From: Pseudofabraea citricarpa
Taxonomy: Eukaryota; Ascomycota; Leotiomycetes; Helotiales; Dermateaceae
Assembly: GCA_029641185.1 (NCBI GenBank)
Contig: JAPWGK010000025.1
Coordinates: 602,756-666,755, forward strand
Length of the DNA: 64,000 bases
Direction: 5' to 3'
The notes below the pieces were generated by a model. That model was not told the origin of the DNA, searched no databases, and saw only the letters and a program-made list of their open reading frames with translations. Of the stretch, positions 1-64,000 are shown piece after piece; position 1 is the first letter of the stretch, and each line of letters begins with the position of its first letter. The position numbers and the translations under genes are program-made.

Positions 1-239
1 ATAATATCTAGATTTATAAGCTCTTAGATATCTCTTACACGAGCTTAATAATAAAATTAGAGGAATTAGTCGGGCTATAAGTTACGATCTTTTAAAGAGA
101 TCTCCTTAGCTTCCTACTAGTTTATTTTAGAAGTTATAATAATAATAATAAATTCTAAACTTAAGAATAATTATTCTCTAGCTCTCTTATAATTTAAACG
201 TAATTTTAGGAAGCTTTAATTATAAGCTAGGCTTATAAC

Positions 240-436
240 TATTATATAATAAAAGTAGAGATAATTTAAGTAATTAAGAAAGTATAGAAAGTATAATTTA
301 TATTATCTAATTAAGAGGAGTAAGAGACTATAAGAAAGAGCGTATTTATATAAGAATAATACTTATTACTAAGTAGACTATCTTAGTTATCTTAATCCCT
401 TATATAATAAATCACCTAATCCTAGATTTTATAATA
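240..436. repeat. LTR-like repeat, copy 1
   Basis: A 197-bp segment that is closely repeated in direct orientation at 21184-21384. Both copies begin TATTATATAAT (compatible with an ancestral TGTTA start) and end TTTTATAATA (compatible with a CA end). Differences are mostly G/A and C/T transitions, plus a 4-bp indel near the 3' end. The size and termini suggest an LTR. I found no target duplication around either copy, nor a primer site, so solo LTR, element end and other dispersed repeat are all possible. Confidence 0.55.
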
Positions 437-2265
437 CTTTTATTTTAAAATTATAAATAAAAAGGTCTCTAAATAACTTATATTAATAAAAGCTATTAAA
501 TTACCCTAATAAATAGTTTTTATTATACTTTTCTAGATATATATTTCTAGTTTAATTAAGAATATATATTAATTAATAATAATATATTAGCTAAATATAA
601 GTATTTATTATCTAAGTAAGTTATCTCTAGGATAAAGAAAGAGAATTACTTATACTTATATTATAAAAAATTAATACTTAACTCTAATAAATTCTCGAAA
701 TTTATAGCTAGATATAAAAGAGAAAAGATATTTGCTAACTAATATATTTAGAACTCTTAATTAAATAATACTCTTAGCTTTATAAATAAAAGATATTTTT
801 CTAGTATAATATAATTTTCCTACTAGTTAATAAACTTATTAATAAAATCTATAATCTTACTAATAATTTATACCTACTAGTTCTTATAATTATATTTTAC
901 TTTCTTCTAGGCTTTATTATATAATTTAGATAATAGATTTAAATAAGGAAATATCTTCTTAATAAGACTAGCGATTTTTATTTTATCTAGCTTAATATAA
1001 AAATAAACTTTATTCTAAGTCTCTAGCTTTATTATTACCTAGGCCTCTAACTTACTAAAATAATATAATATTATAGCTCTTAAAATTATTAGCTAGCTTA
1101 TATAATTTATACGTCTATTATTAGAGCGATTATATTTAATATAATTATACTTAGTAATACGTTTATTTTCTTAATCTTCTTTTTATTATTTATATTCTAC
1201 TAATAAATATTACTTATTATTATTATTATTATTATTACTTTATTCTCTTAAGTTTTCTTCTTATATATTTAAATTCTTTATCTCTAGTATATTCGAAAAC
1301 GTTTACTAAGTTAATTATATTTAGAGAGGTTTTACTCTTTCTTTCTACTTTATAATAATAAACTTCTTAATCTAAGATCGTATATATTTTAGATTTATAG
1401 GCTTCTTTTACTTTAATATTATATCCTAAGAATATTATTATTAGTATAATTATTAGGAATATTATACTTAGATTATAATATATATATTTTTAGTAGTTTT
1501 TTATGTTTTAAGGATAATATTCCTTATAACTTCTTATTATCTTTTATCTCCTTCTTATTTATTATATTATTCGCCTTATAATTCTTCTTTCTAGAATTAC
1601 TTATATCTAAAGGATCTATAGATTCCTTTAATAATCCTCTTATATATCTTATAAGCTACGATTTTAGTAATATTAAATTACTTTTATCTTATAATATTAA
1701 TATTAACTTTCGCTTTAACTCTTATAACCTAAGTATAATACTTATATTACTAAAAGAAAAAGTAATTATATTAGATATATAAAATTATATAAAAAGAATA
1801 AAGTTATTTACTTTTAGTAATAGCTAGGTATAATAATCGCTTACTCTAGCTAGTTAGTATAAGACTTATATTATTAGGGTAATATATAAAATACTTACTA
1901 GGTAATAGATAAATAATTTATATAAATTATATTCTTAATAATAATATATAAGATATTACTTATATAACTTAATACTAGTATATATCTAAGGATATTATTT
2001 TTATAATAATACTTACTTAGGAAAGAACTTAAAGATACTAAAGTATATATTATAATCACGTATTAAGTAAGGCTACTATTATTACGCGAGATCGTATAAG
2101 GTCGTATAAGGTTATATAATCTCGTTTACCTTAATATAACTTATCTTCCTCTTTTAATCTCTTTTTATATTTTTATACTTTTATATCTTTATACTTTTAT
2201 ACCCTAATATATTAATTATTATTATAATCCTTAGATTATTATATACTAGTATTCTTTAGTACTTA
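437..2265. other. No recognisable gene
   Basis: Heavily RIP-mutated sequence with stop codons in every frame. I examined both strands between about 0.8 and 2.0 kb and found no domain I could name. A short stretch of (ATT)n lies at about 1216-1240. The region is probably decayed transposon sequence. Confidence 0.5.
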
Positions 2266-2745
2266 AGATATATCCTAGGGATATTATTATTACTAGTAAA
2301 AGTATTTACGCTTTTATAGTTATATTAGCTAATATATTACTCGCGCGTAAATTAATCTTATTAACCCTTTTACGCCTAAGATATATCCTAAGTATAATAT
2401 TACTAGGTAAGTATATTTACGCTCTTATAATTATACTAGCTAATATATTACTAGCGTAAATCGATTCTATTAACTCTTTTATACCTTAGTTATATATTAG
2501 GGACTTACTTCGTATATATTATTATATATTACCTTATTAACTCTTTTACGTCTAAGGTATATACTACGTATATTATTACTAGTAAGTATATTTACGCCCT
2601 TATAGTTATATTAGCTAATATATTATATTACGCAGATTATTATATATTATATTATATAATATTAACCTTTTCGTACCTAGGGTATACCCTAGTAATATTA
2701 TTCCTAGTAAGTATATTTATACCCTTATATATATATCTTTATTAG
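2266..2745. repeat. Tandem repeat, about 113-bp unit
   Basis: Unit starts (AGATATATCC or its variants) recur at about 2266, 2379, 2487, 2554 and 2679. Each unit carries the blocks AGTATATTTACGC, TTATATTAGCTAATATATTA and TTAACYCTTTTA in the same order. One unit is shortened to about 67 bp and one lengthened to about 125 bp. Units differ mainly by transitions. The array looks like a minisatellite or the tandem subrepeats of an old LTR or untranslated region. Confidence 0.7.
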
Positions 2746-2929
2746 CTAATATTTATCTTTAGATTATAGCTTTTAATACTAGATAATAAGTAGCTAAAAG
2801 AAAATAAGTATTAGAGGCGCGATTTCTTAAAGATATTATTATCTCTTTATAAGATAATATTAATAATAATAATAATCTTATTAGACTTATTTCTTATAAT
2901 ACTTATAATAATCTTATTATATTAGCTTA

Positions 2930-3490
2930 ATATCTTAGATTAAAAAACCTAGTAATACTTAAGATATAAATAAATTCTAAAGTATTTATACTAATATATA
3001 ATAAGTTATATAACACGTATATACGTAAATATTATATTACTTAACTAGGACTTTTTAGCCTAAAATTAGTTATTATCTAAAAGGCTCTTAAGATAAGTAA
3101 AATATTTAGTAAGAGTAAATACTTATAATATAACCCTAATAAGTCGGAATAAGAAGAAGTTAATTATTATACGTATTACTTAATATTATTTTAATAGATT
3201 AATATATAACAATTAATCGGCGTATTTTAGAAGAAGCGAATATTATTATTAGAAGTAGACGACCGTTTATTTAATATTATTACTAGAAAGAATAATAATT
3301 ATATTAAGTCTCTTAAGAGGGCTACTAAGACTAATAATATTCTTATAATTATTATAATAAATTCTCTAAAAGGATTATTAGTATTATCTAGTAAATCTTT
3401 TTAGTAAATATTAGATAAGCTAAATAAGACTAATTAAGTAAAGAATTTAGCCTTAAGTTTAATTAGATTATTCTTAGGTTTATAATACGT
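2930..3490 (+). pseudogene. Possible coding relic of unknown function
   Basis: On the + strand a frame of about 180 codons reads with only TAA/TAG interruptions and gives a plausible soluble composition: blocks of Lys/Glu, Asp-Asp and Ser-Lys rather than the Ile/Tyr/Asn monotony of noncoding RIP sequence. I recognise no family. It lies upstream of the helicase relic on the same strand, separated by a minisatellite, so it could be an N-terminal part of that gene or a different transposon gene. Confidence 0.25.
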
Positions 3491-3584
3491 TTAAGGTAAA
3501 AGCTACTTAGGATAAATACTAGGAATATTATTCCTAGGATATAATATATTACTCTTAAAAGCGTAAATATCTAGATAGATAATA

Positions 3585-3912
3585 TCTATAAAGCTAGGTT
3601 TATTTATAAAGCTAGGTTTATTAATAAAGCTAACGTTTTTATCTATAAAGCTAGCTTTTTTATTTATAAAGCTAGCTTTTTTATTTATAAAGCTAGCTTT
3701 TTTATTTATAAAGCTAGCTTCTTTATTTATAAAGCTAATATTTTTATTAATAAAGCTAGCTTTTTTATTTATAAAGCTAGCTTCTTTATTTATAAAGCTA
3801 ATATCTTTATCTATAAAGCTAAGTTTATTAATAAAGCTAACGTCTTTATTAATAAAGCTAACCTTATTATTAATAAAGCTAACTTTTTTATTAATAGAGC
3901 TAGGTTTATTAA
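3585..3912. repeat. 21-bp minisatellite with palindromic core
   Basis: About 15 tandem units of a 21-bp motif of the form T6ATTTATAAAGCTAGC. The core AAAGCTAGCTTT, present in the best-preserved units, is a perfect 12-bp palindrome. Flanking units degrade to AAGCTAAC, AAGCTAAT and GAGCTAGG variants, mostly by transitions. It is noncoding in all frames. Confidence 0.85.
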
Positions 3913-4229
3913 TAATACTCTAAAAACAAAAGGTAACTAATAAAAATAACCTTTTATTAAAGAAATAATTAATTAAAAAGTTATTTTTATTCTTTATTAT
4001 AATAGAAAAGGCTTAATATAATTAAATAAATAATAGTTAAACGAATAATATTTAGATAAATAATAACTAGGGAGATAATATATTTACTAATAATCCTATA
4101 ATATTATATACTTTTTTATTATTAGTACTTATACTTAATCGCTCGCGTAGCTTACCTAGTAATAATATACCTAGATATCTTTTATTATATCTTATAAGTC
4201 TATTAAGGTCGGTTTTTTTATTATTAGTT

Positions 4230-7020
4230 AAAGATAATAACTTAACTATAAAATAAGATAATATAAAGATTAAGATAATAGATAATAATTAATTATCTAA
4301 TAATAATTAATATAATAGTTAAGAATCTTTCGAACGTAATAGTCTTATAAACTAAGAGTTACTAAAGGAAGCTAAAGATTTATAAGATTCTTTTAATTTA
4401 GATATAACTATTAACTAGTATAATATTATTTATATTATCTTATAATATTATACTAAATTATTAGATCTTTATAGACTTTATTATAAACCTTAGATCTCTA
4501 ATAAAAATAATACTTAAGAGATTTATAATTAAGAGTAATTATAATAAGCTAAGGAGGTTAATAGTTTAGATACGAATAATTATATATATAAGTTAAATCT
4601 AGATTTTACCTTAGAAAAAAAGCTACTTAAGATATAAAATATTAAGAAGTTACTTAATAATCTAGATTATTAGTTATATAATTATACTAAGGTATATTAG
4701 GATCTAGGTATCTCTAACCTTAATCGACCTTAATTAGAAGATATACCTCTTACTCTTATATTAACTCTTTTATAAGTTTATAGTATATATAAAATCCTTA
4801 AGATCTATTATAAGAAGAATATATATATAATTATATTAGTAAACGAGACTAGTTTAAGTAAAACTATCTTAGTTATATTAGTCTATTATTTCGTAAGTAT
4901 ATTATTATTTATACTAGGTATAATATCCCTAGATAATATATTAATTAAATTTAGTTATTATTAGAACGATAAAAGATTATTTAAAGATATAAGATAAAGA
5001 AAGATATTTATTATAATACGCTTAATAATTATAATAAATAAGCCTAATAATACTTAGATACTAATCCTAAAAATAATCTAGTTAATATACTTAATCTATC
5101 TAACTTATTATCTTATCTAAGATCCTTCTTATTAGTCGTATTACCCGATTATATAAATTAGTAGGCTTATAAGTTTAAGCGACTCTTAATAAAATTTAAG
5201 CCTCTTATATATTATAATAACGCGCGTAATAATATAAAAACCCTAATATATATTAATAAGTTTAAAAAGGTTAAAAGATATTTATATAAAGATTATAAGT
5301 TATTTAAAGATAAAAAAGATAACTCTAAGGCTATTATTATTATATTTATATTAATATTATCTACCTATTATAGCCTAGATACTTTATTTATATAATATAA
5401 GAATATCTTAAAATAAATAAACGCTTAATATATAATAGGTTATTAGGTTCTTAATATTACTTAGCCTAGGTATATTAGTAGTAAATTTATATATATAATA
5501 TATAATAAAGCGTAAGTAATTAAGAATTTTAATATTACTAATAATAAAGCTTATAAATAATTAGAGATCGACTTTTAGATCCTAGTATCTACCTACTTAT
5601 TACTAAATAAGATTAAGGATTTTAGTAGTTATATAAAGATAATTTTATCTAAAGCTAATATCTAGACTAAGATAAACCTTTATTAATAGAATATTAATAA
5701 GAACGTAAACTTATTTAGACTTCTAGATAATTACCTTATAAGTCGATTATACCTTATATTATAAGCTATATATAAATTTATAATAAGTCCTAACTATAAT
5801 AATAATACTAGTTATTATTTTTATTTTATCTAGAGATATTATATAATATATTATATTTATTAATTAATAGATTCTTATAATCTAGATATATTAATAAGAG
5901 ATAATATCCCTAGAGTTAATATAAGATATCTAATATATCGTTTTATAACTAAAGAGTTTATAGAATACTAGAATTATAATAAATAATCTTACTATAATTT
6001 AGCTATTATATTAGAAGATAATATTATTATATAAAATAGAAAATATACTTGTAAGCTTATTTTAAATATAATATAAACTAGGTTCGCTTATATAAGTAAT
6101 AAGCTAATATTAGGATTTATTATTTACTAGAAAAACTTATTTAACCTATTATATAATATTATTAAGCTTTTATATTATTATATAATAGAAAAAAGCTAAA
6201 TAACCTTTAATATATTATTTCTAGACGATATATACGAGCTATTATCTATTATTATATAAGGTATACTAAAACTATATATTATTATAAAGATAATTACTAA
6301 TTTAGTTATTTTAAATAATAGAAAGTTAATTTAGTAGATAAGTATTCTAGCTAATTAGATTCTATTATTTATTATATATAAAGTATTAAGAATTCTAGCT
6401 AAAGCTTATATATTAGAGTTATCTCGTATAAAATATAAAGAGATTATTTAGAAGTTTAATAACTCTAATAATAATAGTCGTTTATTTCTTAGTTCGTATT
6501 TTATAAGGTTTATTAGACTTAACTTATAGTTTACTTATAATTATACTTACTTCTTTAATATATCTTTAAATTAAGGAGCTAAGATATAAGCTAATAATCG
6601 ATCTTATAAAATTAGCTAGATAAAGATAATAAAGTTTTTCGAAATATATATTATAAATAAATTCTAGAATTATTAAATCTATAATAATCTTCTTAAGGTA
6701 ATTCCTAGTATATTATTAGAACTTTTTATAATAATCTTTAAGATAGCTAATAAATTAGCTTATAATAATAATAAGCTAAAACTAGATATCCTTTTATAAT
6801 ATCTTATTAATAATAAACTAGTTCCTAGTAATAATAAATACGCTATAAATTAATTATTAGAAAATCGATTAATATCTTAGTAATTTATAATTATAATTAA
6901 TAATCTATTATATAATAGGAAGTTACTTAGAAAATATATTAAGATCTAGGATAATAATACTTTATAGGAACGTAAACTTATTAATAAATTTATTCTTAAA
7001 ATACTACTTATACGACTTAT
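4230..7020 (+). pseudogene. SNF2-family helicase/ATPase, RIP-inactivated
   Basis: Both halves of a SNF2-type ATPase can be read on the + strand. A Walker A region at about 4836-4868 reads LVNETSLSKT, which is ADEMGLGKT after undoing RIP. A DEAH-box equivalent (NNKAYK) lies near 5540. The C-terminal helicase lobe lies at about 6420-6670, with RLFLSSY, a block matching the family's GLNLQ motif, and ANNRSYKISQIK, which corresponds to the family's QAxxRxHRIGQ motif VI. The two lobes are in different frames, so at least one indel or lost intron separates them. No ATG survives and many TAA/TAG codons interrupt. The upstream part (4.2-4.77 kb) reads as a plausible N-terminus. Known SNF2 proteins remodel nucleosomes or act in repair; whether this was a host gene copy or transposon cargo is not visible. 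Confidence 0.7.
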
Positions 7021-7095
7021 ATATTAGTTTATATATAATATACCTAATATTTATATTTAAAATAATTACCTCTTTCTATTAAGATTATCTGTTAA

Positions 7096-7206
7096 TTAAG
7101 TAAGTTTATATTAAGTAGGTCTTTATATTAAGTATATTTATATTAAGTATATTTATATTAAGTATATTTATATTAAGTAAATTTATATTAAGTAGGTTTA
7201 TATTAC
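7096..7206. repeat. 15-bp minisatellite
   Basis: About seven tandem units of AAGTATATTTATATT, with variants AAGTAAATTTATATT and AAGTAGGTTTATATT at the ends. It lies just downstream of the helicase relic. Confidence 0.85.
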
Positions 7207-7333
7207 TTAACTCTTAATTAACTTTATTAATTAATTTCTCTTTTAGAGATATATTTTAATTTATTATAAAAATATTTTATAAAACTAATAATATAAATAA
7301 GATCTTTATATTTTTATCCTTTTATAAGATATT

Positions 7334-7351
7334 AAAAAAAAAAAAAAAAAA
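7334..7351. repeat. Poly(A) tract
   Basis: An uninterrupted run of about 18 A. It could be the retrotransposed tail of an old LINE-type insertion on the + strand, but no LINE coding sequence is recognisable upstream, so this is only a homopolymer observation. Confidence 0.6.
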
Positions 7352-7378
7352 TTCCCTCTTAAAAAGTATTATATATAA

Positions 7379-7467
7379 TACCTCTTATATTCCTAATTAT
7401 TTTACTAAAAGATACCTCTTATATTCCTAATTATTTTATTAAAAGATACCTCTTATATTCTTAATCG
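7379..7467. repeat. 34-bp tandem repeat, about 2.6 copies
   Basis: The unit begins ATACCTCTTATATTCCTAAT and continues TATTTTACTAAAAG. It occurs twice in full and once in part, with one C/T difference between full copies. Confidence 0.75.
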
Positions 7468-7849
7468 TAGCCTATTAAAAAGCTACGATTTAAACCTAGT
7501 TAAATATTTTCCCTAAATTATTATTTATATAAGTATTACTTTATAATTATTTCGTATATAAATTTTTTTTATTAGAATTATACGTTCTTATTACCTTAGT
7601 ACTTTATAGGTAGATAAATTAAATTAATAATTATTTAATAAAATTATAGCTATTCTAGAGTATAAGAGTATAATTATATAATAAATATAATAATAATACC
7701 TTTTTCTAATTATAATTATACCTATATAATCGTAACCGAATTTTATCTTATAATTATAACCTCTACTTATTATATATTATACTACTATTAATACCCGTTT
7801 ATAATTATAATATAACGTATAATATTATACTACCTTCTTAAGTAAGACT

Positions 7850-11900
<4,051 letters not shown>

Positions 11901-12003
11901 TATAACTTGAAGATATATTAATATATAATTAAACTAGATCTAAATAACTATAAAGTTAGTATTAATTATAATATAAGTTTAGCCTAAATATAATCCGAGC
12001 GTA

Positions 12004-12050
12004 GCCTAAGTAAAGCTAAGTATAACCTAAGTATAACCTAAGTAAAGCTT
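12004..12050. repeat. 11-bp minisatellite
   Basis: Four to five units of CCTAAGTAWAR/CTAAGTATAAC. It sits near the end of the transposase-like region, just before the integrase relic begins. Confidence 0.6.
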
Positions 12051-12249
12051 AAGCCCTAAACTTACCTAAACCCTTAAGCTAAATTAGGGGTTATAAATTA
12101 TTTAGAATAATAATTAAGTTATAACTTAAGTTATAATTTAAACTAGTAGTTAATTCGCGATTAAGTATAATTTAAGCTAGCTTAAGCTAATTCGGAAAAA
12201 CTTAACTCTAGGCTTAACTCGGGTTTAGATTAAGTATTAAGCGAGGTTT

Positions 12250-13690
12250 AACTTATACTTAAACTATATAATAGAAGTAATATTATACCTAAAGAAACTA
12301 ATACTAAGATAAAGAAAGCTAAATAAAAAATAAACCCTAAGAGATTATTTTATTATAACTAATACGTTTATATATTAGTAGAAATTATTATCCGGGTCGA
12401 AATTCTTATAATATATTATAATAACTTATACGCTAGGTATTTTAGATTTAGAAGAATATTAAAGCTAATATATAAGTTATATTTCTAGTAAGACTTATAA
12501 TATAATATAAAAAATTATATATAAACTTATAAGATATACTAATAAATAAAATTAAGATAATATTACTTATATAATAAGCTTATATTACTCTTAATCCTAA
12601 CTAGATTATAATAAGAAATTATAATAAACTTTATTATTAGGCTATTATCTAGTAAATAATAAAAGTATATATATAACTTAGTACTAGTAGTTATTAATAG
12701 ATTCTTAAAAATAACCTAGTACGTTCTTATTATAAAGAAAATTAATATACTAGAGCTAGTAGAGATTTTTATTTCTTAAATCTAAAAGGATTTTAAGACT
12801 CTTAAAAATATAACTTTTAATTATAACTTATAATTTACTAGTAAGTTCTAGGGTATTATTATATTTTACTTATAAGTTTAATATTAACTTAATATTACTT
12901 TTTACTTATAAACTAATAATTAAATAAAAAGATAAAACTAAATATTAAAATAATATTTATATATTTATTATAACTTTAAATAAATTAACTAAGCCTTAAA
13001 ATTTACTCTTACTAAATATACTTATAATAATATAAAATATAAGAGTATAAGATTATCTTTTTTTTAGGCTTTATATAAATTCGAACTAATACTAAGAATA
13101 AATATTAGGGATATTATTATAAATAAGAAGATAATACGTATTATAAAAAAAAGAATTAAGAAAATCGAGACTAAATAAAATAAGCTTAAAACCTAACTCG
13201 AAATTATAATATTAAGATAAAAGAAGTATTATAATTAGAAATATAAACCTATAAAATTTATTATTAGATAATAAGTAATATTATTAATAAAAAATATCTA
13301 GTAACTAAAACCTAATAAGAAACTTACTAATAAGTACTAGAGATTATTTAAAATCCTAGAAATAATTAATATATATATATAAGCTTATTAGTTAAAGCTA
13401 CTAAAAAGATTATAAATATATAATATATTTTATATTTTATTATTAGAATTATATAATAATCGAAATAATATTATTATAAATCTAGAATCTTATAATATTA
13501 ATAATTATAAGAAATAAGAAGTTAAGTTATATATATTTATTTACTAAGAAATAAAAAAAAAATAAAAGTACTTAGTCTAGTAAAAGAGTTATTTTATAAT
13601 AAATAATACCTAGGAACTTATAAAAAATATAATAAATACTAATAAATTAGTAACTAAATATCTTAGTATAATATAAGAACTAATTATAAC
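12250..13690 (+). pseudogene. Gypsy chromovirus integrase and chromodomain (element D, 3' half)
   Basis: The + strand reads through the 3' half of a Ty3/Gypsy pol. The integrase zinc-binding domain lies at about 12410-12560 (HFGFRR-like, then CDTC-like after RIP correction). The catalytic core starts near 12680 with VLVVINRFLKM, equivalent to the VVVDRxSKM motif, and continues to a block equivalent to HPQTDGQTERQN at about 12910-12950. The GPY/F module follows at about 13300-13420 (YWRLFKILE, then IHNVFY-like). A C-terminal chromodomain lies at about 13555-13660 (KYLVQQKSY then TQELIKN). This domain order defines chromoviruses, whose chromodomain targets heterochromatin. RT and RNase H are missing upstream, where the transposase-like sequence abuts instead. 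Confidence 0.8.
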
Positions 13691-15316
13691 TAGATTAAAA
13701 AAGAAATATAAGATATAAGTATTATTATTAGAAGAAAGAAACTTTAGTATAAAAACCTTATCTAATAAGAAGTTATAATAAATTTATATTATATTTATAA
13801 TAAACTCTTAATAAAGCTTTATAAAATATATAAAATCTTAAAACTTATATTAATAAAATAATAAACTTAAGATATAATTATAATTAGAAACTTAATATAA
13901 ATACGAGTTATAATATTAGATTAAATTTAATAAATAATAATATATAAAATAAAGAAAAGTTTTATTTTATTAGAGAAACTTAAAGCTAAAAAATTTAAAT
14001 TCCTAGGTATCTTATTCTAAAAATACTATAGAAAATATACGAAAATATAATATATTCCTTTAACTTAAGATTTCTTAAGTTTAAGTTTCTTTTATAATAT
14101 TAATAACTTTTATATTTTTAGTTATAAGTTATTCTAATATATCCTAATTTATTTTTATAATAAGTTTCTTAGTAATTTTTTACTTAATTTCCTTCTAAAA
14201 ATCTTAGTTAATCTTAAACTTAAAACGCTCTTTTATTATTAGTAATTTTATAAGCTTATATCTTTTATAAGAAATAATAATAAACTTAGGTTTTTCTAAA
14301 AGTTTATACTTAAAAGTAATAAAAAAATCTTTCGTTTTAGTAATTAGGTTCGGATTCGTATTAATCTTAATCTAAATTAACTATAATTTTACTAGGAATA
14401 AAATAAGAACTTATAATAAAAAAGCGTAAAAGATAATTTATTTCTTATATTTTAAGAAAAATTATATAAGTTATTTTTAATTTAGTTTTAAGAGTAATTT
14501 TTTTTACGGATTTCTTTTAGCTAATAAGATTAATAATAATATTTTATACGACTTTAAGAAAGATAAAAGTCGAATTCTTCTTATACTTAATAATAAGACT
14601 TAAAATAATATAAACTAAACTAATTATTATAAGGGAAACTTATAAGTATTAGTAGTAGTTCTAGGGTAAATTAAAAATAAATTAAGGGTAACTACTTACT
14701 AGGATATACTTTTATTTACTAATATAATAATAATAATAATAAAAACCAGACTTAGGATTAAATTAAATATATTTTATAAGATTAATAAACTTTAAAAAGT
14801 AGATTATATAATATATATAAATCGCACGTATAAGATCTAAAAAAATATTATAAGAGAATTATTATAAAAATATAATAAATAATAAAACGAGAGATTTTTA
14901 TTATATATTTATATTACTAAAAAGAATAATTAATATTAGAAATATTATAAATATACTAAGGAAAAAATATAAGAAATAAGAGTTCGATCTTATTATTAGG
15001 GGAAATTATTATAAAAGTTTATAAAGAAAAAAGAAAAAGAAAAAGAAAAATAAGAGATATTTATACTTATAAGAAGAGGTCTTATATTAGTATATTTTTA
15101 TAATATAAGATTAAGAATATATTAGTTATAATATTAGAATAAATATTTTATAAAGATAATTTAATAGATTTATATTAAAAAACTTATAAAAAACTATTAA
15201 ATAAAAAAATAATAGATTACTAAAATTCTAATAAAAGATATTATATTAGACTTATATATTTCTCGTATATTAATTAAAAGTAAACCTATTAAATAAGGTT
15301 ATAAGAACTCGATTAT
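13691..15316. other. No recognisable gene; presumed 3' region of element D
   Basis: Between the chromodomain and the LTR lie about 1.6 kb without a nameable domain on either strand. It is longer than a usual Gypsy 3' untranslated region, so it may include another decayed insertion. A short (TAA)n tract lies near 14725. Confidence 0.45.
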
Positions 15317-15331
15317 AAGAGGGAAGATAAT
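15317..15331 (+). promoter_or_regulatory. Polypurine tract of element D
   Basis: AAGAGGGAAGATAA directly precedes the LTR at 15332. In LTR retrotransposons this purine run primes plus-strand DNA synthesis and must abut the 3' LTR. It therefore marks the following repeat as a 3' LTR in + orientation. Element B has a similar tract (AGAGAGAAGATAA). Confidence 0.65.
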
Positions 15332-15513
15332 TATAATAATAATTCTAATACTCGACTAATTAGTTAACTAGAGTATATATTATTATTATTATATTACCTA
15401 ATAATTAGATTACGCTTAGCTTATATATATATTTTAAGAGTAAATTCCTCTTTTTTTCTTAGAGATAAATTATATTATAATATTATAATATTCTACTTAT
15501 AATTACTCTTATA
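15332..15513 (+). repeat. LTR of Gypsy element D (3' LTR, + orientation)
   Basis: A 182-bp sequence starting TATAATAATAATTCTAATAC and ending CTCTTATA. It recurs inverted at 17942-18123 with exactly the same length and differences that are almost all transitions. The start fits TG to TA and the end CA to TA by RIP. The polypurine tract immediately upstream gives the orientation. Confidence 0.8.
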
Positions 15514-17941
15514 TTTAAATAATATAATTATATATTCGAAATACTTATACTAGGTTTAGAAAACTATCTTTTACTTATTTTTAGATTATATTCGGATCTA
15601 GTAATATATATCTTTTAGATTGAGTTTTATAAATAATTTTATATATTATAACTTATTAAGGGTTTTTCTAATTAGTAATAAGAGAATACGATTTTTAATA
15701 ATTATCTAATTTAGCTTTTTATAATTTATATAAAATTAAAATCTTTTATTTTTTTTAGGAATAAATATAATTAAGGCTCCTACTAGGCTTATTAAACGCT
15801 AAATCCGGCCTTAGATTATAATAATATTAAGGTATTCTTATAATATCTTAAGTTTTAGTTCTAAAAGTATATAAATAAATTCTTATAATAGCTTTTTACT
15901 TTTTATTAGGTTAATCTTATATTTTATAAGATAATATTATAAAAATATAAAAGTAATCGTATTATTAAAAATATTATTATATTTATTATAAGCTAGGAGT
16001 ATTATAAGTAATAGCGTTTATATAAGCGCCTTAATTCTCTTATAATAAAACGCTAATATTATTATAAGATAACTTATAAGTATCTCTTATTATAAGAACT
16101 TAGTAAATTTTAAGATAATAATAATCTAAATAATATCTAGCTTTTAGTAAACTAGGTTCTTTTAGTCTAATTAATTTATACGTTTATTATAACTAACTAT
16201 AAATATCTTAGAATAATATTAACTTTAGGAAAATTAAAGTCGTAAGTTATAAAGTATTACTAGTATATAATCGTATTATTTTTATTATTAGTAGTCCTAA
16301 TATTAATCTTATAATTATTATAAGTCTAAATTTCCTAATTATTAATAATAACTAGCTTCTTATTTTTATTATTTATTAATATTTATTTATACTTAGTAGT
16401 AAGATTTTATTATATATAATTCGTCTTAGTCTTATTATTAATAAAAGCTTATTTTATCCTCTAGTTTTTATTAGTATTAATAATCTAGATAAAAATAATT
16501 AGTTTTTAGTATATTAGATATTATATTAAGCTTATATAAAATAATATTATATTACTCTTAGGGCTTAATCTTTTCCCTAGCTCGATTATTTTAGGTAATT
16601 AAGTTAGGTATAATCTTCCTAATTATACTTATAATATCTTATTATTAAGTTTCTTTTTAGCTTTATATAAGCTTAAGCTAAATACTTAATCTTATTATAA
16701 TTCTAGTAAGTTCTTAAGTTAATACTAATAATAAGCGTATTATTTACCTTATAAATAAATATTATTCTTTTATTATTATTATTATACTAGTTATTTTATC
16801 TAGTATAATTTTAGTTAGATTAATTCTTATATAAGTTTCTTCTAAAATAATTATAACTAGGTAGTTTATTATTAGATTATCTTAAAAAGAGTTTTTAAAC
16901 GTTCTTAATCTAGGTTACTAATTATATAAGTCTAATATAAGTTTAAGATATTTTATTATATATAATTATATTTATTTTAAGTTCTAGTATTAACTTATTA
17001 TAAAATATATTCTTTTTATTATAATTATTAGTAATAACTAGTTTTAATTTTAAACTATTAAGATAACTAGTAAATTTATTAATAAATTACCTAGATTTCT
17101 ACTAGGCCCGCTTATATTTATTAGTAATATTAAAAGTACGATTACTTTTATCTTATATAAAATCGAATATTTATTTCTTAAAGCTTTCTTAGTCGAGCGT
17201 TTTAATACTTACGTATTAATTAAGTTATTTTTACTTTATTATTAGAGCTTTTATAAATATTATTATATAATAACTAATTCGTATTATATTATTAATAAAT
17301 TAGTTATTATTATTAATTCTAAATCGAAGTTTTATAATACTTATAAAAGATTATATTTCCTAGAGGCTCTTACTTTTATAAATAAGAAGATCCTAAAACT
17401 TAATTAATAAGTATTTCTCTTCTTTCTTATTATTAATATTATTAAGTATTCTTTTATAAGTATTATTATTCTAGGGTTAAATAAATACTAGTATCTTTCT
17501 TATTAGGAGACTTTTTCTTTTATTTATATTACTAAGTAGTCCTCTAAGCTTAGTATCTAAGTATTATTATTTTTCTTTTAAATATTATAATTCTTTTATC
17601 CTTTTTTTTATAGCTTTCTTTTTCGCTTTAATTATAATAAAAGCCTTACGCTTTTATTTTATATCTACTTTAGTAATATTAATTTATTATATTAATTCCG
17701 TAGTCTTTTTATTTTTATTATTATTAGTAGATAAAACTAAGGTAAAATTATTATTACTCTAGTTTTATTCTTTTTTCTTTTTATTACCTAGATTAATTAA
17801 TTAAAAGTAGGTAATAACTTAAGATTAGGTAGCTAAGCTATTAACTTTATTTTATAATATTATATTAATTTTAAATTAATTTTATATTAAGTTTATATAA
17901 TTATAATAAGCTATTCTCCTAAGAGATAAAAAGATAAAAAA
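15514..17941 (-). pseudogene. Gypsy element D, 5' half: gag, protease and start of RT
   Basis: The - strand carries the N-terminal part of a Gypsy reverse transcriptase at about 15760-15540. Readable blocks are GALIIFIPKKN, FYINYKKLN, IIIKNR and, last, WKIVFW then YKYFEY, corresponding to the RT motifs FVPKK, VDYRxLN, KNRYPLP and FRTRYGHFEY. The frame stops there, just before the next motif (PFGLTNAPATFQ), exactly where the inverted LTR at 15332-15513 begins. Upstream on the - strand (about 17.9-16.6 kb) lies Lys/Ser-rich sequence expected for gag, but no motif is certain. With the 12250-13690 segment it makes most of one element, lacking RT-C and RNase H. Confidence 0.7.
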
Positions 17942-18123
17942 TATAAGGATAATTATAAGTAGAATATTATAGTATTATAATATAATTTATCTCTAAGAAA
18001 AAAAAAGGAATTTATCCTTAAAATATATATATAAGCTAGGCGCGACCCGATTACTAGGTAATATAATAATAATAATATATATACTAGTTAACTAATTAGT
18101 TAGGTACTAGAACTACTATTATA
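17942..18123 (-). repeat. LTR of Gypsy element D (5' LTR, - orientation)
   Basis: The inverted partner of 15332-15513, also 182 bp, reading on the - strand from 18123 (TATAATAGTAGTTCTAG) to 17942 (ATCCTTATA). Its outer edge abuts sequence homologous to the interior of element C, so D was inserted into, or recombined with, an older C-family copy. Confidence 0.8.
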
Positions 18124-19130
18124 CTAAGTATTAGTAATTCTTATTAGAAAAAGATTAATAAAAAGCTAAATAAAAGAAAAGATTTCTTAGTAAAAATATC
18201 TAAAAGAATATTTCTAGTAATAAATATTAGAATCCTTATTATTATAATAAAAATTATTAGAAGAATTACCTAAGATACTTTTTAAATAATTAAGATAAAA
18301 ATACTTATAAGCTTCTTTTTTTTAATAATAAGTAAGAATATTATAAGTAAAATTTATTTTAATACTAGCTTTTTAGATCTTAGGAATAAGAATCTTAATA
18401 AAATTAAGAGTCTTCTTATAATACTCGTATTACTTATATTTTATTTACTTATAAGTAAGCTACTTATTATAAGCTTCTTATATATAATAAATAATCTTAA
18501 TAATATAAGTATATTTTTACTTAGTCTTCTTTTTATAAATATATTTCTTTTTTTTATAAATATACTTTTTTTTTATAATAATAATACGATTATAAAACTT
18601 ACTTAATAAGTAAAAGTAAAAGATTAAATAAAAGTATTTAATTTATCTTTTTTATAAATATAATTATTTATAGCTTAATTAGGATTTCCTTATATAATAT
18701 AAATAATAATCGTATTAAAATAAATAAGAATACTAAGATTAAGAATATTCTTACTTAAGATACTAAAAATAAAAAAAAAAGATTAAAGTTTTTTTAACTT
18801 ATTTAATCTTCTTAGTAAAAGAAAGATTCTTAATAAAAAGAAACTTCTTATTAAAATACGTAACTAAAATATTAGAATAATTATAAGAAAACTCGAATAT
18901 ATTAATATTTTACTAAAGATTATTAATCTTATTATTAATAAAATTATTATTAGTAGAAATATCCTTAAAATATTAAAATAATTAGATTATAATTATATAA
19001 TAATAATAAAATATAATATTAAATTTACTTTTATAAAAGTATAAATAATTTCTTAATAAATAAAAAGAATAATACGCGTATAAATTATATTTATATTATA
19101 AGTAACCTTAGTAAAAGTCTTAGGAGTTAT
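18124..19130 (-). pseudogene. Antisense ORF of C family, old copy 1
   Basis: Homologous on the - strand to the antisense frame of element C. The presumed start codon (now ATA) is at 19128-19130, followed by codons equivalent to the C copy (AP-K-T pattern). It is heavily eroded by RIP and not open. It shows that the antisense gene was already part of the family in an older insertion. Confidence 0.5.
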
Positions 19131-19463
19131 TATAATTAAGATTTTTTATAATTAAATTAAAAGATTAAAAAAAAAAAAAAAAAAAAATTAAGAAAATAAT
19201 CTTAAGTTAAAATATATATAAAAGAATTATTATAAAAAGAAAAAAAAGAAAGAAATTAGTAAAAAGTATAAGGATTTATAAGTAAGGTTTTCTAGTAAGT
19301 CGGAAAATTAATAATATAATAAGCTAAGCTAGCCTAATTAGATAATAATATATATAAGATTATAATAAGTAATACGAGATATTTTTAGTAATATAAATAA
19401 TATACGATTATAACTAATAAAAAGCGTATACTCTTAAGATTAATTAGAATTAACTAAAAGATA
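18124..19463 (+). mobile_element. Old Copia C-family remnant, internal 3' region
   Basis: Colinear with about 41835-43182 of element C through the whole segment, for example the blocks GATTTCTTAGTA and AATATTTCTAGTAATAA. It is much more RIP-damaged than element C. It ends in a C-family LTR at 19464. It holds the pol-distal, antisense-ORF-bearing part of the element only; the rest of the copy is missing at the junction with the element D LTR. Confidence 0.8.
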
Positions 19464-19667
19464 TATTATAACCTAAATTATATCTTAGTTATTATATAAG
19501 TTATATTACTTATATAATCTCTTAGTATTAATTAGCTAATATAAAATTATATTCTCCCTAAGTTAATCTTTTATTCTTTAGATAATTTATAATAAATAAT
19601 TATATAATTATTAATTATTATTTATATAATATTAATTCTAAGCTTTACTTTACTTTTATTTATAATA
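19464..19667 (+). repeat. Copia C-family LTR
   Basis: 204 bp, the same length as both LTRs of element C, starting TATTATAACC (C: TATCGTAACC) and ending TTTATAATA (C: TCTATAACA). Differences from C are nearly all RIP transitions. It is shared between the internal segment on its left and the deleted internal segment on its right. Confidence 0.85.
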
Positions 19668-20221
19668 ATAATATAAGTATAAAGACTCGATTAATAAGTA
19701 AAAGTAAAAGATTAAACTAAAATATTTAAATCTTTCTTTTTATAAATATAATTATTTATAACTTAATTAGGATCTTTTTATATAATATAAATAATAATTA
19801 TATTAAAAGAAATAAGAATACTAAGATTAAGAATATTTTTATTTAAAATACTAGAAATAAAAGAAAAAATTAAAGTTTTCTTAACTCGCTTAACTTTCTT
19901 TATAAAAGAAAGATTCTTAATAAAAAGAAACTTTTTATTAGAATACGTATATAAGTAAAATATTAGAACGATTATAAGATAGCTCGAATATAAGAATATC
20001 TTACTAAAAATTATTAACTTTATTATTAACAAAATTCTTATTAATAAAAATATTCTTAAAATATTAGAATAATTAGATTATAATTATATAATAATAAAAG
20101 AATATAATATTAAACTTATTTTTATAAGAATATAAGTAGCTTTTTAATAAATAAAAAGAATAATATATATATAAATAATATTTATATTATAAGTAATCTT
20201 AATAAAAATCTTAGGGGTTAT
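19668..20221 (-). pseudogene. Antisense ORF of C family, old copy 2
   Basis: The homologue of the antisense frame of element C, with presumed start (now ATA) at 20219-20221. Part of it is still open on the - strand over 19778-20032 from a TTG codon. That stretch contains IKKVKRVKKTLIFSFISSIL, aligned with KRAKRVKKTLIFSLVSSIL in element C. The open stretch is a fragment of the old gene and not a gene in itself; TTG is an unlikely fungal start. The copy is truncated at 19668. Confidence 0.55.
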
Positions 20222-20556
20222 TATAATTAAAAAAATTTATAATTAAATTAAAAGATTAAAAAAAAGAAAAATAAAAATAAGATAAAAAGATAATCTTAAG
20301 TTAAAATATAAATAAGAGAGTTATTATAAAAAGAAAAGAAAGAAAGAAATTTATAAAAAGTATAAGAATTTATAAGCGAGACTTTCTAGTAAGTTAAAAG
20401 ATTAATAATCTAATAAACTAAGTTAACCTAATTAGATAATAATATATATAGAATTATAATAAATAATACGAGATATTTTTAATAATATAAATAATATATA
20501 ATTATAACTAATAAAAGCGTATATTCTTAAGATTAATTAAAACTAACTAGGGGATA
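19668..20556 (+). mobile_element. Copia C-family internal segment, internally deleted
   Basis: Starts directly after the LTR with sequence matching element C from about 42303 (GTATAAAGACTCG) and runs to the next LTR. Primer site, gag and pol are absent, so LTR-internal-LTR here is a deletion derivative about 1.3 kb long. It also repeats the right part of 18124-19463, giving a tandem structure. Confidence 0.8.
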
Positions 20557-20760
20557 TATTATAATTTAAATTATATCTTAGTTATTATATAAATTATATT
20601 ACTCGCGTAATCTCTTAGTACTAATTAGTTAATATAAAATTATATTCTTCTTAAGTTAATCTTTTACTTTTTAGATAATTTATAATAAATAATTATATAA
20701 TTATTATTTATTATTTATATAATATTAATTTTAAGCTTTATTTTATTTCTATTTATAATA
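20557..20760 (+). repeat. Copia C-family LTR
   Basis: 204 bp, starting TATTATAAT and ending TTTATAATA. It is the right-hand LTR of the deletion derivative, preceded by CTAGGGGA, which corresponds to the polypurine tract of element C. No clear 5-bp duplication was found around the tandem structure. Confidence 0.85.
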
Positions 20761-21183
20761 AATATTATATAACTTAAAAGACTTTTTTATTTTATAATTT
20801 TATAAATTCTTAGTTATTTTAAAAAAGCTAAATTTAATTATATATAAAAAGAACTTATATATTTATATAAGCCTAAGATCTAAAATCTTAGTTATATTTT
20901 ATATTAATAATATATAAATATTATATTATAAAAATATATAATAAAACTAAAACTTAAGAGATTATTTATAAACTTAATAAAATATATAAGCTTATAAACC
21001 TTAAGAATATAAAATAATTCCTAAGAATATATATTATTAGAAATTAAACTTAAAAAAAAATATAATTAATTTAATATATATATATTAAAAAGATTATTAT
21101 TAGATTTAATTTAATAAATAAAAAATACTTAAGTATTTTATTATTAATAATAAAATTTATAAAAAATATAAGATAAACTTTTA
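20761..21183. other. No recognisable gene
   Basis: About 420 bp of very AT-rich sequence between the C-family LTR and the LTR-like repeat; nothing identifiable on either strand. Confidence 0.5.
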
Positions 21184-21384
21184 TATTATATAATAAAAAT
21201 AAAGATAATTTAAGTAATTAAGAAAGTATAAAAAGTATAATTTATATTATCTAATTAAAAGAAATAAAAGATTATAAGAAAAAGCGTATTTATATAAAAA
21301 TAATACTTATTACTAAGTAAATTATCTTAGTTATCCTAATTTTTTATATAATAAATTATATATTTAATCCTAGATTTTATAATA
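21184..21384. repeat. LTR-like repeat, copy 2
   Basis: 201 bp, the direct-orientation partner of 240-436, with the same termini and an extra ATAT near the 3' end. It is more heavily RIP-mutated than copy 1. Confidence 0.55.
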
Positions 21385-22494
21385 TATCTTATAATTTATT
21401 ATACTTAATATATATATTATTTTCTAGAAATATAAAATTAATATATTATTTTTAAATAAATAAATAATATAAGCTAGATAATTATATTATATATAATTAT
21501 TTATTAATCGAATTATTAGATTAGGTTTATAAATTAAAGATTTTCTTATATTATTTTTAGTTCTTTTAATTTAGCTAATACTAAGAATAACCTAATTATT
21601 ATTTTATAAATTAAAAATCTTATTTATAAAATCCTTATTTTATAACTTTTTTTTCTTTCTCTCTTATAATCTTAACCTTAATCTTAATTATAATATTATT
21701 AAGCTTAAATATTTCTTTTATTTTTTTTATTTTTTTTCTTATTATTTACTTTTTTTAATAAGTAAATTAAAAATATCTCGTATAACTTATAAAACGAAAG
21801 TAAAAAACTTATTAAAAATATATAAAATAAAAGAAACTTTTATAAGATTTATTTCTTTTTTTTTTCTTTTTTTTAATATATAAATAATCTTTTATATTTT
21901 ATATTAATTACTTATTATTTTATAAGTTATAAATATTTATAATTCTTCTTAAGCTAGAGATATATCTATTAATAAGCTTATATAATTTATTATAATATTT
22001 TCTATTATTAATATTAAACTAGCTAATATAATTTTTATTCCTTATATAATTTATTCTTTTATTTTCTTTTTTCTTATTTAACTTATTTCTAATAAGTAAT
22101 TTTATTTTAATATAATATCCTAAAAATTTTAATTAACTTAAGATAATTTTTATTAGTTTACTTATAATATAATTAGTAACTTTTATCTTAAGTATATACT
22201 TAATATATATAAGAAATTCTAATACGATTTCTTAGTTCTTAAGAAAAAATCTAAGTATTTTATTAATAAAACTAATAAGTTTAATTATAAAAAGCTTTTT
22301 ATTCTAAAAAAAAAAAAAATTTCTTATAAGTATTTTTATTTATTATTTATATTATTACTAATTATTATTTAGTTATTTTATATAATAAATATAATTATAT
22401 AAACTAGCTTATATTTACTTATACTTATAAGAATAATAATCTTAAGTTTCTTAAGAATCTAGATAATATTTTTTATTTATTTAAATAATTTATC
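21385..22494. other. No recognisable gene
   Basis: Extremely AT-rich, with long T and A runs at about 21640-21760 and 21850-21875. The - strand reads as Lys/Ile-rich text in several frames, but no motif is nameable. Probably decayed transposon. Confidence 0.45.
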
Positions 22495-22775
<281 letters not shown>

Positions 22776-23126
22776 TCTTTAATTAATATATTATTAAATA
22801 TAAATATTATCTTTATAAGTATTAGATTTATTAAAAGAAAAATCCTAATTAGTTTTTTAGATACTAGAAACTTAATATTAAGAAGCTTAATTTAAAGTCT
22901 CTTAATAAGATTTTTTAGGTTACTAAAAATAAATATTTAGTTTCTTATCTTAAGTAATAAAAGAAATAATTATTATTTTAAGATTATTAGTAGAAATAAG
23001 TATTATTTATTATATTTATCTAAATATATTTATATCTTAATTCTTAATCTAGTTTTATTTTTTATTAAATATTTTATTATTATTTTTTAAGATAAAGCTT
23101 TTTATTTTTCTAAGATATATTCTTAT
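22776..23126. other. Left flank of element A, unidentified
   Basis: AT-rich sequence interrupted by element A; its continuation is 31056-31342. No domain was recognised on either strand. Confidence 0.5.
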
Positions 23127-23131
23127 ATTTC
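23127..23131. repeat. Target-site duplication of element A, left
   Basis: ATTTC immediately before the left LTR, repeated at 31051-31055 immediately after the right LTR. Five base pairs is the usual duplication for Copia and Gypsy integrases. Confidence 0.85.
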
Positions 23132-23340
23132 TGTTAGTATAATTATCTTATAGTTATATATATATATAAATAATATATATATAATTACGAATATATATTA
23201 ATACTTGGTTAATTAATTAGTTTTTCTATCTACGAATATATTAACCTATATATAATATATTATCCGTACGAAGTACTAAGACTTAACTGAATACTCGTGA
23301 CTTAAGAGATATAAGTAGAAAGTATATAATCCTCCTAATA
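23132..23340 (-). repeat. LTR of element A (left; 3' LTR of the - strand element)
   Basis: 209 bp. On the + strand it begins TGTTAG (right copy TATCGG, so ancestral TGTCGG) and ends CCTCCTAATA (CA end mutated). It contains CTTGGTTAATTAATTAG and CCGTACGAAG, conserved in the other copy. Confidence 0.9.
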
Positions 23341-23779
23341 CTAGTAACTCTTTCTTTTTCGAGGAATATCGAATTAGATCGTATCTTATATAAAGTAATA
23401 TTATACGGGTATAACGTCGTAAATAATCGTCGCTAAGAAAGTACGAGTAACCAAGAAACTAAAGATAAATACTTATAAACGCTAAACTTACGAATATAAG
23501 AAATATAAATAAGAAAATATTTTATATAAGGAAATAATTCGCTAAATAAGCATAAGAAAAATATCGTACGGTATCGGTAAGCCGCGTACTAGGGTTCCGG
23601 AGAGTAGTTCCGGCTCGAGTAAATTATTAACTTTATCTCTTAATAAATAAAGCGAATAATTATATAAATTAATATTTAGTAGTTATAAATTACCTTAGAA
23701 GTTAAGTAAATTACTTCGTACTAAGTAAATTACTACTTAAGTAGCTACCTAGCTTCCTTACGATTATAAATACCTAGGA

Positions 23780-23895
23780 ATTTTCTACTTAACCTTCTTC
23801 TTTTTTTCTTATTAATAACTAAACTCTACTTCTCTTTTCTCCCTACTTATAACTAATTATTTATCTTTCTTCTTCTTCTTTTTTCTCTCTAACTT
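23780..23895 (+). promoter_or_regulatory. Pyrimidine-rich leader of the element A antisense frame
   Basis: A C/T-rich run, including CTTCTTCTTTTTTTCTT and TTTCTTCTTCTTCTTTTTT, lies 70-180 bp upstream of the antisense frame. CT-rich tracts near transcription and translation starts are common in filamentous fungal promoters. This is suggestive only. Confidence 0.35.
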
Positions 23896-23961
23896 CGTAC
23901 GTATTACTTTTATATTATATATCCCTGCCTTTAGCGTATTTTAGGTTATTAACTTAGTCCT

Positions 23962-24969
23962 ATAGAAAGTATAATATCTGATTATAAAGAGGATCGCGAC
24001 CTTCTTAATATAATTAATCGGGATAATTTTAATAACTTTATTCTAGAAACGCGAGATCGTATATTCGATACGCGTAATAGAAAAGTAGTACGAGTTTATT
24101 CTTATTACTCTTAGCTACTTATCGTTTATTATATTACCGCTATTTGCTATTTAGCTAAATTTAACCGTCCTTTTTAGTAATATCGGCTCTAAGGATAATC
24201 GTACGAAGTTATTATTCTTATTATGCCTAGAAGATATAATTTACTTAGTATATACGTCGATTAAATTTATCCTTAACGTATTCTTAGTCTCTTAGTTTAG
24301 TCTTTAGAAAAAGTAGATTATTCGTAGATAAACTAGTAATATATTATATATATTCCTAGTAGTCGCCGTAAGCTTTATTTCTTATCTTATTATACGTACG
24401 AACTTAAGATTAATAGTAAAATATATAAAAAATATCTAGTAAGCTAATCTAATTAACGCTACGAGTATTATAAGTTTATTTCCTAAATAACCCTTTTATA
24501 TTTTATAATTAATTAACTTTAGGTAATAGTTTCTTTTTTATTAAGCTTACGAGATATAATAAATTTATATGATATTTCTCGTTAAGATCTTTCTAGTAAA
24601 TATCGTCCTAGTACTCGTAAATACTCCGGTCTTACTCCCCCTACTGTTATTAAATAAATAAAAGCTATAGTCGCCTAATAGTAATTACGTTAGGAGGCTT
24701 ATTATATTATCCTTACTCGGTTAGCTACTAAAAAAAATAATTCTTCTTATAGCTCGGTTCGTACGCGCTCTAGTATTAAGAATTCTATTAACTTTATAAA
24801 TACTTAGACTAGTTTAGAGAATAATAATAATATTAATCGTCGATCTAGTAATTCTGGTAATAATAGTAATAATAATAATCCTAGTTACGTTTCGGGTAAC
24901 TCTCGTAGTAATACCGGTAATAATAATAGAAATAATAATAAGACTAATACTAGTATTATTTCGCCTTAG
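23962..24969 (+). pseudogene. Antisense accessory ORF of element A (about 335 codons), unknown function
   Basis: A + strand frame runs from a presumed start (ATA, former ATG) at 23962 to TAG at 24967-24969, with internal stops only of the TAA/TAG RIP type and no frameshift. It begins MESIISDYKEDRDLL (start codon restored) and contains RRYNLLSIYVD, SSRRKLYF, RPSTRKYSGLTPPT and QQLRQEAYYIILTRLATKK. It ends in an Asn/Ser/Arg-rich tail (about 24830-24950, RRSSNSGNNSNNNN). The tail and the charged blocks look protein-like, whereas the opposite strand reads as Ile-rich text. It is antisense to the element, starts near the 3' LTR and converges on the pol stop at 25137. I recognise no domain and it has no visible membrane segment. 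Host-derived capsid-like or nucleic-acid-binding roles are guesses. Confidence 0.5.
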
Positions 24970-25136
24970 TTCTTTTTCTTTTACCTAGCTTTTTATTTCC
25001 GTACGAAGAATAATATCTATTTGCTTTTCCTGATTTTAAATAAATAAATATTTAAATAAGTAACTAAAAATATAAATAAAAATAAATTCTAAAAATAAAA
25101 TTAACGTAATAATATATAAAAATTCTTATCTTCTAG

Positions 25137-28100
25137 TTATTTTTCTTTTCTTTCGACTTACCTATCGATTCGTACGAAGATCTTGTTATTATTAAGAAAT
25201 TTTTTAAGAGTATTATTAGCTTTCTTTTTTATTATAATATTAGCTAAATTATTAAGTTTATTTATTTAATAAACTTTTATAAGCTTTTTTCTCTCGTACG
25301 ATTAACGTAATATTATAATATTAATTATTAAACGTTTCTCTTTGGTAATTCTAAGCTTTATAAGGTATTCGTATAATAAGTACGAATTAATATATATAAT
25401 TACGGGTCTTGGTAAGAGGTTTAATTATAATATTATTTTATTAATTATATTACTAATAATAATAGTAATATTAACTCTTATTATTATACCGTAAATTTCT
25501 GATACGAGTACGCTTCTTATAACTCTCTTGCTTTTTATATTACTTTAGTAAATTATATTTCCTCTAAGAATAAACTTATTCGGTTCGTACGTAAATAAAA
25601 GAGTTATCGAATCCTGTTTCGTTATTATTCGGGATTCGGTTACTAGTAAAATAATAAACCTAAGTTAAGAACTTAGGTCCTTGTTATTTATAAATAACTT
25701 ATTTATAAATACGAATAACTTCGTATAAGATAAGTCGAGAGAAATATAATAAATCCCTCGATCTAAGTTACTTATCTGCTATTTTAAACGAGTATTTAAC
25801 TTCGTGATTTCCACGAGAATTAGCTTCTAGTATTAAGCGGTAATAGAAAGATCGAAAGTAGCTTTAGGTTAGTAAATACTTATTACGTACGTATCTCAGG
25901 TATATTACCGTCGGTAATCCTCCTAACTAGAAGATAAATCTAAGTTAATAAGTTATATCTTCTTATCTTATCTCTTTTAAAATAACGATAAGAAATTATT
26001 ATAATTCTATTAAAAGATATACTTATTAAATATCAGAGATATTTCGTACGTAAATATTTCTAATAGTTTTACTAAGAAGTTAGCCTTTTTTAGCTCTTTT
26101 TCCTCTTAGTTAATAAACGTATTATTACCTAAGATTAATATATTATTAGTTTATATACCTATAATTCTAAAAGCTTTAGAGTTAGAAATAAGTAGGCACG
26201 AATCGTATATAAATATTTATATCTATAATTAATTAATATAATACTTATAATACGTTACTTACTAATATATACCTGCCTCCGGAATACTATATAATAGCTT
26301 TCTTATTATTATAATTATACTCTTTAGGTATTAGTATTAGATCTCTTTTAGCAGGTATATAAAGATCTAATAAGCTAAATCCGTAGTAAACTAAATATAT
26401 ACTTAGGTAATATTATAGTAATAAAAGGTATATTTATACGAATTAAGTAAGATAATAAGAGCGACGAGTAAGCGCTAGCTTACCTTTTAGATCGTTAGTA
26501 ATTAAGTTAACACGAACTACTTTCCTATGTTATTATAAGCTTAAATAATATAATAGGTCTTTTCGTACGAAGTTATTATTTCCTTTCCTTTTACTTTATA
26601 TATTAACCGGGAATTAAAAATCCTTCTTTTATATTATTATAAATTAAATCTAATAAATTCGAAAATATTATTTATAATTAATCCTTCGACTTCCTTCCTG
26701 GTAAATTCCTTAAATAATTACCCGGGTATTATAATAATACCTGATTCCCGAAGTTATCTTAAAAGCTTAAGGTTATCGACCTTCTTACGAGTTAGATATA
26801 CCGATAATATTATTTATCTCGTATTACTTATATTTCGTACGAGCTAGGATAACTTATCAGAGGGATATTATACGTAGAAAAATAAAAATTAAACTATAAA
26901 ATTCTTGTTAAACTTTTTATTATTATAAGAAATTCTTTTATTAAGGGAACGAATTAATTTTCGTAGTAATATAATTATCGGTATAAATCTTAGTTATATA
27001 AGTATCGTACGGATTTACTTAGTCTAGGTAATATCTTCTAGTACTTATAACTTTATTTTCTAGTTATTTTCTACTCTTAACGTAAGCCTCGTATCCTTAT
27101 AATTAACTTCTTTAGGTTAGTCGTCTTATAACTTCGAGTTAAAAGGTTTTATAATAGTTAAACAGAAATTTATCGGGCCGTAAGATATATTAATAATATA
27201 AGTCTTACTTATAATACTAATTAATTTATATAATCTTTTTTATCCTTGCTTTTCTCTTTATACTAGGACCTCCGATTATAATAATAATAATATTACCAAG
27301 TTCGTACGAGGTTTATTTCGTATAACTAATACTTCTTTAATTAATCGCTAGGCGTAAAAACGTTTAACTTCTTATATTACTAGGTTTATTATCTTTCTAC
27401 GCTTTACTATAAATATAGCCGGGGTATTATCCCGGCTTATTCTCGGGTAAGTACTAAAAATAAGTAGCGTAAGTATTAGTCTATTAGGTCTTATAAAATT
27501 ATTAATAGTTTTTACGATTATTTAAAAAATAATATCCTTGTCGATATATTTATCCTTTAATTTTATATAAAGTATTTCGTACGTATATTATAAAGGTATA
27601 TAATATCTTTTTATTTTCCTAATATTATTATAAGCTTTCATAGGAATTTCCTTAGTCTCGGTTATTATTACTAATATATTTTATCGAAACTTAGATACCG
27701 CAAAGTTTATACTAGTATCATATACAAAGAAATCTAGTAAACCGAGATATATATCGATTTATAATATACGAAGTATATTTTATATAATTTCTATTTTTAT
27801 ATCTTTTAGAAACTTTATTACGTTAAACGATATTATTTTATTAATTATATATATTACTAGTTTTCTATCTAAATATATAACGTTAATTATTACCGAGTAA
27901 TTAAAATCTATATCTTTCTTAACGGTAAATTTAAATCGTCCTAGTAATTTAGAATAAATTTAGTAATATTTATAAAACTTCGTAAGATCCTTAAGTATTA
28001 GAATCTCGAAATCTTAATTTATTTTCTTAAGAATCTCTGCTAATCTTCGTATAAAGGAGTATCTAAATCTGCGATATACCTAACGAAACTTAGACTTTAT

Positions 28101-30810
28101 TAGATAATATAACGTAATTACCTTTAGTTAATCTAGTAATATAAATAAATATCCTTATTTTCGTACTAAAGATATAATTTTCTTACCCTAGACAAGGATA
28201 TTTCGTAGATTATCGATTCGTACGAATATCTTATTTATATCTTATATATAAAGCAAGAATAATATTAAAGCTAGTACGATATAAAATATAATATTTCTAA
28301 TTAATATCTCGAGGTTAATAATTCCTTTTATTATTAAGAATCTTTTCCCAAAGTATATAATATTATTTTTATCGTTTATATATAATTATAAGTTTAGGTA
28401 TTACTATTATAACGCTCGAAACTAGGGTTCTCTTACTATTAAGATCCCTGATACTTTTATATCTAGTATAATACCTTAGAATATCTCTAATAAATATTTA
28501 CTTTTATCGATATAATTATTTATTTCGTACGTAGCCGGCTCTCCCGTTAACTTTATTTAGGGACTAGGAATATTTTATCTTATAAGAAGATAACTTACTT
28601 TCTGGTTATCTAAGGTTATCTTAATAAATTATATATTATCTTTGATAAAATCGATCAAGAAATATTCGTACGAAGATTCTTCTTCTTTTACCTTAGTCTA
28701 ATATACCTGGGTACCGCTAGAATATTTATTTCTATTTACTATTCTTATAGCCTAAATAAGTATCCTACTTATTATCTTTAAGCTATTAGTAAAAATAATA
28801 GATACGTTAAACTATTATACTTTCTTATTAGAAAAGGGTTTAATATTAGGATAATCCTCGTACGAAATAAGTAATCCTTCGAAATTAATTAGGAACTAAT
28901 TAAATTCGTTATCTTAGATATATTAGTTTTAAGATTTATAATATATATATATCTTAGTTCGTTTTTCGTTTATATAATTACTCGACTAATACCCTAGCTT
29001 TTAGTATACGTAATATTTCTGGTTACTATTAAATTTTCTTTTATCTTTCCGATCCTCTCGGAAACTTCTCTTTTTCTTAAATTAATTAAAATTTAATAAT
29101 CTATTACGCTTCGTATAACCTTAGTAATATTAGTTTTAGTTATTATACTTTCGGTTAATCTAGTATTAGCCGTATTAGTAATTATAATAACTCGTATATT
29201 ATACGTGATTACCGTTATTATTATTATTATTATTATCTAACGTCTCTTAGATATATAATAATAGTTAGCTACGTCGTATAACGATAATAATAATAGATCT
29301 TAATTCTAAATAAAGTTTTTTAAAAATCGGGGCTAGTTTATAAAATATAAAATTATATTCTAGGATATCTCGATATATATTTAGTACTTAATCTCGTAGG
29401 TTATACTCGTTTTAATATTAAACTAAAAGTTCTTATTATATCGTACGAAATACGTTAAATAAGATCTCGAGATATTTAAGTCTCGACTTATCTAGGTATT
29501 ATTAAATAATTCCCTAGAATATAATCTTATATTACTCCGAGAGATATAATTACTTATTTTCTTCGGTTTCGAAGTAATCTTTTGTTATTTATATTATCGT
29601 ACGGAAATCGTAATTTCGGCCAGATATCTTATTATAATAAAATTCGAACGCTTTACCTCGAAATATTATAGAGAATATTAAATAATAATTATAATCCGGT
29701 ATTTCTACTTTATTATAATAATTAAAGAATACTTATATTTTTATATTAAGGATATCGTATAATTCGCTTATATATTTCCTTTTATTCGATATACCGTAGA
29801 TTTTTATTAGCTTAGTAATTAACTTATTAACTAATAATACTCTAGGTTCCTAAATATATTATTATTATTATAAAGAACTTCGTACGAGGTTATCTTAAGA
29901 ATACGGAGTTATAAGAGGTTACCTTTTAGGCTAGAGACTTAGATTTAAGATATTAATAAACCTTAGGTAAATACTAGGCTAAGATACACGGGAGTTAAAG
30001 CGCTAGTCCGGATTATATTTTTCCGGTTATATCGTACGAGCTCGGTCTACCCCTAGAAAAGTATATATATCCTTAATTAATAGTCGAATACGTTACTCTA
30101 GTATTATTATTAGGCTCGCCGTAAAGACGTTATATAAAGTACTCGGTAAAAGTAACTAATACGTTAAATCTTTTAGCTTATATATTAAATCGAATTTCCT
30201 TTCGTATACTTTTATTTACTTCTTGATCTTATCTTCGGTTTATATATAAGGTTCCTCCTCGTTTAGGAGGTTTACTAAAAGTTAAGTATAAAATACGGAT
30301 CTCGATCTAAGTTTAGTAAATACTTCGTATATACGCAAGTATATACGGACTTTAGATATAATTACCCTTGATATTATACTAAATATTACTAATATTTATT
30401 CTCGAAATATATCCTTGAAATTATCTTATAATTTATTATCTTTTATCTCTTATTTCTTTTATATATCGATATTTACCGCGATATACGTATTAATAAGTAT
30501 ATTAATATATTTATTTATATTAGTTATATCGATTTTATCGCCTTATCGTTTAGGGTTAATAAGGTATTTTCTCTTTGTTATAAAACTTATTATTACTCGT
30601 AAGTTTTATAAAGAATCTTTTTTAGTCGAAGTCGTAGTATTTCGTCTAGAGATAATATCTCTTATTTTATATTAGCTAGACCTACGAAATATTCTTTTAA
30701 ATTAAATAAATAAGCTAAGATCTACTTTTAATAATCTTATTAAGAATCTCTACGTATCGAGTCTTAAAAAACCTTACTAATCTATAATCTTACTTCGTAC
30801 GTAGGGTTAT
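25137..30810 (-). pseudogene. Gag-Pol polyprotein of Copia element A
   Basis: Read on the - strand. A gag-like region starts at a presumed ATA (former ATG) at 30808-30810 (MTLRTKQDYRLVRFF after restoring the start). The protease active-site block lies at 28446-28472 (ILDIKVSG, equivalent to DTG-x-SG). The integrase spans about 28.0-27.35 kb with NVIYLDRKLVIYIINK, FAVSKFRQN, AYNNIRKIKRYY (family: AHHSIGKVERYH) and PNRLILTLLIF (GPNGLVPTLLVF). RT at about 26.6-25.7 kb has QAYNNIGKQFVLTQ and TIQKVSQRLL. RNase H at 25.62-25.14 kb has SKRVIRSVLVSEIYG and RLIINIIILRQSYER, and a stop at 25137-25139. Protease to RNase H share one frame; the gag start is in another, so an indel lies between. Stops are of the RIP type. 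Confidence 0.85.
30415..30675 (+). other. Open stretch antisense to element A gag, not a gene
   Basis: 86 codons happen to be open on the + strand from a TTG. The product is highly hydrophobic (FISYFFYISIF, ILIYLFILVISIL) because the strand is T-rich opposite an A-rich gag. There is no ATG and the gag frame of element A occupies the other strand, so I treat it as a shadow. It is listed only because it is one of the two longest uninterrupted frames in the window. Confidence 0.7.
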
Positions 30811-30841
30811 TACGTAATAGTCAAGTTAAACTACTAATTAG

Positions 30842-31050
30842 TATCGGTATAATTATCTTATAATTATATATATATATAAATAATATATATATAATTACGA
30901 ATATATATTAATACTTGGTTAATTAATTAGTTTTTTTATCTACGAATACGTTAACTTATATATAATATATTATCCGTACGAAGTACTAAGACTTAACCGA
31001 ATACTCGTGACTTAAGAGATACGAGTAGAAAGTATATAATCCTCCTAATA
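30842..31050 (-). repeat. LTR of element A (right; 5' LTR of the - strand element)
   Basis: 209 bp, starting TATCGGTATAATT on + and ending CCTCCTAATA, followed by the ATTTC target duplication. As the 5' LTR of a - strand element it should contain the transcription promoter reading leftwards; no specific box is certain. Confidence 0.9.
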
Positions 31051-31055
31051 ATTTC
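31051..31055. repeat. Target-site duplication of element A, right
   Basis: ATTTC, identical to 23127-23131. Confidence 0.85.
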
Positions 31056-31342
31056 CTTAAATAAGAATTTTACTAATTTATTACTTTTAGGATCTAGAGA
31101 AATATTACTTAATTATTTATTAAGCTTTAAAGCTAAATATTAATTATAATAAGTTAAAATAAGTTAAAAGAATTTATAATTATAAGTATAATTTTAAGTT
31201 TAATAATTCTAGTAAATAAAATAAAAAGAAGATTTATCTTATAAAAAGAACTAATAATATAATTAATATTTTACTTAATTAAAAGCTTAGTTTATTTTTA
31301 TTTAGTTATTTATATAAATATAAGTTTAATAACTTATAAATA
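31056..31342. other. Right flank of element A, unidentified
   Basis: The continuation of 22776-23126 after removing element A. It ends at the left LTR of element B. No gene was recognised. Confidence 0.5.
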
Positions 31343-31689
31343 TATTATAATATATAAAATATAAAGTAAATAAGAGATTAATATAACTAATTAATAATAA
31401 AAGATCTAAGTATAAGAAGAAAAAAAAAAAGAAAAGAAAAGAAAATATAAGAAGCTAGTTATAAGTAATTCTTCTTATTACGCTAGTATTTACTCTCTAA
31501 GTATTCTCTATTATATATATTCTTAGGTAAGTAAATATATAAGATAAGTTATATATAATTTATTTTATTTAATAAATTTCTAGTTATATAATCCGGGTTA
31601 ATAAGTTATAATATAAGGTAAGTAAAATATATATAAAAGAAATAAGTATATAATATATATCTTAAGTAACTTACGTAAGAATCGTAATA
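31343..31689 (-). repeat. LTR of element B (left; 3' LTR of the - strand element)
   Basis: 347 bp, starting TATTATAATATATAAAATAT on + and ending GAATCGTAATA. Both ends fit TG/CA after RIP. It includes a purine-rich run near 31417-31445 and the block TAATCCGGGTTAATAAG, shared with the other copy. Confidence 0.88.
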
Positions 31690-31702
31690 TTATCTTCTCT
31701 CT
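31690..31702 (-). promoter_or_regulatory. Polypurine tract of element B
   Basis: On the - strand AGAGAGAAGATAA directly precedes the 3' LTR start (TATTACGATTC). It has the position and composition of a plus-strand primer and resembles the tract of element D. Confidence 0.65.
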
Positions 31703-31734
31703 AAGCGTCTAATTTTTATATTAGATAAGATTTA

Positions 31735-34700
31735 TCTAGATATCTAGAGTAAAAATCTCTTAGAATTTCTTATATATTCTTAAAATTTTCTACTAGGTAT
31801 TACTCTAGATCTAGTAATTATTATATTTATTTAACTTTATAAAAAACTTTTCCTCTAATTATTTTTATATTTTTAATATCTTTTACTTCTTATTTATCGT
31901 TTTCTTTTATATTAATTAGTAGGGATTTAGTTTCTTTTTATCCTAGTAATAAATCGTCTAGGTTTTTATATAATAAGTTAGAGTAAAATATAAGATAAAT
32001 TTTAAGTCTTAGTAATAACTTTATTTTATAAGAACTTAGTTTAATCTTTTTCTTAATTTTATAAGATCTTTTATTCTTATATTCTAGTTTCCTTAAAGGT
32101 TTTTATATTTAGATATTTTTTATTAAAATATAAACTTTATCTTCTAGTTTATAGTTAGGTACTAGTAATTATTTCTTATTTACGTATTTTTTTATCTTAT
32201 TTTAGGACTAAGTTATTTTTTCGCGTATAAATTTCTAAGTATCTTTTATTTTTTTTATAAATTTTATTACTTGTTTTTCGTCTAGTTTACTTTTTATTAG
32301 TTATAATTAATTAATCTTTATATTTTCCTAGTTAAAATTTATTCTTAGTTTATATCTTTTATTTACAAAAAATAATATAATTTTTATACTTATAGATTAA
32401 TATCTATTTCTTATAAATTTTATTATTAGTAGGGTTTAACTTTAGTTATCTTATAAGTAATTAGTATAAGCTTTTAAGTAACGTTTTATTTTTGTGTTTA
32501 TTTTTTCTATCTAATTATTTATCTCTAGGTATATTATAATAGATAATTAAATATTAATTCCTAATATCTTATAAAGCTTTTTTTATATCTTACTTATAAA
32601 TTAAGAACCTTTGTTAAAGATATAAGTTATAAGTAATCTATAGTATTTTTATATATTCTTTATATATTTTCTAAATTAATTCTGTTTTATAAGTTTTTAG
32701 AACTTAGACTTAGTTCCTATAAAATAAGATATTATCTTAATTTTTATAATATAACTTAGGAATATCTTTTATTAGTTTATTATCTCTTAAAACTTTAAGA
32801 GTTTCTTAATAAAACTAATTATTCTTTTATTTTTCCTAAATATACTTAGGAATCGTTTATTTTACTCTTATAACCTAAATATATAAGTTAAATACTTTTA
32901 AAGCTTTTTTTCTATTAATTTTACTTTTAGAAAAAATAATTTATATTTATTCTTTTTATCGATCGTTTAATTTATCTTATAATTTATCTTAAGATCTTTT
33001 AGTTAAAGTATTTACTTTCTCGTTTTATTTTCCTAGTTTATAAACGATCTAAAAGTTAAATTTTAATAAGAATTTTATTTATCTAGCTTATTTTCTTATT
33101 AGTTTCTTAGTAGTTATAAAATATTCTAGAGTCTTATAATCTAAGAATACTTATACTAATAAGTTTATTTCTTAAAATTTAGGTTTTTATTTCTTAAAGT
33201 ATTTAATTATTACTAAAAGTTTCTTATTATAGATTTTATAATTATACTTAGCTAATAAAAATCTTCTAAAAAAAAATATTATAAGATATAAGAGTTTATC
33301 TTTTTTATATTAAGATAATACTCTTATATTAATATAATTAAATAAATTATATTTTATAATATATTATTTATCTTTATTAAAATATACGAGTATTAGTATT
33401 AAGATAATTACTTTTTTTAGTTTTTTAAAAGTATTCTAGTATTTATCGTTTTAATTAAAATCTTTTGTTTTCTCTTCTTTTTTACTTAGGTTATTAATTA
33501 GAGAAAATATCCTAGAATAATTTTTAATAAATCTTTTATAAAAATTTATAAATCTAATAAAACTTTATATATCTCTTAAGTTCTTAGGTATTTCTTATTC
33601 TTAAATATTTTTAATCTTATTAAGGTTTATTCTAATTCCTTTTATATTAATAATTAATCCTAAGAATTTAATTTTATCTTAGTAGAAAATATACTTCTTA
33701 ATATCTACTTAAAGTCTTACTTCTTATAATTTAATTAAGATTTTTCTAATATATTTTATATATTTTTCTCTAGTTTCGTTAATATAAATATAAATATTAT
33801 TAATATAAGATAAGATAAAATTATTAGAATATTCCTAAAATATCTTATTTATAAAGTTTTAAAACGTTAAAGGTTTATTAGTTAATCTAAAAGGAAATAT
33901 CTTATATTTATATAAGTTTTATCTAATATAAAAAATAATAAGTTTTTTATTCTTTTTAGTTTAGAATTTAATTTTATTAAAAGTATATCTAATATTTAGC
34001 TTTAATAAAAACTTAGCTTTTCTTATTTTTACTAAAGTCTTATTTATTAAAAGTAAGAGATATTTTTTTTTTATAATTACGTTTAGTTTTCTATAATTAA
34101 TATAAAATTTTAATCTTTTTCTAGGCTTTTATATAAAAAGAATTAATAATAAGTAAGATATCTTACTTATATTAATAAAGCCTTTTACTAATTATTCTTT
34201 AATATAAGTTCTAATAAATTCGAGCTTTTTTTAAGATATCTTATATAAAAGAGTATATCTAAGATTTATTTCTCTTATAAGTTTAATATAATAATTATAA
34301 CTCTTATATAATAATAACTAGTTTATAGTCTTTTTTAAGAATATTTTAATTAAGTCTTATAATTCTTTTAGGAGATATTTCTTAATATCGATTTCTTTTT
34401 TAGTATTTCTTTATTATTATTTAATAATATTCTTTAGAGAGATAATAAATATTATTATTCTTTTTTATCTTATTTCTCTTTTAAATCTAAGAACGCTAAT
34501 ATATAAAGGTTTTTATTTTAGTAAGTTTATTTTTTCTTACTTAGCTTTTTATCTTATTTCTTTAATTTTTTACGTAACTTTTTCTTTTATACGTCTAGGT
34601 TTTAACTTTTTTTTATATTTATTCTTTTTTTTTTTAGAACTTTTAGGGATTTTTTCCTTAATTAGTTTTTTTAGGTTTTTAGAGATTTCTAGAAAAATTA

Positions 34701-35656
34701 AAAGTATATTAGAAAGTTCTTTTATTTTATCTTTCTTTAAGATCTTAATAATCTTAATTACTTTTTTATAAATATATAAATCTTTTTTCTTATTTATATA
34801 AAGAGAAATAAGACTTAGCGTTTAAATTTTTAGTAATTCTTTAGAGTCTCTTATATTAAATATAACTTTATTTTTTATTATATCTAGTAATATATTTTAT
34901 AGAGATATTTAGGTTTTCCTAAGTATTATATTATATCTTCTAAGTTTTATAATCTAGAAGAAACTTAGTAGTTCTTATTTCTAATTAATTTTAAAGTTAA
35001 TTAGGATTTTATATTTAATAAAAGATATTTTTTTATTATTAAATCTAATAAAAAGTTTTAGATATTATAATTTTATTAATTTAATTTATTTAATTTAAGA
35101 TATTTATTATATAAAAGATTCGTTTATAAAATTTCTACTAAGATATCTAGTATTAATTAGTATAAAAGAGAGTATTTTTATTTTTCCTATCTTATATTAT
35201 AATATAAAAAAGATATTATTCTTTAGTTCTAGAGATAATCTAGTAATATTAATTTTTAGGGGAATTTTTTCTTTTATATCTTAAGATATAACTTCTCTTA
35301 AGATTTCTTGTTTTCTAGCTTAGTAATCTTTTTTAAGGATTTTACTATAATAATCTTAGTAACTTTTTTATATAAATAATCTTTAGCTTTATATCTTTAC
35401 TTATAATAATAAAAGTAAGCTTCTTCTTTTAATAATTTCTGTTTTTCTTTCTTAGAAAATCTTAGTTTAATTATCTTAGGAGTAAAATTAATTAATTTTT
35501 CTTTATTAGTAGGTTTACCTAAAATAAAAGATCTTTTAGAGATATTTATTATAAATTAAGCTAATTTCTTTTAGATCTTTTTATTTTCTTAAACCTTTTA
35601 ATTTACTCTCTTATATCTTATAATTATACTTTTATAATTAGGTTTATCTAGGAATA
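31735..35656 (-). pseudogene. Gag (C-terminus) and Pol of Gypsy chromovirus B
   Basis: Read leftwards on the - strand. A gag zinc knuckle lies at 35374-35417: Y-x2-Y-x4-Y-x4-Y, which is C-x2-C-x4-H-x4-C after RIP. RT starts near 34135 with FYINYRKLN and continues through FPFRLTNKPLTF (PFGLTNAPATF) near 33880 and LSYINNIYIY (AYLDDILIY) near 33800, then KFLGLII and FIRFINFYKRFI near 33.55 kb. The integrase C-terminal GPY/F module lies at about 32170-31935 (YKIKKKIKLSSYKIKL, then LKIYLIFYSNLL). A chromodomain at about 31905-31735 reads FYKVK and YLVENFKN. Almost every Gln/Trp codon is now a stop. The gag frame is interrupted at 35656 by element C. Confidence 0.82.
35652..35656. repeat. Target-site duplication of element C, left
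   Basis: GAATA before the left LTR, repeated at 43387-43391 after the right LTR. It is part of the gag of element B. Confidence 0.85.
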
Positions 35657-35860
35657 TATCGTAACCTAAATTATACCTCGGCTATCATATAAGCCGTGCC
35701 GCCCGCGTAATCCCTTAGCACCGATTAGCTGGTATAAAATCACGTTCTCCCTAAGTTAATCTCTTGCTCTTTAGATAATCCGTAGCAGATAATTATATAA
35801 TTATTAATTATTATTTATATAATATTAATTCTAAGCTTTACTTTATTTCTGTTTATAATA
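35657..35860 (+). repeat. 5' LTR of element C
   Basis: 204 bp, starting TATCGTAACCTAAATTATAC and ending GTTTATAATA. It matches 43183-43386 with transition-type differences such as CTATAACA versus TTATAATA at the end. It should hold the promoter for gag-pol; the stretch CGGCTATCATATAAGCCG forms a short imperfect palindrome. Confidence 0.92.
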
Positions 35861-35875
35861 GTTATAAGCCTAATA
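35861..35875 (+). promoter_or_regulatory. Primer-binding site of element C (initiator-tRNA half type)
   Basis: Directly after the LTR lies GTTATAAGCCTAATA. Undoing RIP at TpG/CpA gives GTTATGAGCC(C), complementary to the anticodon stem-loop of initiator methionine tRNA (GGGCUCAUAAC). Drosophila copia and several yeast and fungal Copia elements prime from such an internal cut of initiator tRNA rather than its 3' end. The match is short and partly reconstructed. Confidence 0.6.
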
Positions 35876-35995
35876 TAACTTATAAAGCTTCCTTTGTTAC
35901 GCTAACGGATCTAGAGAATCCTTAGAATATTATATTCCCTTTCTTCTAATTATTACGATTAATAAAACCTCGTTTTTATTATTATTTTTAATATA

Positions 35996-38900
35996 ATAAC
36001 CCCAAATAACAAAGAGATCGGCGTCGAAGCTAATATCTACCTTAAAAAGCGCGCAGGATAGCCTACGTGGTTCCTCTAATACTAATTCGCCGCTTAATTC
36101 CGCGATATCTGGTATCTCCTCGATCTAAGTACTCCCGATATATCTTATATTATCTCCGAAGAGCTTAACCTCCCTCTAATAATTACGATACTTATACGCG
36201 ATCTTAATACGAAAAGAAATACTCCTATAATTACCTTTATAACTCTCCCCGAAGACTAAAGAAGACTAGCTAATAAGTCGCTAAAACCGGTACCTACGAT
36301 ACTCGCAGACGTTAAGAAGAAGTTTACGATATTCTCTAAGAGTTATATATTAGAATAATCACGCTAAGTATAAATATTATCGAGATATCAAGTAATATAA
36401 AATTAGGTAAACGCTACCGTAAATTATAAGCTTCTCGTATTATATATAGCTACTCTTGTTTATGAGAATAAAATCTCCTTATAGAATTTAGTCCGAGCTT
36501 TAGAATAATAATTTACCTCTTCTCTTGCGAGTACTAAAATAACTATAAGACAGGAGTACCGCTAAGTACTCGAGTAAGTATAAAATAATATAAATAACCC
36601 TCTTCGTTAGCACGAGGATTAGTTACGAGCGTTAACTCGAGCTTAGGTATATCGTATTCCTAATATCGAAGAATTACTTATAATTAAAGACTTTCTTAAT
36701 ACGGTTTTATATAAGCTCGCCCCTAATTAAGCTAGGAACTAATTAATAAAGCTCTTCGGAGCTAAGGAATTAGGTAATAGAATACGCTTACTTAAAGACT
36801 ATAGGAATTAGTTCTTAGCCTTAGCGTACGAGAACTCGATACGTAAGGGTATACGAGGATAATCGATCTTTATTACCCTCGACGAACGATCGGATAATTA
36901 TTAAGGCTTATTATTACGATCGAGCTCCTAGAAGTTAAATTACCTATATAAAAGAGCTTTTAGATATCCTTAGGCTCCTAAAGAGTATCGTACTATAGAG
37001 TTTATTCTTACCAGTAAAACGCTCGAAGGACCTAGCGATTATAAGATCTTATTAGAGAAATATAATTAAATCAAAAATAAACTTAAGGAGAAAAGCTTCG
37101 AGGCTTTACGAGATAAGCTTATTAAGAAAGGCTAACTTAACTTATTATCCTTAGGGGGATTAAGCTCGGGAAAAATAAGCTCGTTCTTACGTTACCTTAG
37201 ATAAGTTAATATCGCTCTTATTAATTTCTCTCTTATAATTAAGGGATTAAGGGGGAATATTTATTTTACCTTTAATTTCTCTGTTTATCCTCTTACAAAT
37301 AATACCCTCCTAGATAACTATAGCTTACTTAATCTGGTAAATAGCAAAGATATACTTATTACTAGTACGTTTATTAAGTCCGGGCTAGACGATATAATTA
37401 AAGTAAGAACGTAATTATTACTCGTTCTTAGGAGAGATAAAAGGTTAATTCGAAATATATTATAGGGACCTAAAGGGGAAGATACTAAAGATCTATTACT
37501 TTCTAATATAACAGTAATAGAAGGTTTTTATACGAATATTATTTCCGAGGCTCGTCTTATAGATTCGAAAGTTTAATATATAGGTTTAGATTATATTTTT
37601 CGTTTTAGTTCTAAGAGGAATAATATTATACTTAAGAAGCTTTATAGAGAGTTTAACTTAGTATTCCTTAAATATAAGCTTATTTCTAATTACTCCTCGA
37701 TCCCCCAAATTATTCCCTTAAGTATATATAATATTATAACGTTTCCTACGATCGCTAGAGAGATAACCTATAGGCTAAGACGAAGCAGAGAATAAGCGAA
37801 GCCCCAGGTTAATTTAGAAGATAAATAATATATACGAGTAAGATATCTCGGTCTAGAGGCTTTATAATACCTTATCTTAAACGTAAGAAACGTAATAATT
37901 AAGGGAACCGCTCGTATAAAATATAAAAGTTACGCGATTATATACGCGAAGCAAGTAATCTTACGTCGTCTAAGATATCGACGGTTTCTAAGATTATTTT
38001 AGCGAATATCCTAGGATTTATTCGACTTTAGTAATAGGTTTAACGGGTTCTCTTAGCTACTTATTATAAAAGATAAGTTTAATAGGAAAATATTCGTTTT
38101 CTCGCTTTACTTAAAAGAATACGCGTCCGTATTTCCTATAATACGAGACTTTAAGGTATAAGTAAGGAGACGGTATAATCTATCGATTTATATCCTTAAG
38201 TATAATAATAATACTACGATAATCTCTAACGTTAAAATAACCGGTTACTAGCGCTAGGTCGTAGAAGAAGGGATTAAGTTAAAGCTTTTACTAATATATA
38301 CTTATAAGTTAAATAATACTCCTAAAAGAGTAAGATAAGAGATCGTTATAAAGTCGATTAAAATAAAAGTAGTAGCTAACTTGCCTAAGCGTTTATAGCT
38401 AGAGATTACGCGCGCTAGAGTATATCTTTTAAATATAAGCCTTTCGTAAGGCTATAGTTTTCGCTTATTTAACTAAGTACTCGACTTATAGTTTCTCTAA
38501 TATTTCAGGTAATATAATCCTATAATTATAACGCGTATAATAGACGATCTTAGACCTAATTAAAATAAGATTTATATATATAATACTCGGGTATATCTAT
38601 TAATAAAAGATAAAAAAGCTAATCGACGTTATCGAGTATTTAAAATATAACTACGGGGATATATTAGATATTTGGTAAGATATATTATTTCTAATATCTA
38701 TTAAATATAAGTTCTAGTACTCGACCAAGTAATTATTACTAGGAACGTTACGTTTAACAAAGATATTTTATATATTTTATCTTAAGAGTAAGCAAAAAGT
38801 TAGCCGCTTAATATCGTTCGAAATATCGCTAAAGCGATCGAGATAAAGGATAACGAGATCCGGAATACTAGGTCGATCCTCGAAAATATAATAGACCTAA

Positions 38901-41374
38901 GTAATAAAAACTTAGTTAATAAGTAAAATAAAATACTAGTAAAGCCGATAGATATAAATCTAGTTACTCTAAGGGGTAAAAAGATATCCGAAACCCTAGA
39001 TTTAAATTCTAAGATTATAGAAACGCTAGGATCGTCTTCTAAAGAGTTATTTATACCGATCTAGATAATAAAGTAATAGAAAGATACTCTAAAGCTAGAG
39101 ACTAGCCTTTTATCTCCGAGAAATACTCCTTCTACTAAAAGTATACTAGTAGTAATAAGCGGAGATTCGTACGTTTAAGGTAAGAACGAGGGTATAATTA
39201 ATCGTAGTACTAATAATAATATAAATATAAGATTAGCGTAGGAAATATACCCCTAGGTGATTATCTAGTAATTATTATTAGTAGACTAAGTAATAGGTTA
39301 AAGATAAGGGGAAATAACTCGACCGAAGCTATTATCTAATATATAAAGCTCGTCGCGAGTAATAGGACGCTTAATAAAGCCTAGCGACCCTGCTAAGCCT
39401 ACTATAAAGAGACCTAGGAAGAAGTACGAAAGGAAAATCCACGACCCTGCTATAAGATCGAGTAAGCGGCTCTAAGATAAAAATAAGGGTAGCGATAATA
39501 TCTCTAGTAATAAAGTTAAAAAAGGAGTTTTTGCCGCGTTCGTAAGAAACACGAATACTAGTAAAAGACTCGAAGAGATAATAAATAAAATAGGATATTA
39601 AGGTATTAATATACTCGAAAACTTTTTTAATATATTTTAGTCTAATTTATTAGAAGCTAGGGAAGATATTTATTATCGAATAATATATATTATAATCGTA
39701 ATAGTAATATAAACTAAAGTCTCGAGAGCTAGCAAGTATACTAAGTAAGTTTACTCGAGTATAACTCCGTATATTAGAATAAGTAAATTCCTATTAATAC
39801 TAAAGAAGTAAAATAATCTTAAAAATTATCCTCTTAGAGTATAATTCCGAGTAAAAGCGAAGCTCGAGCTTAGAAACCTCGAAGTAAAAGACTATTAGAG
39901 GATAATCCAAATATTAGAAGCCGAGAGTACCCTAATCCTATTAAAATAAGTATTTAGCTATAAGCTAGACTTATTAGGATTCTTTATTAGATATCAAGTA
40001 AAAATCGTCGTCTAAGGTAATCTCTAAGATAATAAGACGATTATTTTAATATACGTAGCTATATTAGTAGCTAGATCCTTTCGTGTCGTAATAGCTTTAG
40101 CCGCTCGATTCGATCTTAAGGTTAAGTAATTTAATATCGTAAATATATTTATTAATATAAAGAGAGATACGAGTAATATATTTATAGCCTACCGTCTCCT
40201 AGAAGGATTTAAAATCCCTAGCAAAAGCGTAAAGATCGATCGAGTATTATATAGCTTAAGAGATTCTCTAGCGCTTTAGTTCGTATATTTTTCTATTACC
40301 TTAAAAAGCTTAGGCCTTATCTCGTGTAAAAAGGATCCGTGTATTTTCTTCGATAAGTAGCAAAAGATTTTTGTCGTATTTTATATAAACGATATCTAAG
40401 TCTTATTCTATAAAGACGATAAAAAATACGCTTAGGAGATTATTAAAGATCTAAACTTAGCGTATAACTTATATACGCTTAGTGAAATTTAATAGTTCCT
40501 AGGTATTAGAGTAATTAAAAACAAAAAGCGTAAGAAGATCTAGATAATATACGATACTTATATTAAGAAGATCGTACGAAAATTTAAACTCGTAGATAAA
40601 AAGTACCCGAGTATACCTCTACTAATAATAAAATTCGTAAAATATATAAGAAAGGTTTTATTAGCTTAGATTAAAGAATACTAAGAGAAAATAAGATTTA
40701 TATTATATACTACTATTATCGTACGCGTAAATATTACTTTTACTACTTTATAGCTTTTTAATTTTCTCTAAAACCCGAGCCCTAAGTATTTAATTACGGT
40801 TAATTAGATAATTAAATACTTATTTGGTATACGCTTTCTCGCGATCGAGTATAACTATAAGCTAGGTAAGATCTAATTACTAATCGCGTCGGACGCGTCT
40901 TTCGCTAACGATACTAAAACGCGACGTTCTTCGTATAATTATATTATTTCCTTATTTGGTAAGCTTATTATATAACGAGCTACTTATTAAACGATAGTAT
41001 CGACCTTAATTACTAAAGCCGAAATAAAGGGTATAAAGCTTATAGCTAAGGAAATTATAGCTTTTTAAAGGTTCTTTCGTAATCTTAAACTTAATATTAG
41101 TAATACCTAGATAATTTTATATAATAACTAATAAACGATTAAATTAATCGTAGAAGAGAATATAAGAATAATAACTAAGTTATATTATATAAATATCTAA
41201 AATATATAGTTACGTTAAGAGTATAATAAAGGTACTTTTAATATAACTTATATCTTAACTAAGGATATATTAGCTAATAATTTAACTAAGAATCTCCTAT
41301 AATATAAGTTTAAAGCTTTTCGCGTTTTACTAAACCTCTAAGATATAAGAGGAAAAATCGAGAAGCTCGATTAA
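35996..41374 (+). pseudogene. Gag-Pol polyprotein of Copia element C
   Basis: One frame of 1,792 codons without net frameshift, from ATA (former ATG) at 35996 to TAA at 41372-41374, broken only by TAA/TAG. The gag part starts MTPNNKEIGVEANIYLKKRA (start restored) with FRDIWYLLDL. The protease-like block lies near 37300 (LLDNYSLLNLVNSKDM; family: LLDSG...HLVN). Integrase spans about 37.85-38.77 kb, ending in RRYRVFK, GYIRYLVRYI and VIITRNVTFN, typical of the Copia integrase tail. RT begins around 39.9 kb with RYQVKIVV (RYKARLVV), and the catalytic loop is at 40376-40396, FYINDI (FYVDDI). RNase H reaches to about 41.3 kb. It lies inside element C, convergent with the antisense frame 190 bp downstream. 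The single-frame layout is typical for fungal Copia. Confidence 0.85.
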
Positions 41375-41563
41375 GAAATATTAATAGAATTTATACTTAT
41401 TTTAGATTATTTTATTTATGTTTTTATATATTTATATTATAATATTTCATTTATATAAAGGCGCTTATAATAAGCTTATTTTATTAATATAAGGCGAGAA
41501 GCGTTCCTAAGCGGTACCTCTAGTTACTAAGCTCCTAGCTTATCTCTAAAGTCTTTTCTAGCT

Positions 41564-42848
41564 TTAGTTAACTACTAAGTTAACGATCTTACTAAGAAGC
41601 TCCTTTAACTTAGTATACTTCTTTAATATAAGAGGACTAATAATAGCAGAAAATACCTTAAGCTTAGGCTTAATATCGACTAGCTCTAGAGTAACACGAA
41701 TAATATAGCGAAGTCGTGCTAATTATTATAAGTAATATTAGTATATAGCTAAGCGCGAGGGAGTATAATACTTATATAAGTAACCGTCTTCTTAGCGTAA
41801 TCCTAAGCCTTTAGCTTACTAGGATCCTAAGTATCGGCGATTTTTATAAGAAAAAAATCGGCAAAAGGCTAAATAAAAGAAGGGATTTCTTAGTAGAAAT
41901 ATCTAGAAGAATATTTCTAGTAATAAGTACTAGAACCCTTATTATTATAGTAAATATTATTAGAAGAATTACCTAAGGCGCTCTTTAAATAACTAAGATA
42001 GGAACGCTTATAAGCTTCTCCTTTCTGGTAGCGAGTAAAAATACTACGAGTAAGGTTTACTTTAGTATTAGTTTTCTAGACCTTAGGAGTAAGGACCTTA
42101 AAAATATTAGGAGTCTTCTTACGAGTTTTCTTACGACGCTTTTATTACTTATAAGCTATCTGCTTACGAGCGAGCTTTTTATCGCGAGCCTCTTATATAT
42201 AGCGGGTAATCTTAGTAGTACGAGCGCGTTTCTACTTAGCCTCCTTCTTATAAGTATATTCCTTCTTTTCCTTAGCGCGCTTCTTCTTAGTAGTAGTAAT
42301 AGCGCGAGTATAAAGACTCGACTAATAAGTAAAAGTAAAAGACTAAATAGGAGCGTTTAAATCTTTTTTATCGTGAACGTAATTATCTATAGCCTAATTA
42401 AGATCGCCTCGCGTAATATAAATAATAGATATACTAAAGGAAACAGGAGTACTAAGATCAGGAATATTCTTGCCTAAGATACTAGATACTAAAGAAAAGA
42501 TTAAAGTCTTCTTAACTCGCTTAGCTCTCTTAGTAGGAGAAAGATTCTCGACGGTAGGGAAATCGGGATCAGAAAACGCGAGGGAAATACTAGAAGGATA
42601 ACGTCTAAACTCGAGCTTAGGATTATTCTACTAAAAATTATCGACCTTATTATTAACGAAATCCTTGTTAATAGGGATATCCTCGAAGCGCTAGAGTAAT
42701 TAGATTATAATTATCTAGTAATAAAAGAATATAATATTAAATTTACTTTTATAAAGGCGCGAGTAACTTCGCGACGTTAGGACTAAATAGCGCGCGTATA
42801 AGTTATATTCGTACTACGGGTAACCTTAGCGGGGGTCTTAGGGGCTAT
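41564..42848 (-). pseudogene. Antisense accessory gene of element C, unknown function
   Basis: On the - strand a start (ATA, former ATG in ATAATGG context) at 42846-42848 opens exon 1 (34 codons, MAPKTPAKVTRST with start restored). It ends at 42747 before GTAAAT. A 56-nt intron (42691-42746) ends CTAATTACTCTAG (branch CTAAT, acceptor CAG mutated to TAG). Exon 2 resumes in the correct phase at 42690 (RFEDIPINKDFV) and stays open, except RIP stops, to about 41.86 kb. It is Lys/Arg-rich: KRAKRVKKTLIFSLVSSIL, TTTKKKRAKEKKEYTYKKEA, QQKRRKKTRKKTP. A C-terminal stretch in another frame (KPKLKVFSAIISP...LLSKIVNLVVN, stop at 41564) implies a second intron or an indel. The basic blocks suggest a nuclear or nucleic-acid-binding protein. 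I recognise no family. Two older copies at 18.1-20.2 kb share it. Confidence 0.55.
42691..42746 (-). other. Putative intron in the antisense gene of element C
   Basis: 56 nt, starting GTAAAT and ending TAG on the - strand, with CTAAT 9-13 nt before the acceptor. Length and signals fit fungal introns once the acceptor CAG is assumed RIP-mutated. Removing it joins two protein-like stretches in phase 0. Confidence 0.45.
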
Positions 42849-43170
42849 TATAATTAAAATCTTTTGCGATTAAATTAAAAGATCGAAAAGAAGAAAAGTA
42901 AAAGCAAAGTAAGAAGATAATCTTAAGTTAAAGCGTATATAAGAGAGTTATTATAAAAAAGAAAGGAAGAAAAGAAATAATAGAAAGCGTAAGAATTTAT
43001 AGGCGAGGCTCTCTAGCAGGTCGGAAGATTAATAATCTAGCGGGCCGAGCTAGCCCGATTAGGTAATAGCGTACGCGGGATCGCGATAAATGGTACGGGA
43101 CGTTTCGGTAGCGTAAGTAGCGTATAATTACGGCTAATAGGAGCGCGCGCTCTTAAGATTAGTTAGAATT

Positions 43171-43182
43171 AACTAGGGGGTA
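43171..43182 (+). promoter_or_regulatory. Polypurine tract of element C
   Basis: CTAGGGGGTA directly precedes the 3' LTR at 43183. The same position is CTAGGGGATA or CTAAAAGATA in the older C-family copies before 20557 and 19464. It is short for a polypurine tract but correctly placed. Confidence 0.6.
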
Positions 43183-43386
43183 TATCGTAACCCAAATTAT
43201 ACCTCGGCTATTATATAAGCTATGCTACCCGCGTAATCCCTTAGTACCGATTAGCTGGTATAAAACTACGTTCTCCCTAAGTTAATCTCCTGCTCTTTAG
43301 ATAATCCGTAGCAGATAATTATATAATTATTAATTATTATCTGTATAATATTAATTCTAAGCTCTGCTTTATTTCTGTCTATAACA
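43183..43386 (+). repeat. 3' LTR of element C
   Basis: 204 bp, from TATCGTAACCCAAATTATAC to TGTCTATAACA, where the original CA end survives. It is followed by GAATA. Confidence 0.92.
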
Positions 43387-43391
43387 GAATA
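43387..43391. repeat. Target-site duplication of element C, right
   Basis: GAATA, identical to 35652-35656. Confidence 0.85.
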
Positions 43392-44690
43392 TAACTCTAA
43401 AATCCTAAAGTTCTTTATTTACTTTTATATTAAGTTTATTTAGTCTAGATCGTTTATTTTATCTAAGTTTTCTTATAAGTTTATTAAATTTAATAAAAAA
43501 AGTTAAAAAAAGATTATTATTCTAATAAAATTTCTTAACTTCTAAGAAGATAATTTCTCTTTTATCTAGGTTATTATAAGTAAGTTTAAGTTTATATAAG
43601 ATCTTATCTATAATATTAAATTTATTTAAAGAGAATTAATATAACCTAGTTTAGATATAATTAATTATATCTCTAGATATTTTACTTCTTATATAACTAA
43701 TACGATTAATTTCGCTTATAAAATAATCTTAGTTAATCTTAAGTTTATTCTTAATTATATACTTCTAATCCTTAAATTTCTTATAAGTTCCTAAAAAAAT
43801 AATAAGTAAATCTAGGAGTTTATTACTTTTACGCGATCGGTTTTTATTTTCTTATATATTCTTATAAGCGTTTAAGATTATACTCTAATTTCTTATTAGC
43901 CGAATAATTTATTTCTTATTCTTAAGTATTTCCTAGATATATTAAATATTATAAGTATTTATACTTATTATTTTATCTAATTAGTTATTTCTATTAATTA
44001 ATCTAACGTTCTCTTATTTTAATTTTATAATTTATTACTCTCTTATTATTAATTACTTAATTAAGTTACTTATAATATTATAGACTTCTTATACGAGCTA
44101 ATTTCTTTTTTATCTAATAAACTTATATTTTTTATAGAATTTATTAAGTAATTAAAAGAAGCGTTCGCGTTTTTTTTATCTTATTAATATAATTTCTTTT
44201 ATACTTTTAACTTTCTAGAATTTCTTTACGTTTTTATTTTCCTTTATTATAAATATTAAAGGTTAAAAACGCGTATATCTTAAGATAATACGTTTAATTT
44301 TTCTAGGTTATTTAATTATTCTTATAATTACTTTTATAAGTTTTTTTTTAGTCTTAATTAATATAAAAGTAAATATCTTATTATTTAATTTCTCTTTCTT
44401 ATTATCTTTCTTAATTATAAGTTAAAGGTTTATTTATATTTTTAAGTATTAAAAGTTTCGGTTCTAAGGTTTATATTCTAATATCTTAGATATTATTTTT
44501 ATTTATTCTTTTATTATAACTAGTAAGTATCTAATACGATAATATATTATTATATATATTCTAGGTTCTAGGGGTTCTAGTTTATTATATATTATTACGA
44601 CTTTTAGTAAATCTAGGGATCTAGGTTTTTTATATAATAAAATATAAAAGTTCTATAAGTTCGTACGTATTTTTATTATTCTTATTAGGA
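43392..44690 (-). pseudogene. Gag (N-terminal and capsid part) of Gypsy chromovirus B
   Basis: The - strand between the 5' LTR (44719) and the insertion of element C reads as a Lys/Glu/Leu-rich Gag. The region 43.8-43.4 kb is best preserved: FLGTYKKFKDQKY, YIRSKISRDIINYIQT, YKLKLTYNN, and LTFFIKFNKL just before the break. It continues at 35656 on the far side of C (RVIFYSQ crosses the duplicated GAATA), leading to the zinc knuckle at 35.4 kb. Similarity to retrotransposon Gag is by composition, position and the knuckle rather than a single diagnostic motif. Confidence 0.65.
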
Positions 44691-44718
44691 TAAAAGTAAA
44701 AGGGTAATACTTAGATAA

Positions 44719-45065
44719 TATTATAATATATAAAATATAAGGTAAATAAAAGATTAATATAACTAATTAATAATAAAAGATCTAAGTATAAGAAAAGAAA
44801 AAGAAAGAAAAAGAAAGAAAATATAAGAAGCTAGCTATAAGTAATTCTTTTTATTATACTAATATTTACTTTCTAAGTATTTTCTATTATACGTATTCTT
44901 AGGTAAGTAAATATATAAGGTAAGTTATATATAATTTACCTTATTTAGTAAATTTCTAGTTATATAATCCGGGTTAATAAGTTATAATATAAGATAAGTA
45001 AAATATATATAAGAGAAGTAAGTATATAACACGTATCTTAAGTAACTTATATAAGAATTATAATA
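44719..45065 (-). repeat. LTR of element B (right; 5' LTR of the - strand element)
   Basis: 347 bp, identical in length and colinear with 31343-31689, from TATTATAATATATAAAATAT to GAATTATAATA. It should carry the leftward promoter. The primer site would lie just left of 44719 (TTATCTAAGTATTACCC on the - strand); I cannot match it to a tRNA with confidence. Confidence 0.88.
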
Positions 45066-46600
45066 CTTTATAAGAATAAATAAAGTTAATAGCTATTAGT
45101 TTAATATTATATAATTAATTGATATATTATAATAATATAAATTATATTATATTAACTAAATTAATATATTAAGAATTATCTCTTTTCGAACTAAATAAAA
45201 TCGAGCAAGTATATCTTTACTTAGTAAACTACTTTCCTTCTAAGTAATTATAATTATTATATATTTATATAATACTAGTATAAGAAGTAAATTAAGTAAC
45301 TTACTAGGATCTTACTTTATATTAACTAAATATCTCTAGTTATTCTTATAATTAACTTTTAATATATCTTTTATATTAGAACTAAGTTTTAAAAAAACTC
45401 TTATTATATAAGTTCTAGTAATTATAATTTCTTTTACAATTAATAAGCCTAAGAGTTTTATTAGATAATCTTAATATAATATTATATTAATAAAATTTAA
45501 TTATAAGAACTTAGGTACTTACTTATTCTTATATATTTTACTTATATATTATAAGTATAATATTAACTAGTTATTCTAATTAATATAATTATTAAATTAA
45601 AAAGTAAGGTATTTTTATTTAAAAGATATTATATTATAGTCTTATAAGTTAACTTTTATAATATTAGTAGTTTTAAAAGTAATATTATAATAACTATAAT
45701 AAGTTTAATAATTATTCTTTTTAATTTTATTCTAATAATCGTAAATAAAATTATAAATATTAAAAAAATCTAGTATTTCTAGAAAACTTTCTAGTTTTAA
45801 TTATATTTATTAATAATAATCTTTAAGTATATATAATATATTATTATTCTTAGTTATATTAGATTATTATATTAGATAATAAGATTATACCTAATATTAT
45901 TTTTATTTTTTTATTACTTGCTTTTATTTATTTTTTCGTTTTTCTTAGATTTTAGCTTTATTAATATACTTATCGTTTAATTATTACTTTCTTATTATTA
46001 CCTTCTTTACCTTAGATTTCTTTCTTTCGTATAATTATTCTAATAAATATTACCTAAAGTCGATAATATTTTCTTTTTTATTATATTTTCTCTTATTATA
46101 ATAATCTTTTATAATATATATATTAAATTATTATATAATACTAGTTCGTATATATTAGAAGAAGAGATTATTTTAGAAAAGTTCTTATAATATTTTTTTA
46201 TATTTTAAATATTATACTAAGTTAATATAATAAAATTAATATTATATTATTTTATAATATACTTAATTATATATAATTTTATATAAAAGCTATTAACTAA
46301 CTTTAATTTATATTTTACCTTATTATTTATAATATTATTATAATTATAAGCCTATTAATTTAAGTTATACCTAAGAATATTAAATAAGATAATAATAAAG
46401 TTTTAGATATATCTATAATTAAGTATATTATTTATTATTACCTTTGCTATAATATAACTTTTACTAGAATTATAAAAAAGGATTAAAAATTAATTAATAT
46501 ATAATATATAATTACTTTATATATAATATAAGTAGTATAATAATAAAATTAAGTACCTGAACGTATTATTATATCCCTAATAAGTTTATAAGAGAATAAA
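45066..46600. other. No recognisable gene
   Basis: About 1.5 kb of very AT-rich sequence right of element B. No conserved motif on either strand. A T-rich block lies around 45900-46100. Confidence 0.45.
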
Positions 46601-46639
46601 AATAATCGTATATATTATTATATTAATATATAAAACTTT

Positions 46640-47160
46640 ATTCGTATAATAAGATAAATAATATAAAAGCTAAATATAATATTAAGAAGTATTATTTTAT
46701 TTATATTATTACACGTAAGTTATATTATTTAATTATTATAAAAGTTAAATAATATAATTATATATAATACTTCGCTTATAAAACTAGATATATTATAATA
46801 AGATAAATAAGATATATATAAGTATTAATTTAATTATATAATTACTAATAAGTTATTTTATATAAATAATATAAAACCTAAATAAGATATTAATATATAT
46901 TATTTCGTTTAAGTAAATATATAATTAACGTAAAAGCTAAATAACTATTAGTATATATTACTTTATTAATATAATTATAAGAAGGTAACTTTATATAAGT
47001 ATTATAAAAGCTAAATAAGATATTTATACGTCTTACTTTATCTAAGAAATTATATAAATAATATAAAAACTAAACGAAATATAAAAATAAGGTATTTTAT
47101 TTATATAAATATAATTATATTATATTATATAAATAATACTAGAAACTTAAATATAATATA
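46640..47160. repeat. Degenerate repeat, motif TATAAAAGCTAAATAAGATAT
   Basis: Variants of WATATAAAAGCTAAATAAG recur about eight times at irregular 50-85 bp spacing (near 46664, 46735, 46783, 46866, 46929, 46999, 47054 and 47133). The intervening sequence is only loosely similar. It probably represents an old minisatellite of about 67 bp eroded by RIP and indels. Confidence 0.4.
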
Positions 47161-49140
47161 AATACAAGATAAGAACAATAAAAACTTATTATATAAAGAG
47201 TAGAAATACTAAATTAGCTTCCTTTATATATTATACTTAGATACTAATAAGATTTTAGTAAAAAACTAGTATTATTATATTATATTTAATTCTAAAAGAA
47301 ACTAGATAATATCGTTTATCTTATAAAGCTATTAAAAATAATATTTATTTATATACTAGGATATAAACTATTTTATAATAACCTAAAATATATTACTTAT
47401 AATATTAATACTTAGTATATATAATAATATATACTAAGTATTCTTCTAAGTATATTATATTAGATTATTTTAAAACTTTAAGATTAACTTAAATTAAAGT
47501 ATTACTTAGTAGTCGGCTAATATAATCGATTAATATACTCGTTTAGCCTATAATTTATTATATCTAAATAATAGATACTTTATTATTTTAACTACCTTTA
47601 TTATTTTATCTTTTATAATACTTATAATAATAGTTTCTACGTTTTTATTTTAAATATCTTTATATTAAGTAAATATATTTAATATAACTCCTAAAGCTAA
47701 AATAATAAAAGAGAAAGAAACTTAAGATACTAAAGGCTTAATAAGCTTAAAGATATCTAGGATTATTAATACGCTAGGTATATATTAAAGCTTTATATTA
47801 TTATATATTAACTAATATTCTAATTAGTTACGATTTTTTTAGTTATAATATTACTAACTATAGCTTTATTAATTATAATTTTACTAACTATAATATTATA
47901 AGCTATAATATTCCTAATATAAAATGTTATTATAATAATAATAAAGTTTACCTTAAAATTAAACTTAAAATAATCTCTTATTAGTATTCTAATAATTATA
48001 CTTAATATTATAAATATTCTAAATATAAAAGTTTTTCTTAACTTTAAATTATATATTATAAATCTTTTTACTAATTAAAAAGCCGTAATTATATAAAGAT
48101 AAGACCTACTAGGTTCTAGAAGCTAGCGATTATATTAAATCGACTCGGATATAATAGTAATTATTAGGATAATAGAAGTAATTATTATTAGGGTTATTAT
48201 ATTTAGTAGCCTAAAGGAACTAAGTAGAAAATTTCGTAACTAGAATTTATAATTATAAGTAATTATAAATTATCTTATAATAATCTTATATATCCTTACT
48301 TAGGTATAATATTTAGTATTATTTAGTTATTTACTTATATTTTAAGCTAAAGAAAAAGATATTAACTCTTAATTTATTAGAAAACGAAAAATAAATTATA
48401 AGAATCTAGAATTTCCTTTTATTTATAATAATAAGAAGCTTCTTAATATAAACTTTCTAGGTTCGTTTAAGTACGTATAAGATATTAAAACTAGTAATAT
48501 TATTAGTATAATATTCAAGTTAATAATATAAAACGTAAAAAAAAGACCTAGTATTTTATTTAATCTTAAAAGAATATAAGATATTATTATAAGCTTATAT
48601 ACTAGAGAGAAGATATTAATTCTAAGAAAGTATTAAAATAATATAATTATAATAAATAATAAGAATAATAAAAGTCTAAGTAAGATAAGAAAAATAAATT
48701 AATTTATAATAAAACTATTAATTAATATCTTAAATATAATAATATTATTTTAATTACTTATTATAAAATATAATAATAATAAATTAGACTTCTTTTAATA
48801 TATCTTAAATTAATATATATTAATAAATAATAATATAAAATAAATTATATTATTAAAAATAATATATATACGAAGTAAGATAATCTTATTAAAATAATAA
48901 TAAATCATATATAACCTAGAATATAAGATAATATACCCTTAACTTAGATAAAAAAGATAGAAAGATAAAATATATATTTATACGTAATAAGTATAAATTA
49001 TAATATTATTAATATAAGTAAGAAAGATATAAAAATAAAGTTATTAATATTATATAAGAATAAATCTATAAACTCTTAAATAATATAAGCTAAAGCGATT
49101 AACTAAAAAGATAAGTTTAAAAGTTTAGATAAAATAGCTA
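47161..49140. other. No recognisable gene
   Basis: About 2 kb without an identifiable domain. A short internal repeat with TATAATATTACTAACTATA-like units lies around 47835-47925. Confidence 0.45.
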
Positions 49141-49149
49141 GCTTAAATA

Positions 49150-50040
49150 TTTATCTGCTACAGTAGTTTTAATAATTAATAGCTATAGGTAGCGTAAATA
49201 ACTAACTAAAATAGCTAGTTCGAATAATTAACTATAATAAATAATATAAATAATTAACTAAAATAACTAGTTATAATAGTAAGCTAAAATAAGTAGCTAG
49301 AATAACGAACTCAAATAGCTAGTTCTAATAACTAGCTATATTAAGTAGTATAAATAACTAACTAAAATAACTAGTTCTAATAATAAGCTAAAATAAGTAG
49401 TTTTAATAGTTAATTATTATAAGTAGTATAAATAGCTAGTTACGTTAAGTAGCGTAAATAGCTAACTAGAATAAATAATTCTAATAATTAACTATAATAG
49501 ATAATATAAATAACTAATTAAAACGGCTAATTATAATAATAAACTAAAATAAATAGCTAAAATAATAAACTTAAATAACTAGTTCTAATAATTAGTTATA
49601 TTAAATAATATAAATAGCTAACTAGAATAAGTAGTTAAAACGATAAATTAAATTAGTTAATTCTAATAGTTAACCGTAATAGATAGCGTAACTAGTTAAC
49701 TAAGATAACTAATTCTAATAATAAGCTAAAATAAGTATCTAGAAAGACGAACTAAAATAAATAGTTCTAATAATTAATTATATAAGGTAGTTATAATAAC
49801 TAGCTATAATAAATATTATAAATAACTAGCTAAAATAAGTAGTCTTAATAACTAGCTATAATAAGTAATATAAATAGCTAACTAAAATAGGTAGTTTTAA
49901 TAGCTAGATAAAATAATTAGTTTAGTTTAATAATTAACTCTAATAACTAATATAAATAGCTAGTTATAATAATTAGCTTAAATTATTATTATAAATAATT
50001 ATCTATAATAACTAGATAAAATAATCCGTATAAATAAGTA
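49150..50040. repeat. 13-bp minisatellite, about 68 units
   Basis: The block parses almost without gaps into 13-mers of the form WRNTARNNNNAAT, such as AAGTAGTATAAAT, AACTAACTAAAAT, AGCTAGTTCTAAT, AACTAGCTATATT and AATAAGCTAAAAT. Certain 13-mers recur at multi-unit intervals, for example AAGTAGTATAAAT followed by a CTAACTAAAAT unit, suggesting a higher-order structure that expanded by blocks. Thirteen is not a multiple of three, so it is not a simple amino-acid repeat. A related block lies at 52.83-53.23 kb. Confidence 0.75.
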
Positions 50041-50269
50041 ATCGAAGAGCTAGTATACTCCGGTTATATATTATAATAATAATAGATAATATAATAGCCG
50101 AAGTATAAACTTATAAAATAATTATAAAACTAAAAAAATATATAATAATAAATATTATATAATAATATTTTATAAAAACTTAGATTATATTTAGCCTTAT
50201 AAAGTGATATATAATAAGATAATCTTTTACTAGTAGATTACTTATAATATACGTAAGTCGCCGATTTTA

Positions 50270-50412
50270 TTACTTAGGAATAATATTCTTTTTAATATCT
50301 TATAAAACTAATTCTTATTACCTAACAGGTTTTTATTATTATAAAATCCGAATTATAAGAAAAATACTTAAAGTTACCTTTAATATACTTATAGTTACTT
50401 CTAGTACGAAGT
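50270..50412. repeat. Dispersed repeat pair, copy 1
   Basis: Starts TACTTAGGAATAATA, includes AACTAATTCTTATTACCTAA and ends ACTTCTAGTACGAA. The same order of blocks is found at 54218-54368 with a 12-bp insertion. Both copies lie downstream of a 13-bp minisatellite block, so the pair may be parts of one repeated element. Confidence 0.6.
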
Positions 50413-52829
50413 TATATATAATTTTAGTTTATTATTATATATTATAAAATTCTCTTAGGTCTTATAAAATTTATTCTTTTACGATATCCTATTATTTATA
50501 GCTTATAATTAAGGAGGCTATTATTATTAAAGTTATAGTTATTCTCGTACTAATTAATCTAATTTATATAAGAACGCTTTAAACTTTTACTCTTAAGTAA
50601 AAAACTTACTAATAAATAACTTACCTAATAAAAAAAAAGCTTTAGAATATAAATAAAATATAAAAAGTAAAATTAGGTAAAAGCTACGTTTATTTCGATC
50701 GAAGCTTAAATAAGAGTTAAAAGATATTATATATAAAAAAGAATCTAATAATATAATATAAACTATTAGATATATAACTAAGTATATATAAGTAATTAAG
50801 AGTAAAAGTAATATATAATAGAAGATAAAAATAAAACTTATAGATAATAGTATAATATATATAGGTAATAAAATAATAACTACGTAACTATTAAGTAGGA
50901 AGTATTAAAGCTAAAGAATAAATAAGATAAAAGTAAGATAATAATATAAAACGAAGCTATTACGCGTAATAAAATAAGTTTAAGTTATAACCGGGATAAA
51001 GATAATTAAGAGAAATAATAATATTAGCTAAAATAATAATATTACGCTACTACTAATATTCTAACCCGGATAAAATAATACGTAAACGATAGATTAATTA
51101 TATTAGACTAATAAACTAAAAGAAAGATATATAAGTAATAAAATACTAAAAACGATTTAAGCTTAAGAATAAAAATTATAAGTTAATTAGCTATAAAGAT
51201 ATTATATTATAAGACTTAACTAAAGAGAAAGTATTATAACTTAACTAAAACGAGGAAACCTAGCTAATATAAAAAAGTCGAGTAAATTATATATAATTTC
51301 GTTTAAATTCGAAGGTAATTACTAGTATAAAATATAATCTCCTTCTAATATAAACTAGTAATAACTAATAATATCGTACTTTTAGTAGTACGTGATATAT
51401 TAGTTAAGTTACTTTTCCTAATATAATATAAACCTAAAATTACTTAAACTATTAGGAAACTTTATACTCTTATATTATTTACCTTTTACTTATTTATAAC
51501 TTATATACGAATTATCTCGTTTAACCTAATATTATTATAGTAATATCTATTACTTTAGCTTATATACTAAAATTATACGCGAATAAAACTCTAGGTATAT
51601 CTTATTTTAATTTACTAACTAATAAGATAAAATATAATAAAATAAATATAATATCTAATTATTAAAATATAAGGAACTAATAATTCGCCTTCTAAATTAT
51701 ATATAACCTTATATAAGCTAGTATTCTATCTAATACCTAAATATAAAATATATTATTAATATATATTAAACGTATAACTCTAAGCTTTATAATAAGTATA
51801 AAACCGTAAAATATTATTATTAATATAATATTTTATAAAAGATAATATAAAATTAAGGCTAAAACTAAGGTTCTTTCCTATAAATAATATAATATAAGTA
51901 AAAGAATAGTTTTTAAAGATAAAAAATAATAATTTCTTAAGCTAAAATAAAAATATTATAACTAAAATACTAGGCTAAGAAGATTTAGAATTATTTATCT
52001 TAATAATAACTAGTTTTAGATAATAGACTTTCCTCTTTTACCTAAAAGCTACTTATAAGTTAGAATTAGCTAATAACTTAAATTTATAAAAGTATATTAT
52101 TATAAAAGAGTAAGAGATAATTATTACTAAGACTTATAATATTCTCTTAATATACGCTAAAGTTTTATAGAAAACTAAAATAAATAGCTAGCTCTAAAAT
52201 ATAATTAAAATATATTTTTTATAAGATATTTACTTATAAAAAAAAATAAAAGCTACGAATACGAAGAAATTTAGGTATTATAAACCTAATAATAAAAACG
52301 AACTATTATATACTAATAATTACTTTAAACGAAAATCGTAAAGCTTTATCTAATATATAAAATATAAGACTCTAAAAATAAGTATTATCTAATCGCTAAG
52401 TTTAATATATATATAATAAACAGAGATATTACTAATATACTAGTTTATACTTCTTTCTAACTCCTATTATATTAGAGACTAAATTATAAAGATCGCGATT
52501 TATATAATTATTTATAATAAGTACTAGGATTTAAATAAAATAAACTTAAGAATAAGTTACCTAAGTTAAAAGAAATTCCTAAGAATTATTAAAGTTTTAT
52601 TATATTTATTTAATAATAAGACGAACTAAATTATATAAAATAAAAAATTTATTATAAATAAGAAAGACTTCTAGTAAGTCTTAGGCGTCTAAAATATAAT
52701 ACTTAGATAAAAGCTAAGCTTCGATCTTATTTAACTAAAACTAAAATAAAAAAATATATATTAATATTAAATATAATAAATACTTGAAAATATAATATAA
52801 GGATATAAGATAAAATTTAAAATATAACT
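50413..52829. other. No recognisable gene
   Basis: About 2.4 kb, heavily RIP-mutated and A-rich on the + strand; Lys/Asn-rich text in several frames but no motif that I can name. It could be the body of the element whose ends are the repeat pairs at 49.2-50.4 and 52.8-54.4 kb. Confidence 0.4.
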
Positions 52830-53230
52830 AAAATATATAATTTAAATAATTATCCGAAATAAACTCTTTAAATAACTAAATTAAATAAGTAATTAAAAAA
52901 GTCGGTTATAATTAGGTACCCGAATAAAATACCTAGTTTAAAGGGTAAGCTAAAATACGTAATTTAAATAGCTAGTTAATATAACTAATAATAACTAACT
53001 ACTAAATTAAACTATTAAAGTAGATAATTAGAATAAGTAACCTAAATAATAAGTTAAAATAACTAATCGAGATAAATAGTTAAAATATTTATATATATAA
53101 TTCGAATAATAATATATAATAAGATACTAAAAGATATAACTAAAATAAACTATTAAAATAATTAAATAAGATAGGTAGCTAAAATACTAAGATTAAATAG
53201 CTTATTAGAAGGGTTACTTAAAATAGTAAT
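52830..53230. repeat. 13-bp minisatellite, second degenerate block
   Basis: The same 13-mer style as 49150-50040 (ACGTAATTTAAAT, AGCTAGTTAATAT, then TAGCTAAAATAC), but less regular, with several indels. Confidence 0.5.
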
Positions 53231-54217
53231 AAAGAAATTTATATTTATTATAACTAAAACTTATTAGTATATTATATAAAAATACTTACCTTTATCTTAA
53301 TACTAAAATACTCTTAGTATTTATTATATTATAACTCTCGTTTTATTATTATATCTAAGTAACTAATATAACTTTTATTAAGTAATTTATTATAATATAT
53401 TATTCTAATATCTCGAAATAATAACCTCTTATATTATATAAAAATACTTTATATATTTAATATAATATAACTCTTATACTACTAGTATAACTAAGTAATT
53501 AATAAAACCCTTATAAGTTAGATCTCTTAATATATTACAATTATATATATAAACGTTTACCTCTTTTTTAGGCTTTATATCTTCCTAGAGATAATCGACC
53601 TAACTCTTAGTAGTAATATTAAAGACGATCCTAGGACTTATAATAAGAATTCCTAAGATCTTTTTATATCTTAAGACGAAACCCTAATATAATATTAGTC
53701 GTATATAATATTAACTAGTAGCTAATTAATCTTATAATATTTCTTCTAAGCCTAGTATTATAGATTTTTATCCTTTTACTTATATATAAATTAAACCTTC
53801 CTAAAATAAATTAAAAGCTAATTTTATCTATAAAGCTAATCTAAAAACTTTCGTTTATAATAATTTTACTTAATATAAGGTAAGCTATAAAAAAGTAAAA
53901 TATAAGAGATAAAATAATAATATAATAGCTATAAAATACCTAATTAATCCCGAATATATATATTAGTATAAAACTTTATTATATAATATAATAATTTAGC
54001 TAATAATATACTTAGTCTAAAGAATTTATTAAATATAAAGCTATAAATAAATTTATCCCTATTATTATATTATAAAAGCTATAATAAGCGGTAATAAATA
54101 ATCTTTTAACCCCTTAGGCTAAGATTACTTTTTTATATAATAAGATAAAACTAAGTAATTATAATATTCTTTGTATCTTAATATATTATCTGTTATATAT
54201 ATAAGCTACTAACTTCT
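53231..54217. other. No recognisable gene
   Basis: About 1 kb of AT-rich sequence without identifiable coding content. Confidence 0.4.
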
Positions 54218-54368
54218 TTACCTAGGAATAATAGCCTCTTATATCCCCTATAAAATTAATTCTTATTACTTAATAAGTTCTTATTATTAGATAACTTATA
54301 TATTAGGGAAAATACTTATAATTACCTCTTTTACCTCTAATATACTTATAATTACCTCTAATACGAAC
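54218..54368. repeat. Dispersed repeat pair, copy 2
   Basis: Matches 50270-50412: TACCTAGGAATAATA, ATTAATTCTTATTACTTAA and ACCTCTAATACGAA. It differs by transitions and one 12-bp insertion that duplicates TACCTCT. Confidence 0.6.
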
Positions 54369-54572
54369 CTAGACTTAATCCCTTTAGCTTATATTAGTCT
54401 AGTAAAATTTATCTTTAACTTAACTAAAATAATAATATTCTTTTATTATATAATATATTAGTCTAGAAGAAGAATAATATAATAAATACCTAAGTTATTT
54501 CTTCGAGTTATACGAATATAAAGAAATAACTATAATATTAGTCGAGTATATAACTAATAATAGTTTAATATT

Positions 54573-54826
54573 AAGAGATAAGTTATATAAGCGAGCGTTT
54601 TTAAGACTCGAATCTTAGTTAATATATATCTTATATCTAAGATATAAGAGTTTATTAGTATAAGAAATATATAATCGCGCTTTAAATAAAAGTTTATTAG
54701 AAGATAAGTTATATAAGCGAGCGTTTTTAAGACTCGAATCTCGATTAATATATATCTTATATCTAGGATATAAAAAACTATTAGTATAAGAAATATATAA
54801 TCGCGCTTTAAATAAAAGTTTATTAA
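54573..54826. repeat. 126-bp tandem duplication
   Basis: Two head-to-tail units, the first starting near 54576 and the second near 54702 (AGATAAGTTATATAAGCGAG). Both contain GCGTTTTTAAGACTCGAATC and ATAATCGCGCTTTAAATAAA. They differ by a handful of transitions, so the duplication is fairly recent compared with its surroundings. Confidence 0.85.
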
Positions 54827-55074
54827 AATAACTCTAGATTTATAAGATTTTATAATTAATTAAATATATTTTAAACGTATAAATATAAGTAAAAGATTAT
54901 TACTATTATATTATAAGTAAAAATCAAGTAATTCTTATATAAGAAAATCGAGTATATATACTTAGAAAGTAGTAGACTACTATTAAGAAAGAAATCGATA
55001 TTATTTCCTTAGAATATAATTATTACTAAAGCGTTTACACTCTAGTAAAACTAAAACCTTAATATTAGGTTAAT

Positions 55075-55325
55075 ATTAAAGGTTAGCTAATAACCGCTTA
55101 GAAACGCTATAATATTAGTAATCTAGGTAGAGTTAGAATAAGTATTATTATATTAGTATTAGGGGTAGCTAATAACTACTTAGGAACGCCTTATTATTAG
55201 TAATCTAAATAAAATTCGAATAACTATAGATAAGTTCGTATTAGGAAGTAACTAGTAACTACTTATTAAAACCCTAGTATTAGTAATCTAGGTAAAGTTC
55301 AAATAAATATTATTACTAATAATTA
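55075..55325. repeat. 82-bp tandem repeat, three copies
   Basis: Units start near 55081, 55163 and 55245 with RRGTAGCTAATAACYRCTTA and share TATTAGTAATCTAGGTARAGTT. The differences are mainly transitions. Confidence 0.8.
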
Positions 55326-55749
55326 AGTATATTTTACGTTTACTTAGTTTTTATATACTTAATAATATAAGTATAAATAAAAAAGGTTATATATAAACTT
55401 AGGCGAGGAGGGTAATAATATTATATTTAAAGCTATAATTAAAGAGATTAAATAAAAAGCTATAAGACGATTATTATAATAAATAGGGGAAGAAGTTTAA
55501 AGAAGTAATATTATATATAACTTATTCGAACCTTATCTAAGGTATAATCTTATTTATCTTCTTTCGTAATATTATATAGCTTAAGAGATAAACTTAAGCT
55601 TTTACTTAGTATAAGTAAGACTTAAGATATTACTTCGCAAATTAATATTATATTTATTACCTTAAATATTAGCTTCTCTCAAATATTATTATTTTATCTA
55701 AAAGAGATATTATATTTATATTATAGTATAAAAAATTACTTAGTAGTTA

Positions 55750-58104
55750 CTTTTTCTTTTATTTCTTCTAAAAATCTTTTTCTATTATAAAGGTATTACT
55801 TATTATAAAAACTTCGTCCTCTAAAGAATTATAATTCGTTTATTAGCGTTTAATACTTTGCTCTAGTAAAATAATCGAGTTATAAATAAATAAACTATAA
55901 AGGCGATTAAGCTAGTTATAATAATATATACGTTAAGAAGGCTAGTATTATATTTTTACTATCTAATATAATACGAATAATATAATAATATATATAAATA
56001 TAATAGTTAGCAAAGCCTTATAAATACTTATAATTATAATTAAGATTTATATATCAAATATATCTTCGTCTTTAGGAGATATATCTAAATTATACTCTAA
56101 TACCTAAGAGTAAAATATATAATTTCGTTTCTTTGTTTCTTATATACTAGCGAACTATAAAAAAGTATAAACTAAAATTTAAAATACTTCCGAAAATACT
56201 AGTAAAATATTATTACTTTAATATAATAATATTTATATAATAGATAACTTATATAATATAAGGATAATATTATAGCTAGATTACTTTAGATAAATTCTTA
56301 TAGCTTTATATACTTACTACTAGTAATCTAGATTATTCCTAGAATATAAAATCCTTAGGATTCTAATATTATTACTTATATTTTATACTTATTACTCTTA
56401 AATTTATATACGAGTCTTAAGCAAGTATATTAGCTACCTCTAGAAATACGTTATATAAGAGTACTAGTAATATATATATATTTATAATAAATATCTTTAT
56501 ATTTATTTACGTTTATATCTTCTTTCTAGGGAAAATAAACTATTATATTACCTAACAAGTATCCTTAGCTTTAAGTAATTACTTTAGTACGCGACTAAAA
56601 CTTATAATAAGTATAATTTACTAGTTACGTATAAAACGCTTTATATACTTTATACGAATAAAAGCGCGATTTATAATATTATACTAAAAGAACTTAGGAT
56701 TCTCTTTTTATTAGATTATAATTATAAAAAATATAATAATTAGCTTATAAGCTATTATTAGCCTCTCGCGTACGCTTAAGTCTTACCTATTAATAAGCGA
56801 CTTATACGTAGCGCTTATTAACTATAACTATAATACGCGAGACTTCTAAGTATAACTTATTATCTTTTTCTAGAGAGTTACGTTTAGATATCTAGTATAA
56901 CCTCTAGGAATATTCTTAAACGAAATTAAATTTAAGTAATATAAAAGAAACTATAGAATTATTATTATTAGCTTTTAGTTATTATAATACTCGTCTTATA
57001 CTAGGAGCCCGAATATAATATATAGTCTAGTTATAATTTATTTATTATTCTTAATAAACTAACTAATAATCTTAGTCTTTTAATATTAGATATACTTAGA
57101 AGTAATAATAAATAATAAAGCTTAAAACGATTAAGAGTATAATTATTATTATTATTCTAATATTAAACCAAATAATATTAGTTTATAGGTATTATAAATA
57201 ACTTATAGCTATTATAATAAACGAATATCTTAAACTAGAGTTATTTATTAGTAGTATTTATAAACTTATAGAAATCGTTAACTAGAGTCTTAATAGCTTT
57301 AGCTAAAACTATAACTAATACTAGACCTTAAGATAATATCTTAAGCTAATTATTAATTATTCGACCGGCTAAGCTTTTATTAATATAAATATACTAGATC
57401 GGCTATTTAGTATAAGAGGAATAACAAGTACCTAGTAATTATAAATTATTAAAATAATTATATACTCGAATATTAGAAGTATTCTTATATATATTATTAG
57501 ATATTAGAGTAATAATTTATAAATATATAAAGGCTCTAATTACCTCAAGTATCTTATAAATACGAGGTTAATCTACTAAAAACCTACCCTAGGAGTTATT
57601 ATACTTAATAAAAACTTAGGTAAAAACCTAAACTATAATATATACTTAATATAATTATATATTAAGTTTTAAGCCTTAGAATATAATAATATCTTAGAGA
57701 CTTATATTTCGCTCGTCTAGTATAAGAAATAATTAATATATTAATCTTTATAATATCTCGTTTATATACTTAAGCTATAAGTTCTTTATAATTTCGTCTA
57801 AACTAATAGAATATTATTAGTATATTATTTATATATAAAAGTATTACTTAGGCTTTATCTATTAATTAAATCGCTCCTTATAAGTTAAATCGTTTATTTT
57901 ACTTTTACTTTAGTTATTATTATTACTATTATCTTAGAAGTTATTATTATCTTATTATAAGTTAGAATCTTTACCTAAGCCGGGTATTTTAGCTAGATTA
58001 TTATTATTATATTTATTATTATTCTTATTATTACTTAATTTATTATTAAACTTATTACTAGGATTTTTTTCCTTTCTAGAACGAGGATCTTAAATTTTCT
58101 TCTT
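55750..58104 (-). mobile_element. Unidentified element, copy 1 of a ~2.4-kb direct repeat
   Basis: Colinear with about 61540-64000 over its whole length. Shared blocks include GCCTTATAAATACTTATA (56012 and 61797), TCGCGTACGCTTA (56767 and 62613), AATAAGCGA, and the (ATTATT)n tract ending TTACTAGGATTTTTTTC near 58065 and 63960. Net indels are about 110 bp. On the - strand the right end reads PPNTCKYK, then KKKIQDPRSRKEKNP, then an Asn-rich run, which looks like a real former protein, perhaps with a zinc-binding C-x2-C. The middle gives no motif. DNA transposon and non-LTR element are both possible. Confidence 0.5.
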
Positions 58105-59500
58105 AGTATTACTAGATTTTAATTACTTATACTTACAAGTATTAGGAGGATAATATAATAATAATATATTAGGATTAGTAAGCTTAGTAGGCTTCTTACT
58201 AGTAATAATACCTTTAGAGTTATAAGTAAATTTAATAGTTTTCTCTTTAGCTATAATATTATCCTTAGGTTATAAGATATCTTTAGGGCTCTTAAACTTA
58301 GGAGATATCTTATATTTATCCGAGTTATCTTTAGAGTCTAAATAATATTAGTTTTTTCTAGTACGATTATAATATCTAGAATATATAATTAGAAACTCGT
58401 CTAAGTTAAAGCTAGATTCTTTAGATATTTTATTACGCTCTTTTATCTTTAGTCTAGTAGCTTAATATTAGACTAATATATTATTAGTCTTCGAGCCGGT
58501 TAATATATCCCTAGATAAGCGTAATCCTAAGTTATCTCTTATATATAAATTCCTTATATAATTACCTAGAAATAATATCTAAGGTAACTTCGTAACTATA
58601 AAATATATAAATAATTTATCAAGCGAAAACTTTTTACTAGACTTTCTAGGTCTAGTAAAAGATTTAAAACCTTATAATCCTTAAGTTTATATATACTTCT
58701 TTAGTTATAAACGAGATATAAAATTATTATTAGATATTATACTTATAGATTTTAATATATAACTTTATAATATAAGCTTAGTATTAATTATACTTATATA
58801 AAAGGATATCTATAATTTACTTAATTATAATTACTCTTTAAGAGTAAAACGAAATTTCGTACCTAAAACTATAATCTTTATAAAGATTTACTTAGAATTT
58901 ATCAAAAAAGAAATAAACTAGTTAATAAGATTTACTTTTAATCGTTTTACTCTTATTTATAAGATATTCGTCTAATAATATAAGAAAGAAACGTTTATAT
59001 ATAAGCTTTAGATTATAATAAGAGTAAATATTAAGTTAGATATTAACTAGAGGTATTAGCTTCCTATTATATACTTCTAGGGATATAAGTAATATAAAAC
59101 TAAAAGGTAAAAAAGTATATAATAATATAAATAATATAAAAGGAAGAACCTTAGCTACGATATTACCTAGACTACTAAGTATACTACTAGGGTCGTACTT
59201 ACACGATTTTTCTTATTATATATAATATTATATAATAGAATATATCGTAGCCTTAAACTAATTATAATTAGATTCTTAGATTACTTACTAGTAATAAGCT
59301 AAGATAAAACTTCGTATAATATTATTTATAAGTAACTAAGTTATCAAATATTATCCCTCTAAGCGTAATCTTAATTATATTATAAAATATCTTATATATC
59401 GTATTATCTAACTAAAGCTTATAAAATAAAGTTATTCGGTTTATATTTTATCCTCTTACCTTAATAATTAGGTTAATTATATACTAGGTTATATCCTATA
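58105..59500 (-). pseudogene. Probable continuation of the unidentified element's coding sequence
   Basis: The - strand continues upstream of the Asn-rich region with protein-like text (for example DNIIAKEKTIKFTYNSKG and TSKKPTKLTNPN near 58.15-58.25 kb) and a Lys/Asp/Ser-rich stretch near 58.3-58.45 kb. I cannot name a domain or a start. The second copy of the element runs off the window at 64000, so the corresponding part cannot be compared. Confidence 0.3.
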
Positions 59501-59620
59501 AACTAATTAGTTCCTTTTACGAAGATATAATTATAACAGGTATAATTATAATAAATTATATAATAAAGTTATATTAAATAAAATATTAGTTTACTAGTAG
59601 TTCTAATAATAAATATAATA

Positions 59621-59715
59621 ATTAAGTAAGTAAGATAAGAAAGAAGTAAGAAAAAAGTAAGAAAGAAGAAGAGAAATAAAAAAAAATAAAAGAAATAAAA
59701 AAGAAGGAAAGATAT
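59621..59715 (+). repeat. Purine-rich (A/G) tract
   Basis: About 95 bp almost free of pyrimidines, with GAAAGAAGTAAGAAAAAAG and AAAGAAGAAGAGAAAT. It is suitable for triplex formation, or is the remnant of a polypurine tract or a pyrimidine-rich promoter on the - strand. It directly precedes the 162-bp duplication. Confidence 0.6.
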
Positions 59716-59740
59716 ATAAGTAAAAACACGAACCGTAATA

Positions 59741-60064
59741 AGTATTAGTTACGCTTAAGGTAATATAAGATTATTAACTATAAGCTAAAGATTAAACCTA
59801 GAAATTATTATATAAGCGAGTTATTAGTAGTAATAATAATATAAGAAACAGATATTATAATATATAAGTATAAAGATATAATTGCTACGAAGATTTATAT
59901 AAAGTACTAGTTATACTTAAGGTAAAGTAAGATCGTATATTATAAGCTATAAATTAAACTAGGAAACTATTATATATGCGAGTAATTAATAATAAGAATA
60001 ATATAAGAAACAGATATTATAATATATACGTAAGAAGATATAATAATTATAAAGATTTATAAAG
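59741..60064. repeat. 162-bp tandem duplication
   Basis: Two units starting near 59741 and 59903 (AGTAYTAGTTAYRCTTAAGG), each ending with the conserved block AATATAAGAAACAGATATTA followed by TAATATATA. The block keeps a CpA in both copies, unusual for this window. Confidence 0.75.
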
Positions 60065-61539
60065 AAAAAGTAAAATACGAAGGAAGAAATATAATATACG
60101 AAGAAAAGCGTAAATATAAGAGAGTAATATTAATAAAAGAAAATAATATTAAGGTTAAGAAATCGAATCTAAAGTTTAGCAAGTAAATATTATAAGCTTA
60201 TAAGTAATATAAAGTAATAGGCCGTACTTATTTACTTTATATTTATTTATAGTTATATCGCCTTATATTATAAACTATTATTATACGTAATATATAATAA
60301 AAGCTAGGGCTAAGTAGATAGAATATTATTTCGTCTTAGTTATAAGACTTCTTACTTTATCTTATTATAAGTAAACGTAACTATAAACTTATAAAAAGCT
60401 ATCTTATTAAGAGTCTTTATAGCTAGCTTTATTATTATCTAGATCTAGTTATAAATATATTATATAATCTAGTACTAGATAAATATATATTTTACGTATA
60501 TATTTAATAATAGCTTATTATTCTCTAAGTATTTATTCTTAATATCCTCGCAGATAAAATACTTCTTTTTCCTATTTATATACTTAGCTAATAATACGAT
60601 CGTTTCTTTATATACGTATAACTTAAAGAAAAGACTTATATATTAGTCGTATTATTCTTTTATATTTATAAAAGAATAATAAATAATAAAAGTAAAAGAT
60701 TAAAAAAGTTAAGGTAAAGCTAAAAGATTAATTAATAATTATATATTTTTATCTAAGAGAATAATAATATATTACGATTTCTATTACTTCTTTATTATAT
60801 TAAGTTTAAAAATAAAATAATATAAAATTAATAATAATATAAGTATAAGTAATAATATAAAGCTTATTTATATTTAAATTATACCTAGTAAATATTATAC
60901 CCTAGTTTTAGAGTCGTAAATATACTTAGTTATTAATAAATATCTTACGTAACTATAGCTTCTTAGATCTTTTTTATCTTCTACTAGCTTTAATTATTTT
61001 ATTATTATTTATAGGAAGAAAAAGAAATAATCCTAGTTAAGAGATAATATAAAAAAAGAAAAAGGAAGATAAAGTTATATCTATTAAATATTTATATTTA
61101 CTAAACTAATATTTTAATAATAATCTACTTATATAAGATCTTATTTTTTATATAAGAGAATTTATACTAAAAAAACTAGAGAAAATAAAAGACGAAAATA
61201 AAGCTACGTATATTAATTAATTATATCTATTATACTAATAATTTAATAATAATTTACTTATATTATATTTTATTACTTAAGTAAAAGTAATAATTACCTT
61301 AAAAAAAAAGAAGTAAAAACTTAATAATTATTCGAATATTTTTAATTTATTATTTAATCTCTTAAGATATTTAAACTATCTAACTTAAACTTACTCCGAT
61401 TATAAAAAACTAAGTATATATATTTTAAATATTACGTTTTATTTTATATAGCTATCTTCTTCTAAGTACTTAGATTTATTAAGGTTATAATAAACTATTT
61501 TTATTATTACCTAGAGTAATATCTTACGCTTTTTTTTCC
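60065..61539. other. No recognisable gene
   Basis: About 1.5 kb between the 162-bp duplication and copy 2 of the ~2.4-kb repeat. It is A-rich, with no motif recognised on either strand. Confidence 0.4.
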
Positions 61540-64000
61540 TTTTATTTCTTCTAAAAAGCTTCTTTTATAATAAATATATAAGTTATTAACAAAATTTAAT
61601 CTCCTAAAAAAGCGCGATTTATTTATTAATATAAAATAGCTTCTTCTATTAGATTAGTCGGGTCGTAAAAGAGTATACTTCGAATATTATTAATTTAATT
61701 ATAATAATATACTCGTTCGAAAGATTATTCTTATACTTTAAAAGTCTAATCCGGCTCGAATAATATAATAGTAAACGTATATATAAGAGTTAGCAAGGCC
61801 TTATAAATACTTATAGTTATAATTAGGACTTATATATTAAATACGTAATCGTTTTATAAAAGATTATTCGAATTAGGTTTTAATATTTATAAGTTAAGTA
61901 TTTTTCGTTATTAATTTATAGTAATTAAGCTATAAATAAATATTAAATTAAATTTAAAATACTTCTAAAAATATTAGTTATATATTATTAGCTTAATATA
62001 ATAATATTTATATAATAAATAACTTATATAATATAAAGCTAATATTATAGCTAAGCTACGTATAAAGATAATAAACTTTAGTAGGCGGTCTAAATAAACT
62101 TCGGCCTTAAGTATAATTTTACTTTCGAATAAGTTTTTATAACTTTACTTAGTACTTATTATTACTTACTACTAGTTATATAAACTCTTTCTAGAATATA
62201 AAATCCTTAAGGTTCTTATATTATAAGTTATATTTTATACCTAATACTATTAAATCTATATACGAGTCTTAATGCTAATATATTAGCTACCTCTAGAAAT
62301 ACGCTATATAATAATACTAGTAATATATATAGTATTTTTATTAAGTTTTATCTATACTTAACTTAGGTTATATCTATTTTTTCTAGAATTTTTTCTCTAT
62401 TATTTTAACTATAGATATAATCGTTCTCGATTATTTCCTTAAGCGTATAAGCTAAACTATTAATAGGAATAATCTAGTTATTACGTGTTAAGATACTTAA
62501 ACTTCTTATATAATAAAAGGAGAGATTTTTAATCGTATATCTAAAAAACTTAGAATCGTTTCTTCTATTAGATTATAAATAAAAATAATATAATAATTAT
62601 TATATAAGTAACTACTAGTTTATCGCGTACGCTTACGTCTTATACTACTAATAAGCGATTTATATATAAACTTACTAATTATAACTATAATACTTAAGAC
62701 TTATATATAATACTCGATTTATTCTTCTTAATCTATAATAATAAGATATTAAATATAACCTAAAGATTATTCGGAAGACTTTTTAAATAATATATTACTT
62801 AGCGCGAGCTTAATTAGATCGTTATTTTTATTATAATAAGGCTTTTAAAAAACTTTAATATTATGTATATTATCTTATATTATTCGTAATACTTATCTCG
62901 TATTATAAGCCTAAATATAATACCTAGTTTAATTATAACTTATTTTTCATAATTATATACCTAAAAAGCATTAATAATATAATTCTTTAGGTATCTAATA
63001 GTAATAATAAATAAGAACGCTTCGAATATATTAGGTATAAAAATTATTATTATTTAAATATTAGACTAAATAATATTATCTTTATAATATAATAAGAGAC
63101 TTATAAGTATTATAATAAACGAATATCTTAAGACTAAGTAGTTTATTAGTAATATCTATAAATTTATAGAATCGTTAACCTAAGTCTTAATAGCTTTAGC
63201 TAAACTTATAACTAATACTAAATCCTAAGGTAATATATTAATCTAATTATCGATTAATCGAACGCTAAGCTTTTATTAATATAAGTATATTATATAGCGT
63301 TATTTAGATTAAGAGAGATAATAAGTACTAGTAACTATAATTTATTAAGATAATTATATATTTTAGTCTTAGACTTATCCTTCTTATAAATATTATCTTT
63401 TATTAAGGTAATAATTCGTATATATATAAATACTCCTAAGATCTTAATTATCTTACTAATACTAGGATTATCTACTAAAAACTTATTATAAAAGATATTA
63501 TACTTAGGAAGAACTTAGATAAGAAGTTATATTATAATATATACTTAATATAAGTATATATTTATTTTTATATTATAAATCTTAATTATATTTTTAAGTA
63601 ATATTTTTTACTTATTTATTACTAAGAAGAATTAATATATTATTAATTATAATTTCGCTTTTATTTACTTAAGTTTAAGATTTCTTATATTATCTTTTAG
63701 ACTAATAAATTAATATTAATATCTTATTAATATATTAAAATATTACTTAGGTTTTATTTACTAATTAGCTTACTTCTTATAAGTTAATTTATTTATTTTA
63801 CTTTTACTCTAGTTATTATTATTATTATTATATTAAAGATTATTATCTAATTATAAGTTAGGATTTTTACTTAAGCTAGGTTTTTTTACTAAATTATTAT
63901 TATTATATTTATTATTATTCTTATTATTACTTAAGTTATTATTAGACTTATTACTAGGATTTTTTTCTTTTCTAGGACGAGAATCTTAAACTTTCTTCTT
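61540..64000 (-). mobile_element. Unidentified element, copy 2 (runs off the window)
   Basis: The second direct copy of 55750-58104, more strongly RIP-mutated in places (for example GCCGGGTATTTT in copy 1 versus GCTAGGTTTTTT here). It ends at the window edge inside the region that in copy 1 precedes the C-x2-C-like motif. The offset between copies rises from about 5,785 to 5,896 bp, showing indels rather than a simple recent duplication. Confidence 0.55.

What the first reader, a model, noticed from the sequence alone, without database searches (positions are those of the whole stretch)
41564..42848. Copia element C carries a spliced-looking antisense gene between pol and the 3' LTR
A - strand frame convergent with gag-pol has a plausible start context, an in-phase 56-nt intron with fungal signals, a long second exon broken only by RIP-type stops, and a strongly basic composition. 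Older copies of the same family at 18.1-20.2 kb keep it; the block KKVKRVKKTLIF is still open there. Antisense accessory genes are described in some plant LTR elements, but I know of no described fungal Copia family with this layout. It could encode a regulator, a nucleic-acid-binding factor or a captured host protein.
Basis: partly seen in the sequence, partly recalled or inferred. Interest (0 to 1): 0.75.

Follow-up and report, generated by a model that had tools for sequence, protein, structure and literature searches.

The report
Antisense gene in fungal Copia elements
A family of dead, mutation-scarred fungal retrotransposons carries an extra two-exon gene written backwards between its last replication gene and its 3' end, and a related family carries a version of it too, so it looks like an old accessory gene of unknown function rather than a chance reading frame.

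Summary
Window 41564-42848 lies between pol and the 3' LTR of a RIP-mutated Copia element and reads as an antisense two-exon gene. RIP keeps purine/pyrimidine class, so I tested purine/pyrimidine codon phase. Exon 2 is strongly phased (chi2 56, p 7e-13; 0 of 4000 surrogates reach it); the 197 nt and 332 nt on either side are not; exon 1 shows its own shifted phase only weakly (p 0.02). Codon classes fit the minus strand, not the in-register plus frame. Intron-like signals, and ATA at the start, recur in 14 copies. A second Copia family, 67-70% identical in pol, has a matching antisense block: 14 of 18 hits outside family C sit 402-486 nt behind such a pol, all 14 antisense. The antisense frame gives the best cross-family match.

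Against: no homologue found; no third-position excess between families; weak selection signal among copies; mixed indels; basic composition partly a RIP effect. Antisense genes at this place are known from plant Gypsy elements and fungal Boty. A fungal Copia case, with intron, in two families, appears to be a new variant.

The parts
42747..42848 (-). Antisense exon 1, 34 codons, begins with ATA where the start codon is expected
   Evidence: Translation; purine by class .68/.59/.35, p 0.02; ATA in 14 of 14 copies covering it
42691..42746 (-). Predicted intron of 56 nt, phase 0; donor GTAAAT here, branch-like CTAAT, acceptor TAG
   Evidence: Of 14 copies, 10 have a GTAAGT or GTAAAT donor and 4 ATAAGT; 11 have a TAG acceptor and 3 TAA
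41760..42690 (-). Antisense exon 2, main part in one frame; basic middle at 42103-42402
   Evidence: Purine/pyrimidine phase chi2 56, p 7e-13; translation
41564..41759 (-). C-terminal tail of exon 2; out of frame in the window copy, in frame in the five copies read whole, to a TAA at 41564-41566
   Evidence: the TAA aligns with a TAA in 12 family-D copies
41853..42011 (-). Block shared with Copia family D (exon 2 residues ~223-282)
   Evidence: hhalign E 1e-7, 43% identity over 60 columns; best of 36 frame pairs in the control; 0 stops of 52 codons in 12 D copies
42849..43180 (-). Leader between the antisense gene and the 3' LTR, pyrimidine-rich on the antisense strand (72% in 42849-42990); candidate promoter region
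   Evidence: no codon phase (p 0.97). Promoter role is inference
39600..41360 (+). pol RT/RNase H part of the Copia element (control frame)
   Evidence: RVT_2 match at 39935-40621; codon phase p 1.6e-7. RNase H is named from position only
35635..35876 (+). 5' LTR (aligned extent)
43160..43403 (+). 3' LTR (aligned extent; the core repeat begins at 43181)
18114..19130 (-). Older copy of the antisense region, followed by an LTR match at 19432-19683
19629..20519 (-). Second older copy, with the open block KKVKRVKKTLIF, followed by an LTR match at 20525-20779

Best explanation
The region is the remains of a protein-coding accessory gene that belongs to this Copia lineage. It lies antisense to gag-pol, between pol and the 3' LTR, and consisted of a 34-codon exon, a 56-nt intron and an exon of about 375 codons. 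It was most likely transcribed towards pol from a promoter in the pyrimidine-rich leader or the 3' LTR. Because it is antisense, the intron would not be spliced out of the sense genomic RNA and so would survive retrotransposition. The gene was present before the two related families (C and D) separated. Shown: coding phase of exon 2, its strand, presence in 9 of 10 C copies with the long pol segment (the tenth in part), and a homologous block in family D. Inferred: promoter, splicing, and the role. My best guess for the role is a fast-evolving, basic, nucleic-acid-associated factor that regulates the element's expression or integration, by analogy with plant antisense genes such as Grande gene23.
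For: Coding phase that RIP cannot create or erase: purine by class .40/.69/.47 over 931 nt, chi2 56; four surrogate sets of 1000 each had a maximum of 17.1. Continuous in 300-nt windows from 41700 to 42749 (chi2 13-23), falling to 1.3 and 0.7 in the windows at 41550 and 42750.

Strand: the minus frame has RR/RY/YR/YY codon classes .34/.26/.18/.22, close to pol .31/.31/.16/.22; the in-register plus frame has YR only .06, p 2e-7 against an assumed 16%.

Transversions among 11 copies: 39 columns, 19 in antisense third positions against 10 and 10 (my count of the list), and the highest BLOSUM of six frames.

Intron signals in 14 copies.

Family D: 14 of 18 non-C hits lie 402-486 nt behind a D-type pol, all 14 antisense; a local search finds the block in 10 of 12 D loci. 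D has its own phase signal in that frame in the three loci tested. The antisense frame is the best of 36 frame pairs, E 1.1e-8 against 1.2e-6 for the best shadow pair (5 of 11 C copies, 8 of 12 D loci).

Stops in the antisense frame of five copies (20-22 of 375) are as frequent as in pol (32-40 of 586 in three copies).
Against: C-D transversions in the shared block are not third-position enriched (9.9/15.1/9.3 at positions 1/2/3 over 51 codons), whereas all 64 pol windows of that size are.

Among copies, synonymous excess is not significant (p 0.22; one plus frame has a slightly higher fraction.166 against .152) and BLOSUM is p 0.065.

Indels are mixed: two in-frame events (3 nt in L015/L016, 12 nt in L018), but also length changes that are not multiples of three (near 41759, near 41839 in L018, near 42265 in L016, and in exon 1 of L015/L016).

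In the shared block amino-acid identity is .47 in the antisense frame and also .47 in two other frames, and in C two other frames have fewer stops (2.0 against 3.0). Shadow frames also gave local hits down to E 1e-6.

No ATG in any of 14 copies. Exon 1 phase is only p 0.02. 14 of 27 D-type pol matches have no antisense hit.

No homologue among 5.8 billion proteins, Pfam or PDB, although pol finds relatives among those proteins. The D frame changes by one base between the shared block and its end, and the C-terminal tails do not match by profile (E 0.049). No RNA evidence.
Confidence: 0.75

Rival explanations
1. A passenger: a host gene (or part of one) was transduced in antisense by an ancestor of the element and is carried along without a function for the element.
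For: Third positions are much more pyrimidine-rich than in pol (Y3 .69 against .51), which could be host-gene codon usage (not compared with host genes here). It has a predicted intron. Transversion columns are about four times as dense as in pol (39 of 938 against 22 of 2061). Selection signals are weak or absent.
Against: A homologous block is kept at the same place and orientation in a second family 67-70% identical in pol. The D copies still show a stop-free block of 52 codons. The search of this genome with the antisense protein gave no convincing host paralogue (best candidate C12:2306321, E 0.012).
Confidence: 0.17
2. A sense-strand third gene (env-like) lies in the in-register plus frame, and the antisense frame is its shadow.
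For: Fewer stops in the plus frame (mean 8.1 against 17.6 of 299). RNY phase is symmetric between in-register strands.
Against: Codon-class composition is unlike a protein (YR .06). The intron signals fit the minus strand. Transversions are not enriched at the plus third position (10 of 39). In D the plus frames carry 5.8-8.2 stops in the block.
Confidence: 0.04
3. No gene at all: a conserved non-coding region with accidental reading frames, shaped by RIP.
For: All frames of the C-D alignment score above background because the DNA itself is similar. The block lacks third-position excess. Strong codon-like phase also occurs elsewhere in the window.
Against: Codon phase with sharp borders, 0 of 4000 surrogates, on a character RIP cannot alter. 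Four other Copia loci sampled show no comparable phase immediately behind pol (chi2 up to 10.9), though stronger windows occur farther out in two of them (L039, L042).
Confidence: 0.04

Closest known systems
brtn of Boty-like elements (Botrytis cinerea, Sclerotinia sclerotiorum)
   Same: Fungal LTR element with an extra antisense gene between pol and the 3' LTR (PMC7264820 section 5, read; PMC8365987 passages)
   Different: Boty is a Gypsy element (brtn belongs to BcGypsy1 in PMC8365987; gag-pol with a chromodomain in PMC4227169, passages). This one is Copia (RVT_2) with a predicted intron. PMC8365987 adds that brtn is missing from the latest B05.10 annotation. Sequence relation to brtn not tested: no brtn sequence was on hand; the original paper (Virology 2011) was seen only as a citation.
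Antisense aORFs of plant Gypsy elements (Grande gene23, RIRE2, Retand TRP28)
   Same: Same place and orientation, kept in most copies, unknown function; Grande's protein is nuclear and its gene has its own antisense promoter (PMC7264820, PMC11963269: passages)
   Different: Gypsy, plants; no TRP28 (PF04195) or other Pfam match here
Fungal Copia elements such as VdLTRE1 of Verticillium
   Same: Copia with RVT_2 and ~0.2 kb LTRs (PMC3441728, passages)
   Different: VdLTRE1 is given as 5.9 kb with a single fused gag-pol ORF, and the passages seen name no further gene; the element here spans about 7.8 kb

Membership tests
Ty1/Copia LTR retrotransposon | Copia-type reverse transcriptase (RVT_2, PF07727) | tested here: met
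   Window copy: E 2.0e-11, 48.1 bits; copy L009: E 5.6e-12, 46.2 bits; cut-off 31.6
Ty1/Copia LTR retrotransposon | Two LTRs flanking the coding region | tested here: met
Ty1/Copia LTR retrotransposon | Integrase upstream of RT | not tested
   The family scan of the middle part failed and was not repeated
Antisense accessory gene of LTR elements (aORF-3R) | Coding region between pol and 3' LTR, antisense to gag-pol | tested here: met
   (coding phase and codon classes; no RNA)
Antisense accessory gene of LTR elements (aORF-3R) | Present in most copies of the family | tested here: met
   Of 10 C copies with the long pol segment, 9 carry the region whole or nearly so and L019 in part; in all, 11 full or nearly full copies and 6 partial ones
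Antisense accessory gene of LTR elements (aORF-3R) | Antisense transcript | not testable with these tools
   No RNA data
Antisense accessory gene of LTR elements (aORF-3R) | Conserved as a protein about as well as the other element proteins | tested here: inconclusive
   Transversions about four times as dense as in pol; selection tests weak or negative
Retand-type (TRP28) antisense gene | TRP28 domain PF04195 | tested here: not met
   No Pfam match up to E 1; the query is RIP-damaged
Boty / brtn | Host element is Ty3/Gypsy | tested here: not met
   RVT_2 found; element is Copia
Boty / brtn | Protein homologous to BRTN | not testable with these tools
   No brtn sequence available; the protein searches found no homologue of any name

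The most novel reading that the evidence does not exclude
An old, vertically inherited, intron-bearing antisense gene defines a lineage of fungal Copia elements. Its orientation protects the intron and gives it a transcript independent of gag-pol. Its product evolves several times faster than pol because it acts against the host, for example against a genome defence such as RIP or RNA silencing.
Probability: 0.2. Interest if true: 0.75.

Novelty: new variant of a known kind. Interest (0 to 1): 0.5.

Why it matters
In the papers seen, antisense accessory genes of LTR elements are known mainly from plant Gypsy elements and have no established function. One in a fungal Copia lineage, with an intron and in two families, would suggest that the layout arose repeatedly or is older than thought, and would put it in organisms with easy genetics. 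The purine/pyrimidine phase test also offers a way to look for genes in RIP-destroyed DNA without reconstructing them.

Tried and rejected
Stop counts per frame: rejected as evidence, because an in-register plus frame has fewer stops.

Third-position transversions between families C and D: a strong positive control in pol (9 C copies, 3 D loci), negative in the shared block. Two-fold codons may limit power there; I did not test that.

Synonymous/BLOSUM permutation among copies: weak. In pol a shadow frame scored better than the true one, so this test discriminates poorly.

Indels as a sign of a frame under selection: rejected, because in-frame and out-of-frame changes both occur.

C-terminal tail homology by profile: not significant. 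Only the DNA alignment and the shared TAA remain.

Other Copia families in the genome: four loci fetched; no comparable phase immediately behind pol. Strong-phase windows farther out in L039 (4651-5100) and L042 (5551-6000) were not followed.

Protein, Pfam, PDB and plasmid searches with the antisense protein: no homologue (three of three protein searches used, one of them for pol). A viral-contig scan with pol gave no confirmed relative. Intact Copia copies: all 26 RVT_2 matches listed contain stops (the list is a lower bound). Structure prediction was not attempted.

Full report
What was asked.

The element. The window is part of a 44-Mb, 43-contig assembly. Its CpA and TpG counts are 5% of expectation, as expected after RIP. 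LTRs align at 35635-35876 and 43160-43403. RVT_2 is found on the + strand. The query region has 17 matches in the genome at 73-100% identity: 11 cover it fully or nearly so and 6 in part. A pol segment has 42 matches: 10 long ones at 84-100%, three short ones (about 430 nt) at 83-88%, 27 at 67-70%, one further piece at 65% and one of 57 nt. I call the first group family C and the 27 family D; 12 loci of the D type were compared and share the region behind pol.

Stops do not decide. Over 41760-42660 in 11 copies the antisense frame has on average 17.6 stops per 299 codons, and 14 codon columns are stops in all copies. An in-register plus frame has 8.1. In pol the real frame has 34 stops of 586.

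A test that RIP cannot spoil. RIP changes C to T and G to A, so purine/pyrimidine class is preserved. In 41760-42690 the purine fraction by position class is .40/.69/.47, chi2 56, p 7e-13. None of 4000 Markov surrogates reached it (maximum 17.1). Exon 1 shows the phase expected from its own frame, weakly (p 0.02). The stretches 41367-41563 and 42849-43180 show none (p 0.88 and 0.97). Pol gives p 1.6e-7 (all). The signal is continuous in 300-nt windows from 41700 to 42749. Strong phase also occurs elsewhere in the window (for example 22.2-22.7 kb, which looks like a simple repeat from its values), so the test on its own is not proof. The tail 41564-41759 was only looked at, not tested.

Strand. 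RNY-type phase is symmetric between in-register strands, so I compared codon classes. The minus frame has RR/RY/YR/YY .34/.26/.18/.22 and pol .31/.31/.16/.22. The plus frame has YR .06, that is, almost no Tyr, His, Gln, Cys, Trp or CGN-Arg. Against 16% (my own round figure for proteins, not from a call) the probability is 2e-7.

Splicing. Exon 1 is 42747-42848, the intron 42691-42746, and exon 2 starts at 42690. Of 15 aligned rows, 14 cover the junction (L019 does not). Ten of the 14 have a donor GTAAGT or GTAAAT and four ATAAGT; 11 have a TAG acceptor and three TAA. The codon in the start position is ATA in all 14 (all).

End of the gene. Nine of 11 full copies differ by 1 nt in length from the window copy and L009 near 41759. 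In five of these nine (L010, L011, L012, L013, L017), the ones read whole, exon 2 is 375 codons in one frame up to a TAA at the position of 41564-41566. L018 does not stay in frame. Indels are mixed: 3 nt (L015/L016) and 12 nt (L018) keep the frame; changes near 41759, near 41839 (L018), near 42265 (L016) and in exon 1 (L015/L016) do not.

Selection among copies. Transversions, which RIP does not make, fall in 22 of 2061 columns in pol (10 copies, one of them partial; 16 in third positions) and in 39 of 938 in exon 2 (11 copies). By my count of the list, 19 of the 39 are in antisense third positions and 10 in each other class; 14 of the 39 crowd into 42524-42625. A permutation test gives only weak support (synonymous p 0.22, BLOSUM p 0.065). 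The two copy sets share eight copies plus the window; L015 and L016 are nearly identical and not independent.

A second family. A search of the genome with the antisense protein (E up to 10) gave 35 hits: 17 are family C and 18 are not. Of the 18, 13 lie 402-486 nt behind a D-type pol listed, and one more behind a D-type pol seen (L019). All 14 are antisense to that pol. The other four (C12:2306321, C1:1926339, C42:1530700, C4:751072) have no listed pol neighbour. A local search finds the block in 10 of 12 D loci, not in L034 and L037. In 12 D copies the shared block has 0 stops in 52 antisense codons, while the other frames have 3.6-11.5; amino-acid identity to C (.47) is not higher than in two other frames, but the BLOSUM score per residue is (2.26 against at most 1.85). 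D shows strong purine phase in that frame (chi2 22-24 at L033 701-1100). A profile comparison gives E 1e-7, 43% identity over 60 columns. As a control I compared all 36 frame pairs with 5 of 11 C copies and 8 of 12 D loci: every shadow pair also scores because the DNA is similar, and the antisense pair is the best (1.1e-8 against 1.2e-6); a non-homologous C segment gives nothing below 0.019.

Evidence against. C-D transversions in the block are 9.9, 15.1 and 9.3 at antisense positions 1, 2 and 3, while pol gives .112.065 and .290 per site, with all 64 windows above 1.2-fold. The D frame shifts by one base between the block and its end: 9 of 12 copies have the same length there, a tenth has the same remainder, two differ. 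The C-terminal tails do not match by profile. Basic composition is mostly what RIP leaves: pol residues give pI 10.1 too.

Relatives and literature. The pol control finds 15 proteins at 23-45% identity, two with fungal names, so the empty antisense result is not for lack of all fungi in the database. The query is, however, RIP-damaged and exact five-letter words are needed. Antisense genes between pol and the 3' LTR are described for plant Gypsy elements and for fungal Boty (section 5 of PMC7264820, read; passages of PMC7264820, PMC11963269, PMC8365987, PMC4227169 and PMC5987419). I found no described fungal Copia case in nine searches of the library, which lacks most subscription papers; of the papers listed I opened seven.

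Mechanism. What is shown is a decayed coding region, its strand, and its presence in one family and in part in another. What is inferred is transcription from the pyrimidine-rich leader or the LTR, splicing, and a role as a basic, nucleic-acid-associated regulator. The antisense orientation would explain how an intron survives in a retroelement.

Noticed in passing
window 18114-20779: Two old 3' ends of family C in a row, each with the antisense region followed by its own LTR match (19432-19683 and 20525-20779), without most of pol.
   Followed up: partly
L016 and L009 (C7:1204000-1220300): Two C elements head to tail on contig C7: the gag match of one begins one base behind the LTR of the other, without the roughly 650 nt that lie between LTR and that gag position in the window copy.
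   Followed up: no
L015 (C11, near the contig end) and L016 (C7): These two copies differ by 0-1% although both carry heavy RIP, so the stretch was probably duplicated or copied after RIP.
   Followed up: no
window 42411 and 42519 (antisense codons): CGA in some copies and TAA in others: besides CpA, RIP here seems to hit CpG as well.
   Followed up: no
window 22201-22701: Extreme three-base purine periodicity (R .85/.14/.80), probably a trinucleotide-like simple repeat.
   Followed up: no
window 3401-3651, 7851-8251, 10301-10501, 24451-24751, 47751-47851, 57801-58001: Starts of other 450-nt windows with strong purine/pyrimidine codon phase; candidates for decayed coding regions of other elements.
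   Followed up: no
L033 ~312-600 (family D): The antisense frame of family D changes by one base near an A/T run between the shared block and the end, in most copies; an old frameshift or an intron.
   Followed up: partly
L039 4651-5100 and L042 5551-6000: Strong purine codon phase (chi2 31-47) several kb behind Copia RT domains of other families.
   Followed up: no
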